From: Candidatus Kinetoplastibacterium blastocrithidii (ex Strigomonas culicis)
GTDB taxonomy: Bacteria; Pseudomonadota; Gammaproteobacteria; Burkholderiales; Burkholderiaceae_B
Length of the DNA stretch: 64,000 bases
Reading direction: 5' to 3'
NCBI RefSeq assembly: GCF_000319245.1
Contig: NC_019814.1
Coordinates: 186,001 to 250,000 of the forward strand
The notes below the pieces were generated by a model. The model was not told the DNA's origin and searched no databases. It saw only the letters and a list, made by a program, of their open reading frames with translations. The stretch's first letter is position 1, and each line of letters begins with the position of its first letter. Shown here piece by piece: positions 1 through 64,000 of the stretch. Both the position numbers and the translations under genes were made by a program.

Positions 1-1175
1 ATTTCGGGAGCAAAAAATGGTAATCCAGTAAATTCTAGATATTCTCCTTCAGTTATAACATCTCCTAGATGGATAGTCCCATGATTAGGAATTCCTATAA
101 TATCACCTGCAAAAGCCTCTTCTACTATTTCTCGGCGTTGTGATAAAAAAGATACAACACTGTTAGTTTTTATTTCCTTTTTTGTTCTTATGTTTTTTAG
201 ACTCATGCCTCTAGTAAACTTACCGGAATTTATTTTTATAAAGGCCACCCTATCTCTATGAGATGGATCCATATTTGCCTGTATCTTAAATACTAAGCCA
301 GAGAACTTTTTTTCTTCAGGGTATACTGTTCTGCTTATAGTAATAATAGGGGAAGGAGCAGGTAAATAATCTACTATAGAGTCTAATATTTCTTGAACTC
401 CAAAATTATTTATAGCAGAACCAAAGAATATGGGAGTTTGATCGCCATTAATAAATTTTTCTTGTTCAAATTTTGGGGTTGCGTTACGAATTAAATCTAT
501 TTCCTGAGCTATTGGCGCAAAGAAATTATTAAATCTTTCTTTGTTGTCATATGAGTTATCCAGGATGTTTTCAGGTTTAGTGTATGTTTCTTGTCCTGGT
601 TTGAATACAAGTATTCTATCATCCTTAAGATTAAATACTCCTTTAAATGACTTTCCCATTCCAATAGGCCATGAAAATGGTACAGATTCAATTTTTAAAC
701 TATTCTCTACCTCTGACAATAATTCTAATGGCTCTCTAACTTCTCTATCAAATTTATTTATGAATGTAATAATAGGAGTTTTTCTAGATCTACATATATC
801 TAAGAGTCGTATTGTTTGTGATTCAATTCCATTAGCAGCATCTATTACCATTAATGCGCCGTCAACAGCCGTCAAAACTCTATAGGTATCCTCGGAAAAA
901 TCTTGATGACCAGGAGTATCCAGAAGGTTTATTATACAATCACGGTATTCTATTTGCATTACTGAAGACGCTACTGAAATGCCCCTTTGTCTTTCTATTT
1001 CCATCCAATCAGAAGCTGCATAACGAGAAGACTTTCTAGCCTTAACACTGCCTGCTATTTGTATAGCTCCAGCAAACAATAGTATTTTCTCTGTAAGTGT
1101 AGTTTTTCCAGCATCAGGGTGTGAAATTATAGCAAAAGTTCTTCTTCTTTTAACTTCTCTAGCAATATCCTTCAT
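1..1175 (-). CDS. prfC: Peptide chain release factor 3 (RF3), C-terminus beyond window
   Basis: RF3 is a translational GTPase that removes RF1/RF2 from the ribosome after termination. The frame reads from an ATG at 1173-1175 to the left edge without a stop: about 391 of roughly 530 residues. The start reads MKDIAREVKRRRTFAIISHP. G motifs follow in order: the P-loop (HPDAGKTT), the switch region (RQRGISVASS), DTPGHQDF and NKFD. Residues 1-265 or so are the GTP-binding domain, followed by the start of the beta-barrel domain. RF1 (prfA), one of the factors RF3 acts on, is near 58.6 kb. Identity is very secure; only the C-terminal part is unseen. Confidence 0.95.
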   Translation of the reverse strand, partial: MKDIAREVKRRRTFAIISHPDAGKTTLTEKILLFAGAIQIAGSVKARKSSRYAASDWMEIERQRGISVASSVMQIEYRDCIINLLDTPGHQDFSEDTYRVLTAVDGALMVIDAANGIESQTIRLLDICRSRKTPIITFINKFDREVREPLELLSEVENSLKIESVPFSWPIGMGKSFKGVFNLKDDRILVFKPGQETYTKPENILDNSYDNKERFNNFFAPIAQEIDLIRNATPKFEQEKFINGDQTPIFFGSAINNFGVQEILDSIVDYLPAPSPIITISRTVYPEEKKFSGLVFKIQANMDPSHRDRVAFIKINSGKFTRGMSLKNIRTKKEIKTNSVVSFLSQRREIVEEAFAGDIIGIPNHGTIHLGDVITEGEYLEFTGLPFFAPE

Positions 1176-1281
1176 TGCATATTCTTATAAGTGATTTTAA
1201 ATAGTGTAATTTTGTTTATTTGGCTATCGAATACCTAGTAAATTAGGAAAGAGGCCGACTAAAAGGATTTAATAAAAAATA

Positions 1282-1357
1282 TGGCTCCCCGAGCTGGACT
1301 CGAACCAGCGACCTGCGGATTAACAGTCCGTCGCTCTACCAACTGAGCTATCAGGGA
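1282..1357 (-). tRNA. tRNA-Asn (anticodon GTT)
   Basis: Read on the minus strand, this 76-nt gene folds as a full cloverleaf with encoded CCA. The acceptor arm is TCCCTGA paired with TCGGGGA (one G-T wobble), and discriminator G precedes CCA. The D arm contains AGTTGGTA, the anticodon loop is CTGTTAA, and the T arm GCTGG/CCAGC encloses TTCGAGT. The anticodon GTT reads both Asn codons. The top pair of the anticodon stem is an A-C mismatch. It lies 105 bp after tRNA-Thr in the same direction, so the two may share a transcript. Confidence 0.96.
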
Positions 1358-1462
1358 AAAATAATATTGACTCAAAATACCATTATTAAAGATGATATTT
1401 TTAAATTAAGAACATGTCAATAGCTAAATTAAAACTACTTAAAATATGATGATCTTATACTA

Positions 1463-1538
1463 TGGTGCCGACTAGAGGAGTTGAACCCCCGACCTTCGCA
1501 TTACAAGTGCGCTGCTCTACCAACTGAGCTAAGCCGGC
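1463..1538 (-). tRNA. tRNA-Thr (anticodon TGT)
   Basis: A 76-nt minus-strand tRNA with encoded CCA. The acceptor arm GCCGGCT pairs with AGTCGGC, the D loop contains AGTTGGTA, the anticodon loop reads CTTGTAA, and the T loop reads TTCAACT. The anticodon TGT is read as Thr, mainly ACA and ACG. It lies between sspB and tRNA-Asn, all three transcribed leftward. Confidence 0.96.
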
Positions 1539-1605
1539 TCTATAAAAACAAACATCCTTTATTGTAATAAATTTTTACAAAAAAGCCAATGATAACATAT
1601 TTTAA

Positions 1606-1977
1606 TTATTTGACTATAGAAAACTGTTTACTCTTAATGTTTTCTAAATTGCTATCATTATTAGCTTTTGAAAAAGTAAATTCCATACCAATTCCTGTTA
1701 CAGGGGAGTATATAGCTATAATATTAGCCATTGGTATAAAAATATTTTCTATTGTATTATTAAAATTAGCTTGAAACGTTATAGCATCGTTCTTTATTTG
1801 CAATTTGGCAGTTGCGTCTATACTTATATTTAGCGTAATTTCTCCGTTTTTAATATATAAACGAGGAACTATAGTAGTATCATCAGTTTTAACTAAAATG
1901 TAAGGTTCATAGTTATTATCTGTACACCACTCATGCAAAGCTCTTATTAAATAAGGCTTAGTTGAATTTGATTGCAT
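1606..1977 (-). CDS. sspB: ClpXP protease specificity-enhancing factor SspB
   Basis: SspB is the adaptor that tethers ssrA-tagged, stalled-ribosome products to ClpXP. The 123-residue product starts with the family pattern TKPYLIRALHEWCTDNNYEPYILV. The core strand YSPVTGIGMEF is also present. E. coli SspB is about 165 residues. Here the flexible linker is shortened, but the last residues (QFSIVK) still resemble the ClpX-binding tail (LRVVK in E. coli). It lies 16 bp after sspA, and the pair is the usual ssp operon. Family identity is secure; function of the tail is inference. Confidence 0.9.
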   Translation of the reverse strand: MQSNSTKPYLIRALHEWCTDNNYEPYILVKTDDTTIVPRLYIKNGEITLNISIDATAKLQIKNDAITFQANFNNTIENIFIPMANIIAIYSPVTGIGMEFTFSKANNDSNLENIKSKQFSIVK

Positions 1978-1993
1978 ATATTTTATCCTAATT

Positions 1994-2605
1994 CTATCTA
2001 CGCATAATTTTCTCTGAAGGTGTTAATGATTCTATGTATGCTGGTCTAGAAAAAATTCTTTCTGCATATTTTTGTAATGGCGCTGCATTTTTCGACAAGG
2101 ATATCTCGTAATGTTCTAATCTCCATAATAGTGGAGCTATTGATATATCAAGCATAGAAAAATCATCTCCTAATAGAAATTTGTTTCTTGATAGAATAGG
2201 AGAAAGTTGTGTTAGTCTATCTTTAATCTTTATACGGGCTTCGGCAATTGCGTTACTATCATGTTTAGCATTTTTATTTTCTAGTATTTTAACTTGAGAG
2301 AACAACTCTTTTTCAAAATTATATAAAAATAACCTAATTCTTGCTCTTGTTATTGGGTCTGCTGGCATTAATTGTGGGTGTGGAAATCTTTCGTCTATAT
2401 ATTCGTTTATTATGTTAGATTCATACAAAACTAGATCTCTTTCTACTAGGATCGGTACATTACCATATGGATTCATCGTAAGAATATTTTCAGGTTTATT
2501 ATTTATATCGATATCACGGATTTCAAAATCCATCCATTTTTCAAATAAAACAAAACGACATCTATGAGAGAACGGACACGTTATTCCTGAGTAAAGCACC
2601 ATCAT
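1994..2605 (-). CDS. sspA: Stringent starvation protein A, RNA polymerase-associated
   Basis: SspA has a glutathione S-transferase fold without transferase activity and binds RNA polymerase during starvation and acid stress. The 203 residues show an N-terminal thioredoxin-like part (MVLYSGITCPFSHRCRFVL, then NPYGNVPILVERDLVLYESNIINEYID, a GST-like turn). An all-helical C-terminal half follows (LSRNKFLLGDDFSMLDISIAPLLWRL). Two adjacent ATGs open the frame, so the start is uncertain by one codon. It is followed by sspB. In free-living relatives the cytochrome bc1 genes lie just upstream; here only 122 bp separate it from the Nif3 gene. Confidence 0.92.
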   Translation of the reverse strand: MMVLYSGITCPFSHRCRFVLFEKWMDFEIRDIDINNKPENILTMNPYGNVPILVERDLVLYESNIINEYIDERFPHPQLMPADPITRARIRLFLYNFEKELFSQVKILENKNAKHDSNAIAEARIKIKDRLTQLSPILSRNKFLLGDDFSMLDISIAPLLWRLEHYEISLSKNAAPLQKYAERIFSRPAYIESLTPSEKIMRR

Positions 2606-2727
2606 TTTTAAGAAATACCTTCAAGTTAGTCTTTGTTATTCATTTACAAAAATAACATGCAAATTAAATTCATGTAGTATATCGAACATTATAATTGATA
2701 TATTTGTATATCAATAGTAATTTGTTA

Positions 2728-3486
2728 CTAAATAGGATTATCTACTTCTATGTATTCTACCTTAATATCAAATGTTTTTCTTAAGAGATCTCCTAAGGCT
2801 TGTATTCCATATCTTTCAGTAGCATGATGTCCAGCACATATGAATCCAATATCCGTTTCTCTAGCTATATGAACTACTGGCTCGGATATTTCTCCAGTCA
2901 CATAAACATCTGCACCTACATCAATTGCTTCTGAAAACATTTTTTGTCCGCCTCCGGAACACCATGCAATGTTTTCTATATTTTTTTTTGGATTGCCTAT
3001 GAGTAATGAAGCTCGATTTATTTTAGTGCTTATAATAGTATTTAAATGATCCATGTCGCGTAAATTCTTAGATTTGCCTAGCCATAACATAGACCCGTTA
3101 CTACTGTTTTTTCTTATATCATAGAACCCTAATAGAGTGCCAAGAGTTATGTTATTACCTATCTCTGGATGATCATCTAGTGGCAGGTGATATGCAAAAA
3201 CATTCAGTTTATTTTCTAGGCATAATGCTATGCGTTTGCGTTTTATTCCAGATATAGCTAAATTATCATTTTTCCATAGCAATCCATGATGGACTATAAC
3301 GGCATCTGCTTTAGCTTTAATAGCCTTTTGTAAAAATAATTCACACGCTGTTACCCCTAAGGCAATACTGTATATTCTTTCTTTTCCTTCTACTTGTAAT
3401 CCATTAGGACAAAAGTCATCATACTTTTCTGGATTAAACACACAGTTTAACCATTCTAGTAGAATCTTCGAGGTTATGTACTTCAT
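2728..3486 (-). CDS. Nif3-like dinuclear metal-centre protein (YbgI/GTP cyclohydrolase I type 2 family)
   Basis: A 252-residue member of the Nif3/YbgI family, which forms toroidal hexamers with a two-metal site. Visible family marks are NGLQVEG near residue 28, VHHGLLW (metal ligands) near 66, YHLPLDDHPEIGNN around 100, and GHHATERYG close to the C-terminus. The biochemical role is unsettled in the family; proposals include metallohydrolase activity and a GTP cyclohydrolase-like fold. It stands alone between hinT and sspA with no tight operon partner. Confidence 0.88.
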   Translation of the reverse strand: MKYITSKILLEWLNCVFNPEKYDDFCPNGLQVEGKERIYSIALGVTACELFLQKAIKAKADAVIVHHGLLWKNDNLAISGIKRKRIALCLENKLNVFAYHLPLDDHPEIGNNITLGTLLGFYDIRKNSSNGSMLWLGKSKNLRDMDHLNTIISTKINRASLLIGNPKKNIENIAWCSGGGQKMFSEAIDVGADVYVTGEISEPVVHIARETDIGFICAGHHATERYGIQALGDLLRKTFDIKVEYIEVDNPI

Positions 3487-3560
3487 TTAATGTTTTTTTA
3501 AATCCATATAAATATTTTGAGGAATATGCATATCATCATATAACTATTTACTCATAAGAA

Positions 3561-3905
3561 TCATAGAATTTTCTTATGTAAACTATTGCCTCCAATTATA
3601 TGGAAATGTAAGTGTGGTATTTCTTGTCCAGAATTAGTTCCAGCATTACTAATTACCCTAAAACCATTCTTGCATCCGTTTTGTATAATTATCTCAGGTA
3701 TTAACGCTATCATTCTTCCTAACCATTCAGAGTCATTAATAGATATACTTTGCAATGATTCTATATGTTTTTTTGTTACTAATAACAAGTGTAGTTCAGA
3801 AATAGGATTTTTATCATGAAAAACTATAAACTCTTCATTCTCAAAAACTATTATCGCTGGTAAATCTTTTTTTATGATTTTACAAAAAATACAAGTCTCA
3901 GTCAT
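3561..3905 (-). CDS. hinT: HIT-family nucleotide-binding hydrolase (HinT-like)
   Basis: A histidine-triad purine nucleoside phosphoramidase of about 114 residues. CIFCKII near the N-terminus and HLHFHIIGG near the C-terminus give the HxHxHxx triad that carries the nucleotidyl intermediate. I chose the ATG at 3903-3905, which overlaps the hisE stop in an ATGACTGA arrangement; another ATG directly upstream would add one residue. It is the last gene of the his transcript. Placement after hisE is typical of Alcaligenaceae. Confidence 0.9.
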
Positions 3906-4269
3906 CATAATCCTTACCTTTTTCACGTCTAGATTTTTCTTCTATTCCAGATAACCCTTCTCTTCTTTCCAGTTCTGATAGAACATCTTCTGGCCTAAGA
4001 TTATAATATGTTAGCAATACAATACAATGAAACCAGAGATCTGCTGTTTCATTAATAATAAATTTAGACTGCCCGTCTTTAGCTGCCATAACTAGCTCTG
4101 TAGCTTCTTCACCTATTTTTTTTAGAAAGGAATCTGGTCCAGTTGTAAACAATTTTGCTACGTAAGAATTGTTATTATTAAGACTATTGTTTTCATTCGG
4201 TTTTCTGTCTTTTAATGTATCTGCTAGTCTGGATAGCACTTCTTGTCCTGTATTTCTTAAGATTTTCAT
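3898..4269 (-). CDS. hisE: Phosphoribosyl-ATP pyrophosphatase
   Basis: HisE catalyses the second step of histidine synthesis, hydrolysing PR-ATP to PR-AMP and pyrophosphate. The 123-residue protein has the all-alpha MazG-like motifs [16 protein letters not shown] and [14 protein letters not shown], whose acidic residues bind magnesium. It is encoded separately from hisI, which follows it two bases away; enteric bacteria fuse the two. The variable N-terminal stretch is Asn-rich, as expected from AT bias. The stop overlaps the start of hinT. Confidence 0.94.
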
Positions 4270-4271
4270 AC

Positions 4272-4700
4272 TTATTTATATATATGCTCAGGGTTTTTTA
4301 ATATTGGATCTATTTCTTTCCATTCTAATCTGTTTATATCTCCATTTGTAGTTATCTCAGGATTTTCTAATTTAAGAAAGAAACAGCTATTCCGTCCTGT
4401 ATGACAAGATATTCCTCCAATTTGTTCTACCTTGAGTAATAACACATCGTTGTCACAATCTGTTCTTATCTCATGAACAATTTGTATATGTCCCGATTCT
4501 TCACCTTTGCGCCATATACGATTACGAGATCTAGACCAGTAGACTACCTTTTTTGTTCTTACCGTTTCATATAAAGCCTCATCATTCATCCAAGCTAACA
4601 TAAGAATAGAGTTTGTTTTATATTCCTGTGTAATTGCTGGCAATAGGCCATATTTGTCAAATTTAAGATTGTTTATCCAAGATATTAAGTTATTCATCAT
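4272..4700 (-). CDS. hisI: Phosphoribosyl-AMP cyclohydrolase
   Basis: HisI opens the adenine ring of PR-AMP, the third step of histidine synthesis. The 142-residue frame shows [28 protein letters not shown], the DCDNDVLLL acidic cluster and the zinc-binding [14 protein letters not shown] segment. This is the standalone form. Two ATGs at 4695-4700 make the start uncertain by one codon. It lies 9 bp after hisF and 2 bp before hisE, so all are presumably one transcript. Confidence 0.95.
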
Positions 4701-4709
4701 AAGATGTTT

Positions 4710-5486
4710 CTACCTAATAGGTATACCAAGATTTGTCATGAATTTTTTACATTCACTTATAGTATGAATTCCAAAATGGAAAATGCTTGCTGCTAATACA
4801 GCACTAGCATGGCCTTCTGTTATACCATCAGCTAAATGTTGTAAGCTTCCAACACCGCCAGAAGCTATGACTGGAATTGGTAAATTATCAGATATTGTTT
4901 TTGTAAGCTCTAAATCAAATCCAGTTTTTGTTCCATCTTTATCCATGCTTGTTAATAATATCTCACCAGCGCCATACGATGACATCATTTTTGCCCATTT
5001 TATAGCATTTATACCGGTTGATTCCCTTCCTCCTTTTATTAGAACTTCCCATTTAGGATATTCACCTGTTTTAGAAACACGACGAGCATCTATAGCAACA
5101 ACTATACATTGCGAACCATAGTAATCAGATGCTTCTTTAACAATATCTGGATTTTCAACAGCAGAGCTATTTATACTGACTTTGTCCGCGCCAGCATTCA
5201 GTAATTTTTTTATATCAGATATTTTCCTAACCCCACCTCCTACTGTTAAAGGAATGAATACTTTGGAGGCAACTTTCTCTATTACGGGTAGAATTAGTTC
5301 ACGATTCTCATTAGTTGCTGTAATATCAAGGAAGGTTATCTCATCAGCACCTTGTTCGTCATAACGTTTTGCTATTTCTACTGGATCTCCAGCATCCGTT
5401 AAGTTAACAAAATTGACTCCTTTTACTACACGTCCACCAGCAACATCAAGGCATGGTATAATTCTTTTTGTTAGAAAGTTTGTCAT
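4710..5486 (-). CDS. hisF: Imidazole glycerol phosphate synthase, cyclase subunit
   Basis: HisF is the (beta/alpha)8 barrel that uses ammonia from HisH to make imidazole glycerol phosphate and AICAR. The 258 residues are full length. The two catalytic aspartates are visible in [15 protein letters not shown] (near residue 14) and VVAIDARR (near 135). The phosphate-binding glycine motifs TVGGGVR and VIASGGVG are also intact. It abuts hisA with 2 bp between them, and the partner hisH lies just upstream of hisA. Confidence 0.97.
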
Positions 5487-5488
5487 TT

Positions 5489-6241
5489 TTACTTCGACTT
5501 TGGTTTTGTTAGTTCATCGGCTAGTTTTTGAGCTGATCTAAAATCTAAAGATCCTTCATATATGCTTCTTCCTAAAATAGCGCCTTCTATCCCTTCTTCA
5601 GAAACTTCACATAATTTTTCGATATCTTTAATCGTTGCTACACCTCCTGATGCGTATACAGGAATTTTTATGTTTCTTGCAAGCTCAACAGTAGATTCTA
5701 TATTTAATCCAGACAACATTCCATCCCTGTTTATGTCAGTGTAAATGATAGAGTCACATCCATAATTTTCAAATTTTTTTGCAATATCTATTAAATTGTG
5801 TTTAGTTATCTTACTCCATCCATCAGTAGCAAGCTTACCATCTTTGGCGTCTAGTCCAGCTATTATGTGTCCAGGGAAAGCCACACAAGCCTCATTCAGG
5901 AAACCTGGATTCTTCACTGCCTCTGTTCCGATAATAACGTAAGATATTCCTATATCTAAATAGTATTCAATGGTGTTTAAATCACGGATACCACCTCCTA
6001 TTTGTACAGGAATCTCATTATCAATAGTATCTAGTATTGACTTTATTTGTAGATCATTTTTAGGTTTTCCTATGAATGCTCCATTAAGGTCTACTAAATG
6101 TATACGACGAGCTCCACTCTCCAACCATCTTTTAGCTACTATGGATGGTTCTTCTGAAAAAATTGTGGAATCACTCAAATTTCCTTGGCGTAATCTAACA
6201 CATTGTCCGTTTTTAAGATCGATAGCTGGAATCAGTAACAT
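5489..6241 (-). CDS. hisA: ProFAR isomerase (phosphoribosylformimino-AICAR-P isomerase)
   Basis: HisA carries out the Amadori rearrangement of ProFAR to PRFAR. The 250-residue barrel shows the general base and acid in [19 protein letters not shown] and in AGLDAKDGK near residue 130, with phosphate sites IGGGIR and YASGGV. It is a close paralogue of hisF next door. In organisms lacking trpF, HisA can double as PriA-type isomerase; trpF is not in this window, but nothing here argues for bifunctionality. Confidence 0.97.
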
Positions 6242-6292
6242 ATATATACTATAAATTAGGTTAATTAAAAGAATATTATTTTAAATTTAACA

Positions 6293-6955
6293 TCAAACTT
6301 TCCAGTTTGCAAAGTTACGATATAGCATTAATCCATATTTCGAACTTTTCTCTGGATGAAACTGTACTGCAAATATATTATCAGAAGCTATAGCACAGGT
6401 GAAAGACAATCCATAATCAGTTTCTCCTGCTATAATAGTCTCATCTTCTGGACAGACATAGTAGCTATGAACAAAATAGAAATGGGTATTATTGGGAATG
6501 TCTTTCCATAGAAAATGATCTTGTTTTTGATGAACTCTATTCCATCCCATATGTGGGACTTTTAGAGAATTTGCGTTGATTTTTTCTTCTGAGTTCGAGG
6601 CATTAACAAAAGGATAGCCACTGAATTGTTTTACAGATCCTCTTAATAGCCCAAGGCATTTTACATGTCCATTTTCTAGGCTATAATCAAACAACATTTG
6701 TTCACCTACGCAGATACCAAGCATAGGTTTTTCTGAAATGGTGTTTTTAATCAATTCTATCAATCCTAATTTTTCAAGGTTTTTCATGGAGTCTAGCATT
6801 GCTCCTTGACCAGGAAGAACTAATTTATCTGCCCTTTTTATTTCTTCAGTGGAACTACAAATTTTAATGTTAGCTTCCGGGGCTGCGTATTGCATTGCCC
6901 TAGCTACTGAATGGAGATTTCCCATTCCAAAATCGATAATAGCAATATTAGACAC
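6293..6955 (-). CDS. hisH: Imidazole glycerol phosphate synthase, glutaminase subunit
   Basis: HisH is a class-I glutamine amidotransferase that feeds ammonia through the HisF barrel. The 220-residue protein has the oxyanion and nucleophile motifs LPGQGAM and LGICVGEQ, with the catalytic Cys at residue 82. The His and Glu of the triad are in FHPEKS near residues 200-202. It sits between hisB and hisA, as in other betaproteobacteria. Confidence 0.96.
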   Translation of the reverse strand: MSNIAIIDFGMGNLHSVARAMQYAAPEANIKICSSTEEIKRADKLVLPGQGAMLDSMKNLEKLGLIELIKNTISEKPMLGICVGEQMLFDYSLENGHVKCLGLLRGSVKQFSGYPFVNASNSEEKINANSLKVPHMGWNRVHQKQDHFLWKDIPNNTHFYFVHSYYVCPEDETIIAGETDYGLSFTCAIASDNIFAVQFHPEKSSKYGLMLYRNFANWKV

Positions 6956-6983
6956 TTTAAGTTTCTTATTAAGGTTATGTAAT

Positions 6984-7571
6984 TTATAATACGCCTTTCG
7001 TAGAAGGCATAATTCCCGACATACGTGAATCCTTATTTATGGCTTTACGTAAGGCAATCCCAAATGCTTTAAATATAGATTCACATTGATGATGTGAGTT
7101 ACCGCCACGTATATTATCAATATGTAATGTTATCAGTGCATGGTTAACTAAGCCCTGGAAAAATTCTCTTATTAGATCTATGTCAAATTTACCGACATAT
7201 GGTCTAGTAAATGTAACGTTATATTCAAGATGAGGTCTGCCTGAGCAATCTATAACTACTCTAGATAGAGACTCATCAAGAGGCACATATGATTCGCCAT
7301 ATCGAGAAATACCAATTTTATCGCCTAATGCCTTTTTAATAGCCATTCCCAATGTTATTCCAATATCCTCGACAGAATGATGATCATCTATATGTAAATC
7401 CCCATTAGATTCTATTCTTATATCAATTAGTCCATGACGTGATACTTGATCTATCATGTGATCTAAGAATGGGATTCCAGTATCTATATGTTTTTCACCA
7501 GACCCGTCTATATTAATTGATAATTTAACATGTGTTTCATTTGTATTACGTGTTACTTGAGCTATACGCAT
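6984..7571 (-). CDS. hisB: Imidazoleglycerol-phosphate dehydratase, monofunctional
   Basis: HisB dehydrates imidazole glycerol phosphate. The 195 residues are only the dehydratase domain, with the manganese-binding motifs [22 protein letters not shown] and [16 protein letters not shown]. The histidinol-phosphate phosphatase domain fused to it in enterobacteria is absent, as is usual in betaproteobacteria. That activity must therefore come from another gene or from the host. It lies 5 bp after hisC. Confidence 0.97.
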
Positions 7572-7576
7572 AATAG

Positions 7577-8680
7577 TTATTTTTTATGAATAATTTTTAA
7601 TATGGTTTTAATCAATAGTCTATTTTCAGAATCAGTGCCAACAGATAGTCTTAGGCAATTACTCAGTAAAGAATGAGAATTAGACATATCTTTTACTAAA
7701 ATGTTATTTGATTTCAATTCATTGAAAACATTTTTAGCTATAATGCTATTGTCAAACCTAACCAAAATAAAATTGCCATAGGATTCATATGATTTAATAT
7801 GATCTATTTCTCTTAATGATTCTGATAGCTTAATTCTATTTGATAGAATTTGATTAGAATGTTCATCTAAAATATATTTCTTATCTAATACGCTAAGAAT
7901 TACAGATTCTGTTAGTACATTTATATTATAGGGTGGTCTTATTTTATTTATCTGTTTTATCCATTCCGGATTACCTGCGAGATAACCAAATCGTATGCCA
8001 GCTAGACCAATTTTTGAGAATGTTCTTAGAATTAATACATTTTGTAGTTCATGTAAACGATTCATCCATGATTTTTTATTAAAAGCATAGTAGGCCTCAT
8101 CTATTATTACTAGGCCAGGAGCTATGTCTATTATTGATTGCACATCACTGTCATTCCATAGCCCACCAGTTGGATTATTTGGCATTGCTAGGAATATGAT
8201 TTTTGGTAAGTTATATTTTATGGATTCTATCATCTTACATATATCTAATTGTAGATCATCAGTAAGATCAACTTTAATAAATTTTGCGTGGTTAAATTGC
8301 GATGCCATTTCAAAGAATACAAAAGAAGGTGATGGGGATAAAACAGCATCTCCTGGCTTGCAGCAGCTTTGAATTATTAAATGTATAAGTTCATCAGATC
8401 CATTTCCAAATAATAGATCAGAATTACAAGGTATGTTAAATTTTTCTTTTATAATTCTTGTTAGTTTAGATTTATCAGTGCTAGGATAACGATTCAAATG
8501 AATCTTTCTTAGATTGTTAATAACGTGATCAAGAATTTCTTCCGGCAAGACATATGGTGATTCCATAGCATCTAATTTTATATAGTTATCAGAGCTACTA
8601 ATAGGATAAGCATCAGTTCTTAGAATATCTTCTCTAATTGTATCATTAATAAGATTTGAGAGTTTCTTATTTGCTATCAT
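7577..8680 (-). CDS. hisC: Histidinol-phosphate aminotransferase
   Basis: HisC is a PLP-dependent class-I/II aminotransferase that converts imidazole-acetol phosphate to histidinol phosphate with glutamate as donor. The 367-residue protein shows [26 protein letters not shown] (Asp and Tyr contacting PLP) and [15 protein letters not shown], where the Lys forms the Schiff base. Its first 14 bases overlap the end of hisD. No second aminotransferase is in the window. Confidence 0.96.
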
Positions 8681-9980
8681 GATATTTTCCGTCTATACGA
8701 TATTGAGCACTGGATGCATGGGCTTGCAGTCCTTCACTGTTTGCCAGAGTTGACGCTATTTTCCCTAGGCCTATCGATCCCTTCTCTGAAATATTAATAA
8801 GACTTGAACGTTTTTGGAAATCATATACCCCTAATGGAGATGAGAATCTTGCTGTGCGGGAAGTCGGTAATACATGGTTAGGTCCAGCACAATAATCTCC
8901 CAATGATTCGGAACTAAAGCATCCTATAAATATTGCTCCTGCATGTCTTATTAAAGGCACTAATTCAGTAGCATTTTCTGTAGATATTTCTAAATGCTCT
9001 GGGGCAATAATATTTGCTATATCACATGCTTCAGATAGATTGTTTACCTTAATTAAAGCTCCTCGATTTGATAAACTTTTTTTTAAAATATCAACTCTAG
9101 GCATTCTATGAATCAATTTTTTAATTTGATCCTCTACTTCATTTATAAAGTCCATATCTGGACATAACATTATAGATTGTGCTAGCTCATCATGTTCTGC
9201 TTGTGAAAATAAATCCATAGCTATCCATTCGGCAGGTGTTTTTCCATCGCATATAATCAATATCTCGCTAGGACCTGCTATCATATCTATTCCTACCGTT
9301 CCAAAAACCTTGCGTTTCGCACATGCTACATATGCATTACCTGGCCCCACTATTTTATCTACTTGATTCACGGTTTCTGTGCCATATGCTAGGGAGCCTA
9401 TGGCTTGTGCCCCGCCTATAGCAAATATTCTGTCAACGTCTCCTAATGCAGCAGCAGCTAGAACCATGCTATTAATATAACCATCTGGAGTAGGTGAAAC
9501 CATAATCAATTCTGGAACACCAGCTATTTTTGCAGGTATTGCATTCATAAGGACGGACGATGGGTATGAAGCTTTACCTCCTGGTACATATAGCCCTACT
9601 TTGTCTATAGGTGTTATTTTTTGTCCAAGAATATTATCATACGAATCTTTATAACTCCAAGTGAATGCTCTTTGTTTCTCATGATATTCTTTGATTCTGT
9701 TAACAGAAATTTCCAACGCTTCGCGTTGTTGCTTTGGAACATTGTTAAGTGATTTTATCCATTCCTCTTTTGGAATTTCTAATTTATCCGGAGAATCTAC
9801 ATTAAGACGGTCAAATTTTCTAGTATAATTTAGTAAAGCTTTGTCTCCATCATTCTTTATATCTTTTAATATTAAATTTACTGTTTTTTCAATAGATTCA
9901 TCTTCATTAGAGTCAAATTCTAATATAGAGGAAAGAGATGAGTAGAAATTTGGATCAATAGAATCAAGACGTGTAATCAT
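8667..9980 (-). CDS. hisD: Histidinol dehydrogenase
   Basis: HisD performs the last two NAD-dependent oxidations, histidinol to histidine, with a catalytic zinc. The 437 residues are full length. Family motifs include [19 protein letters not shown], the NAD-site segment [42 protein letters not shown] with the catalytic Glu and His, and [10 protein letters not shown]. It sits between hisG (50 bp upstream) and hisC (overlapping). Confidence 0.97.
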
Positions 9981-10030
9981 AGTTATATTATTAATTCTTC
10001 TCAGTTTAACAACAGGTTATGTATGCAATT

Positions 10031-10705
10031 TCATTCATATAAATTAGTAGCACGAGAAAAGGCATCTATAATTGGTTGTAACGATGCCACGTTGTTTTTA
10101 AGTGATGCTTGATTAACTATAAGTCTAGAGGATATAGGTATTATATCTTCTACTACTACTAAACCGTTGGCTTTAAGTGTGTCTCCAGTCGAAACTATAT
10201 CCACAATAGCATCAGCAAGACCAACTAGAGGTGCCAGTTCCATTGATCCATATAGTTTTATTAAATCTATGTGTACTCCTTTTGCTGCAAAGTGCTCTCT
10301 GGCAGATCTAATATATTTTGTAGCCACACGCAATCTAGATCCTTGCTTAACAGCATCTTTATAATTAAAATCTTGTCGTACAGCAACAGCTAGGCGACAT
10401 CTAGCTATATTTAAGTTTATTGGCTGATATAAGCCACCAGGTTGTTGCGCAGAGTGTTCTATAAGTATATCTTTACCGGCAATTCCTATATCTGCTGCGC
10501 CGTATTGTACATAAGTAGGGACATCTGATGCTCTCAGTATTAATATTCTTAAATTGGGATCGCTAGTCTGTATTATTAGTTTCCGAGATTTCTCAGGGTT
10601 GTCATTAACTTTTATACCTGCTTCTGCTAAAAGTGGCATTGTATCTTCAAAAATTCGTCCTTTTGATAAAGCCAATGTGATGCTCTTGTTCACAATTTTC
10701 TTCAT
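10031..10705 (-). CDS. hisG: ATP phosphoribosyltransferase catalytic subunit, short form
   Basis: HisG catalyses the committed step of histidine synthesis, from ATP and PRPP to PR-ATP. At 224 residues this is the short form: the catalytic bilobal domain ([18 protein letters not shown], then [10 protein letters not shown], and the PRPP loop [15 protein letters not shown]) without the C-terminal regulatory domain. Short HisG needs HisZ, a histidyl-tRNA-synthetase-like subunit, for activity and feedback inhibition. hisZ is not in this window. Its start overlaps the murA stop by 4 bp, so it is probably read through from murA. Confidence 0.96.
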
Positions 10706-11979
10706 TCATCATTCCTATTTGTAGCTCGTTTAATGTTAGCTCCTAGCTTTTGAAGTTTTACCTCAATGTTTTCATAACCGCGATCCAGATGATAGATTTG
10801 TTCTATAGTTGTCTTACCTTGAGCAACCAGTCCAGCTATAACTAGACTTGCTGATGCTCTTAGATCCGTAGCTCTTACAGTTGCTCCAGAAAGAAAGTCT
10901 ACCCCACGAACTGTAGCAGAATTTCCATTAATTGTTATATCTGCTCCTAATCTATTGAGTTCTTGTACATGAAGATATCTATTTTCAAATATATTTTCAA
11001 CTATCATTGACGTTCCATATGATACACAGTTTAGCGCCATAAATTGTGCTTGCATATCAGTTGCTAATCCAGGATACTCACAAGTGACAATGTTTACAGA
11101 TTTTGGTTTCTTGTTCATGCTGCATAGTAAACTACCATTGTCTTGTTTTACAGAAACCCCAGATAGTCTTATTTTATCTATAGTAGCTAACATGTCATAT
11201 GGATTAACACCATTTATTCTTATATTACCACCTGTAGCAGCTAGAGCGCACAAAAAAGTACCTGCTTCTATCCTATCTGGTAGTATTCTATGATTTGCTC
11301 CATATAATTTGTCAACTCCATTTATAACTATTCTACTCGTTCCGTGTCCTTTTATATTAGCTCCCATTTTTATTAGCATATTAGACAGATCTACTATTTC
11401 TGGTTCGCATGCAGCATTTTCTATAATAGTTTCGCCTTCTGCAAGAGTTGCTGCCATAATGATATTTTCTGTTCCGGTAACTGTCACTATATCTGGACGA
11501 ACTATAGTCCCTTTAAGTTTCTTTGCTTTTGCAATAACAAAACCATGTTCTACTCTTATATCAGCTCCTAATGCAGATAAGCATTTTATATGCTGATCTA
11601 TAGGCCTCTGTCCTATAGCACATCCTCCAGGCATACTAACAATAGCTTCCCCAAATCTGGTTAAAAGCGGACCTAGAACTAAAATAGATGCCCTCATTGT
11701 TTTCACTAGTTCGTAAGGAGCTTTTAGATTATCTATTTTATTTGACATTATAGATACTTTGTTTGGACCATTCTTTTCTGTTATTGATCCAAGCTTACTA
11801 AGTAACTTGATAGTTGTAGAAACATCATTAAGATCCGGCAAATTACTCAGTGAAATTGTTTCTGATGTTAGTAATCCAGCACATAAAATTGGTAATGCAG
11901 CATTCTTTGCGCCAGAGATGTTAACATCCCCTTCAAGTTGTGAGCCACCTATGATTTGTAATTCTTCCATTGAAGCCAT
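10702..11979 (-). CDS. murA: UDP-N-acetylglucosamine 1-carboxyvinyltransferase
   Basis: MurA starts peptidoglycan synthesis by adding enolpyruvate to UDP-GlcNAc. The 425 residues have the substrate-site Lys25-Asn26 in SGAKNAALP and the catalytic loop [10 protein letters not shown] with Cys120, the fosfomycin target. The two-domain repeat is visible to the C-terminal [16 protein letters not shown] nearby internal ATG gives MEELQIIGG, three residues shorter, and could be the real start. Cell-wall precursor synthesis is retained along with glmU and glmS. It heads the his transcript. Confidence 0.97.
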
Positions 11980-12065
11980 AATAAATATTGTAAGTTGATA
12001 ATTCGTAATCCTAATGTTGAAAAAAATAACTGATTCTATAATCTATATATTATATTTTTATTTTA

Positions 12066-12884
12066 TTATGACCTTAATTTATAACCAGTAGACATAAGAC
12101 GCAAAGCAAAAAGGGATAAAGATATAAGAACGGATATTACTATTGCGAGGCTAATATATGGGGATACATCAGATTTTTCAAAAAAACCATAACGAAAACC
12201 ATCTATCATATAGAACATAGGGTTACAATACGATATTCTTTGCCAAAATTCTGGTAACGTTTGGACTGAATAAAATACCCCTGACAGAAAAGTAGAAGGA
12301 ACTATTAAAAAATTTTGAAACATGGCTAACTGGTCATACTTTTCAGAACATATTCCAGCAATCATTCCAATAACGCTCATTATGCTACATGTTAGTAAAG
12401 CAAATACCATTACCCATAGATAATTTACAGCACCTAAAGGATTAATGGAAATTGAAAAAAGCCATACGAAAAACCCGACAGTTAGTCCTCTAGCAACTGC
12501 TGCTAGTACATAGGCAAAGAATATTTCTATATGGGACATTGGAGATAGCAGCATGAATATAATGCTTCCAGTAACCCTGCTTTGGATTAGTGATGAAGAT
12601 GTATTAGAAAAAGAGTTTTGCATCATACTCATGGCTATTAGACCTGGAATTATAAAACTAGTATAATGTATGCTGTCAAAAGCTAATCTATCTTGTAATA
12701 TTTGACTAAATACCAATAGATATAAAAGTGACGTTGTAACAGGTGCAGCTACAGTCTGAAAAAATACTTTATAGAAACGTAATATTTCTTTTTTCAACAA
12801 TGTAAAGAAACCTATCATATTCTTTCTTTGATTTGATAGCACATATTGGTTCTTATTGTTGTTTAATTTAAATTCCATAAGCAT
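12066..12884 (-). CDS. ABC-2 type exporter permease (YadH-like)
   Basis: This 272-residue protein has an N-terminal cytoplasmic stretch and about six hydrophobic segments. FFQTVAAPVTTSLLYLLVFS leads the first, and the ABC-2 signature region IVPSTFLSGVFYSVQTLP lies near residue 200. It pairs with the ATPase gene 12 bp upstream. In Alcaligenaceae this pair sits beside the mla operon. The substrate is unknown; related pairs are annotated as multidrug or envelope-lipid exporters, without proof here. Confidence 0.88.
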   Translation of the reverse strand: MLMEFKLNNNKNQYVLSNQRKNMIGFFTLLKKEILRFYKVFFQTVAAPVTTSLLYLLVFSQILQDRLAFDSIHYTSFIIPGLIAMSMMQNSFSNTSSSLIQSRVTGSIIFMLLSPMSHIEIFFAYVLAAVARGLTVGFFVWLFSISINPLGAVNYLWVMVFALLTCSIMSVIGMIAGICSEKYDQLAMFQNFLIVPSTFLSGVFYSVQTLPEFWQRISYCNPMFYMIDGFRYGFFEKSDVSPYISLAIVISVLISLSLFALRLMSTGYKLRS

Positions 12885-12896
12885 CCCATAACTATA

Positions 12897-13664
12897 TTAT
12901 AGTTCTTTATTGAAAGAGGATAATTCATTGCAATTAATAATATTCACAAAGGCTTCTTCAAGATTTTTTCCTCCAAATCTTGACGTTAAATTTTTTGTTT
13001 CATCTAGCGCTATTAAATCTCCAGATTTTAGTATAGCAATACGATTACACATTTCCTCAGCTTCTTCAATATAATGCGTAGTTAATAAAATAGTATGTCC
13101 TTCTTTATTTAGACGTGATATAAATTTCCATAATGTGTGACGTAGGCCTATATCAACACCAGCAGTTGGTTCATCTAATACTATTATAGGAGGGCGATGT
13201 ACTAGCGCTTGTGCTATCAGCACTCTTCTTTTCATTCCTCCTGATAATGATCTCATATCATGATCTGCTTTATCAGAAAGGGACAGGTTATCAAGCAACT
13301 CTTCTATCCATAAGTCATTTGATTTTATACCAAAATATCCTGATTGTATAAACAGTGTTTCTCTTACCGTAAAGAAGGGGTCGTATACTAATTCTTGTGG
13401 AACAGTGCCTATTAAATTTCTTGCTTTACGATAATCTCTTACAACATCATGACCATATATCTTTACTTTACCGGAGGTTGGAAAAGAAAGACCTGACAAT
13501 ATAGAAATAAGGCTAGTCTTTCCAGCGCCATTTTGTCCAAGAAGCCCGAAAAATTCCCCAGGTTTTATTTGTAAATTAATATTATTTAAAGCCTTAGTCG
13601 GCTTGTAAGATTTATTTTTTAGTGTGTAAGTTTTACACAATTGTTCTATAGATATTGAAAACAT
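12897..13664 (-). CDS. ABC transporter ATP-binding protein (YadG-like)
   Basis: The nucleotide-binding subunit of the exporter, 255 residues. The P-loop is GQNGAGKT at 43-50, the Q-loop falls near VPQELVYD, the signature is LSGGMKRR, and Walker B with catalytic Glu is PIIVLDEPTAGVD followed by the switch His in TTHYIEEAEEM. It lies between mlaC and the permease gene, all leftward, and is probably transcribed with them. The substrate cannot be read from the sequence. Confidence 0.9.
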   Translation of the reverse strand: MFSISIEQLCKTYTLKNKSYKPTKALNNINLQIKPGEFFGLLGQNGAGKTSLISILSGLSFPTSGKVKIYGHDVVRDYRKARNLIGTVPQELVYDPFFTVRETLFIQSGYFGIKSNDLWIEELLDNLSLSDKADHDMRSLSGGMKRRVLIAQALVHRPPIIVLDEPTAGVDIGLRHTLWKFISRLNKEGHTILLTTHYIEEAEEMCNRIAILKSGDLIALDETKNLTSRFGGKNLEEAFVNIINCNELSSFNKEL

Positions 13665-13684
13665 ATAATTTTTAAAATAGAGGA

Positions 13685-14320
13685 TTATTTATGAATTTTA
13701 TCTAATTTTTCTATAAGTGTATCTATACCATTGCTATGGATTTCGTTATTAAATTGATTTCGATAACTTTCTATTAGCCACATTCCTTCTATGCTTACAT
13801 CATAAATTTTCCAAGTATTACCATGTCTTGTTAGCCTGTAGTTTATTTGTATTTGTTTTCCATTGCTTTGCTGTACAAACGATTTTATTATGGCATCATT
13901 AGATTTTGCTTCTCCTCGATATGGCAATACTTTTATTTTTGTGTTCTTTGAAATTAAACTAAAAGCGCTCCTATATGTTTTAACCAAAGTATTGCGAAAT
14001 ACTTTTATTAATGCTTTTCTCTGTTCATCAGTAGCTATTTTCCAGTGTTTGCCTGCTGTAAGTTTAGTGGTTTTAAAAAAATCCACATGAGGTAGTATAT
14101 AGTTATCAACTACTACATTAATGCTATCTAAATCCATTCTACCTGATTCTATTGTTTTTTGAATTTCTATCAAAGCAAGGTTTGTAACATTTGTTATAAA
14201 ATTATCAGGATTGTTAACATTACCTGCCTGTGCATAGGTTGTATTAGGGAATAACATTACTGAAATAAGATATAAGAAAAATACTGTTTTTTTTATATCA
14301 TTACCTAATGAAATATACAT
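13685..14320 (-). CDS. mlaC: Periplasmic phospholipid-binding protein MlaC (Ttg2D family)
   Basis: MlaC ferries phospholipids across the periplasm between the outer-membrane MlaA complex and inner-membrane MlaFED. The 211-residue protein has a signal peptide (basic start, hydrophobic FFLYLISVMLF, cleavage likely after TYA). The Ttg2 domain is visible: KHWKIATDEQRKALIKVFRNTLVKTYRSA and WKIYDVSIEGMWLIESYRNQF, the latter a strongly conserved pattern. It follows mlaA in the operon. Confidence 0.93.
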   Translation of the reverse strand: MYISLGNDIKKTVFFLYLISVMLFPNTTYAQAGNVNNPDNFITNVTNLALIEIQKTIESGRMDLDSINVVVDNYILPHVDFFKTTKLTAGKHWKIATDEQRKALIKVFRNTLVKTYRSAFSLISKNTKIKVLPYRGEAKSNDAIIKSFVQQSNGKQIQINYRLTRHGNTWKIYDVSIEGMWLIESYRNQFNNEIHSNGIDTLIEKLDKIHK

Positions 14321-14352
14321 ATTGTAATTTTCCTTTTAGCTAAATTTTTTGT

Positions 14353-15105
14353 TCAGTCTTCATAATCTGGCACTCTTGTATCATCTTTGTCTTGATTTGC
14401 GATAGCTCTTTTACCCATATATGAGTCTCTTGTTAGTGTATATGGGTCGATTGCAATAGTATTGAGCAAGTCTGTCGCATATAAAAGATTCATTCTTGCG
14501 TCTAATATTACTAGGGAAGCAAAACCTATCTTGCAATATCTGCTGCAAGGTATTATTTTTACAGGGCTTGATAATAGATCACAGAAACTTCCTATGCTAT
14601 CACGTAGATTACTAGGACCAATTAATGGTAATACAATATATGGTCCAGGTTTAATTCCCCAAATGGCCAAGGTTGTTCCAAAGTCATTTGGTATTCTCAT
14701 TGCCCCGGTCTTAGAGGCAACATCAAAACATCCTCCTATCCCCATAGTTGTATTAAACATAAATCTTCCTAATGTATTAATAGCATCATGGCAGTTGCCT
14801 TGAAGTATACTATTCAAAGCAGAGGTTATACTATCAGCATTATCTAATGCGTTATGTATACAATCCCTTATAGTCTCTGGAATTATTAATCTATAGCAGT
14901 TAGCTAGTGGAATAAGAACTGAATTATCAATATCTTGATTAATTTTAAAAAAAACTCTGTTTGTTTTTTCTGCATAGTCAGCTTTAAACTCATTTTTCTG
15001 GTTATGACTGAATGCACTGCAAGCTGATAGTATAAAACAAGAGAATATTATAATTAATGCAAAGACATTTATGCTATTCGTTGAATTTTTATTTTGTATA
15101 AACAT
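14353..15105 (-). CDS. mlaA: Outer-membrane lipoprotein MlaA (VacJ)
   Basis: MlaA is the ring-shaped outer-membrane lipoprotein that removes misplaced phospholipids from the outer leaflet. The 250 residues begin with a lipoprotein signal ending in the lipobox LSAC. The VacJ signature follows: NRVFFKINQDIDNSVLIPLA, GRFMFNTTMGIGGCFDVASK, FGTTLAIWGIKPGPYIVLPLIGPSNLRDSIG. It is embedded between mlaD and mlaC. Confidence 0.94.
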   Translation of the reverse strand: MFIQNKNSTNSINVFALIIIFSCFILSACSAFSHNQKNEFKADYAEKTNRVFFKINQDIDNSVLIPLANCYRLIIPETIRDCIHNALDNADSITSALNSILQGNCHDAINTLGRFMFNTTMGIGGCFDVASKTGAMRIPNDFGTTLAIWGIKPGPYIVLPLIGPSNLRDSIGSFCDLLSSPVKIIPCSRYCKIGFASLVILDARMNLLYATDLLNTIAIDPYTLTRDSYMGKRAIANQDKDDTRVPDYED

Positions 15106-15113
15106 ATTGTTTA

Positions 15114-15617
15114 TTAATACTCAAACTGTTCAGGATCATTTATAATAGACATGCCAATTATGTTTTTTTCACCAGAACTATATAATAATTTACTCATTAA
15201 CTGTTCCATAGATATGAAGCCCTGAGTATATACTATACATTCTAAATTTTTAATATATTCTTCTTCATTACCAGGGCTAATGTCTATATATTGTTCGCCA
15301 AGTAATCCAGATGTTAGTATTGATGCAGAAGTATCTATAGGCAGTAAATATTTCTTATCTATGTTCATAGTAACGCTAGCTAGGAATGATTTTGTGTCAA
15401 GTGATACATTTTTTACACGGCCGATGGTTACACCAGCACTTTTTACTTGTGAGTTGATTTTTAAAGATCCAACGTTATCAAAATTAGCCTTAACTATGTA
15501 GGTAGATGCGAATGGTTTGTTCCTTAAATTATTTGTTTGTAGAACAAGAAAGAACAAAGATGCAATTCCTACAACAACAAACAAGCCAACCAAAAGTTCA
15601 GTTTTAGAGTTCATCAT
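15114..15617 (-). CDS. mlaD: Phospholipid transport MCE-domain protein MlaD
   Basis: MlaD forms the periplasmic hexameric ring on the MlaFE transporter. The 167 residues comprise one N-terminal membrane helix (LLVGLFVVVGIASLFFLVL) and a single MCE domain with YIVKANFDNVGSLKINSQVKSAGVTIGRV and LLGEQYIDISPG. The C-terminal tail is short. It lies 10 bp after mlaE. Confidence 0.94.
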   Translation of the reverse strand: MMNSKTELLVGLFVVVGIASLFFLVLQTNNLRNKPFASTYIVKANFDNVGSLKINSQVKSAGVTIGRVKNVSLDTKSFLASVTMNIDKKYLLPIDTSASILTSGLLGEQYIDISPGNEEEYIKNLECIVYTQGFISMEQLMSKLLYSSGEKNIIGMSIINDPEQFEY

Positions 15618-15627
15618 AATTTAAAAG

Positions 15628-16407
15628 TTAGTTTACGAATAGTATAGAGGTCATAAAAAAATCTAATAGAAACACAGTTAGAGATCCGTTCACAACTGTC
15701 CTGGTTATAGCTCTTGATATACCATCAGGAGTAGGGTTGCATTGCCATCCTTCATTTAATGAAATTGCAACGGTTGACAGACCGAAAACCAAACTCTTGA
15801 ATATAGTTCCGCATACGATATCAGAATATATATCAAATCCGCATTGAATTTGAGACCAAAAAAGACCAGAATCTATACCAACGACTATTGCTCCAACAAG
15901 CCAGCTTCCAATAATACCAGTTGTTGAGAATATTATAGCTAACACTGGCATTGATAATATTCCAGCCCAAAAACGTGGTGCTAGAATCCTTTCTACTGGA
16001 TCAATTGCCATTATTTCCATTGCTAGTATCTGTTCTCCAGCTTTCATTAATCCTATCTCGGCTGTCATTGATGTCCCTGCTCTACCAGCAAAAAGAAGAG
16101 CTGTAACTACAGGGCCTAATTCTCTTGTTAATGATACAGTAACCATTAAACCAAGAGTATCTTCTGCACTAAACTTACTAAGCATCAGATAACCTTGAAG
16201 TCCCAGAACAAAGCCTACAAATAAACCAGAAATGGAGATTATTAAAACAGAATTATTACCGATAAGATAAATTTGATCTACAACTAGACTTCTTCTTTTA
16301 TTTGTTAAATCACTTCTAATGACTATTTTACATAGTAGGCAACACAATCTTCCTGTGTTTAAAGTAAATTCATAAACACGATTTAGAATATTATTTAGTT
16401 GAATCAT
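15628..16407 (-). CDS. mlaE: Phospholipid transport permease MlaE
   Basis: MlaE is the inner-membrane permease of the Mla complex. I chose the ATG at 16405-16407, which overlaps the mlaF stop as ATGA; an upstream ATG at 16434 would add nine residues inside mlaF. The 259 residues show the MlaE/YrbE family pattern VGLVLGLQ-like GFVLGLQGY, TRELGPVVTALLFAGRAGTSMTAEIG, MKAGEQILAMEIMAIDPVERILAPRFWAG. About five hydrophobic segments are visible. Confidence 0.94.
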   Translation of the reverse strand: MIQLNNILNRVYEFTLNTGRLCCLLCKIVIRSDLTNKRRSLVVDQIYLIGNNSVLIISISGLFVGFVLGLQGYLMLSKFSAEDTLGLMVTVSLTRELGPVVTALLFAGRAGTSMTAEIGLMKAGEQILAMEIMAIDPVERILAPRFWAGILSMPVLAIIFSTTGIIGSWLVGAIVVGIDSGLFWSQIQCGFDIYSDIVCGTIFKSLVFGLSTVAISLNEGWQCNPTPDGISRAITRTVVNGSLTVFLLDFFMTSILFVN

Positions 16408-17225
16408 ATTTGTTGCCTTAGCTTTAACAGCCATTCTTTAAAATCATATGTTTCAGGGTGGTTAAATGGTACTGGTCCTGTTGGAGCTCCGTTTATAAAT
16501 TGTTTAACAAAGGGATCTTCTGATCTAGACAATGATTCTGGTGATCCTGATGCTATGATGGATCCATTTCCAATTATATTGATAGTATCTGCTATCCTAA
16601 ATGATTCTTGCATTTCATGTGTTATTAGTATAGAGGCACATTGTAAAGTGTTAGATAGTTCTTTTATTAGTTTAGCTATTACTCCCATTGAAATTGGGTC
16701 TAGTCCAGAAAATGGTTCGTCATACAACATAATCCATGGATCTAATGCAATCGCTCTTGCTAAAGCTACTCTTTTTGCCATCCCTCCTGACAGGGTTGTT
16801 ACAGGCATATGAGCCGCTGCTTTTAAGCCAACAGAATCAAGTTTTTCTAAAACAATTTTTATTATCTCTTCGATGGGTATTTTTGTAAGTTCTATTAAAG
16901 GAAATGCTACATTATCAAATACGTTTAAATCAGTGAATAGGGCTCCATGCTGGAATAATACACCCATTTTGCTTCTTAAGTTTTTAAGATCCTTGTCTTG
17001 CAGTAATCTTATGTCTTGGTCGAATATTTTTACCTTTCCATTGATAATTGGTATTTGATTTGTAATTGATTTAAATAAGGTAGTTTTTCCTGACCCAGAG
17101 CCTCCCATTATAGCAACAATCTCTTTTTTTCGCACATCCATAGAGATATTGTTTAATATGATTGATTCTCCATAGCCAACTGTTAAGTCTTGTATGGATA
17201 ATATAACATCATTATCTTTTTTCAT
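16404..17225 (-). CDS. mlaF: Phospholipid transport ATPase MlaF
   Basis: MlaF powers the MlaFEDB complex. The 273 residues show the P-loop GGSGSGKT (41-48), the Q-loop GVLFQHGALF, signature LSGGMAKRVALARA, and Walker B LYDEPFSGLDP. The C-terminal extension (PVPFNHPETYDFKEWLLKLR) is typical of MlaF and packs against the neighbouring subunit. It is the first gene of the operon and diverges from rpoH across 285 bp. An mlaB-like STAS gene is not present in the cluster. Confidence 0.94.
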   Translation of the reverse strand: MKKDNDVILSIQDLTVGYGESIILNNISMDVRKKEIVAIMGGSGSGKTTLFKSITNQIPIINGKVKIFDQDIRLLQDKDLKNLRSKMGVLFQHGALFTDLNVFDNVAFPLIELTKIPIEEIIKIVLEKLDSVGLKAAAHMPVTTLSGGMAKRVALARAIALDPWIMLYDEPFSGLDPISMGVIAKLIKELSNTLQCASILITHEMQESFRIADTINIIGNGSIIASGSPESLSRSEDPFVKQFINGAPTGPVPFNHPETYDFKEWLLKLRQQI

Positions 17226-17510
17226 AAAAATCTTTAACTAACAAGGTTGATACTATCATGCATAATTAACACTATATAATCAACATCTCAAGCTTATAAT
17301 AGCAGATTGAAATTAGTATCTATTAATTAATTTTTGCAAACTCTGTATAAATAATGTATCCTAACCAGCTGTGTCTGGTGTTCATTTATAATAGATTTTG
17401 AATATATGTAGATTGTAAAAAAACCTACTGAGAGGTACAATATTACACTACATTCATGGTATTAGGTAATTTTATAGTTATAATTTTTTAGTTATTCTAG
17501 AGGTGTGATT

Positions 17511-18398
17511 ATGACTGGATCTAAAGGTGGCTTTTTAACACATTCTTCTAGCACCTCAGTAGTCTTGGATTCTTTCAGTCTTAGCGGTGTTGGAACTATA
17601 GAATCATATATTGCTAATGCTAACAGAATGCCTGTTCTTTCAGCTGATCGTGAAGTGGAGCTAGCACGTTGTTTAAGAGATACTGGTGATTTAGGAGCTG
17701 CCAAAGAACTGGTACTTTCACATTTGCGTTTGGTAATATCGATAGCAAGGCAATATTTAGGATATGGTTTGCCTCATGCTGACTTAATACAGGAAGGTAA
17801 TATTGGATTGATGAAGGCTATAAGGCGATTTGACCCCGAAAGAGGAGTCCGTCTTATGTCATTTGCAGTTCATTGGATAAAAGCAGAAATTCATGAATTC
17901 GTTATAAGAAATTGGCGCTTGGTAAAAATTGCTACCACGAAAGCTCAACGTAAGATATTTTTTAACTTGCGTAGCATGCGTTCTAATGGTAATTACCTTG
18001 ATTCAGCTCAGATAGATAAAATAGCAAGTAGCCTAAATGTTCGTTGTGAAGATATAAGAGAGATGGAGATCCGTCTTTCTGGATCCGATATTCCTATAGA
18101 GTCTAGAGAAGATGACGATGATGGCTATTATCCTGCTGAATATTTATTTGATTCTAAGGATGAGCCAGATAATATCTTAAATAAGCGAGATTACGATCTT
18201 ATGCAATCTACTGGTTTAAAAAAAGCGTTAGAAGTTTTAGATGGTCGCTCGCGCAAAATAGTTGAATCGCGCTGGTTACAGGATGAATCTAATCATACTT
18301 TACAAGAGTTGGCAGATGAATTTGGAATATCAGCTGAAAGGGTTCGTCAAATAGAATCAGCTGCTATGAAAAAAATGAAAAAATTCTTGTTAAAATGA
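17511..18398 (+). CDS. rpoH: RNA polymerase heat-shock sigma factor sigma-32
   Basis: RpoH directs RNA polymerase to chaperone and protease genes. The 295 residues have sigma region 2 (LRLVISIARQYLGYG, HADLIQEGNIGLMKAIRRFD, MSFAVHWIKAEIHEF). The RpoH box (QRKIFFNLR) separates this factor from other group-3 sigmas. Region 4.2 is LQELADEFGISAERVRQIESAAM. I chose the ATG at 17511, preceded by AGAGGTG; a GTG two codons upstream overlaps that ribosome-binding site. The neighbouring mla operon is divergent. Confidence 0.96.
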   Translation: MTGSKGGFLTHSSSTSVVLDSFSLSGVGTIESYIANANRMPVLSADREVELARCLRDTGDLGAAKELVLSHLRLVISIARQYLGYGLPHADLIQEGNIGLMKAIRRFDPERGVRLMSFAVHWIKAEIHEFVIRNWRLVKIATTKAQRKIFFNLRSMRSNGNYLDSAQIDKIASSLNVRCEDIREMEIRLSGSDIPIESREDDDDGYYPAEYLFDSKDEPDNILNKRDYDLMQSTGLKKALEVLDGRSRKIVESRWLQDESNHTLQELADEFGISAERVRQIESAAMKKMKKFLLK

Positions 18399-18467
18399 TG
18401 TGTGTTTTATCTAATTTCTAATTCAGTAATAATTCATTTATACATTTATAGTTAGGAAGCTTAGTTC

Positions 18468-20981
18468 ATGAATGTCGGTTTTATAGTTTTTGGATTGACA
18501 GGTTTATTAACATTGGTTTGTTTTCTGTCTCCTTTGTCTGTGCGTATTAAGCTTCCATATTCTGTTATCTTAGCGATTGTTGGTTGCATTTTAGGGGTCT
18601 TGGTCTATGGGCCGCATAACTGGGCTCCATTTGTTGTAGCTGATTTTCTGGATTCCCTTGGGTCATTAGAAATATCTTCTGAAGCTTTCTTGATGGTTTT
18701 TTTACCGGTCTTATTATTTGAGACTGCTTTGTCTATGAATGTGAGAAGGTTGTTAGATGATATTGGTCCTATCCTTATGATGGCAATTGTTGCTGTTATT
18801 GTGTGTACTATAGTGGTAGGTTTTACTATCAATGCTATATCTTCTTATGGTTTAGTAGCTTGCCTTTTATTAGGATCTATTGTTGCCACAACAGATCCAG
18901 TAGCAGTGGTTGGTATTTTTAGAGAAGTAGGAGCGCCAAAGCGTCTAACTACATTAGTTGAAGGCGAGAGTTTATTTAATGATGCAGCTTCTATAGCTTT
19001 ATATACAGTATTACTATCAGTTTTAGCTGGTAGTGGTGAGCTTTGTATTGGTAATGTAATAAATGATTTTGTAATTTTGTTTGTGGGTGGTGGGCTTGTT
19101 GGTTATGTGATGGGTAAGGCTGCTTGTTTCTTGTTTACTTGGTTAAGAGGTTTCCATGCAGCAGAGATTACACTTACATTAACATTAGCTTATTTGTCTT
19201 TCTTTATTTCGGAGCATTATCTTAATGTTTCTGGCGTTGTTGCAACTGTCATATCTGGATTGGTTGTTGGATCTACCGGACGCATAAGAATGTCACCAAC
19301 TACTTCAGAGTATTTATCTAAGTTTTGGGAACAATTTGGTTTTTGGGCTAATTCACTAATTTTTCTTTTTTCTGCTATGCTAATACCCCGTTTTATGGGT
19401 ACTTTAAACCTGCAGACATGTATACTAACGCTTATAGTTTTCGCTATTACGCTTGTTGCTAGGGCGGTTGTCATATTTGGCTTGCTGCCAATACTTAGAA
19501 TAACAAGATTAGGTACTACTGTAAGTCTTCCTTATAATTTGGTTATCTTATGGGGGGGATTGAGAGGAGCTGTTTCTCTTGCTCTTGCTTTGGCCGTTAC
19601 GGAAAACAATTCTGTTCCTGAGGAATTGAGGCATTTTATCGCAATTGCTACTACTGGTTTTGTTCTTATGACATTATTTATTAATGGGGTTACTTTAAGG
19701 CCTTTGATAAGGGTTCTTAAGTTAAATGAACTGTCATTAATTGATACTACTATAAGAAATCAGGTTCTAGGTGTTACATTAAAAGAGTTACAGGTCCATA
19801 TAGAAGAAGTAGCAAGGACAGAGCATATAGGACAAGATTCCTTAGAGAGAATACAGGCTGTTTTTAAGTCTAGTTTATTAAGATTACACGATGTTCCAGT
19901 TTCTCAAATGAACAAATCAGAGCGAGTGTCTGCTGGTTTAGCTATTTTAGCTCAAAGAGAAGAAGAGATGCTTTTTGATATACTTAAAGCAAGGATTGTC
20001 GATGAAAGAGTAGCTGAATCTTTATTATCTAGAGCTGAGTATTTGGAAGATGCTATTAGAACCGGTGGTTTAGATGGTTTTGAATATGCGGTTGAAAATG
20101 ATTTGCGTTATTCAAAAATGATTAGGGTGGCCTTATGGTTTCATAATATATTTGGCTATAATGAATGGCTTGCTGATAAGTTAGGTTATCGTTTTGCTAA
20201 CCTGATGATAAAAAGATCTGTTGAGCAAAAATTAATATTGTTTGCTAGTGAGAAGGTTTCTCCAATTCTTGGTGATGAAGCTATAGAGGTTATAATAAAA
20301 GCACATAAGCGTCGGTTAGGTCTTATAGAAAATGCATTACAGGCTATGAATTTGCAATATCCATTATATGCCACTGGGTTGCAGGAGATTTATCTTGGGA
20401 GAGCTGCTAGGGAATTAGAGTATATTAGATATAGTGATATGCTTAGCAAATTCTTAATTAGTGGAGAAGTATATGAGGATTTGATGGAAAAATCACACGC
20501 TCGCTGGCATTATATAGATAGACATCCTCCTCTTGATATTGAGTTAAGTTCTGCTGAGCTAATAAAAAAGGTACCCTTATTCCATGATCTTAGCTTGAAT
20601 TCACTTAAGTCTATATGCAAGTTGCTAAAACCTAGGTTAGCTCTGCCTGACCAAATAGTTATAACAAAAGGTAAACAAGGCAGAGAGATGTACTTTGTAG
20701 CTTCTGGAGCTGTAGCGATGCATTTACCCGATGATACTGTTGTTGAGTTAGGAAGTGGTGAGTTTTTTGGAGAGCTAGATTTGTTTGGCAAAGATCCTTT
20801 GGTGCTAAAAGTTACTTCTCTTGGCTATAGCAAATTGCTTTTACTCAGCTCCAAAGATCTTGGCGTATTGTTAGAAAAAGACTCTGAGCTCCGATGTCGT
20901 ATAGAGAGCATAGTAAATCAGAGAAGGATTGCTATAGATACTTGGAGGCAGAGGTCTAATTACGATATTAGCCCTAGCTAA
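18468..20981 (+). CDS. CPA1-family cation/proton antiporter with C-terminal cyclic-nucleotide-binding-like domain
   Basis: An 837-residue membrane protein. Residues 1-420 carry about twelve hydrophobic segments with NhaP/CPA1 marks: VFLPVLLFETAL, TTDPVAVVGIF (ion-site acid), EGESLFNDAASIALY and LWGGLRGAVSLALAL. A long helical linker follows. Residues 690-815 or so form a CRP-type beta-roll (LFHDLSLNSLKSICKLL, GELDLFGKDP). The phosphate-binding cassette lacks the usual Arg, so nucleotide binding is doubtful. It exchanges Na+ or K+ for H+; the direction is unknown. Its stop overlaps the end of the convergent Nudix gene by 8 bp. Confidence 0.9.
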   Translation: MNVGFIVFGLTGLLTLVCFLSPLSVRIKLPYSVILAIVGCILGVLVYGPHNWAPFVVADFLDSLGSLEISSEAFLMVFLPVLLFETALSMNVRRLLDDIGPILMMAIVAVIVCTIVVGFTINAISSYGLVACLLLGSIVATTDPVAVVGIFREVGAPKRLTTLVEGESLFNDAASIALYTVLLSVLAGSGELCIGNVINDFVILFVGGGLVGYVMGKAACFLFTWLRGFHAAEITLTLTLAYLSFFISEHYLNVSGVVATVISGLVVGSTGRIRMSPTTSEYLSKFWEQFGFWANSLIFLFSAMLIPRFMGTLNLQTCILTLIVFAITLVARAVVIFGLLPILRITRLGTTVSLPYNLVILWGGLRGAVSLALALAVTENNSVPEELRHFIAIATTGFVLMTLFINGVTLRPLIRVLKLNELSLIDTTIRNQVLGVTLKELQVHIEEVARTEHIGQDSLERIQAVFKSSLLRLHDVPVSQMNKSERVSAGLAILAQREEEMLFDILKARIVDERVAESLLSRAEYLEDAIRTGGLDGFEYAVENDLRYSKMIRVALWFHNIFGYNEWLADKLGYRFANLMIKRSVEQKLILFASEKVSPILGDEAIEVIIKAHKRRLGLIENALQAMNLQYPLYATGLQEIYLGRAARELEYIRYSDMLSKFLISGEVYEDLMEKSHARWHYIDRHPPLDIELSSAELIKKVPLFHDLSLNSLKSICKLLKPRLALPDQIVITKGKQGREMYFVASGAVAMHLPDDTVVELGSGEFFGELDLFGKDPLVLKVTSLGYSKLLLLSSKDLGVLLEKDSELRCRIESIVNQRRIAIDTWRQRSNYDISPS

Positions 20982-21819
20982 TATTTAAGTAGTTTCTTAT
21001 AGTCATTAGTTTAATAATATCCGACAATATTATGATAGATGATTCTATTGTAAAACTGTCGGATAATATTTCTGGGGTAATTTCTTCTATTCTCATTTTT
21101 TTAAAAATCGCCACTTCTCCATCGTTATTTTTTGGGTAAAAACTTTCTTTTAATAAGCTAGTTTTGCTTAAAAGTTCTTCTATCTGATAACCTTCTTCAG
21201 TGTTTTTTTTTATATTGAAAATTCTAGAAAGTTTACTGCTTGCTAAAATGTTTCTTTCTATTAAATTTGCCTCTTCATAGCATTCCCTAGTTAAAGCCTG
21301 TTCTGGTTTTTCTCCTTTACTAACAAGCCCTCCAACTATTGTTTCTAGTTTTCCAGGGTCGATAGTCTTTTTGTGTGATCTTTTTGACACCCATAATTCT
21401 TTATTATTTAACCAAGAGTTCATATGAACTGATCTGGTTTTGAATCCTAGAATACGAGCTGCAGATCTTTCTATATAGCCAAGTATTTCATAATTTGGAC
21501 CGATAATATCTAAAAGTTCGTTATTCCATTTCTTGATTTTATATTCGGATTTTAATATTTTTGTTGCATTTAATAATAATTCCCCTAGATCTTTTACAGA
21601 AATATTTTCATTACCGATATGTAAATTAGTTCCATTTATATATCCTAATCCATGTTGTTGTAATATTTCACATGTTTCTATACTAGAAATACCGCATTTT
21701 TTTTTGTTAATCATAATAATTAAAAATTTATTTTTTTTATTATCATGGATTGGAGGGGAGCATAGTTTATAAAAAAAAGCTCTTAAATTATTAATTTCAT
21801 TGATAGATCTATTATTCAT
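20974..21819 (-). CDS. Nudix hydrolase with N-terminal DUF4743-type domain
   Basis: The 281 residues show an N-terminal domain of roughly 120 residues like those preceding plant NUDT20/24 and yeast YJR142W-type Nudix proteins. A Nudix domain follows with the box GLVSKGEKPEQALTRECYEEANL, where the usual Gly near the end is Asn; the metal-binding REx2EE core is intact. Relatives act on oxidised thiamine diphosphates, which I offer only as a lead. The substrate cannot be set from sequence. It is convergent with the antiporter gene. Confidence 0.82.
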   Translation of the reverse strand: MNNRSINEINNLRAFFYKLCSPPIHDNKKNKFLIIMINKKKCGISSIETCEILQQHGLGYINGTNLHIGNENISVKDLGELLLNATKILKSEYKIKKWNNELLDIIGPNYEILGYIERSAARILGFKTRSVHMNSWLNNKELWVSKRSHKKTIDPGKLETIVGGLVSKGEKPEQALTRECYEEANLIERNILASSKLSRIFNIKKNTEEGYQIEELLSKTSLLKESFYPKNNDGEVAIFKKMRIEEITPEILSDSFTIESSIIILSDIIKLMTIRNYLNIS

Positions 21820-21950
21820 ATTTATAATTTAGTTATAGATTTAATATTTTACTCATGCTAGTTTTTTCGCTTGTTTATCGATTGTTTTATTATTTCGCTT
21901 TTAATTTCTAGGTATCATTTAATATGCCTTCAACTATTTAAATAATTTTT

Positions 21951-23318
21951 ATGCTAAATATTATTATACTTGCTGCTGGATCTGGAAAACGAATGCAATC
22001 TAAGATTCCAAAAGTTTTACATACATTGGCAGGACGTCCTATGTTAGAGTATGTAATAGAAAGCGCGAGAAATCTTAATCCTAATTCTATAACAATTGTC
22101 TTAGGTCACGAAGCTGATGTTGTGAAGTCATGTATAGATCATAATGATTTAAATATTGTATTACAGGAGTCTCAGTTGGGAACAGCACATGCTGTAATGT
22201 GTGCTACATCAATGATATCTTTTCGTAATAACAAAGATAGTACTACGCTTATTTTGTATGGGGATGTTCCGCTAGTGAGTGTTAGCACATTGAGATCATT
22301 ACTAGATTCTTGCTGTGGCGGGATGTCTATATTGACTAGCATATCTGATAATCCTTATGGCTACGGTCGTATTATCCGAGATAATGTTGGTAATATTGTT
22401 CAAATAGTAGAGCACAAAGAGGCTAGCCAAGAGCAAATATCTATTAGAGAGATTAATGCTGGTATTATTGCTATTCATACAGAAAAACTAAAACAGTGGA
22501 TCAGTATGATATTTAACAACAATGAACAAAAAGAATATTATCTTACAGATTTGGTAAAAATAGCTGTTAATAATAGTGTAATTGTTAATTCTGTTTTGCC
22601 CAAATACTCCTGGGAAGTATTTGGTATTAATGATCACAGACAACAAGCAAACATTGAAAGAATATATCAATATGAACAGGCCAAGAATTACATGTTAAAA
22701 GGATTAACCTTGTCAGATCCTAGGCGTTTTGATGTTCGAGGATCTTTGAAATTTGGCCGCGATGTTTTTATAGATGTTGGTTGTATATTTGAAGGATTGG
22801 TCGAATTGGGAGATGATGTCCGTATAGGGCCTTATTGCATTTTGAGAGATGTTACAGTAGCAGAAAATGTTCTTATAGAGGCATATAGTCATGTAAGTAA
22901 TACTATAGTAGAAAGTAATGTTGTAATAGGTCCGTTTGCTAAGATATGCAAAAGTTCTTATATAAAGAGCAAGTCCAAAATAGGTAATTTTGTAGAAATA
23001 AAGAATACAAGTTTTGGAAATAGCAGCAAAGCTAATCATCTAGCATATATTGGTGATTCTGAAATTGGATCAAATGTTAATATAGGAGCAGGAGTTGTAA
23101 CCTGTAATTACAATGGTGCCAATAAGTTTCGTACCATTATAGAGGATAATGCTTTTATTGGATCTGGATCGCAATTAATAGCTCCTATAAAAATAGGAAA
23201 TAGTGCTACTATTGGTGCAGGAACTACATTAACTGATGACGCTCCTGCAGATCAGCTAACAATAGCTAGGTCTAGACAGAAAACTATAGTTAACTGGAAG
23301 AGACCAAAGAAGAATTGA
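21951..23318 (+). CDS. glmU: Bifunctional N-acetylglucosamine-1-P uridyltransferase / glucosamine-1-P acetyltransferase
   Basis: GlmU makes UDP-GlcNAc, the substrate of MurA and of lipid A synthesis. The 455 residues have the pyrophosphorylase signature LAAGSGKRMQSKIPKVLH at the start and LYGDVPLV. The left-handed beta-helix acetyltransferase repeats fill the C-terminal half (IGPFAKICKSS, NIGAGVVTCNYNGANK). The length is that of a complete enzyme. glmS, which makes the upstream intermediate, follows after a 478-bp gap. Confidence 0.97.
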   Translation: MLNIIILAAGSGKRMQSKIPKVLHTLAGRPMLEYVIESARNLNPNSITIVLGHEADVVKSCIDHNDLNIVLQESQLGTAHAVMCATSMISFRNNKDSTTLILYGDVPLVSVSTLRSLLDSCCGGMSILTSISDNPYGYGRIIRDNVGNIVQIVEHKEASQEQISIREINAGIIAIHTEKLKQWISMIFNNNEQKEYYLTDLVKIAVNNSVIVNSVLPKYSWEVFGINDHRQQANIERIYQYEQAKNYMLKGLTLSDPRRFDVRGSLKFGRDVFIDVGCIFEGLVELGDDVRIGPYCILRDVTVAENVLIEAYSHVSNTIVESNVVIGPFAKICKSSYIKSKSKIGNFVEIKNTSFGNSSKANHLAYIGDSEIGSNVNIGAGVVTCNYNGANKFRTIIEDNAFIGSGSQLIAPIKIGNSATIGAGTTLTDDAPADQLTIARSRQKTIVNWKRPKKN

Positions 23319-23796
23319 TAACGGCTATAGTTAATTTATAATACATAGTAACTATTTTTTAATGGGATATATTGATGACTTTCATTCACATGTTTTAAAT
23401 CAAGTAGTAATGGTTTGATCTTGTTTTTGTGTGCGATCGCATTGGACAGAAATTATTCATTTAATTATTTTACTATTATCGTATATTGTATGGTTATTTA
23501 AAAATAGAATAGTAATTAATAATTAACTTATCAAAAATATAATCTAATAATTGTAAAAAACGTATAATCATATCAGGCGTTATTTGATGTTTTTCTATCA
23601 ATTTTTGTTATTAAAATGATGCTTTTGATCATATTATTTACTTATGATTATACCTTGGGTTTATTTATTTTGACTAGACTCCTTTTATTTTTTATATAGT
23701 GTAATATTTATCAATATTTTAGTTTGTTAATACTAGGCATGAATCTTATATGTTTTGTTATCCAGTTCCTATTATTGATTATTTGAGGCAATCATT
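23319..23796 (+). other. 478-bp AT-rich intergenic region between glmU and glmS
   Basis: This is the longest gene-free stretch in the window. It has many stops in all frames and no recognisable protein remnant. It contains one GCGATCGC palindrome at 23433-23440, a possible promoter for glmS at 23670-23698, and a tiny hydrophobic 27-codon frame that I do not believe is a gene. The length is out of line with the rest of the window, so it may be a fully eroded gene. Confidence 0.6.
23670..23698 (+). promoter_or_regulatory. Candidate sigma-70 promoter for glmS
   Basis: TTGACT at 23670-23675, a 17-bp spacer, and TATATA at 23693-23698 resemble a housekeeping promoter. The implied 5' leader before glmS is roughly 90 nt. 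The AT-rich background makes chance matches common, so this is only a candidate. Confidence 0.4.
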
Positions 23797-25626
23797 ATGT
23801 GCGGTATTATAAGTGCTGTTTCTTGTAGAGATATAACTTCTATGTTGCTAGACGGATTATCACGTTTAGAATATAGAGGTTATGATTCCTGTGGTATAGC
23901 AATTTATAGTAGGGATAGTTTAAGAAGGGTTCGTAGCATGAAGAGGGTTTCTGACCTGAGCAAACAGATAATAGAGCATAATTTATACGGTTCTATTGGT
24001 TTGGCTCATACAAGATGGGCTACACACGGTATACCATCAACGTATAATGCTCATCCACATTTTTCTAGCCTTGATTCAGGGAAACCAAGAATTGCGTTGG
24101 TGCATAATGGTATAATAGAAAACTATGATGATCTCAGAATAGAATTACAGAAATGTGGATATAAATTTGAAAGCCAAACTGATACAGAAGTTTTAGTTCA
24201 TCTTATAAATCATAAATATGATGGTGATATTCTTAGTACTGTTCAAAAAGTTGCTAAGTTGTTAACTGGAGCTTATTCTATATCTGTCTTTTGTGTTGAT
24301 GAGCCTTATAGAATAATAGGTTCTTGTAAGGGGGCTCCTTTAGTATTGGGTTTAGGTGATGGAGAGAATTTTCTAGCTTCTGATGTCCTGGCTATGGCTG
24401 GTAGAGCTAATGAGGTTATATATTTAAATGATGGTGATATAGTAGATGTTCAATATAGTAATTTCTGCATAGTAGATTCTAATAATAAGCTAGCTTATAG
24501 GAAAAAGTATCCAAAGAATAGTTTTATGGGGGTTGTAGAATTAGGGGCCTATAGACATTATATGCAAAAAGAGATATTCGAGCAGCCCAGGGCTGTAGCT
24601 GATACTTTGCAAGAGGTCAATGTCATATCAGAGGACATCTTTGGATCTAATGCTATAGAAATATTTCGAGATATAGATTCTGTTTTAATAATTGCCTGTG
24701 GTACAAGTTACTACGCAGGTATGACTGCAAAATATTGGATAGAATCTATTGCTAAAATTAGAGTTTCAGTTGAGATTGCCAGTGAATATCGTTATAGAGA
24801 TAGTGTTGTTAATCCTAAGACGCTAGTATTAGTAATATCTCAGTCTGGAGAGACATCTGATACTTTATCGGCACTTAAACATTCGATATCATTGGGAATG
24901 AATTACAATATGGCAATATGTAATTCCCAGACTAGTGCTATAGTGAGAGATTGCAAACTTTGCTATATAACTAGAGCTGGTATAGAAATTGGAGTGGCAT
25001 CAACAAAAGCTTTTACTACACAATTAACAGCATTATTCTTATTATCTATTACTCTTGCAAAAAATCGTTCTATACTTAGCAAGGATGATGAAATTCTCTT
25101 TCTAAGAGCTTTGCGTCATTTGCCGGCATCTCTGTCTTCTGTTCTCGATTTAGAGCCTTTAGTAGTTAATTGGGCGAATCATTTTGCTAATAAAGAAAAT
25201 GCTTTATTCCTTGGTCGTGGAATGCATTATCCAATAGCACTTGAAGGCGCTCTGAAAATGAAGGAGATAAGTTATATACATGCAGAAGCATATCCAGCCG
25301 GAGAATTAAAACATGGTCCACTTGCTTTAGTGACCGATAATATGCCGGTTGTAGTAGTTGCGCCAAAAGATAGCTTATTAGAGAAATTAAAATCTAACAT
25401 GCAAGAAGTCCAAGCAAGGGGTGGAAAATTATATGTTTTTGCTGATTCTGATAGCAGAATCAACGATGATAGCATAAACTTAATAAGAATGCCTGAGCAT
25501 TATGGAATGCTATCACCTATTTTACACACTATTCCTTTACAGTTATTGGCTTATCACACCGCATGTATACGGGGAACAGATGTTGACAAGCCAAGGAACT
25601 TAGCAAAAAGCGTGACAGTGGAATAA
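23797..25626 (+). CDS. glmS: Glutamine-fructose-6-phosphate aminotransferase (isomerizing)
   Basis: GlmS makes glucosamine-6-phosphate from fructose-6-phosphate and glutamine, the entry to amino-sugar synthesis. The 609 residues start with the N-terminal nucleophile Cys2 (MCGIISAV). The amidotransferase motifs [13 protein letters not shown] and HTRWATHG follow, then two SIS domains with [18 protein letters not shown] and the C-terminal [17 protein letters not shown] precedes the ATG. It is complete, and it ends 9 bp from the convergent trpC. Confidence 0.97.
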
Positions 25627-25635
25627 ATGCTAATA

Positions 25636-26424
25636 TCAAGATATTAGTTCGCTTAATTTTTGTCCTGGGTCTGTAGACTTCATAAATACTTCCCCTATTA
25701 AGAATGCATTTATATTTGATTTTCTCATTATTTCTATATCTTCTTTTGAAGAGAATCCACTCTCAGTAATTATTATTTTTTCGTTTGGCACATATTCCTT
25801 TAGATTTAATGTGTTATTTATGTCTGTATGGAAACTACCGAGATTTCTATTATTAATTCCAATAAGTTTTGTTTTTAGATGTAATGCCGCGTCAATTTCA
25901 TGTCGGGTATGCGTTTCTACCAAGACATCCATTCCCAATTCCATTGCAATTGCTTCTAGATCTATTAATTGATTGATATCAAGTATAGATACTATTAATA
26001 ATATACAATCTGCTCCTATTGATCGTGCTTCTAAAACTTGATAAGGATCTATTACAAAATCTTTACGCAGAATTGGTAAATTACAGGATGATCTAGCTCT
26101 AAGTAGGTCCTCACAACATCCATGGAAAAATTCTCTATCAGTTAATACTGATAAGCAAGTTGCCCCATTTTTGGCATAGGTAATGGCAAATTTTTCTGGA
26201 TCAAAATCTTTTCTTAATATTCCTTTAGATGGAGATGCTTTTTTTATTTCTGCTATAACGCTTGGCAATCCTTGTTGAACCTTTTTTTCTATTGCATCAG
26301 CAAAACCCCTGGTAGGATCTTGTTCGCATATTTTTTCAACAAGAGCGGAATTGCTGTTTTTTTGTTTTGCTATTATTATTTCTTCTTTTTTTGCGAGTAC
26401 AATTTTCTTTAAAATATCATTCAT
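25636..26424 (-). CDS. trpC: Indole-3-glycerol phosphate synthase
   Basis: TrpC closes the indole ring of CdRP. The 262-residue barrel has the motifs [39 protein letters not shown] (catalytic Lys) and [12 protein letters not shown], then ITESGFSS and the phosphate loop [10 protein letters not shown]. It is not fused to trpF. Its start overlaps trpD by 4 bp (ATGA). It is the last gene of the trp transcript; trpF, trpB and trpA are not in this window. Confidence 0.97.
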
Positions 26425-27452
26425 TTTGAGAACTTCCTAGTATAGGCTCTAAATTCTTCTAATTTATCCCTAGCCGATCCGTTTTTTATAATTTCAAAAG
26501 CCAATGATACGCCTTGTTTAATGCTATTAGCTTTATTGCCTGCATATATTGCTAGTCCGGCATTTAAGGCAACAATATCCCTGGCAGGTCCATCTAAATT
26601 ATTTAAAGAGTCTAATATGAGTTGAGCTGATTCTGACCTATTAGATACTCTAATACTTCTATTCGATATCATTGGAATATTATAATCCTCAGGATGAATT
26701 TCATACTCTGTTATCATCCCGTTCTTTAATTCCCCAACCATTGTGGCGCTTCCTAATGCCGCTTCATCCATTCCTTCTTTGCCATATATCGTCAAAACAT
26801 GGTTAGATTTAAGTTTTTTTAGAACTCTAACTTGAATACCCACCAAATCAGAGTGGAAAACTCCCATTAGTTGATTTGCGGCACATGCTGGATTAGTTAG
26901 CGGGCCTAGTATATTAAAAATTGTGCGAACTCCAATTTCTTTTCTAACCATAGCAATATTACTCATTGCTTTTTGATGTAGTGGAGCAAACATGAATCCT
27001 ATTTTAGTATTTTCTATACATTCAATAATATGCATTGGTTCTAGTTCTATATTTACACCTAATTCCTCCAAAACATCAGCACTGCCAGAGGATGAAGATG
27101 CACCTCGATTTCCGTGTTTAGCTACTCTAACGCCGGCAGCAGCAGCAACAAACATAGCTGCAGTAGATATATTAAATGTTTGACTGCCATCTCCTCCAGT
27201 TCCGCACATATCTAGAAGATTTTCTCTATTTTTAATTGGCACCTGTTTAGAAAATTCTCGTAATGCTAAAGCAGAAGCTGTTATTTCATCAATAGTTTCT
27301 TTTTTAACTCTTAATCCTATTAGTATTGCGCTTGAGATTTGTGGTGATAGTTCTCCATTTATCATCATGCTCATTAAGCTGAACATTTCATCATGGAATA
27401 TCTCCCTATGTTCAATACATCTAGTTAAGACTTCAGTTGCAGTAATAGACAC
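26421..27452 (-). CDS. trpD: Anthranilate phosphoribosyltransferase
   Basis: TrpD joins anthranilate to PRPP. The 343 residues carry the PRPP motifs [16 protein letters not shown] and [23 protein letters not shown], plus the family segments [12 protein letters not shown] and [15 protein letters not shown]. This is the standalone enzyme without a fused TrpG domain. It lies 16 bp after trpG and overlaps trpC. Confidence 0.97.
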
Positions 27453-27468
27453 TAATTATTCTCCTATT

Positions 27469-28035
27469 CTAATTGATCATAAGAAAATTTTTTAACAGCT
27501 GATATCCATGTTCACTAAGTATGGATTCTGGATGAAACTGTACGCCAAATACAGGTAATTGTTTATGCCTTATCCCCATAATATCACCATCTGGAGCTGT
27601 GGCTGTAACTTCTAGGCATTCAGGAACGGTTGATGGATCTATAGTCAATGAGTTATATCTTATTACTGTATATGGTGATGGTATGCTATGAAAAACGCCA
27701 AGCTCATTATGTGATATTTGTATTGTTTTTCCATGCATAACATTATTGGCTCTAATGATATTACCACCAAATGCCTCACCTATGGCTTGATGTCCTAAAC
27801 ATATCCCTAATATTGGTATTTCCCCAGAAAATTCTAATATGGTAGAAATGCTGATTCCAGCTTGAGAAGGAGAGCAAGGTCCTGGAGAAATACATATTCT
27901 ATCTGGCTTTAGGTCTTTTATGCCTTGAATATCAATCTTATCATTTCTGTACACACACACTTCTTCTCCGAGTTCTCCAAAATATTGAATTATGTTATAT
28001 GTAAATGAGTCATAATTATCTATCATTAAAAGCAT
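27469..28035 (-). CDS. trpG: Anthranilate synthase glutamine amidotransferase component
   Basis: TrpG supplies ammonia to TrpE. The 188 residues contain [30 protein letters not shown], the nucleophile elbow [15 protein letters not shown], and the His/Glu of the triad in [13 protein letters not shown]. It may also serve the aminodeoxychorismate synthase of folate synthesis, as happens elsewhere; no separate pabA is visible here. It lies 39 bp after trpE. Confidence 0.96.
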
Positions 28036-28074
28036 TTTCTTTGATTCCTAATGTTTATAACAATCTAATGTCTA

Positions 28075-29586
28075 TTAATCTAATCCATTTTGCACTTGTT
28101 CTGCTGCTCTAAGTATAGCTCTGGCTTTAGCTTCAGTTTCAGCCCATTCTAACTCTGGATCAGAGTCTGCTACTATTCCGGCGGCAGATTGAACATAGAG
28201 TATTCCATTCTTAATAATTCCAGTACGTATTGCTATTGCCACGTCCATTTCTCCATTATAGCTCATATATCCAGCAGCTCCTCCGTATATTCCTCTTCTT
28301 ACTGGTTCCAACTCATCTATTATTTCCATTGCTCGTACTTTTGGAGCGCCTGTTAGCGTACCAGCTGGGAATGCTGATTTTAGAACATCCATATTTCCCA
28401 TATCTGATTTTAATACTCCTGTGACATTAGATACTAGATGCATAACATGTGAATATCTCTCTATGGTCATGGCATCAGTAACTTTTACTGAGCCAATTTC
28501 AGCTACGCGTCCAATATCATTTCTAGCTAGGTCAATAAGCATGACGTGCTCTGCAATTTCTTTTGTATCAGATTTAAGAGACTTTTCTAGCTCAATATCT
28601 TGCTCACGAGTACCACCTCTTTTTCTTGTTCCTGCCAGTGGTCTTATTGTAATCTGTGATTTTTTTGCTCCGTTGATTATAATTTTTTCTTGTCTAACTA
28701 ATATTTCTGGCGATGATCCAACAACTTGGAAATCATCAAAGTTCCAGAAATACATGTAAGGAGAAGGGTTTATTGATCTTAATGATCTATATAATGATAG
28801 AGGATTATCCCTAAATGATTTTGTTATTGTTTGACCAATCACTACTTGCATAAGGTCACCGGCCTCAATATACTCTTTAGCTTTTCTTACAGCAGATATA
28901 TAGTCTTTTTTAGAGAAATTGCGTTGCTCGCTAGTTTGCATACTATTGTGAGAATAAGGTGTCTCTATAGGTTTTTTTAGTCTATTCTTCAGCTCTGTTA
29001 GTCTTTTCTGTGTTTTTGAATAGCTCTCTGGTTTGTTAGGATCTGCATATACTATTAGATAAATACGTCCAGCTAAATTATCAACTACTGCCAATTCATC
29101 TATATGCAATAACATGATATCAGGTGTCCCTTCCCCCATTCCTAGAGGGAACGGTTTTACCGCAGGTCCTAGACATGGTTCAATATTGCGAACCACATCG
29201 TAAGCAAAATATCCAGCCAATCCACCACAAAATCGTAATACTCCAGGCAAAGGAGCGGCTCTAAATCTGGATTGATATTTTTCTATAAAATCAAGAGGAT
29301 TGCCTTCATGTTTCTCTAAAACCTTACCATTTGTTATGACCTCAGTTGTATTTCCAATAGATCGCAACACTGTTTCTGTTGGCAATCCAATAAAAGAGTA
29401 CCTCCCAAAACGATCTCCACCCATTACTGATTCGAGCAAACAACTCATTTTCCCAGAGCTATTATTCGAGTATGCAAGCTTAAGATATAACGATAAAGGC
29501 GTATCTAAATCTGCATAAGTTTCTGATATTAATGGTATCCTATTATATCCTTGAGATACTAGGTGATTGAATTCTATTTCCGTCAT
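28075..29586 (-). CDS. trpE: Anthranilate synthase component I
   Basis: TrpE converts chorismate to anthranilate and commits carbon to tryptophan. The 503 residues have the N-terminal Trp-binding motif in CLLESVMGGDRFGRYSF (LLES; the Ser contacts Trp in studied enzymes). The chorismate-binding domain shows FSKKDYISAVRKAKEYI, RPLAGTRKRG, DLARNDIGRV and FPAGTLTGAPKVRAMEII. Feedback inhibition therefore looks preserved. Its ATG lies 18 bp after a strong intrinsic terminator belonging to a leader-peptide attenuator. Confidence 0.97.
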   Translation of the reverse strand: MTEIEFNHLVSQGYNRIPLISETYADLDTPLSLYLKLAYSNNSSGKMSCLLESVMGGDRFGRYSFIGLPTETVLRSIGNTTEVITNGKVLEKHEGNPLDFIEKYQSRFRAAPLPGVLRFCGGLAGYFAYDVVRNIEPCLGPAVKPFPLGMGEGTPDIMLLHIDELAVVDNLAGRIYLIVYADPNKPESYSKTQKRLTELKNRLKKPIETPYSHNSMQTSEQRNFSKKDYISAVRKAKEYIEAGDLMQVVIGQTITKSFRDNPLSLYRSLRSINPSPYMYFWNFDDFQVVGSSPEILVRQEKIIINGAKKSQITIRPLAGTRKRGGTREQDIELEKSLKSDTKEIAEHVMLIDLARNDIGRVAEIGSVKVTDAMTIERYSHVMHLVSNVTGVLKSDMGNMDVLKSAFPAGTLTGAPKVRAMEIIDELEPVRRGIYGGAAGYMSYNGEMDVAIAIRTGIIKNGILYVQSAAGIVADSDPELEWAETEAKARAILRAAEQVQNGLD

Positions 29587-29604
29587 ATTTTTTCCATGCT
29601 TACT

Positions 29605-29643
29605 AATAAAAAACCCAGAACTTTAATAAATTGTTCCGGGTTT
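29605..29643 (-). terminator. trp attenuator: intrinsic terminator hairpin before trpE
   Basis: On the minus-strand transcript, AAACCCGGAAC (29643-29633) pairs with GTTCTGGGTTT (29621-29611). This gives an 11-bp stem with a single G-U pair, an 11-nt loop, and a T-rich tail (TTTATTAG). It ends 18 nt before the trpE ATG and lies downstream of the trpL stop. That position fits a regulated attenuator, not a terminator for gph. Confidence 0.88.
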
Positions 29644-29719
29644 GATTGAGGTTTTGCTTATTAAAGCAAATTATTTTATTGGGATCTAATAAGAATCATT
29701 TACCCGGGCGGAGTACGCC
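29633..29719 (-). promoter_or_regulatory. trp leader RNA: alternative pairing (antiterminator) segments
   Basis: Four segments can be traced in the transcript. Segment 1, GGCG (29719-29716), overlaps the last Trp codon. Segment 2, CGCC (29710-29707) running into CCGGGT (29707-29702), overlaps the leader stop. Segment 3, ACCCGG (29641-29636), is the first arm of the terminator; segment 4 is the second arm. 1:2 and 3:4 can form together, whereas 2:3 (CCGGGT with ACCCGG, 6 bp) would break the terminator. A 7-bp hairpin at 29653-29670 lies between segments 2 and 3 and would bring them together. The fold was drawn by eye and not energy-minimised. Confidence 0.75.
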
Positions 29720-29768
29720 ACCAGCGCCACAAAGCGTCATGTGTTTTTTTCAGGAAGTTATGACTCAT
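29700..29768 (-). CDS. trpL: trp operon leader peptide TrpL (22 aa, contains WRWW)
   Basis: A short frame on the minus strand runs from the ATG at 29766-29768 to the TAA at 29700-29702, giving 22 residues with the run WRWW. Its three TGG codons sit at 29727-29729, 29721-29723 and 29718-29720, followed by RTPPG and the stop. Its 3' half is strikingly GC-rich for this genome, so selection is preserving it. It lies 45 bp after gph and precedes the attenuator of trpE. Low charged tRNA-Trp should stall ribosomes at these codons and favour read-through into trpEGDC. No clear ribosome-binding site or private promoter is seen. Confidence 0.85.
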   Translation of the reverse strand: MSHNFLKKTHDALWRWWRTPPG

Positions 29769-29813
29769 AATTTTATAATTAGCTATGAAATTGATTTAAA
29801 TGATCAAAAAATA

Positions 29814-30506
29814 CTACAAAGTAACACTATTATAATGATGAACCCATTGAGAAACTTTTGTCAAGTTATCTATAATTACATCAGCTCCCATTGCTTGTAT
29901 ATTTGAGTTATTATTGTATCCATAGGAAACCAATAAAGTGGCTGCAGTGTTTGCTGACTTAGAGGATAGTACATCATTTAGTGAGTCTCCAACGAATATA
30001 GTTTGTTGTGGTTTAATATTCATTTTTTTGCATGCCAGCAATATTTGATCTGGGAAAGGCTTACATTTTTGGCATGTATCCCCACATATAATATATTCAA
30101 AAAATGGTAATAAATTAGTGTCTCGTAATATTTTCATAGCTAGTTCTGTTGGTTTGTTGGTTACCACAGATGTTCTGATTTTATTGGTTTTTAATGTTTT
30201 TAAGCCATCAAGCACGCCATTATAAACTGTAGTTTTATTTCCGTTTCTTATCTTATAATTTCTTAAAAACGAGTTTTTAGCTTTTGTAAAGTAATCTTTA
30301 CTTAAGTTTATTTCGCTAGAGTTGAATGATAGAGATTTATTAATAAGACTGTCTACTCCTTTTCCGATAAGATTTTTTACTGCATTTTCAGGTATATTAT
30401 CTAGAGATATTTCTTTTAGCATGATATTGATAGCATCTGATATATCAGAGATGGAATCAATCATAGTGCCATCTAAATCTATTAGTACCGAATTAATTTC
30501 ATTCAT
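29814..30506 (-). CDS. gph: Phosphoglycolate phosphatase (HAD superfamily)
   Basis: A 230-residue HAD hydrolase with motif I DLDGTMIDSI (nucleophile and acid Asp), motif II VVTNKPTELA, the Lys of motif III in CKPFPDQIL, and motif IV FVGDSLNDVLSSKSA. Position between rpe and trpE is conserved in many proteobacteria and supports the Gph name. It would dephosphorylate 2-phosphoglycolate, though HAD enzymes are promiscuous. A histidinol-phosphate phosphatase side activity cannot be excluded. Confidence 0.88.
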   Translation of the reverse strand: MNEINSVLIDLDGTMIDSISDISDAINIMLKEISLDNIPENAVKNLIGKGVDSLINKSLSFNSSEINLSKDYFTKAKNSFLRNYKIRNGNKTTVYNGVLDGLKTLKTNKIRTSVVTNKPTELAMKILRDTNLLPFFEYIICGDTCQKCKPFPDQILLACKKMNIKPQQTIFVGDSLNDVLSSKSANTAATLLVSYGYNNNSNIQAMGADVIIDNLTKVSQWVHHYNSVTL

Positions 30507-30525
30507 ATATTTTTAGTTAGAATTA

Positions 30526-31215
30526 TCAATTAGATATAGCATTAGATTTCATTAAGCTAATGGCATTAGTATAATTTTCTGAGTTAAAGATAGCAGATCC
30601 CGCAACAAATACATTAGCTCCAGCTGCATAAACATCCTTTATATTATTTGCGTTAATTCCTCCATCAACTTGCAAAAATATAGATCCTTCATTAATTTTT
30701 TGCCAATGTTCTATAATTTTAGATGCTTCTTTTATTTTTGCTACAGCTGATGGTATGAATTTTTGACCACCCAACCCTGGGTTTACCGACATTATTAATA
30801 CTAGGTCAATTTTATCTATAATGTAATCTAGATAATTTAGCGAGGTTGAAGGATTAAATGCTAGCCCAGATTTGCATCCATGATCCCTTATTATGGATAA
30901 TGTTCTATCCAAGTGTTTTGTCGTTTCTGGATGAACGGTAATTATATCAGCCCCACTCTTAGCAAATTTTGGGATAATATTATCTGGAGATTCTACCATT
31001 AAGTGTATATCTAAAGGGGCTGTGGTTACAGATCGTATAGATTGGCATGCCATGGGCCCAAGGGTCAGATTTGGCACGTATTGGTTATCCATAACATCTA
31101 TATGTATCCAATCAGCACCGGATTTTACAACTTTCTCCACTTCTGATCCTAAATAGGCAAAATTAGCTGATAGAATGCTTGGTGCAATTAGAATCGGTGA
31201 TTTTTTTATATTCAT
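30526..31215 (-). CDS. rpe: Ribulose-phosphate 3-epimerase
   Basis: Rpe interconverts ribulose-5-P and xylulose-5-P in the pentose phosphate pathway, which supplies erythrose-4-P and PRPP for Trp and His synthesis. The 229-residue barrel has APSILSANFAYLG, WIHIDVMDNQYVPNLTLG (metal ligands), DIHLMVESPDN, MSVNPGLGGQKFIP and QVDGGINANN. It starts the rpe-gph-trp cluster. Confidence 0.97.
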   Translation of the reverse strand: MNIKKSPILIAPSILSANFAYLGSEVEKVVKSGADWIHIDVMDNQYVPNLTLGPMACQSIRSVTTAPLDIHLMVESPDNIIPKFAKSGADIITVHPETTKHLDRTLSIIRDHGCKSGLAFNPSTSLNYLDYIIDKIDLVLIMSVNPGLGGQKFIPSAVAKIKEASKIIEHWQKINEGSIFLQVDGGINANNIKDVYAAGANVFVAGSAIFNSENYTNAISLMKSNAISN

Positions 31216-31345
31216 GAAAATTTATCTGAAATGTTAATCTTATAAATATTTGTCGTATTATTGCCTTTGTTTATATCTTGCGCCATACATTTTTACATAG
31301 TCTGTTGTTTTAAGCTTTTGATATTAGACTGCTTTAGAGTTTTGA

Positions 31346-32375
31346 GTGAGAATAATTTTTATTATTAATACATTTTTCTATACTCTCTTAGATTCATATG
31401 GCTATACGCAGTATACTTATAATATTGTATTGAAAAATTTCAGAAAATCAGATTGGAATAGTATTCCCAATTGGGGAAAAGAAGATTTTGTACAATTTTG
31501 GTCAATATTTTTAAGTAATTGTCAATATATATCTGGTCATGAAAAAAAAAATTCTATTAATGACTATGTGAAGGTAAAGGATTGGAAAAAATATGTTCTA
31601 TTGCAAGTTCATGGTATGGAGTCATCAACTAGCTGTCAAATGGGCTGTTAACTGTATACTATAAGTCGTTGTTAAGATGTTTTAGATATAAGCATGGTAT
31701 TTATCAATGGTCAATTATAGGTGTTCCAGAGAACCTTCTTAGAATGGATTTGTCATCAGTTTATCCTGAGTTAAAGTGCAGAGTAATTAGTGGTAGAATT
31801 ATAAAGGGTATAGTTATTCCATATTATTCAAGAGCAGAAATTGTATTAAAATATGAGTATTTACTAGTTATAGTTTAGACAGATGATTTGATAGATAACT
31901 ATTTTCTAGGTATTTAAGGTTATGGGAGTGTTTTTTACGGATGAAGATAATATTGGAGAGATAATTAAGCTATCGTTTTCTGATCATAATGGTCATACGT
32001 ACATATCAATTAGCGATTGGTTAGTGAAATAAGAATCGATAGATAGATATAAGATATCTGTACCTTTTATTAAGTATTGAACAAAACATCATCCGGATAG
32101 GATATTTGATTTATTAAATACAAATCCATCTTATATATTTTTTCTGAGAGTGATAAATTAAAATCAGAGCTTGGTCCTACTGGAGCTTGTAGTATAGAGT
32201 TGACGGCGATGCGTTCTATTGTTATTAATAGTAATTTTATAACATTATGTACTACAATGTTTATATCATTTAATCTTCCTGATTCTTCTTTATTTTAGCA
32301 TTTTGTATTCGTGCAAGATACTGGAAGGGGCCCTGGCAGTTTAGATTTATTTATTGATGGCTGTTTTGATTCATG
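31346..32375 (+). pseudogene. mltA: Decayed membrane-bound lytic murein transglycosylase A (MltA)
   Basis: Fragments of MltA can be read in order across several frames. They include a W...IPNWGKEDFVQFW start and the block YQWSIIGVPENLLRMDLSSVYPEL followed by IVIPYYSRAEI. In-frame TAG and TAA codons then interrupt a TDDLIDNYF..GYGSV block. Next come SDHNGHTYISISDWLVK, HHPDRIFDLLNTNPSYIFF, and finally VQDTGRGPGSLDLFIDG with the catalytic-Asp neighbourhood degraded. Multiple stops and frameshifts make a working enzyme very unlikely. It lies between rpe and the ubiH-type gene, where free-living relatives keep an intact copy. Confidence 0.85.
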
Positions 32376-32456
32376 ATTGATTGCAGGGAAATTTAAGCAG
32401 CCTTGTAATGTATGGATATTACTTCCAAAAGCATAAAATATATATTATTAAATATT

Positions 32457-33635
32457 ATGAATAGAACTGATATAGTTGTTTGCGGAGCAGGTATAGTTGG
32501 TCTTTCGACTGCTTTGGCATTATCCCAAAAAAAACAAAATGTTACTATAATTGCACATCGTTATGTAGATAAACCTACATATAACGATGAATATGGATCA
32601 AGAATATATGCTATATCGGCATCTAGTCAAAAATTCTTAGAAAGAATAGGCTGTTGGTCTAATATTCCAATTGGCCGTTTAACCGCTGTTATTGGTATGG
32701 AAATATATGGGGATGCTTATAGTTCTATGCTTGATTTAAGTTCTTGGCAGTCATCAGTATCACAATTATCTTGGATCGTAGAAGCATCAGAAATTGAGAG
32801 ATCGTTAGTCAAGGAGCTTATCGATTTGGGAGTATCATGGATCGATGATCGTTGCTCTGGCTATAGTGATGGTATTATGATTACCGAGGGAGGAAAGAGA
32901 ATATCTGCAGATCTTTTTATTGGAGCAGATGGCTCTAGATCTACATTGCGTGATTTGGCAGGAGTTGCTCGCTCAGTTAAGGATTATAACGAAATCAGTT
33001 TAATTGCGAATATCTGTGCTCATGGCTCTCATAGAAGTAAAGCTTTCCAATGGTTTGGGGAGCATGGCATTTTAGCATTATTACCATTGCCTAATCTGTC
33101 TTTTGGTAATCAGTTATCCATGGTGTGGTCTACGAACCAAGATATCATTAATTGTTTAAATGACATTAATATTGATCAACAAAAATCATACATAGAGAAG
33201 AAATTAAATGAGATTACTTGCCAGAGATTAGGATGTTTGAAGATAGTAAGCAATGAAATATCAAGGTTCAATTTAACATTAGAGAGATCTAGTTTTATTG
33301 CCCATGGCATGGCTTTTGTTGGGGATGCGGCTCATAGATTACATCCTCTGGCAGGCCAGGGATTGAATTTAGGATTAGGGGATGCAGAGTCTTTATGTGA
33401 TATTCTTTTGTCTAAAGCTCCGAACCAGAATTTTGGTGACATTGAGCTCTTAAACAAATATAGCAGAATCAGAAGTAGGCAAGTTTCACGCATGTATTTT
33501 GTAACGGATGCTCTACACAAAATTTTTAGCAGTAGATTTCCTCTGATTAAATTAGCTCGTAATTATGGGTTATCTTTTTTAAATAAGGCTTTTTTCCTTA
33601 AACCAATAATCGTAAAATTTGCTTCTAAAAATTAA
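32457..33635 (+). CDS. FAD-dependent ubiquinone-biosynthesis hydroxylase (UbiH/UbiF/VisC family)
   Basis: A 392-residue flavoprotein mono-oxygenase. The N-terminal dinucleotide motif is VVCGAGIVGLSTALALS, the DG motif is FIGADGSRSTLR near residue 155, and the second FAD motif is FVGDAAHRLHPLAGQGLNLGLGD. It would hydroxylate the ubiquinone ring; which carbon cannot be told. I start at the ATG at 32457 because it opens directly into the FAD fold; an ATG 45 bp upstream adds a non-conserved tail. It ends 10 bp from the convergent folB. Confidence 0.88.
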   Translation: MNRTDIVVCGAGIVGLSTALALSQKKQNVTIIAHRYVDKPTYNDEYGSRIYAISASSQKFLERIGCWSNIPIGRLTAVIGMEIYGDAYSSMLDLSSWQSSVSQLSWIVEASEIERSLVKELIDLGVSWIDDRCSGYSDGIMITEGGKRISADLFIGADGSRSTLRDLAGVARSVKDYNEISLIANICAHGSHRSKAFQWFGEHGILALLPLPNLSFGNQLSMVWSTNQDIINCLNDINIDQQKSYIEKKLNEITCQRLGCLKIVSNEISRFNLTLERSSFIAHGMAFVGDAAHRLHPLAGQGLNLGLGDAESLCDILLSKAPNQNFGDIELLNKYSRIRSRQVSRMYFVTDALHKIFSSRFPLIKLARNYGLSFLNKAFFLKPIIVKFASKN

Positions 33636-33645
33636 TCTCTGGTAA

Positions 33646-34005
33646 TTATCTATTGTACTCTTCTTCTATCGAAATACTTTTGCAGTTATTAAATACATTA
33701 AACTTGCTTATTGTTAGTTTTATTGAGATTATTTCTGATAAGCTTTCCAGGAGATTGGTGGCTATCTTGTAAGACAAAGCCTCTATCAATCCAAAATGCT
33801 TGCTAGTTGCCACCTTTGTTATAATTTCAACTATACTTCTATAATCCACTACTTGTTCAATGTCATCCATAATGGTATATGAAGATGTTAGTTCTATTTT
33901 TGCCTCAATTTTTATTGGCTGTTTATTTTTTATTTCTTTCTCTAAAATGCCTATACTGGAATCTATAATTAAATCGGATATTAATATTTTTCTTGAAAAT
34001 ATCAT
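33646..34005 (-). CDS. folB: Dihydroneopterin aldolase
   Basis: FolB cleaves dihydroneopterin in folate synthesis. The product is about 119 residues, with the family pattern ISDLIIDSSIGILEKE, VVDYRSIVEIITKVATSKHFGLIEALSYKIA (catalytic Glu) and the C-terminal strand KLTISKFNVF. An ATG 36 bp further upstream exists, but the conserved start fits MIFSRKILISDLIID. The protein is diverged but uninterrupted, unlike its two decayed neighbours. Confidence 0.85.
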   Translation of the reverse strand: MIFSRKILISDLIIDSSIGILEKEIKNKQPIKIEAKIELTSSYTIMDDIEQVVDYRSIVEIITKVATSKHFGLIEALSYKIATNLLESLSEIISIKLTISKFNVFNNCKSISIEEEYNR

Positions 34006-34100
34006 TAGTTTAAGCCTTATTGAAATTGATAGTTGCCACAATGTTATAACATTTTAATATATTTATGCATTAATTAATTTCTGAATTGACTGTATGTAAC

Positions 34101-35639
34101 TTATATTTTATATTCATTTAATATATCCGCTTCATTGTTACTATTATTTACCATAGTTCCATCTATTACTATAAATAAATCACCAGATGATAGAACAGCT
34201 TTGTAAGCGGTTCCATTTTCTAATATAGTTTCTAATAGGGACGCCATTGTTCTTGCTTTTAATTTTTGCATCTAAAATAGGTTTTTTATTTTTATGAATT
34301 CTAACTTAACTCCATATTGTATTAGCCATTCTTGTATAGGGATTTCTTTTAGGCCATAAACATAGTTTTTTATGAATGTCTCAGCATCTAAATTTGTTGA
34401 TTTCCTTATTATATTTTCTATGTGGTTCTCAGTCGCGCCTTTTTTTTTATTCCCTTGTAGAAATTGCGACCATATTTATCCCGCATAAATCTCATAACAT
34501 CATCCAAAGAGTATTTTCCGTTGCTATCTTTTATTATTGTTGAATCTAGTACTAGCGCAATAATAGATCCTTTAAGGTAATAACTTATTGTTGAGTTTGG
34601 GGAGTTTTCATCTTGTTTATAATAACTAGTCCTTGCATCAAAAGAACTTTGTGCCAGAGTTTGCTTTTTTAGGCCAGGGAGACTCATCAATTTATTTATT
34701 TTCTTGCATATAATATCTATGTATACGCTATAACTAATTAATTTTGATCTTAAAAGAAAAGCATTCTCATAATATGGTGTAAAATCTTCAAATACCCATA
34801 ATAATGATGTTTGGTTAGCTTCTTGTAAATTGTATTCGATAAATGCCTCTGGTTTAATTATCTTTACATTCCATGAATGAAAGTATTCATGGCTGAATAA
34901 TCCCAGTAGTTCTCTATATTTTTCAGAAGGCTCTATTCCAATTATAGGCAAGTATTTTTTCTCTATGCATAAAGCATAAGATGATCTGTGCTCTAGGCCT
35001 CCACTATATTTATGACTTATGTTTATAAAAAAATGAATTTATCGCTGCTATCAGAGAAAGGAGATACTTCATTTATAGGATCAAAAAAATTTATTTGTGA
35101 TTCACATATTTTTGTATATCCTCAGTAATTTTATTAGTATCTATTTTGTACGAGTCTCCTGAAAATACTATTTCATGTATAATTCCGCCAGAGAAGAAAC
35201 TGCTTATTTTTGATCTTCCAATTTCAACAGGATGATCTATAAGCTAATCATAACATTTGGAGGAATAGGTCCAGAATTCTGTGTCTTTATTGGTAGATTC
35301 TATTTCTAATTTTGTTAAGCTGGTAATATATGTTCCAGTTACTGATTTTTCTTATTTGTAGAATACACTTAGCATCTTGTTTTCCATCTACTTGTAAAAA
35401 TAATCTAGTATCCAAGAATGATTGTTAATTTTTTTTGTTGTTAGAGCAACATCTTCCGAATAAGCTAGTATGGCTTCCATGTTTCTGGAGAAATCTCTTA
35501 TAACATAGTTTCCTGGCGTCCATGCACGCATTGATAGTATTTTCCCATTCTGGTTTGGTTCATTTATTTTTATTTGAACTTTATATCCATGTCCTGGAAT
35601 ATCAAACATATCTAATTGATAGTTTATTGACTTTTCCAT
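34101..35639 (-). pseudogene. Decayed M61-family (glycyl aminopeptidase-type) metallopeptidase with PDZ remnant
   Basis: Pieces of an M61 peptidase appear in order on the minus strand. The N-terminal beta domain comes first (MRAWTPGNYVIRDFSRN, 35388-35639). A central LIDHPVEIG block follows an in-frame stop. The protease core has GLEHRSS, the zinc motif HEYFH and LLWVFEDFTPYYE. A C-terminal block resembles TFIKNYVYGLKEIPIQEWL, and a PDZ-like end reads ILENGTAYKAVLSSGD. Frames shift at an A7 run (35027-35033) and a nine-base run (34440-34448). Nonsense codons and an apparent internal deletion near 35240-35390 also occur. Intact homologues are near 600 residues. Confidence 0.85.
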
Positions 35640-35752
35640 GGTTATTTAGTTAGTGGCTATAATTTATTTTTTAATTTTAATTTTGGATTTAAATTTTTTG
35701 TGAGCTTAACAGAATTCAAAAATAGTCTACTAGGCTCTATGATAATTTAAAA

Positions 35753-35761
35753 TGTTATAAT
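35753..35761 (+). promoter_or_regulatory. Candidate extended -10 promoter for the atp operon
   Basis: TGTTATAAT at 35753-35761 is a perfect TATAAT with the TG extension, 33 bp before the atpI ATG. No good -35 box is seen, which is acceptable for extended -10 promoters. It is the only TATAAT in the 155-bp gap upstream of the operon. Confidence 0.45.
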
Positions 35762-35794
35762 TTCCCAGTATATGTTGCTTGTGAGAATCTTATA

Positions 35795-36154
35795 ATGTAT
35801 TTTGTGGTGAGGCTTATAATCTTTCAGTGGATGATAGCAGTGGTTTTTTCATCTATTGGTTTGGCAATAGACTGGAGAATAGGTGCTTCATTTTTTTTAG
35901 GTTGTTCTGCATATTTAATTCCTATTTCTATCTTTGTTGTATATATGTGTTTGATACCTAATGTTATTAACTACAGGGAACAAGCCTGTCTTTTCTTTGT
36001 TGGTAATTTTATTAAATTAATCTTTGCTGTTTTTCTTATATGGTTTTTTGTTTTTTTATATTCAGAAAATATATCCTGGTTTTTCTATTTATCTGGTTTG
36101 TTTTTTTCTCTTAAAGGTTACTTGTTACTATTAATCTTTAAAAGATTTATGTAG
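35795..36154 (+). CDS. atpI: ATP synthase operon protein I
   Basis: A small 119-residue membrane protein with four hydrophobic segments, directly in front of atpB. AtpI proteins help assemble the c-ring or mediate magnesium supply, and are often dispensable. Sequence conservation in this family is poor, so the call rests on topology, length and position. The C-terminal basic end (LLLIFKRFM) fits. Confidence 0.75.
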   Translation: MYFVVRLIIFQWMIAVVFSSIGLAIDWRIGASFFLGCSAYLIPISIFVVYMCLIPNVINYREQACLFFVGNFIKLIFAVFLIWFFVFLYSENISWFFYLSGLFFSLKGYLLLLIFKRFM

Positions 36155-36217
36155 AATATAATTTTCTAAAACTACTCGTTAAATATTATTTAACAATTGG
36201 AGCAACAGGATTTAGTT

Positions 36218-37099
36218 ATGGTTTCTTCCCATGAAGTGTCACCTCAGTCCTTCTATATACAGCACCATTTAGTGCACATGAATAATATTGGGAAACAACA
36301 AGAGTCTATAGTTCAATTTAATGTAATAAACTATGATTCACTATTTTGGTCAGTATCTACAGGGATTTTAGTTGTTTTTTTATTATGGCTTGTGGCAAGA
36401 CGATCAACAAGTGGGGTCCCAGGTCGTTTTCAGGCATTTGTTGAGATGATTGTAGATATGGTTGATGAGCAGTCGAGATCTATTATAAGTAGTGCAGATA
36501 GCAGAAAGTTTGTTTCTCCGTTGGCTCTTACTATTTTTGTTTGGATTGTTTTGATGAATGCTCTGGATTTTCTTCCAGTTGATCTTTTTTCAGCCATATT
36601 TAAGATTTTAGGTGTTGGGAATCATCATGATAGTTTATTTTATTATCATAGAGCGCTTCCTACTGCTGATTTGAATATTCCTATTGGCATGTCCTTGGGT
36701 GTTTTATTATTAACTTTGTATTACGGCATAAAGGTAAAACATACTAGAGGATTTTTCAATGATCTATTCTTTGCTCCGTTTCATGCTAGTGGTTTAACCT
36801 CTTTGATTATTGCTCCTGCTAATTTGCTATTGAACTTAGTGGAGTATTTTGCTAAAACTGTTTCCTTAGGAATGAGGTTGTTTGGGAATATGTTTGCTGG
36901 CGAACTAGTCTTTATGCTTATAGCTTTATTAGGGGGTTCTTGGAGTGGTTTTAATGGTCTGAGTTACGCTTTAGGGTTTACTCATTTATTAGCTGGTTCA
37001 CTCTGGGCTATTTTCCACATTCTAATAGTGATTTTGCAGGCGTTTATTTTTATGATGTTAACGCTTGTTTATATTGGACAGGCACATGATGGTCATTAG
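36218..37099 (+). CDS. atpB: ATP synthase F0 subunit a
   Basis: Subunit a forms the proton half-channels of F0. From the ATG at 36218 (AGGA seven bases upstream) it is 293 residues, the usual betaproteobacterial length; a TTG at 36197 is a less likely start. Visible motifs are [26 protein letters not shown], and the key-Arg helix in [25 protein letters not shown]. The C-terminal helix is [23 protein letters not shown]. It is followed by atpE. Confidence 0.96.
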
Positions 37100-37162
37100 G
37101 TTTTATAGTGCCCGTATGATTTTTTATTATCTTTTTTACTTTTTATTTATCTTGTAATTTAG

Positions 37163-37414
<252 letters not shown>

Positions 37415-37493
37415 TAGGTTTAGAAAATATTTATAAAACTTTTATTAGTTTTATTTGTTTTTTAGAAAGTACAGTTATTGGAGATATTAAACC

Positions 37494-37964
37494 GTGAATT
37501 TAAATGCGACGATTTTTTTTCAGATGGTTGTGTTTTTTATTTTGGGATTGGCCACTATGGTATTTGTTTGGCCTAATCTCATAAAAGTAATTGATGAGCG
37601 TCGCAAAAAAATATCCGACGGTTTATCAGCGGCAGAGAAGAGTATTGCTGAGCTTTCTATTGTTAATGATCGTGTTAAGCTGATAGCAGATAATGCAAAA
37701 AAAGAGGCGCATGAACGTATATCTAATGCCGAGAGGCAGGTATCTGATATTATTGACAAAGCTAAATCTGATGCTGAGTCAGAAAGATCAAAAATCATAG
37801 CTCAAGCTCAACAAGATACAGAGATTATTATTCGCAATGCCAGAGATTTATTAAGAGAAGATGTTGCTATTCTAGCAATAAAAGGGGCGGAACAAATACT
37901 TCGACGTGAAGTTGATCTAAATGAGCATAGAGATATATTAGATCGTCTTAAGTCTGAGTTATAG
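37494..37964 (+). CDS. atpF: ATP synthase F0 subunit b
   Basis: A 156-residue peripheral-stalk protein with one N-terminal membrane helix (FFQMVVFFILGLATMVFVW) and a long charged coiled coil ending in EHRDILDRLKSEL. I take the GTG at 37494 as start because it opens into the conserved MNLNAT sequence and is preceded by GGAG. Partner subunits a, c and delta flank it. Confidence 0.96.
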   Translation: MNLNATIFFQMVVFFILGLATMVFVWPNLIKVIDERRKKISDGLSAAEKSIAELSIVNDRVKLIADNAKKEAHERISNAERQVSDIIDKAKSDAESERSKIIAQAQQDTEIIIRNARDLLREDVAILAIKGAEQILRREVDLNEHRDILDRLKSEL

Positions 37965-37981
37965 ATTTTTGGATAGATTTT

Positions 37982-38527
37982 ATGATAATGTTTTTGACAG
38001 TAGCTAGAAAGTATGCTGAAGCACTATTTTCTGTGATTCAAGATAAAAGCACATCATCTTTGGATTTTTGGTCCTTAGTTCTGAATGATGCTGCTAGGGT
38101 TGTGTCTAACAGTGATGTGGAGCAGTTTATTTCTAATCCAATTATTGGCAAGCTAGAAAAACTAGAAGCATTAAAAAATTTGTTAAGTCCTGAAGCTCCT
38201 AAGATGTTTTTCAATCTTATAGAATTACTTATAGAGCGTAATAATTTATTGATATTGCCTTATGTTTCTGAACAATTTTTGAGATTAAAGAATAATTATG
38301 AAGGTGTTGGCGTAGCTAAGATTTTTACCGCTTTTTCTTTATCTGCAGACCAGATTAAAAGTTTAATTGCTAAATTAGAGAGTCTAACAGGGTTGATTTT
38401 AAGGCCTAAAATTCTTGTTGATGAATCACTCATTGGCGGGGTCAAAATTTTTATCGAAGACAAAGTGTTTGACATCTCAGTTAAAAATAGTTTGACTAGA
38501 ATGCAAGAAGTCTTGTCGGCCTTGTAA
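37982..38527 (+). CDS. atpH: ATP synthase F1 subunit delta
   Basis: The 181-residue delta subunit joins the b stalk to the alpha3beta3 head. The N-terminal [13 protein letters not shown] and the C-terminal [29 protein letters not shown] patterns are both conserved. An ATG two codons in is an alternative start. It lies 17 bp after atpF. Confidence 0.96.
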
Positions 38528-38550
38528 ACAATAAATTTTCAGGAGTTAAT

Positions 38551-40092
38551 ATGCAACTAAATCCCTCAGAGATTAGTGAGTTTATAAAAAGACGTATCGA
38601 GGGTATGGATTCAGAAGTAGATGTTCGTACAAGTGGTGTTGTTGTTTCTGTTACTGATGGTATTACTCGCATATACGGATTGTCGGATGTTATGCAAGGA
38701 GAGATGTTAGAGTTTTCTAATAATTCTATAGGTCTTGCTCTTAATCTCGAGCGTGATTCTGTAGGAGCTGTTGTTTTAGGAGACTATACTGGTATTTCTG
38801 AAGGAGACATTGTTAGAACAACAGGCCGCATATTAGAAGTCCCGGTTGGATATGGATTACGTGGACGTGTAGTTAATGCACTTGGTGAGCCTATAGATGG
38901 TAGAGGATCTATAAAACATGATGCTACTGACATTATAGAGAAAGTTGCTCCTGGTGTTATTGATCGACGTACAGTTTCTCAGCCTTTACAAACAGGCATT
39001 AAGTCTATAGATTCTATGGTTCCTATAGGCAGGGGGCAGCGTGAACTTATTATTGGAGATAGGCAGACGGGAAAGACTAGTGTGGCTATTGATACAATTA
39101 TTAATCAGAAAAATAGTGGCGTTACCTGTATTTATGTGGCTATTGGCCAAAAGGCAGCTTCAATTAACAATGTTGTTAGGAAATTAGAAGAATATGGCGC
39201 TTTGGAATATACTATAATAGTGGCCGCTACTGCTTCCGACTCTGCAGCTATGCAATATATAGCTCCATATTCAGGATGTACAATGGGTGAGTACTTTAGA
39301 GATAGAGGCGAAGATGCACTTATCGTATATGATGATCTAACAAAGCAAGCATGGGCTTATAGGCAGATATCATTATTATTGAAACGTCCTCCTGGTAGAG
39401 AAGCATATCCAGGAGACGTGTTTTATTTGCATTCTCGTTTGCTTGAGAGATCTGCTAGGGTTAGTGAGAATTATGTAGAGAAATTTACCAAAGGTGTTGT
39501 TAAAAATAAAACTGGCTCTCTAACATCTTTGCCAATAATTGAAACTCAGGCTGGTGATGTTTCAGCGTTTGTGCCAACAAATGTTATTTCAATCACTGAT
39601 GGACAGATATTTTTGGAAACTGATTTGTTCAATGCTGGAATTAGACCAGCTATTAATGCTGGCATATCTGTTTCTAGGGTTGGTGGATCAGCTCAAACTA
39701 AGATTATTAAAAAATTATCTGGTGGGATTAGAACTGACTTGGCTCAGTATAGAGAATTAGCTGCTTTTTCTCAATTTTCTTCTGATTTGGATGAGGCAAC
39801 ACGTCGTCAGTTAGATAGAGGTAAAAGAGTAGTTGAATTGCTTAAACAAGCGCAATATCAACCATTAAAGGTGTGGGAGCAGGCTCTATTATTATTCTCT
39901 TTGAATAGAGGTTTTATGGACGATGTAAATGTTTCAGACATCGCTTTATTTGAAAGGTTCATAAAGGATTTCTTTATAAAAAATTACTCTTCAATTATTG
40001 ATAGGATTGAAAATAGTAAGGATTTATGCCAGAAAGATGAGAAAGATTTATCTTTGGCTATTCAGAATTTTAAAGAACTTAATACTTTTTAA
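38551..40092 (+). CDS. atpA: ATP synthase F1 subunit alpha
   Basis: The 513-residue non-catalytic nucleotide-binding subunit is full length. The P-loop is [15 protein letters not shown], the DELSEED-equivalent and Walker B region is [17 protein letters not shown], and the ATP synthase signature is [21 protein letters not shown] precedes the ATG. No substitutions in key residues were seen. Confidence 0.98.
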
Positions 40093-40127
40093 GTGGGCTT
40101 ATTAGCATTTTTGGTTAGGAAATATCA

Positions 40128-41027
40128 ATGCCTGGGATTAAAGAAATTCGTAGTAAGATTAAGAGTGTGCAGAGCACTAGTAAAATTACTAGAGCCATGG
40201 AGATGGTTGCCGCCTCTAAGATGAGGAAGGCTCAAGATAGGATGAAGATATTCCGTCCTTATGCTAGTAATATGCGTAGGATAGCCATTCATCTTATGCA
40301 GGGAAATCCAGAATATTCTCATCCTTATTTAATTGAAAGAAAAATTTCTGCGGTTGGGATAATTTTAGTTTCTACAGATAAGGGTTTATGCGGAGGAATG
40401 AATACTAATATAAGTAGATTGGTATTATCTAAACTTAAAGAATTTAATAAAGATAATATAGAGGTATATACGTCTGCATTTGGTCAAAAAAGCCTCAATC
40501 TTCTTACCCGCATAGGTAGTAATTTATTATCGCAAGAGACCCAATTAGGTGATGTTCCTGACATCAGTAGATTATTGCCAGTTATGGATGTTCAGTTAAA
40601 GGCGTATATGGAAGGTAAGATAGATTCTTTATATGTCGCTTCAACTCGATTTGTGAATACAATGAGGCAGGAACCAATATTTTCGAGATTTTTGCCATTA
40701 TCAGTGAATCTAGATGATCCGTATCATAAAATTGATAAAGACTATACTTCTGATAATGCAAATGTTTACAATTGGGACTATATTTATGAGCCAGATGCTA
40801 AATCTGTAATAGATAATCTTTTGGATCGTTATGTGGATTGTTTGTTGTATCAGGCTATAGTTGAAAATATGGCTTCAGAACAGTCTGCAAGAATGGTTGC
40901 GATGAAAGCAGCCTCCGATAATGCAAAAAGAGTTATTGATGATTTGCAGATGATATACAACAAGAATCGCCAGACAGCGATTACTAAAGAAATCTCTGAA
41001 ATCGTTAGCGGCGCATCAGCTGTTTAA
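40128..41027 (+). CDS. atpG: ATP synthase F1 subunit gamma
   Basis: Gamma is the rotor shaft. The 299 residues have the conserved N-terminal coiled-coil helix (MPGIKEIRSKIKSVQSTSKIT, then AMEMVAASKMRKAQ). The central STDKGLCGGMN follows, and the C-terminal signature helix ASEQSARMVAMKAASDNA ends in TKEISEIVSGASAV. It is complete and in standard position. Confidence 0.97.
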   Translation: MPGIKEIRSKIKSVQSTSKITRAMEMVAASKMRKAQDRMKIFRPYASNMRRIAIHLMQGNPEYSHPYLIERKISAVGIILVSTDKGLCGGMNTNISRLVLSKLKEFNKDNIEVYTSAFGQKSLNLLTRIGSNLLSQETQLGDVPDISRLLPVMDVQLKAYMEGKIDSLYVASTRFVNTMRQEPIFSRFLPLSVNLDDPYHKIDKDYTSDNANVYNWDYIYEPDAKSVIDNLLDRYVDCLLYQAIVENMASEQSARMVAMKAASDNAKRVIDDLQMIYNKNRQTAITKEISEIVSGASAV

Positions 41028-41059
41028 AGTATGTTTAAGTATAAATATTCTTATAGTAA

Positions 41060-42472
<1,413 letters not shown>

Positions 42473-42478
42473 TTTGTC

Positions 42479-42904
42479 ATGAATAATTTTATCACTGTTA
42501 ATATTGTTAGCATATCAGAGTTGTTATTCTCGGGTAATGCTAAGTTTGTTCTTCTGCCAGCCGAATTTGGAGATATAGGCATATTGCCTGGACATGTGCC
42601 CCTAATTTCTCTTATTCGTACTGGCATGCTAAAAATAATTTGTCCAGATGATTCAGAGCATAGCATTTTTGTAGCTGGTGGTATATTAGAGGTTCAGCCA
42701 AAAGAAGTAACTGTATTAGCAGATACAGCTGTTATAGCTACGGAATTAGATGAAGTGAAAATTATAGAAGCTCGTAAGAAGGCAGAAGAAGTTTTGAGAA
42801 ATAATAAAGACAGGACTGATATAGCGAGTGTTGAAATGGAATTAAATATGCTTGCAGTGCAGGCAAAAACAGTTCGTAAGTTTGGTAAAGCTAGAGTATA
42901 CTGA
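42479..42904 (+). CDS. atpC: ATP synthase F1 subunit epsilon
   Basis: The 141-residue epsilon subunit joins gamma to the c-ring and can inhibit hydrolysis. The N-terminal beta-sandwich ([25 protein letters not shown]) and the C-terminal two-helix hairpin are both present, so the inhibitory domain has not been lost. It ends the atp operon; hemE follows after 46 bp. Confidence 0.96.
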
Positions 42905-42950
42905 TTACAGCTCTAGCTATATATTGATTTATAAAAGGTGGTGTTTCCAT

Positions 42951-44015
42951 ATGTTGAAAAATGATATCCTGTTGCGCTCTTTGTTCCGTGAACATGTTGA
43001 ATATACTCCAATTTGGCTAATGAGGCAGGCTGGCAGGTATCTACCTGAGTATAGAAAAGTACGAGAACTTGCTGGATCTTTTATGAGTTTGTTAACGAAT
43101 CCAGATTATGCTTGTGAGGTTACTCTTCAGCCATTGAGAAGGTATAATCTTGATGCTGTTATATTGTTTTCAGATATTCTTACTATTCCAAATGCTATGG
43201 GTCTCGGTTTGAGTTTTACTGATGGGTTAGGACCTAGTTTTACCTGTAAAATAAGGACGGAGGATGATATAAAAAGATTTTTGTCTGTTCCAGATATGAA
43301 TTCTTTAGGTTATGTTTTTGACACTATAAAGTTGGTGAATAATGAGTTAAAACAAAAAGTTCCACTTATAGGTTTTTCTGGAAGTCCGTGGACGCTAGCT
43401 TGTTATATGGTTGAAGGACAATCATCTAAAGACTTTGCTAATATAAAAAAGATGTTATATTCAAGGCCTGATTTGTTGCATAAAATATTAGAGATAAACA
43501 CTGAATCTATTATTCAATATTTAAATTTTCAGATTGATGCTGGTGTAGATGCTTTAATGCTGTTTGATACTTGGGGTGGTATTCTTACTGGCACAGCTTT
43601 TAAAGATTTTTCCTTGGCTTATAATAAAAAAATATTTGATAGTTTAAATAGAATAGTTGGAGATAGAAGAATCCCTGTTGTTAGTTTTACTAAAGGAGGT
43701 TCTCTGTGGCTGAAAGATATAGTTAAAAGTGGTTGTGATGCAATAGGTTTAGATTGGACCATTGATATGGCAGAGGCTAGACGCATTACATCTGACTCAG
43801 TTGCTCTGCAGGGAAATCTAGATCCATTGGCGTTATTAGGTAATCATAGTTTATTGCGATCAGAAGCTAGAAACATCATAGAATCTTTTGGTTTTGTTGG
43901 TAATAGTGGTCATGTTTTTAATATTGGACATGGATTAACTCCTAGTACAGATCCAGATGCTGTGGCAGAGCTGATTGAAGAGGTTCATTCTTACAGTAGA
44001 TTATTTCACGTATAA
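42951..44015 (+). CDS. hemE: Uroporphyrinogen decarboxylase
   Basis: HemE decarboxylates uroporphyrinogen III to coproporphyrinogen III in haem synthesis. The 354 residues have PIWLMRQAGRYLPEYR and the substrate-site Asp in AVILFSDILTIP. GFSGSPWTLACYMVEG, FDTWGG and FNIGHGLTPSTDPD follow. I start at the ATG at 42951, preceded by AAAGGTGG; an upstream in-frame ATG lies inside atpC. It may be co-transcribed with atp. hemA, also in the window, starts the same pathway. Confidence 0.96.
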   Translation: MLKNDILLRSLFREHVEYTPIWLMRQAGRYLPEYRKVRELAGSFMSLLTNPDYACEVTLQPLRRYNLDAVILFSDILTIPNAMGLGLSFTDGLGPSFTCKIRTEDDIKRFLSVPDMNSLGYVFDTIKLVNNELKQKVPLIGFSGSPWTLACYMVEGQSSKDFANIKKMLYSRPDLLHKILEINTESIIQYLNFQIDAGVDALMLFDTWGGILTGTAFKDFSLAYNKKIFDSLNRIVGDRRIPVVSFTKGGSLWLKDIVKSGCDAIGLDWTIDMAEARRITSDSVALQGNLDPLALLGNHSLLRSEARNIIESFGFVGNSGHVFNIGHGLTPSTDPDAVAELIEEVHSYSRLFHV

Positions 44016-44032
44016 TTATAATGTTGTTATAT

Positions 44033-44240
44033 TTATTCACAAGATATTAACTATGTTTATTTTTTTGTATTGTTAGCTTTTTAATTTTAAATGGCGCTAA
44101 CTATTTGAATTTTAATGAATAAATTGGTTAATATTTTCTTATTAATTTTCCTATATAATTTTTTATGATTATTTCCACTGGATATTTATAGATTTTCCAC
44201 AGAGTTATCCACAGATATATGTTTCTTTGTCTGTGGATTT
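44033..44240 (+). other. AT-rich intergenic region with DnaA-box-like sites (candidate replication origin)
   Basis: Between hemE and priA, three matches to TTWTNCACA occur on the plus strand: TTATTCACA (44033-44041), TTTTCCACA (44193-44201) and the perfect box TTATCCACA (44205-44213). A weaker inverted site TGTGGATTT lies at 44232-44240. The last two direct boxes are spaced 12 bp apart. About 130 bp of nearly pure A/T lies between the first box and the cluster, which would suit an unwinding element. No dnaA gene lies beside it in the window, so this may instead be a DnaA-regulated or titration site. Confidence 0.45.
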
Positions 44241-44303
44241 TCTTTCTTTGATTCAGCAGTTGTTTTTTCAATGATTTTATAACGAATAATATTTTTATAT
44301 TAA

Positions 44304-46406
44304 ATGCCTAGTCAGAGTGAGTTATTAATTTCTTATAATTGGTTATGTGTGGCATTGAATTTGCCTTTGTTTTCTACTTTTGATTACAAAAGTACTGGTA
44401 GCATCGCCATTGGTTCTAGAGTAATAGTGCCTTTTGGCAAGAGGACGTTAATAGGTATAGTAATTAATGTTCTAGAAAAGCCATCTATAGATGCATCTCA
44501 GGTTAGAGAGATTTTAAATGTATTAGATGATTTGCCACCGTTTTTGCCAGATTGGTTAAGGTTGCTTGAGTTTACTGCCGATTATTATCAAAGACCTTTG
44601 GGAGAAGTTATGTTCTCTGTAATACCATCACCATTACGAGATATATCTTCATATAAAGGAGAATGTAGTTTAGGTGGCCCTACTATAAAGTTAAAAAAGA
44701 AAAATAATTGTGTTCCATCTGTTTCAATTTTATCACGAATGGATACATTTGATGCAATATTGAATGAAGAACAAAAAAAGGCTATAGATATAATCAATTC
44801 ATTAAAAGAATTTAAGGCTGTACTATTATATGGGATAACAGGTAGTGGCAAGACAGAAGTTTATCTTAGAGCAGCTCGTAATGTATTGCAGAATTCTAGC
44901 AAGCAAATACTGTTTTTAATTCCCGAGATAAATTTAACTCCACAATTAGAGAAGGTTGTAAGAAATAATCTTGTTGGTATTGTAAGTGATGAAGATATAT
45001 TAGTAATGCATAGTAAACTAACTATGAGCTCTAAATTAGATGTTTGGTCTAGAGCTCAGAATTCTAAATTTAGAGTTCTTTTAGGCACAAGAATGTCTGT
45101 ATTTGTGCCATTTTCTAATATAGGGTTAATAGTTGTAGATGAGGAACATGATACTTCTTATAAGCAACAAAATGGATTGAGATATTCTGCTAGAGATCTA
45201 GGTGTTTGGAGAGCTCGTTATTTAAATATTCCAATAATTTTAGGATCAGCGACCCCTGCATTGGAAACATGGAATAATGCAGAAACAGGTCATTATTTGC
45301 GTATTTATTTAAAGAGGAAGGCAATGGAGTTTAATGTTCCTGATATAAAATTAATAAATACCAAGAAATTTCGCCCAAAGAATGGTTTAACAGCTCCACT
45401 AATAGAGGCTATAGAAGATCGTTTAAAAAAGAAAGAGCAATCCTTGATATTTATTAATAGAAGGGGTTATTCACCGGTATTCTGTTGTTTTTCTTGTGAC
45501 TGGGTTAGCAAGTGTCCTAGATGCACAGCTTTTACTGTTTTGCATAGTGTTTCTGATAATCAGACAGGAAAGTTGCATTGTCATCATTGTGGCTACTATA
45601 TGGTAGCTCCATTATCTTGTCCTGAATGTGGAGATCAGGACTTGAGGCCTGTAGGTAGTGGCACTCAGAGAATAGAGGAAGCTTTAATAGAATTGTTTCC
45701 TAATGCTAACATTATTAGAATAGATGCTGATAGTACAAAGCGCAAGGGCAGCATAGCTTCTTTGTTGAATGATGTAAATAATGGAGTTGTTGATATATTG
45801 ATAGGCACTCAGATGCTTGCAAAAGGACATGATTTTTTGAGAGTTAGTTTAGTAGGGGTTATTAATTCTGATGCTATGATTTTCTGTCAAGATTTTCGTG
45901 CCCCAGAGCATTTATTTTCTCAATTAATACAGGTTTCTGGAAGGGCTGGACGACATCTAAATGGAGGTGAGGTTCTTATACAAACGTCTTTTCCTGAGCA
46001 TATGATCTATAAATTTGTTATAGACCAAGATTATGAAAGTTTTGCTAAGTATTTATTAAATCTGAGATCAATAGCCAATCTCCCACCGTATTCATATCAA
46101 GCTTTATTGAGTGTTGAGTCTAAAAACTTAAACGCAGCAATGGATTTCTTGTATAAATCTAGAGAAATAATAAAAAAGAAGGTTTCTATTGATTTTGACT
46201 ATTTATCTTTCATAACTTGTTATGACCCAGTTCCTTCTAGAATAGTGCGTATAGCAGATGTTGAGCGTGCTCAGATTCTAGTAGAGAGTAAACATAGATC
46301 ATTATTAATAACTTTCCTGAAAGTATGGCTAAGACATATTAGAGCTCTAGTAAGCAAAAAAAATAAAGTTAAGTGGCATATAGATGTTGATCCATTGGAA
46401 ATATGA
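44304..46406 (+). CDS. priA: Primosomal protein N', replication-restart helicase
   Basis: PriA reloads the replisome at stalled forks. The 700 residues show the N-terminal DNA-binding domain, P-loop GITGSGKTEVYLRAA, DEEH box (VVDEEHDTSYKQQ) and motif III GSATPALETW. Zinc-binding Cys pairs run from CCFSCDW to CPECG around residues 400-450. Motifs V-VI are GTQMLAKGHDF and QVSGRAGRH. It is near normal length (732 in E. coli). It converges with nnrD, 13 bp away. Confidence 0.97.
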   Translation: MPSQSELLISYNWLCVALNLPLFSTFDYKSTGSIAIGSRVIVPFGKRTLIGIVINVLEKPSIDASQVREILNVLDDLPPFLPDWLRLLEFTADYYQRPLGEVMFSVIPSPLRDISSYKGECSLGGPTIKLKKKNNCVPSVSILSRMDTFDAILNEEQKKAIDIINSLKEFKAVLLYGITGSGKTEVYLRAARNVLQNSSKQILFLIPEINLTPQLEKVVRNNLVGIVSDEDILVMHSKLTMSSKLDVWSRAQNSKFRVLLGTRMSVFVPFSNIGLIVVDEEHDTSYKQQNGLRYSARDLGVWRARYLNIPIILGSATPALETWNNAETGHYLRIYLKRKAMEFNVPDIKLINTKKFRPKNGLTAPLIEAIEDRLKKKEQSLIFINRRGYSPVFCCFSCDWVSKCPRCTAFTVLHSVSDNQTGKLHCHHCGYYMVAPLSCPECGDQDLRPVGSGTQRIEEALIELFPNANIIRIDADSTKRKGSIASLLNDVNNGVVDILIGTQMLAKGHDFLRVSLVGVINSDAMIFCQDFRAPEHLFSQLIQVSGRAGRHLNGGEVLIQTSFPEHMIYKFVIDQDYESFAKYLLNLRSIANLPPYSYQALLSVESKNLNAAMDFLYKSREIIKKKVSIDFDYLSFITCYDPVPSRIVRIADVERAQILVESKHRSLLITFLKVWLRHIRALVSKKNKVKWHIDVDPLEI

Positions 46407-46419
46407 TTATTATGACTAA

Positions 46420-47283
46420 CTAATTATATGTTATGTTATTACGTATTTTGCGTGCAGAATCTGCTATTTCACTTGCAGTTAGTCCTATAGGGCCTATGTT
46501 TTCCATGGATAGTTTATCTGATGCTTTCCCATGTAACCAAACAGCTCCTAATAGGGCCTGTTCTAAACATATTTTTTGTGATATTAGACTACCTATCATT
46601 CCTGCTAAAACATCACCAGTTCCAGAGGATGCTAGCCCAGGGTTTCCAGTTTTATTGCTAAATATGACATAATCGTTAGGAGAGCATATTAGAGTATTCT
46701 TGCCTTTTAATACTATCCAGGCTTTAAAATTTTTAGATAATAGTTTAACTGCTTCTAGTCTGTTTTCTTGTATGTCTTGTGTTGAACAATTTAATAGCCT
46801 AGCAGCTTCTGCTGGATGCGGCGTCAATATTAATGTGTTGTTTTTGTAGTTTGAGCTCAAAAAATTTTTTGAGGATAGAATATTCAATGCATCAGCATCT
46901 ATCACTATTATTGAGCCTTTTTTTAATATAAACATTTCATTAATTAATTTTTGTGAAAAAACTGATTGTCCTAACCCACAACCTACGACCCATGTATTAA
47001 CTCTAATTTGAGATTTTAGCCAATATATAGCTGTGTTTATCATTAACTCTGGCTGTATAAAATCAACTGATATTGGGGAGTTTTTGCTAGCAAAACCAAT
47101 TAGCACCTTACCTGCGCCAATTTTTAGAGCTGCTCTTCCTGCAAGCAGTACAGAGCCTATCATTCCATTGCTTCCACCGATAATTCCAACTGTTCCATGA
47201 TCACCCTTATTGCTATCTAAGTTTCTTTTTTTGAATAATTCTGGTAAATTCTCGATATTAATATCGATTGGTTTTTGATTCAT
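46420..47283 (-). CDS. nnrD: ADP-dependent NAD(P)H-hydrate dehydratase
   Basis: NnrD repairs hydrated NAD(P)H. The 287 residues match the ribokinase-like YjeF C-terminal domain: KGDHGTVGIIGGSNGMIGSVLLA, VVGCGLGQS, LTPHPAEAARLL and the nucleotide-binding loop GNPGLASSGTGDVLAGMIG. The epimerase half (NnrE), fused in E. coli, is absent here and may be encoded elsewhere or lost. The gene is convergent with priA and divergent from tRNA-Arg. Confidence 0.93.
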   Translation of the reverse strand: MNQKPIDINIENLPELFKKRNLDSNKGDHGTVGIIGGSNGMIGSVLLAGRAALKIGAGKVLIGFASKNSPISVDFIQPELMINTAIYWLKSQIRVNTWVVGCGLGQSVFSQKLINEMFILKKGSIIVIDADALNILSSKNFLSSNYKNNTLILTPHPAEAARLLNCSTQDIQENRLEAVKLLSKNFKAWIVLKGKNTLICSPNDYVIFSNKTGNPGLASSGTGDVLAGMIGSLISQKICLEQALLGAVWLHGKASDKLSMENIGPIGLTASEIADSARKIRNNITYN

Positions 47284-47353
47284 TATCTTTCGTGTTGTAT
47301 TAGATTATATTTGTATATGAAATGTAGTATAGTGCTATTTTTCTGTATTTATT

Positions 47354-47428
47354 GCATCCGTAGTTCAATGGATAGAATGTGAGTTTCCGAAGCTCTTGAT
47401 ACAGGTTCAATTCCTGTCGGATGCGCCA
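47354..47428 (+). tRNA. tRNA-Arg (anticodon CCG)
   Basis: A 75-nt plus-strand tRNA with encoded CCA. The acceptor arm GCATCCG pairs perfectly with CGGATGC. The D arm GTTC/GAAT encloses AATGGATA, the anticodon loop is TTCCGAA, and the T arm is ACAGG/CCTGT. The anticodon CCG reads only CGG. The anticodon stem is weak: a U-U mismatch at the top and a U-G pair at the bottom. It ends 7 bp from the stop of convergent gshA. Confidence 0.93.
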
Positions 47429-47435
47429 TCCATAT

Positions 47436-49040
47436 TTATGGTTCTATAATGTTAGAGTTATTATTAAATTGTTTATCAACATTATCTTGTAGATAATTTA
47501 CATATTCATTAAAACTCATCTCGTTTTTTTCTTCTAATGCATAACATTCATCATGAGATTTAATAGCATTTTTCTTATAGTAGTTATGGTTTGAGTCTGT
47601 CTCTTTTTTTAAGATAAAGGAATGCTGTTTACTTATTTCTAATGAATATTCTGCCAGAGATATTTTTCTATCTTTTAGATTTCTAATAATTTTTGCAGAT
47701 GGAGTAAGATCTTGATTATTTACTTTTTTTAATTGATTTAATACCGAGTCGTAATGTAAATTTTCATGTGTGCCTCTATCTAGTATAGAGGCAATATCAC
47801 CTATCTTAGCTATTAGTTCAGTAGCCCATTGTTTTAAAGTGATATTCAAACCAGTTTTTTTAATTGATAAGTTAGGCTCTCTACCTTTGTATGCTACATT
47901 GAAAAAATTCTCATAATGTTCCTCATATTCATTTTTTAGAAATAAAGGACTATCTTCGGTTGCACAAAATAATAGAAAAGAATCCAAAAATCTACAAGTT
48001 TCAGCATTAATCCCTATAGCAGAATCTAAGTCAATATCTAAACAACGCACCTCAATGTAATTAACCCCGTTATGTTTTAAGTTATTGATTAACCTATCAT
48101 TATTATTGATAGAACATTTAGGTCTTATCATAGAATAGTATTCATTCTCTATTTGGAGGACATTAGTATTTAATTGAATCCACTCACCTTTTTCATGGGT
48201 TCCAATATCTTGATATTCTGGCCATGGTTTATTAATAGCTTCATATAAATTTGAAAGAAATTCTTCTAAACAGTTATAAGATACATTTAATGTTGATTGA
48301 ACTTTGCTATAGTAGCCAATTTTACTTACTCTGAGACTTGTTGCATAAGGCATATAGACAGTCTTGTCATCCATATTAATAAGACCATTTATATCCTTTC
48401 TCATCAGATCTTTAGGCATAGCTGGTGTTGAGCCAAACAAGTATACTATCAACCAAGAGTATCTTATAAAATTACGCATTAGTTTGAAATAATATAAGTT
48501 TTTCTGGTTTTTATCTTTGTGCTGTAATTGCTCTAAAATCTCATTATTTAATGAAAAATTATAATGAAGCCCTGCTATGCACTGCATCTTTTTCCCATAA
48601 CGTTTTGCTAAACCCTTTCTGTATATATATTTATACATACCTATATTAGATTTTCCAAACCATGCTATCGGTATATCATCATCTTCTTTTGAAGATAGTT
48701 CTGGTATGGAGTTGTGCCATAGCAATTCATTATTTAATGAATTGCAAACAAAATTATGTATACTAGAAAGTTCTTTTATTAAGGACTCAACAGAATTATT
48801 AGTTCCTGTAATTATCTCTAATAATGCCTCTGAGTAATCTGTCGTTATATTCGTATTTGTTAGAGAAGATCCTAATTCATATGGATGAGGTAGATTGGAA
48901 ATATTTCCTGAATAATTTACCCTTAAAGCTTCTCTTTCTATTCCTCTGAGTATTTTTGAGGATAAATTTTCAATACCTTCAAGTTGATTCAGATTATTAC
49001 TTATCAGCCAAGGTGTGTTATGTATATTTGAGTTTTTCAT
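47436..49040 (-). CDS. gshA: Glutamate-cysteine ligase
   Basis: GshA joins glutamate and cysteine in the first step of glutathione synthesis. The 534 residues follow the proteobacterial class-1 pattern: GIEREALRV, ELGSSLTN, ITTDYSEALLEIITG, AGLHYNFSL, YMPYATSLRVSKIGY and VNYIEVRCLDID. The length is close to the E. coli enzyme (518). The protein is Asn- and Lys-rich, as expected in this genome. It is divergent from ubiE across 271 bp in which I recognise no clear site. Confidence 0.95.
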   Translation of the reverse strand: MKNSNIHNTPWLISNNLNQLEGIENLSSKILRGIEREALRVNYSGNISNLPHPYELGSSLTNTNITTDYSEALLEIITGTNNSVESLIKELSSIHNFVCNSLNNELLWHNSIPELSSKEDDDIPIAWFGKSNIGMYKYIYRKGLAKRYGKKMQCIAGLHYNFSLNNEILEQLQHKDKNQKNLYYFKLMRNFIRYSWLIVYLFGSTPAMPKDLMRKDINGLINMDDKTVYMPYATSLRVSKIGYYSKVQSTLNVSYNCLEEFLSNLYEAINKPWPEYQDIGTHEKGEWIQLNTNVLQIENEYYSMIRPKCSINNNDRLINNLKHNGVNYIEVRCLDIDLDSAIGINAETCRFLDSFLLFCATEDSPLFLKNEYEEHYENFFNVAYKGREPNLSIKKTGLNITLKQWATELIAKIGDIASILDRGTHENLHYDSVLNQLKKVNNQDLTPSAKIIRNLKDRKISLAEYSLEISKQHSFILKKETDSNHNYYKKNAIKSHDECYALEEKNEMSFNEYVNYLQDNVDKQFNNNSNIIEP

Positions 49041-49311
49041 TATTGGGATTTCATTTATGTTGATAAATTATGCTGATTAAATTAATTGAGTTATATTTCA
49101 CAAAAAAATATTCATCAGTTCACAAAAATCACACGTTAACTAATAGTAATAAAATTATTTACTATTTATCATTATAGCTTATATAGATTTTTTTATAGTG
49201 GCATTTTATCAAAAGAGTATAGAATACTCACTGTGCATGAATTTTAACTTTTTTAAAAGGATAATCAGTTTTCTGAATATTAGAATGATTTAGTTTATTG
49301 ATAATAATTAT

Positions 49312-50082
49312 ATGAAAGATAATATCAATGAAGGTTTTTTTAAAAATGTAGATTCTACACATTTTGGTTATAAGTCTGTCGAAGTCTCTGAAAAGAAAAT
49401 GCTAGTGTCAAAAGTTTTCCATTCTGTATCAGATAGATATGATTTGATGAACGATATAATGTCTTTAGGACTGCATCGTTTGTGGAAAAAATTCTTAGTT
49501 AGCAAGTCAAATATAAGATCCGGGATGAGAATTCTTGATATAGCTGGAGGTACTGGTGATTTAGCCAGAATGTTTATGGATAAACATAGAAATAATATTG
49601 AGGTTTGGCTCACTGATATTAATATTGACATGTTGAAAGTTGGTTGCGATAGATTAGTGAATTGTGGTTATATATTACCTATTATTGTTTGTGATGCAGA
49701 ATCATTACCTTTTCCTTCTTCCTATTTTGATAGAGTTAGTGTTTCGTTTGGTTTGCGTAACATGACAGATAAAATACAAGCTATGACAGAAATGAGAAGA
49801 GTTCTTAAACCTGGTGGCAAGTTATTGATATTAGAGTTCTCTCACATTGTAGAGCCTTTAAAATCTTTGTATGATTATTACTCATTTAAATTTTTGCCTT
49901 GGGTTGGTAAAAAGGTAACAGGAGATGAAGATAGTTATAAGTATTTAGTAGAATCTATAAGAATGCATCCTAAGCAGGATGTATTGGCACAGATGATGAT
50001 TGATTCTGGTTTTAGTAGGGTAAAATTTTCTAATCTAAGTGCTGGGATAGTAGCATTGCATGAAGGCATGAAGATAGCTTAG
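49312..50082 (+). CDS. ubiE: Ubiquinone/menaquinone C-methyltransferase
   Basis: UbiE is the SAM-dependent C-methylase of quinone synthesis. The 256 residues contain [25 protein letters not shown], the SAM motif [27 protein letters not shown] and the [17 protein letters not shown] block. It opens a ubiE / Tim44-like / ubiJ / ubiB cluster, so at least three gene products act on ubiquinone. Confidence 0.96.
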
Positions 50083-50114
50083 TAAGAATTAATCTGTTAA
50101 TAGAAGAGGTGTTC

Positions 50115-50981
50115 ATGTTTGTTTTATTGAAGAGTAAGTTTTTTTTATTATCATTAGCGCCTATAATGCTTACATCTATGTTTCTATCTTGCAATGTTGA
50201 GGCTCATCGTATTGGAGGAAGACATAGTATCGGAAAATGTTATAAAGCCCCATACAAGAAAAATTATTCTAGCGTTAATAATAATTTTCGTAAGAATGAA
50301 ACAAATAAATCTATAAATAACAGCAAGAAAGTTAGTTTGTTTTCTAATATAATAGGCCCAATAATGGCTAGTTTTGGTTTGGCGGCAATATTATCATATT
50401 TTGGTCTGAATAGCCTCTTCGTGAATTTTTTCTCTATAATGATATTTTCTCTCTTGATTTTGTCCATAGTATATTTTATTTCCAGTTATCTTTTTATGAA
50501 GAGCCGGAGATTTGTGTATTGTAAGGAACAAGGGAATTTTTATTTAAACAATGACAATTCCTTTATTGATAATATAGAAATAAATAACCCTAGTGATATT
50601 TGTTTGATTGGGGATTTTAATTCAGAAGAATTCTCAGAGCAAGCGAGAAGATGTTTCATGCATATGCAAGAATTATGGAAAAATGGTGACATGGGCTCAT
50701 TAAAGATTTACTTAACAGATGAAATGATTAGTGCTATAGAGAATGATCTTAAATATAAAAATTATGATAGAGAAGTTCAGATGTTGTCGTTACATTCTGA
50801 ATTTTTAAATATTAATAAGGATAAGATAGGGAACTGCTTACTTGCAAATATTCGTTTCTTTGGAGTTATCAAAGATAATAATAATTTAGGAGCTAATAGC
50901 TTTGATGAAATATGGATTTTTCAAAAAAAATATTATTCTGGATGGCTTTTAGCTGGGATCCAAAAAAACCTTAATGATTAA
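50115..50981 (+). CDS. Tim44-like domain membrane protein
   Basis: The product is about 288 residues. It has an N-terminal signal-like hydrophobic stretch, a basic Asn/Lys/Ser-rich segment, two close membrane helices around residues 75-125, and a C-terminal Tim44-like domain (FSEQARRCFMHMQELWKNGDMGSLKIYLTDEM). I start at the ATG at 50115, preceded by AGAGG. Function is unknown in bacteria. Position between ubiE and ubiJ is conserved in Bordetella-type genomes as I recall, hinting at a link with the membrane-bound ubiquinone complex. Confidence 0.8.
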   Translation: MFVLLKSKFFLLSLAPIMLTSMFLSCNVEAHRIGGRHSIGKCYKAPYKKNYSSVNNNFRKNETNKSINNSKKVSLFSNIIGPIMASFGLAAILSYFGLNSLFVNFFSIMIFSLLILSIVYFISSYLFMKSRRFVYCKEQGNFYLNNDNSFIDNIEINNPSDICLIGDFNSEEFSEQARRCFMHMQELWKNGDMGSLKIYLTDEMISAIENDLKYKNYDREVQMLSLHSEFLNINKDKIGNCLLANIRFFGVIKDNNNLGANSFDEIWIFQKKYYSGWLLAGIQKNLND

Positions 50982-50995
50982 TTTTGAGCATTATT

Positions 50996-51619
50996 ATGAA
51001 TTCTTCTAATATGCTTAATGCCTTCATGAATAGGTTGGTTTTTATTGCTAATTACTTGGTTAATAGCAGTGATAATTTATCGAGTCTTCTAAATAGACAT
51101 GTGGGTAAGATCTTAGAGATTAATTTTAATAATTTTTTATTAAGATTAATAATTAAAAAAAATGGCATATTTGAAGTGATTGATTATAGTCATAATAATT
51201 CGGATATTGTTGTAACTTTTAATGAATCTATTTTTGAAGTTTTTAAATCTGTTAATTATTATGGTATTTCTTCGTTGTCTAAATTCATGTATGTATCTGG
51301 TGATTTGTATTTTATGAATGATATGTCAATCTTATTACAGGGTATTGAGATGGCTTCAAAAGATAAATTTCATAAAGCTATCGAGAGTTTTATGAGTAAT
51401 ATTTCATGGATTAATAATAATATATGTTGTTTTGGTTTTAGATTATTAAAAAGTCTTAATGGATCGTTCTATAATGAAATAGATTTCTTAGCAAGTAGAA
51501 CTTTATATCAAGATTTTGAGGATAATATGCAATCCCTATATATGGATATAAAAAAAGCACATATTCGTGTAAATAATTTACTTAATAATATTAATAATCT
51601 TATAGATTTTGATCTTTGA
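50996..51619 (+). CDS. ubiJ: Ubiquinone biosynthesis accessory factor UbiJ (SCP2-like)
   Basis: UbiJ binds ubiquinone intermediates through an SCP2 lipid-binding domain and scaffolds the Ubi complex. The 207 residues are strongly diverged. The SCP2-like pattern GKILEINFNNFLLRLIIKKNG, the DIVVTFNES strand and the SGDLYFMNDMSILLQGIEM helix can be recognised. The position between ubiE and ubiB is decisive. The ATG at 50996 is preferred to a TTG 12 bp upstream. Confidence 0.8.
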   Translation: MNSSNMLNAFMNRLVFIANYLVNSSDNLSSLLNRHVGKILEINFNNFLLRLIIKKNGIFEVIDYSHNNSDIVVTFNESIFEVFKSVNYYGISSLSKFMYVSGDLYFMNDMSILLQGIEMASKDKFHKAIESFMSNISWINNNICCFGFRLLKSLNGSFYNEIDFLASRTLYQDFEDNMQSLYMDIKKAHIRVNNLLNNINNLIDFDL

Positions 51620-51623
51620 TAAA

Positions 51624-53165
51624 ATGTATTCAATTGCGCGTTTAATTTACATTATATTTATAGCAATAAGACATGGGCTTCCGCAATTATTAATCAGCAG
51701 TGGTAGTTCTAGGATCTCTAATTTTTTTATAAAAATGATATCTAGTTTTTCTAGAGATGAGATTGATAGAGCAAAGTCATTTAGATTGGCTCTAGAAAAA
51801 CTCGGTCCTTTATTTGTTAAGCTGGGTCAGTCTTTATCAGGTAGGAATGACTTATTGCCAGATGATATTACACTTGAACTCGCTGTTTTATATGATAAGG
51901 TATCACCTTTTTCTTCTAATGAAGTTATTAGTTGCATAGAAAATTCATTTGGTAAGCCAATAGATATTCTATTCTTGAGTTTTAATGAAATTCCAGCAGC
52001 TGCAGCTTCTGTTGCCCAAGTGCATTTTGCAACGATACACGATGGACGTGAGGTTGCGGTAAAAGTTCTAAGGCCTGGTATTTTAGAATTAATTGATAGG
52101 GATCTAGCTTTGCTTAGATTTTTATCTAAGATAATTAATTTTTTTTGGTCAGATTCTAATAGATTAAAACTTAAAGAGGTAATTGATGAGTTTGATAAGT
52201 ATTTACATAAAGAAATAGATCTAAAATGTGAAGCTGCAAATTGTAGTCAAATCAGGTCAAATTTTAATAGTGACCCTCAGAGAAAAGAAATGTTAATTGT
52301 TCCTAATATTATATGGGATCTAACGAATTCTTCAGTATTGACAATGGAAAGAATGTATGGAATTCCTATAAATCAGATAGATAACTTACGAAATGTTGGT
52401 TTAAACACATCTGATCTAGCATATAGAGGCATTCATATTTTTCTTCTACAGGTTTTTGAAGATGGTTTTTTTCATGCTGATATGCATCCTGGTAATATAT
52501 ATATATCTTATGACAGGAATACTTTTGGTAGTTACATTGCTTTAGATTTTGGTATAGTTGGTTGTTTGTCAGATTCAGATAAGAATTATCTTGCGCAAAA
52601 TTTAGTAGCTTTTTTTCATAAAGATTATAAAAGTGTTGCTAAGTTACATATTGAGTCTGGATGGGTATCTAGGGATACTATAGTTGAAGACTTAGAAAGT
52701 TCTATTCGTACTGTTTGCGAGCCTTATTTTGGAAAGCCGCTCTCAGAATTATCGATTGGCAAATTGTTATTAAAACTTTTTCAAGTATCTAGATCTTTTA
52801 ATATGGAGGTTCAGTCACAGTTGGTTCTACTTCAGAAGACTTTATTGAATGTTGAGTCATTAGGAATTCAATTGGATCCAACATTAAATTTATGGGAGAC
52901 GGCTAAGCCATATCTTGAGAAATGGTTGCGAAGCAAGGTCGGATTCTATGCTTTTTCTAGCTCATTAAAAAATGAAGCGCTAAAATTATCTACTATACTA
53001 CCAGTCATGCCTCGTTTATTACATGATTCTCTATTATATAAAGGTCTCGATATAAGAATATTGGAAGAGTTAGCAAGAAATGTAAGAAACAATAAATCCA
53101 TCATTGTATTATCTATAATTACAAACATACTTATAATTAGTTTAATCTTATTATATTTATACTAG
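51624..53165 (+). CDS. ubiB: Ubiquinone biosynthesis ATPase/kinase-like protein UbiB
   Basis: UbiB is an atypical ADCK-family ATPase needed for ubiquinone synthesis. The 513 residues have the KxGQ motif (KLGQ, 66-69), the Ala-rich loop PAAAASVAQVHFA and the VAIK-type Lys in VAVKVLRPGI. The catalytic-loop HADMHPGNI and metal-binding DFGIVG follow, and the C-terminus ends in hydrophobic helices. I start at the ATG at 51624, four bases after the ubiJ stop; a TTG at 51609 would overlap ubiJ. Confidence 0.95.
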   Translation: MYSIARLIYIIFIAIRHGLPQLLISSGSSRISNFFIKMISSFSRDEIDRAKSFRLALEKLGPLFVKLGQSLSGRNDLLPDDITLELAVLYDKVSPFSSNEVISCIENSFGKPIDILFLSFNEIPAAAASVAQVHFATIHDGREVAVKVLRPGILELIDRDLALLRFLSKIINFFWSDSNRLKLKEVIDEFDKYLHKEIDLKCEAANCSQIRSNFNSDPQRKEMLIVPNIIWDLTNSSVLTMERMYGIPINQIDNLRNVGLNTSDLAYRGIHIFLLQVFEDGFFHADMHPGNIYISYDRNTFGSYIALDFGIVGCLSDSDKNYLAQNLVAFFHKDYKSVAKLHIESGWVSRDTIVEDLESSIRTVCEPYFGKPLSELSIGKLLLKLFQVSRSFNMEVQSQLVLLQKTLLNVESLGIQLDPTLNLWETAKPYLEKWLRSKVGFYAFSSSLKNEALKLSTILPVMPRLLHDSLLYKGLDIRILEELARNVRNNKSIIVLSIITNILIISLILLYLY

Positions 53166-53366
53166 ATTTTTGGTTATAGTTTAGTTATAGGTATTTATAT
53201 AATGACACCTCTATTTTGATCAATCTTATTTAGTTAAGACAGTTAATTAATTTAAAGAGTTGTGACTATTTTGATAAGAGTTTCATGTCTCGTGCATGCT
53301 TGCTATGGTTTTTTAAACAATTTAATATAATGCTGCTAGGTTTATTTAGTAGCAATAACGACAAAT

Positions 53367-53978
53367 ATGTTAAAAATTGGTTTAACTGGTGGTATAGGAT
53401 CAGGAAAGACTCTCGTTTCTTGTTTGTTAAGAGATTTTGGTGCTTACATAATAGATACTGATGAGATTGCAAAATCACTCACAAATATTGGTGGTGAGGC
53501 ATTACCAAAGATAGTAAAAGTTTTTGGTAAAAGGGTCATTGGTAGTAATGGGTTGTTAGACAGATCATGGTTACGTGAACAAATTTTTTATGATAACAGT
53601 GCACGTGCCAGTTTAGAATCAATAATGCATCCATTGATTAGTTATTATTCTGATATGATGCTTAGACAGTACGTAGGATTATATGTTGTGTTTGTTGTTC
53701 CGTTATTAGTTGAGACTACCATATGGTTAGATAAAGTTAATCGAGTATGTGTTGTTGATTGTGATAAGGAGACTCAGATAAGAAGGCTAAGTGAACGCAA
53801 CTTAAGTTTAGATATGATAAAGAGAATTATATCTATACAATCTGATCGTTATGCACGTTTGAAATTTGCTGACGATATTATAATGAATGATAGTGGTATT
53901 TCTAAGCATGAGGTATTTAAACAGGTTAAAATGAAGCATAATTTCTGGTATATGTTATCTAAGAAATTTTTAGTATAG
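53367..53978 (+). CDS. coaE: Dephospho-CoA kinase
   Basis: CoaE phosphorylates dephospho-CoA in the last step of CoA synthesis. The 203 residues show the P-loop GGIGSGKT (8-15), DTDEIAKSL, HPLISYYSD and VFVVPLLVET, then the lid region CDKETQIRRLSERN. A 7-bp hairpin (53332-53353) ends 13 bp before the ATG, and there is no obvious ribosome-binding site. Upstream is a 201-bp gap after ubiB with no gene that I can recognise. Confidence 0.95.
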   Translation: MLKIGLTGGIGSGKTLVSCLLRDFGAYIIDTDEIAKSLTNIGGEALPKIVKVFGKRVIGSNGLLDRSWLREQIFYDNSARASLESIMHPLISYYSDMMLRQYVGLYVVFVVPLLVETTIWLDKVNRVCVVDCDKETQIRRLSERNLSLDMIKRIISIQSDRYARLKFADDIIMNDSGISKHEVFKQVKMKHNFWYMLSKKFLV

Positions 53979-54018
53979 TTTATTTTATTTAATTGAATCC
54001 AATAGGTTTTGGAAGATA

Positions 54019-54768
54019 GTGATTTTTTTTGAATATCCATTTAATGAGAGAGTAAGAACTTACTTGCGATTAGAATATCTTTTCGATAGGTTATTCTTTA
54101 CTATCCAAAGCAGTGATACTAGGTTGCATCAGATTGCAATCTCAACATTATTTGATATTATTGATGCTATTGATAGGTCTGATATTAAAGGTTCTATGCT
54201 ACAAGATTTAGAAAAACAACGATTGTTTCTCTTAAATTTGCGCAAATATAAAAACGTTAATCATAGAATGCTAGAATTAGCTATTTCCGAGTTAGGTGAT
54301 GTTAGCTCTAATCTAGTATCTTCTGGTAGACCTGGTCATGCTCTTAGAGACAATGAATGGCTAAATAGTCTTAGAGGTAAATTATTATTTTCTGGATGTG
54401 CAGCACAAGCTGATATGCCTTCTTATTATTTTTGGCAAAATAAAAGTGAATCGAATAGAAGGGAAGATTTAAATAATTGGACATCACATATTAATCCATT
54501 ATTTGAATCTTTGAAAATGGTATTGAGCTTGCTAAGAGAATCTGGTAATTTTGTGGAGTGCGTATCAAATAATGGTGAGTATCAAAGAATGCTGGGAGGT
54601 AAGGAATATCAGTTATTGAGATTATGTTTACATGAAGAACAGGGAATATTCCCTGAAATCAGTGCAAATAAACATATGATATCAATAAGATTTTCAAGCC
54701 AAGATAGCAATCTCAAATCTTTAGTTGTTAAATGTGATGTTGCTTTTAAGATTGCCTTCTGCAGATAA
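54019..54768 (+). CDS. zapD: Cell division protein ZapD
   Basis: ZapD crosslinks FtsZ filaments. The 249 residues begin with the family hallmark IFFEYPFNERVRTYLRLEYLF, and the motif CAADMPSYYFW-like AAQADMPSYYFWQ lies near residue 135. The start is GTG at 54019, preceded by GGAAG; no ATG lies near the conserved start. Keeping ZapD shows that division remains symbiont-encoded in part. It follows coaE, as in many proteobacteria, and converges with the DUF815 gene 21 bp away. Confidence 0.92.
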   Translation: MIFFEYPFNERVRTYLRLEYLFDRLFFTIQSSDTRLHQIAISTLFDIIDAIDRSDIKGSMLQDLEKQRLFLLNLRKYKNVNHRMLELAISELGDVSSNLVSSGRPGHALRDNEWLNSLRGKLLFSGCAAQADMPSYYFWQNKSESNRREDLNNWTSHINPLFESLKMVLSLLRESGNFVECVSNNGEYQRMLGGKEYQLLRLCLHEEQGIFPEISANKHMISIRFSSQDSNLKSLVVKCDVAFKIAFCR

Positions 54769-54789
54769 TTATTTAATCTTATCTAATTG

Positions 54790-55650
54790 TTATAATTTTT
54801 TTGAAACCCAGTAACGAGCGAATTGTTGTGCTATGCGACCAGATCTAGAACCTCTTTCTATTGCCCAACTTATAGCTTCATTTTGAAAATCTTTTTTATC
54901 TATGTTCTTGTCAGATCTATCACTAATCTCATTAATCCAGTATTTTACTATATCTAGGTAAAAATCCTGATTAAATGGGTGAAAAGATACCCATAATCCA
55001 AATCTTTCAGATAGAGAATTTTTTTCCTCAGTTGTTTCTCCAGGATGTATTTCTCCATCCATGTCTTTTGTTAACTGTAGATTCTCATAAAAATACTCGG
55101 GTACTAAATGTCGTCTATTTGAAGTGGCATAGATTAGAATATTATCACTTTTTGCTGAAACAGATCCATCTAAAACAGATTTTAGTGCTTTATAACCTAT
55201 TTCGCCATCTTCAAAAGATAGATCATCACAGAATAGAATATACTTCTCTGTACGATTGTTAATTATATCTACGATAATTGGTAGGTCTACTAGATCTGAT
55301 TTGTCTATTTCAATGAGGCGTAGTCCACTATCATAATATTTCCCAAGCATAGATCTAACTAATGAGCTCTTTCCAGTTCCTCTAGCGCCTGTCATTAGCA
55401 CGTTATTAGCAGGCTTGCCTTCTATGAATTGTTTTGTATTACTGTCGATTATTGTTTTTTGTCTTTCTATATGTTTCAAATCATCTAAATTAATCCTTGA
55501 GATGTTATTGACAGATAGTAGATATCCTTGGGATCCTTGTTTCCTCCATCTGTAGGCCAAAGCGCTCCAATCTGTTTCAGAAGGTGCTGGCGGTAGCCAA
55601 GCACTAATTTGTTTTAAAACTTTTTTTGCTAATTGATAAAATTCTTTCAT
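54790..55650 (-). CDS. DUF815-family AAA+ ATPase
   Basis: A 286-residue ATPase with the P-loop MTGARGTGKSSLVRS (near residue 90) and Walker B YILFCDDLSFEDGE. The sensor-like block ILIYATSNRRHLVPE and the conserved LSERFGLWVSFHPFNQD follow, with an arginine-rich GSRSGRIAQQFARYW at the C-terminus. The DUF815 family is widespread but uncharacterised. It lies next to zapD and argJ with no functional clue. Confidence 0.88.
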   Translation of the reverse strand: MKEFYQLAKKVLKQISAWLPPAPSETDWSALAYRWRKQGSQGYLLSVNNISRINLDDLKHIERQKTIIDSNTKQFIEGKPANNVLMTGARGTGKSSLVRSMLGKYYDSGLRLIEIDKSDLVDLPIIVDIINNRTEKYILFCDDLSFEDGEIGYKALKSVLDGSVSAKSDNILIYATSNRRHLVPEYFYENLQLTKDMDGEIHPGETTEEKNSLSERFGLWVSFHPFNQDFYLDIVKYWINEISDRSDKNIDKKDFQNEAISWAIERGSRSGRIAQQFARYWVSKKL

Positions 55651-55686
55651 CTCTTAATATTTCATCTTGTATTTGAGCTAAACTTA

Positions 55687-56904
55687 TCAGGAACGGTAAT
55701 CTGCATTTATAGTAATGTAGTCATGAGATAGATCACAGGTGTATACTTTTTCTGAAAAATAACCATTATTTAAAGATATTTTTATTGTAATCTCTTGCTG
55801 CTCCATTATTTTTTTTCCAGATTCTTCTGTATAGCTTTCACTAAGCTCCCCATTTTCTACAATTAATAAATCATTTAGCCATATTTTTATTTTATTTATT
55901 GGTATATTTGTATTCGAATACCCTATTGCCACTAGAATTCTTCCTATATTTGGATCAGATGCGTAGAATGCTGTTTTTACTAGTGGCGATTTAGCAACAG
56001 AGTATGCTATAGATAAGGCTTCTTCTTTGCTTGCGGCTTGTTCTACTTGTAACGTTATGAATTTTGTTGCTCCCTCAGCATCTCTAACTATTTTTTGAGA
56101 TAAATCTGAAGCTGCTTTTGATAATGCGTCTAATACTGTATTGTAATTACTATCATTTTCTGAGTTTATTTGAATATTTGATTTACCTGTTGCCATTATG
56201 ATGAAAGAATCATTTGTTGAGGTGTCGCCATCTATTGTAATCCTGTTGAATGATTGGTCTGCTATATCCTTAATTATTTTGTCTAGTAATTGCTGTTTAA
56301 TACCAAGATCAGTTCCAATAAAACCAAGCATAGTAGCCATATTAGGATGGATCATTCCAGCTCCTTTACTAATTCCAGTAATAGTAAAAGTTCTCTCGCC
56401 AATAATAAATTGTTCTGAGAAGATTTTAGGAGTCGTATCAGTAGTCATAATTCCATAAGCAGCATCCATCCAATTATTCTTATCTATTTTTAATATGGCT
56501 TTATCTAGATTGTTGACTATTTTTTCAACTGGCAGTGGCTCTAATACAACTCCCGTAGAAAATGGTAGCACCTGGCAATCTTCTATTTTTAATAAACTAC
56601 CTAAGCAATTACATATTTTTTGAGCATCTTTTAATCCTTTTTGTCCTGTGCCTGCATTAGCATTTCCTGTGTTTATTACTAAGCTTCGTACAGGTTTTCC
56701 AGATAGCAAGTGTTTTTTTGCAATTTGAACAGGGGCGGCACAGAATAGATTTTTTGTAAAAACGCCACTCAAAGTAGTTCCTTCATCTAGTTTAAATATC
56801 GTCAGATCTTTTCTATTCTCTTTCTTTATTCCTGCTTCTGTTACCCCTATTCCTATACCTTCTATTGCAAACACTTTTTTAGGTATCTTTAGATTGACTG
56901 CCAT
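55687..56904 (-). CDS. argJ: Bifunctional ornithine acetyltransferase / N-acetylglutamate synthase
   Basis: ArgJ recycles the acetyl group in arginine synthesis. The 405 residues include the autocleavage site GMIHPNMA|TML (Ala190-Thr191), with Thr as the new N-terminal nucleophile. The oxyanion-hole region FSTGVV and the substrate loop ITIDGDTSTNDSF are also intact, and the protein ends ITINADYRS. It is complete; other arg genes are outside the window. It is divergent from hemA with tRNA-Phe in between. Confidence 0.96.
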   Translation of the reverse strand: MAVNLKIPKKVFAIEGIGIGVTEAGIKKENRKDLTIFKLDEGTTLSGVFTKNLFCAAPVQIAKKHLLSGKPVRSLVINTGNANAGTGQKGLKDAQKICNCLGSLLKIEDCQVLPFSTGVVLEPLPVEKIVNNLDKAILKIDKNNWMDAAYGIMTTDTTPKIFSEQFIIGERTFTITGISKGAGMIHPNMATMLGFIGTDLGIKQQLLDKIIKDIADQSFNRITIDGDTSTNDSFIIMATGKSNIQINSENDSNYNTVLDALSKAASDLSQKIVRDAEGATKFITLQVEQAASKEEALSIAYSVAKSPLVKTAFYASDPNIGRILVAIGYSNTNIPINKIKIWLNDLLIVENGELSESYTEESGKKIMEQQEITIKISLNNGYFSEKVYTCDLSHDYITINADYRS

Positions 56905-57065
56905 ATTAAAATATTCCGATAGTTAACAGATGATGATTATTAGACTAGTAGTTTTTATGGTTTCCATATTATTATTATGACCAAAGATATTAATATGTTT
57001 TGATATTTAACATATTAATAAATAATTAATGGAGTTTAATTTTGATTAATTGTTGATAGCGATGA

Positions 57066-57141
<76 letters not shown>

Positions 57142-57282
57142 ATCACAACTACTAACTATATATAAAAAAAAGACATATAACAATAAGGTAATTGTTGATA
57201 GTTATTAATTAATACTGGAGAATGTACTATAATTTATCATTTTGTTAGGTTTAATGTTGTTTTTTTACACTAAAGTGCTCTT

Positions 57283-58542
57283 ATGTCTTATGTTATAAGC
57301 GTTATTGGATTGAACCATACATCTGCTCCCTTGATGATTAGAGAGCGCATGTCTATGCCAAATGATACTGTTGGCTTTTTGTTGTCTAGTATTTTGTCTG
57401 AATTTAGGAACATTGTATCTGAAGCTGTAATATTGTCTACATGTAATCGTACTGAGTTGTATTGTTATTGTGATGAAAAATATGTACAGGAATTAGTGAT
57501 ATGGTTTTCTGGATATGGAAAAGTAGACCCATCTTATTTTTATAATTATGTTAATGACATAGCCGTTAAACATATTTTTTCTGTTTCTTGTGGATTAGAC
57601 TCTATAATAATTGGAGAGCCTCAGATTTTGAGTCAAATGAAAAAATCGGTTTTTCTTGCTAATGAAGCCAGATCATTAGGGACATATCTATACAAATTAT
57701 TTCAGTGTTCTTTTTCAGCTTCGAAAGAAGTGCGTACACACACAGATTTGTGTAGGAATCACATCTCTATTTCTTCAGCATCAATCGATCTAGTAAAAAC
57801 TGTTTTTCAAGAATTAGAAGACCTAAGTGTGCTATTTATAGGGGCTGGGGAGATTATTGAGCTATCTATTAAGTCGTTTGTTAAACATAAACATAATAAA
57901 ATCGTAGTGACAAATAGAACTTCGGAGAGGTCAGATAATTTATCAAAAAAATTCTCTATAGAATCAATTCCATTTAATAGTCTTAAAGACAGATTGTATG
58001 ATTTTGATGTTATTGTTTCTTGCACATCTAGTGATAATCAAATTATTCAATCAAGTGATGTAGCTAATTCTTTTAATGGTAAGAAAATAAAACCTATGGT
58101 TATGATTGATCTGGCTGTGCCCAGAGATATAGATATAGAAGTATCAAGTTTTAAAAATATTACCCTGTATTCTATAGATGACCTGCAAAAAGTTATAAAA
58201 AAAGGTTTTGCTAGTCGTAGCGCAACTATACCGTACGCAAATGAGATTATTGAAAAGAAGACAAAGAATTTTATGAGATGGATTAAGTCTCGTGATAACA
58301 TTCCTTCAATATTAGAATTAATAAACAAGGCTAACAATATAAGTTCCAATGAGGTAGAATTGGCGAAGAGGGCACTAATGGTTGGTGGTTCACCTGATAT
58401 TGTTATTGAGCGTATGGCACGTAGAATTACAAAGAAATTTTTGCATGGTCCTATATCATTTATTAACAGTAATGTAGATCTCAATCAAGATATTTTATCG
58501 TGCATTTTAGATATCTTTTCTAAGTGTAATATTAATAAATAG
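57283..58542 (+). CDS. hemA: Glutamyl-tRNA reductase
   Basis: HemA reduces Glu-tRNA to glutamate-1-semialdehyde, the first step of haem synthesis by the C5 route. The 419 residues carry IGLNHTSAPLMIRERM, the catalytic Cys54 in LSTCNRTELYCY, the signature GLDSIIIGEPQILSQMK, NADPH fold FIGAGEIIEL and DLAVPRDIDIEV. It leads a hemA-prfA-prmC-grxD-ubiX run. hemE at 43 kb belongs to the same pathway. Confidence 0.97.
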   Translation: MSYVISVIGLNHTSAPLMIRERMSMPNDTVGFLLSSILSEFRNIVSEAVILSTCNRTELYCYCDEKYVQELVIWFSGYGKVDPSYFYNYVNDIAVKHIFSVSCGLDSIIIGEPQILSQMKKSVFLANEARSLGTYLYKLFQCSFSASKEVRTHTDLCRNHISISSASIDLVKTVFQELEDLSVLFIGAGEIIELSIKSFVKHKHNKIVVTNRTSERSDNLSKKFSIESIPFNSLKDRLYDFDVIVSCTSSDNQIIQSSDVANSFNGKKIKPMVMIDLAVPRDIDIEVSSFKNITLYSIDDLQKVIKKGFASRSATIPYANEIIEKKTKNFMRWIKSRDNIPSILELINKANNISSNEVELAKRALMVGGSPDIVIERMARRITKKFLHGPISFINSNVDLNQDILSCILDIFSKCNINK

Positions 58543-58602
58543 TAATACATAATTTCCTAATAATAAGTTTTTTAGTTTTATGACATCAATTTTAGAAAAA
58601 AA

Positions 58603-59685
58603 ATGAAATTATCAATGCGTACGCGTTTAGAGGAGATCTCTAATCGATTATTGGAAATAGATATATTGCTTGCTGATCATGACGTAACATCTGACATTGA
58701 TTATCTTAGAAAATTATCTTGTGAGCGTTCAGAAATAGAGCCTGTTGTAACTTTATTTAATTCATTTTTACAATACGAATCTGACCTGAAAGCAGCTAAT
58801 GAAATGATGTCGGATCCTGAGTTAAAGGAAATGGCAGAAGAAGAGATTAAGATCGCTAGAAGCTGTATAGAAAAATTAGAAAACGATTTGCAAGTATCAT
58901 TATTACCTAAGGATACTAATGATGATCGTGGTTTTTTTGTTGAGATTAGAGCTGGTGCTGGAGGAGATGAAAGTGCGCTCTTCTCTGCGGACTTGTTGAG
59001 AATGTATATACGTTATGCAGAAAGAATGGGTTGGTTTGTTGAGATAATATCTGCTAATTCATCTGATTTGGGTGGATATAAAGAGGTTATCATACGTATT
59101 GAAGGTAATGGGGCATACGGTAGATTAAAGTTTGAATCAGGTGGACATAGAGTACAGAGAATCCCAGAAACTGAAAATCAGGGTAGGATTCATACCTCTG
59201 CTTGCACAGTAGCTGTCATGTTGGAGGCTGATGAAGTTAATGAAATTACTATAGATGCTGTTGATATAAGAGTAGATACTTTTAGAGCAAGTGGAGCTGG
59301 CGGTCAGCATATAAATAAAACAGATTCTGCTGTTCGTATAACGCATTTACCAAGTGGGCTCGTGGTAGAGTGTCAGGATGATAGATCTCAGCATCGTAAT
59401 AAAGAAAAGGCTATGAAGGTGCTATCTGCTCGTCTTAAAGATTTAGAAATCAGAGAGCAACAAAAGAAGGAGGCTTCTGAGCGTAAAAGTCTAATTGGCT
59501 CAGGAGACAGGTCTGAGCGTATAAGGACTTATAATTACCCACAGAGTCGTATTACTGATCATCGTATAAATTTGACTTTATATAAATTATCGCAAGTTTT
59601 AGATGGAGATTTAGATGATATTGTTGATGCATTGTTAGCTGAGTATAAGGCAGAACAATTAGCTTCTCTAGATTCTGGTTATTAG
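58603..59685 (+). CDS. prfA: Peptide chain release factor 1
   Basis: RF1 reads UAA and UAG and releases the peptide. The 360 residues have the codon-recognition tripeptide P-E-T at 188-190 in [12 protein letters not shown] and the catalytic GGQ at 233-235 in [11 protein letters not shown] coiled-coil domain 1 precedes them. prmC, 10 bp downstream, methylates the GGQ glutamine. Confidence 0.97.
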
Positions 59686-59695
59686 TTTTTTTAAT

Positions 59696-60514
59696 ATGGA
59701 ATTTAGCATAAGAAACTTGATGCGAGACACAAGTTTACCGAATACTGAAATACTTATTCTTCTGGAGAAGGTTTTACAAAAACCTAAGACTTGGATTATT
59801 GCCAATGATCTGAATGTTATTTCTAATGTCTTATTTTATAAGTATATCGATTTAAGAAATAGAAGAATAGATGGAGAGCCTATAGCCTATTTAGTTGGTT
59901 ATAAAGAATTCATGAATAATAAATTTTTGGTTAATAGGTCTGTCTTGATCCCTAGGCCAGAGACAGAATTATTGGTAGATGTTGCAATTAATAGTTTAAA
60001 ACCATCTAATGGATGTAGAGTGTTAGATTTAGGTACTGGTTGTGGAGCTATTGCAATATCCATTTATTTAATGAAGTCTAACATTGAAGTTGTAGGTAGT
60101 GATATTGACTTGTATGCATTATCTGTAGCTGAGATGAATTCTAGAAAGCTATGTGCCAATATTGATTTAATTCATAGCAATTGGTTTGATTGTTTTGATT
60201 CGAAGATGGGCAAGTTTGATATAATAGTATCGAATCCTCCTTATATCCATTCATTGGATAAGCACCTAGAGTCGGGTGATTTGAGGTTTGAGCCAAGAAT
60301 AGCACTAACAGATGAATTAGATGGATTGTCTCATATTTCTAATATTATTTATAATGCTAGAAATTATATGAATAAAGGGGCCTACTTATGGCTGGAGCAT
60401 GGTTGGGATCAGTCGTCTATGGTCAAGTATTTATTAAAAATGGCAGGATTTAGCAATGTAAATAGTTTTTTAGATTTATCAGGAATTGTCAGAGTGACTG
60501 GTGGCAGTATATAG
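59696..60514 (+). CDS. prmC: Release factor glutamine N5-methyltransferase
   Basis: PrmC methylates the Gln of the GGQ motif in RF1/RF2. The 272 residues have VLIPRPETELLVD, SAM motif DLGTGCGAIA (111-120) and the substrate-glutamine motif NPPY (180-183). An N-terminal helical domain precedes them. It follows prfA, its substrate gene, by 10 bp. Confidence 0.96.
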   Translation: MEFSIRNLMRDTSLPNTEILILLEKVLQKPKTWIIANDLNVISNVLFYKYIDLRNRRIDGEPIAYLVGYKEFMNNKFLVNRSVLIPRPETELLVDVAINSLKPSNGCRVLDLGTGCGAIAISIYLMKSNIEVVGSDIDLYALSVAEMNSRKLCANIDLIHSNWFDCFDSKMGKFDIIVSNPPYIHSLDKHLESGDLRFEPRIALTDELDGLSHISNIIYNARNYMNKGAYLWLEHGWDQSSMVKYLLKMAGFSNVNSFLDLSGIVRVTGGSI

Positions 60515-60561
60515 TCATAAGTTGTGTTAAACAAATAAATTACCATTGTATACTTAGTATT

Positions 60562-60891
60562 ATGAAAGATATAAAAAAATATATAGATTCTGTAATTAGA
60601 GAGAATAAAATAGTTTTATTCATGAAAGGATCTCTAAGTTTCCCCATGTGTGGTTTCTCTGGCAAGGTTGTTAGAATCCTTAAAGAATGTAGTTTGAATA
60701 ATAATAATATTCTATCTGTAAATGTTCTGGAAGATGATAATATTCGCCAAGGAATAAAGGATTATTCAGATTGGCCTACTATTCCTCAGTTATATATTGA
60801 TGGATGTTTTATCGGAGGAGCGGATATTGTTTCAGAACTATATCTTAACGGAGAGCTGAAAAAGATGCTTGAGCACATTAACTTTTCTTAG
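60562..60891 (+). CDS. grxD: Monothiol glutaredoxin (Grx4 type)
   Basis: A 109-residue CGFS-type glutaredoxin that binds and transfers [2Fe-2S] clusters with glutathione. Motifs are FMKGSLSFPMCGFS (Cys30 to Ser33), WPTIPQLYIDG and FIGGADIV. Glutathione itself needs gshA, which is in this window. It lies between prmC and ubiX on the plus strand. Confidence 0.95.
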   Translation: MKDIKKYIDSVIRENKIVLFMKGSLSFPMCGFSGKVVRILKECSLNNNNILSVNVLEDDNIRQGIKDYSDWPTIPQLYIDGCFIGGADIVSELYLNGELKKMLEHINFS

Positions 60892-60903
60892 TAAATACAG
60901 ATC

Positions 60904-61467
60904 ATGATACGTAGAATCGTTGTTGGTATAACAGGTGCTACTGGGTCTATATATGCTTTGAGATTATTAAAGATATTAAGTACATTGTCTGATATAGAAG
61001 TGCATTTGATTGTGTCATCATCCGGAATTTTGACATTAAATAATGAGTTGAGTATTAAAATTAACGATCTACACTCCTTGGTTAGCATCGTTCATAATGT
61101 CAAAAATATTGGTGATGTTCTGGCCAGTGGCTCATTTAGAATAGATGGCATGTTAATTGTCCCTTGCTCGATTAGAACTCTTTCTGCGATAGCAAATGGT
61201 TTATCTGATAATTTAATAGTTAGAGCAGCAGATGTCTCTCTGAAGGAAAGAAGGCGTATAGTACTTATGGTCAGGGAGTCGCCTTTTAATTTGATTCATT
61301 TGCGAAACATGATTTCTGTTACTGAGATGGGTGGGATTATATTTCCTCCTATGCCAGCATTTTACCATCAGCCATCTTCTATAGAGGAGATGGTAGATCA
61401 TACTGTTATACATGCAATGAGATTGTTAAATTTAGATGTTTCTGGTCCTGTATGGAAAGGTATCTAG
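60904..61467 (+). CDS. ubiX: Flavin prenyltransferase UbiX
   Basis: UbiX prenylates FMN to make the cofactor of the UbiD decarboxylase in ubiquinone synthesis. The 187 residues show VVGITGATGSIYALRLL, LIVSSSG, IVPCSIRTLSAIANGLSDNLIVRAADVSLKERR, and MPAFYHQPSSIEEMVDH. It is complete. Its stop codon directly abuts the stop codon of convergent can, with no base between. Confidence 0.95.
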   Translation: MIRRIVVGITGATGSIYALRLLKILSTLSDIEVHLIVSSSGILTLNNELSIKINDLHSLVSIVHNVKNIGDVLASGSFRIDGMLIVPCSIRTLSAIANGLSDNLIVRAADVSLKERRRIVLMVRESPFNLIHLRNMISVTEMGGIIFPPMPAFYHQPSSIEEMVDHTVIHAMRLLNLDVSGPVWKGI

Positions 61468-62106
61468 TTATTTTGTTAGTGAAACGAAATCCAGCCCTTT
61501 TTTTATAAATAAAGTTCCAGTAGATATTAAGAAATAGGCTCCGTGTATATGCAATTTCCTCTCGTTAACCCTAGTTCTTACTGAAGGAAAACTTAATAAG
61601 TTATTTATACTGTGATTTATCACCCCAAACTCTAGTCTTTTTGTATCTTCATGATTGTGATTGCCAACGCTTATATTAAGCTTTTCAGCAACTGGTGTAA
61701 TTTGTGACATCCATTTCCCTATAAAATCCATTTTACTAAGAGGATGTCTATCCTCTATGAATGATTTAATCCCGCCGCATGAAGCATGTCCTAGTACAAC
61801 TATATGTTCTATATTAAGACCATTTACTGCAAACTCTATGGCTGCACTTGTTCCATGGTAAGATGTTCCATATTCATCTTCGAAGGGAGGTACTAGATTG
61901 GCAACGTTCCTAACTACAAATATTTCACCCGGTCTAGTGTCAAATATAACTTCTGGAGATACCCTTGAATCACAGCAACCTATAACCATTATTTCTGGAT
62001 TCTGTCCAGATACAGCCAATCTCTCATATTTTTTTTGTTCAGTATGAAATTTGCCAGACAGAAAGCTAAAGTATCCATCGGATAATTTTTCGGGGAATGT
62101 ATTCAT
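61468..62106 (-). CDS. can: Beta-class carbonic anhydrase
   Basis: Interconverts CO2 and bicarbonate. The 212 residues show zinc ligands Cys44, Asp46 (in GCCDSRV), His107 and Cys110 (in LGHASCGGI), plus the RPGEIFVVRNVANLVPPFE block. It lies 34 bp after ppc on the same strand, so it probably supplies bicarbonate to PEP carboxylase; bicarbonate is also needed for biotin-dependent carboxylases and carbamoyl phosphate. Confidence 0.95.
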   Translation of the reverse strand: MNTFPEKLSDGYFSFLSGKFHTEQKKYERLAVSGQNPEIMVIGCCDSRVSPEVIFDTRPGEIFVVRNVANLVPPFEDEYGTSYHGTSAAIEFAVNGLNIEHIVVLGHASCGGIKSFIEDRHPLSKMDFIGKWMSQITPVAEKLNISVGNHNHEDTKRLEFGVINHSINNLLSFPSVRTRVNERKLHIHGAYFLISTGTLFIKKGLDFVSLTK

Positions 62107-62140
62107 AAAATAATCCAGATAAATTATTATTTATATAGTA

Positions 62141-64000
62141 TCAACCGGAATTTCTAAGTCCAGCAGCAATTCCGTTAATAGTTATATGTATATCTCTTTT
62201 TATCATTTCTTTAGAGCTTTGAGATATTGAACTATGACCATAACGATGTCTACGAAGAAGTTCAACCTGGAGGTAATTTAGTGGATCTATGTATGTAAAA
62301 CGCTCTTTTAAGGCATTTAGTAACGTAGGGTTATCCTCTAGAAGATCTCTTTTAGTTAGTAATCTTAGCATTCCTATGGTTTTACGGTGTTCCAAGCTTA
62401 TTGCATTAAACACATTATTTCTTAGTGTTTGATTAGGCACTAATTTTGAGTAACAAGAAGCAATACTGAGATCAGATTTTATGAGGACCATTTCCATATT
62501 TGATACCAAGGTTTTAAAAGCTGGCCATTCTTTTATCATTATTCTTAATAATTCTAATCTATCATTTTTGGATTTTGAAATTACGCTAGTCCCATTTTCT
62601 ATAAAATGTTCAATTGCAGATCCCACGCCATACCAACTCGTTAGCATTAACCGGCATTGAGACCAAGAGAAGCTCCAGGGTATAGCTCGCAAATCTTCAA
62701 TATTTTGGAGGTTTTTGCGTGATGATGGTCTAGATCCTATATTTAATTCCGCTATTTCATTAATTGGTGTAGATGTGAAAAAATATTCTGTGAATCCTGG
62801 TTTCTCATAGACTAAATTGCGATATATGTTTTCTGCATAACTAGACATAAATGACATTGCTTCTCCGTACTTATCTAGATAAGTACTATCCACATTTTTC
62901 TTATTTGATCTAGGACTTAAACTAGACTCAAGGGTTGCCGCTACTAATAGTTCAAGATGCCACTTACCTACTTCTGCATTGTTATATTTGCCATGAACTA
63001 TCTCTCCTTGTTCAGTAAGTCTTATTTGTCCTGATACTGCTCCAGGTGGTTGAGATAGTATTGCTTCAAAACTTGGACCTCCGCCCCTACCAACAGAGCC
63101 TCCTCTTCCATGGAATAGTCTTAGCCTAATATTTCTAGATCTAAATACGTTTACTAGGTTTCTTTCTGCTTGGTAAAGTTCCCAATTAGAAGTTAAAAAA
63201 CCGCCATCTTTATTGCTATCGGAATATCCAAGCATAACTTCTTGAGTATTATTATGTGAGTTTCTAATAATAGAATTAACTTCCGGTAGATCCATCCATT
63301 TAGACATAATATCTGAACTATTTTGAAGATCAGTTATTGTTTCAAACAAAGGCACTACCATCAGTCCTTCATGCTCCTTATGAGGATAGTATGTTGGCTT
63401 TATCAGTCCAGTTTCTTTTTGTAGAACTAGAACTTCCAGAAGATCGCTTAATGTTTCTGTATGTGAAACTATAGATTGTAATATTGCGGCTTCTCCGTAA
63501 TCTTTTCTAATTTTAGCGGCCGCTCTAAAAATCTTCAGCTCTTTAGTAGTTTCTGCGCTATATTCAAACCATGGCGATACTAGTTGTCGGCCTTGCATTA
63601 ATTCAAATCTAAGAATTTTCACTTTATCTTCTTCATTCAAATCAGAATACCTATTTTTTTTATCATCTAGAGTTATATTTGCCTGTAGAAAGAGTTCAGT
63701 TAGTACTCTTTCATGAACATCTGAGTTTTGCCTTAAATCTAATGTAGTTAGATGGAATCCGAAGACTTTTACAGATTGCTGTAAATTTTTTAATCTTAGT
63801 GAGTTTATTAAATCTCCATGATGTTTTTCTAGGGAGCTAGATATTGTATTTAAGTCTTTGTAGAACTCTTCAGATGATTTATAAGGTAGAGCAGGGAGGA
63901 TTACTCTTCTAGCAAGATTTTTTCCAGCTAGTTTCTCTGATGTCGCCGCTAACCTAGCATATATACCTATCAATGCTTTTCTATAAGGCTCATCTTTCAA
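62141..64000 (-). CDS. ppc: Phosphoenolpyruvate carboxylase, N-terminus beyond window
   Basis: PEP carboxylase makes oxaloacetate from PEP and bicarbonate. The 619 visible residues are the C-terminal two-thirds. Motifs include the active-site [14 protein letters not shown] and the mobile loop [15 protein letters not shown]. The Arg pair in [16 protein letters not shown] and the C-terminal [14 protein letters not shown], which contributes to allosteric aspartate binding, are also present. The start is beyond the right edge. It is probably in one operon with can. Confidence 0.96.

Follow-up and report, generated by a model that had tools for sequence, protein, structure and literature searches.

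The trpEGDC operon of Candidatus Kinetoplastibacterium blastocrithidii is preceded by an element that very probably (we put the probability at about 0.85) is a ribosome-mediated transcription attenuator of these genes, one that came down from a free-living ancestor among the Alcaligenaceae and that selection has maintained in this symbiont. The leader, the terminator, the alternative pairing, the conservation, the selection and the lack of a TrpR match are each directly supported by the results below.

Genomic setting of the trp operon

We analyzed a 64-kb window (positions 186001-250000) of the single-contig, 820,037 bp Ca. Kinetoplastibacterium genome, and coordinates are given within that window. 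The attenuator region, 29605-29768 on the minus strand, lies upstream of trpEGDC in the spacer between gph and trpE (29587-29813). The features are as follows.

25636..26424, minus strand: trpC, from the ORF list; gene order kept within the genus
26421..27452, minus strand: trpD, from the ORF list; gene order kept within the genus
27469..28035, minus strand: trpG, from the ORF list; gene order kept within the genus
28075..29586, minus strand: trpE, from the ORF list, with its ATG at 29586; the first structural gene under the predicted control
29605..29613, minus strand: U tail of the intrinsic terminator, from the sequence; 29610-29605 unchanged in the clade of this symbiont
29611..29621, minus strand: segment 4, GTTCTGGGTTT, the terminator 3′ arm; 100% identical in the clade and covarying with segment 3
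29633..29643, minus strand: segment 3, AAACCCGGAAC, common to antiterminator and terminator, from folding and the 3:4 and 2:3 pairing analyses
29700..29768, minus strand: trpL-like leader peptide ORF of 22 codons plus TAA, translating as MSHNFLKKTHDALWRWWRTPPG followed by the stop
29702..29707, minus strand: segment 2, CCGGGT, which overlaps the stop codon of the leader; identity in the clade 100%, with the 2:3 pairing kept
29707..29719, minus strand: possible 1:2 hairpin of 4 bp, GGCG (29719-29716) with CGCC (29710-29707); present here, not conserved
29718..29729, minus strand: sensor codons TGG CGC TGG TGG (WRWW); 100% identical in G000, G005 and G007, with WxWW or similar in nearly all Alcaligenaceae examined
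29814..30506, minus strand: gph, the upstream neighbour of the attenuator; a pseudogene in G007 and deleted in G006

A TrpE search found a match in all eight Kinetoplastibacterium genomes, and a TrpR search found none in the symbiont genome. Kinetoplastibacterium symbionts are known to encode the Trp pathway, with both subunits of tryptophan synthase. The protists that harbour them possess just the beta subunit, and tryptophan is an amino acid that the host cannot produce alone (PMC3846528).

Leader peptide and alternative RNA structures

The original prediction, made from the sequence alone, described a 22-codon frame with three TGG codons (WRWW) ending at 29700, an 11-bp terminator with a T tail 18 bp before trpE, and a pairing of the leader end CCGGGT with the terminator arm ACCCGG. 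Translation confirms the frame (29768-29700, minus strand). When the spacer was shuffled by dinucleotides, only 12 of 5000 shuffles contained an ATG-initiated ORF with three or more Trp codons. The 3′ half of the leader had also been called GC-rich against an AT-rich background and hence selected; GC content is 75% in the WRWW core, which is invariant in the clade, and 31% over the spacer as a whole. No Shine-Dalgarno sequence is evident before the leader ATG, and a promoter search gave no signal above chance.

The coordinates proposed for the terminator are correct. It has the form AAACCCGGAAC-N11-GUUCUGGGUUU plus a U tail, with the stem formed by 29643-29633 and 29621-29611, and 18 nt separate the end of the tail from the trpE ATG. 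Folded alone, the hairpin has a predicted energy of -14.6 kcal/mol (z -4.1). In the family alignment the 3:4 stem is paired in 93.6% of cells. Covariation was detected as 16 double-changed cells, compared with 4.3 ± 1.5 in shuffles (0 of 500), and at one pair the exchange of G-C for A-U is seen in several genera.

The proposed antiterminator pairing is also present. Segment 2, CCGGGU (29707-29702), begins 10 nt past the last Trp codon and is complementary to ACCCGG in the 5′ arm of the terminator. This 2:3 pairing is kept in 95.3% of cells, compared with at most 63% after a slide of one column. Unconstrained minimum-free-energy folding of the RNA spanning segments 2 and 3 returned the 2:3 helix in all seven element-bearing symbionts and in the four free-living relatives folded. 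In the fold check suggested for this spacer, the terminator folds, and the 2:3 helix is the unconstrained optimum when segment 2 is free. The 2:3 pairing showed no two-sided covariation, with only one side varying, so covariation does not prove it; variation on one side is expected because segment 3 must pair with both segments 2 and 4.

The prediction fared less well for a pairing of GGCG with CGCC over the last Trp codon. It is possible in this sequence, but its C-G pair is present in only 4 of 54 aligned sequences. A whole-alignment RNAalifold run was set aside, since the long-range 1:4 pairing that it returned came from loose alignment of the spacer and was uninformative.

This anatomy, together with its conservation, suggests the following mechanism. 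Given ample charged tRNA-Trp, the ribosome would pass WRWW and reach the leader's stop codon, which overlaps segment 2. With the ribosome at the leader stop, segment 2 would be masked, 3:4 would form, and transcription would terminate before trpE. If charged tRNA-Trp runs short, the ribosome would instead stall on WRWW and leave segment 2 free to pair with segment 3, and transcription into trpE would continue. Trp-dependent stalling, a response to tRNA charging and a physiological use within the host are thus predicted from the element, and the symbiont may still adjust its Trp output.

Conservation in free-living Alcaligenaceae

We took TrpE upstream regions from roughly 90 genomes of this family. 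Nearly all contain an ORF of 20 to 35 codons with WRWW or a close variant, followed by CCGGGU about 10 nt past the last Trp codon, near the leader end, and by a terminator hairpin, AGCCCGG...CCGGGCUUUUU. The distance from the start codon to the Trp codons, 13-15 codons, is kept across most of the family; the residues preceding the Trp codons vary freely. By our count, leaders occur in about 35 of the 37 genera examined besides Kinetoplastibacterium, among them Pollutimonas, Candidimonas, Paenalcaligenes and Alcaligenes. The two genera without a leader (g22 and g37) both have more divergent TrpE proteins. One further genus (g31) has the leader, and a terminator was not detected there.

The leader, CCGGGT and the terminator all precede trpE in about 35 free-living genera. 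From this conservation we take the element to be a ribosome-mediated trp attenuator acquired by vertical descent, and no novelty of the symbiont. The conservation of the Trp codons and of both pairings in sister symbionts and Alcaligenaceae, which had been named as a check on the original prediction, is borne out, with covariation in 3:4.

A covariance model of the element (R1), run against 399 Burkholderiales genomes, matched 229 genomes at E ≤0.01, many of them weakly. Among the best matches that we inspected (L117-L146), the ones outside the Alcaligenaceae show no trpE in the flanks retrieved and look like ordinary GC-rich terminators; they were not counted. In other Burkholderiales families we observed Trp-rich leader-like ORFs upstream of trpE, with the motifs AWLWRRW, SWRWWR and SWRWQR (L165 and L166 of family f7, L178 of f25 and L176 of f27). 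Most of these lack a clear intrinsic terminator, and they possibly represent other attenuation types. One additional locus (L169, in the 1.2 Mb, six-contig genome G456) has a leader-like ORF, VTNLRSFSWRQWLF, upstream of trpE and no obvious intrinsic terminator.

Selection and stepwise loss within the genus

In the clade of this symbiont (G000, G005 and G007), WRWW, segment 2, segment 4 and the U run show 100% three-way identity, compared with about 70% for the spacer that separates segment 2 from segment 3, 43% for gph and 36% for the trpE-trpG spacer. Identical sites make up 44 of 46 functional positions, compared with 95 of 130 other spacer sites (Fisher p 0.0007). By these comparisons the attenuator core is under selection in the clade. 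The clade B symbionts (G001-G003) are too alike for a selection test.

The G007 genome has an intact attenuator beside fragments of gph, and the fate of the element is therefore separable from that of gph. In the gph pseudogene (L111, about 7821-8330) residues 118-230 alone are detectable, in two pieces.

At trpE, the covariance model detected the element in every genome of the genus except G006, seven of eight in all. Six genomes keep it, two of them with a displaced leader stop; one retains a single Trp codon and one has lost the element by deletion. WRWW is intact in G000, G005 and G007. In G003 an intact WLWW is followed by a stop that adjoins segment 2. Both other clade B genomes also encode WLWW. 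In G002 an indel moves the stop downstream, and in G001 (Ca. K. crithidii TCC2435; L006/L093) alignment with G003 shows that the stop changed from TAG to TGG, which adds a fourth Trp codon and lengthens the peptide. The G004 leader (833,125 bp genome; L007/L113) reads MHHIINLNKNIEASWRCFFLSG before its stop, with WRCFF and one Trp codon; its terminator and antiterminator remain, and it is possibly a fixed attenuator that no longer senses Trp. In G006 (741,697 bp; L116) gph and the leader are deleted and trpE directly follows rpe. Thus, the claim that a reduced symbiont has retained its attenuator holds for this genome, but retention is lineage-specific, and the damage in G004 and absence from G006 indicate that the element is dispensable in some lineages. 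The intact, weakened and deleted versions in sister genomes make it testable whether Trp output tracks demand, and when control becomes dispensable.

These losses would also fit a decaying relic, functional in the ancestor and now persisting by inheritance, in which a constitutive terminator merely lowers trp expression. The single Trp codon of G004, the lost stop of G001 and the empty site of G006 all point that way, as does the continued presence of trpA in G004 and G006, two of the five Kinetoplastibacterium genomes in which we confirmed this gene. However, the sensor codons, segment 2 and segment 4 are precisely the parts that stay invariant in G000, G005 and G007 while flanking DNA and gph diverge, and we consider a relic improbable.

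We think an additional role in trans very unlikely for the terminated leader RNA or its peptide. A precedent exists in another lineage, the peTrpL leader peptide of Sinorhizobium meliloti (PMC7298713), and the same kind of terminated leader RNA would be expected in the symbiont; against this, the peptide is free to vary ahead of its Trp codons across the family, and the genome of the symbiont has undergone strong reduction. That the hairpin, just 3′ of gph and on the same strand, is a mere terminator of the upstream rpe-gph unit beside an incidental Trp-rich ORF is already contradicted by the persistence of this ORF and its spacing in about 35 genera, by the hairpin that survives next to the dead gph of G007, and by the conserved complementarity of segment 2 to arm 3.

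A fifth segment in free-living relatives

Beyond the attenuator core kept by the symbionts, most free-living genomes of the family carry GYCCGGYC, 5-17 nt beyond the U run of the terminator (segment 5; L010, L022, L033, L092, L158, L161 and most other family loci). Segment 5 and arm 4 are complementary over 7-10 bp, and the complementarity reached p ≤0.05 against shuffled downstream DNA in 71 of 88 genomes. Segment 5 is absent from all seven Kinetoplastibacterium genomes that have the element. A local 2:2′ hairpin was also considered in the free-living relatives; it is frequent by position and not significant against shuffles.

Segments 4 and 5 change in step, A with U and G with C or U. Because the MAFFT alignment of the segment 4-5 region misregisters CCGG against CCCGG, pairings were scored as own against other. 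Segments from the same genome score above mixed pairs, and a reversed-strand control is also high (1/5000), so that the apparent 4:5 covariation is supportive, not decisive. Since segment 5 is transcribed only once termination has been avoided, it cannot prevent termination. Our guess is that it may prevent the re-pairing of arm 4 in the readthrough mRNA.

On balance we lean slightly towards a broader reading, in which the Alcaligenaceae trp leader would be an uncatalogued five-segment attenuator, with 2:3 plus 4:5 set against 3:4 in readthrough RNA, and Kinetoplastibacterium would have a streamlined four-segment core. The genus would then record a stepwise dismantling during symbiosis, involving the fifth segment, the leader stop, the Trp codons and finally the whole element.

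Comparison with known systems

The symbiont element resembles the E. coli trpL attenuator (RF00513) in its short leader ORF with clustered Trp codons, its mutually exclusive 2:3 and 3:4 structures and an intrinsic terminator just before trpE. The E. coli trp leader has WW where the symbiont has WRWW. The element differs from trpL in lacking a conserved 1:2 hairpin, in residing in a genome without a TrpR match, and in its score against the Rfam Trp_leader model, 14.5 bits (E 2.5) where the threshold is 41, for a full-length alignment on the right strand (29605-29729). The classic enterobacterial 1:2, 2:3 and 3:4 logic originally proposed is therefore an overstatement: the 2:3 and 3:4 pairings are conserved but the 1:2 pairing is not. 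An Rfam search with 12 free-living homologues gave no match at E up to 1, and searches of Pfam and NCBIfam with the symbiont peptide and two free-living ones gave no match to a leader-peptide model. We found no T-box or other Rfam cis-regulator upstream of trpE at the gathering score; the window yielded only tRNAs.

The closest counterparts are orthologous, the leaders of free-living Alcaligenaceae such as Pollutimonas, Candidimonas and Alcaligenes, which share WRWW, CCGGGU and AGCCCGG...CCGGGCUUUUU directly before trpE. Unlike the symbionts, they have the additional segment 5 and a GC-rich, structured intervening spacer. The trp attenuators of Corynebacterium and Streptomyces (PMC1262725) likewise combine a UGG-repeat leader peptide, a GC-rich poly-U terminator and a triple complementary motif, but they belong to another phylum and differ in sequence, and we claim no homology. 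We found no description of trp attenuation in Kinetoplastibacterium or Alcaligenaceae in the open-access literature. The element thus appears, from its sequence features, to share its mechanism type and structure with ribosome-mediated trp attenuators while standing outside the catalogued enteric family.

Buchnera and Serratia symbiotica are also reduced nutritional symbionts that produce essential amino acids. In Serratia symbiotica thrL is eroded or detached (PMC4122931), and in Buchnera leader sequences and attenuation are reported to be absent (PMC3091783). Reduced nutritional symbionts in general are usually described as no longer having attenuation. Here, in a genome with no TrpR detected, the trp operon keeps an attenuator that is under selection.
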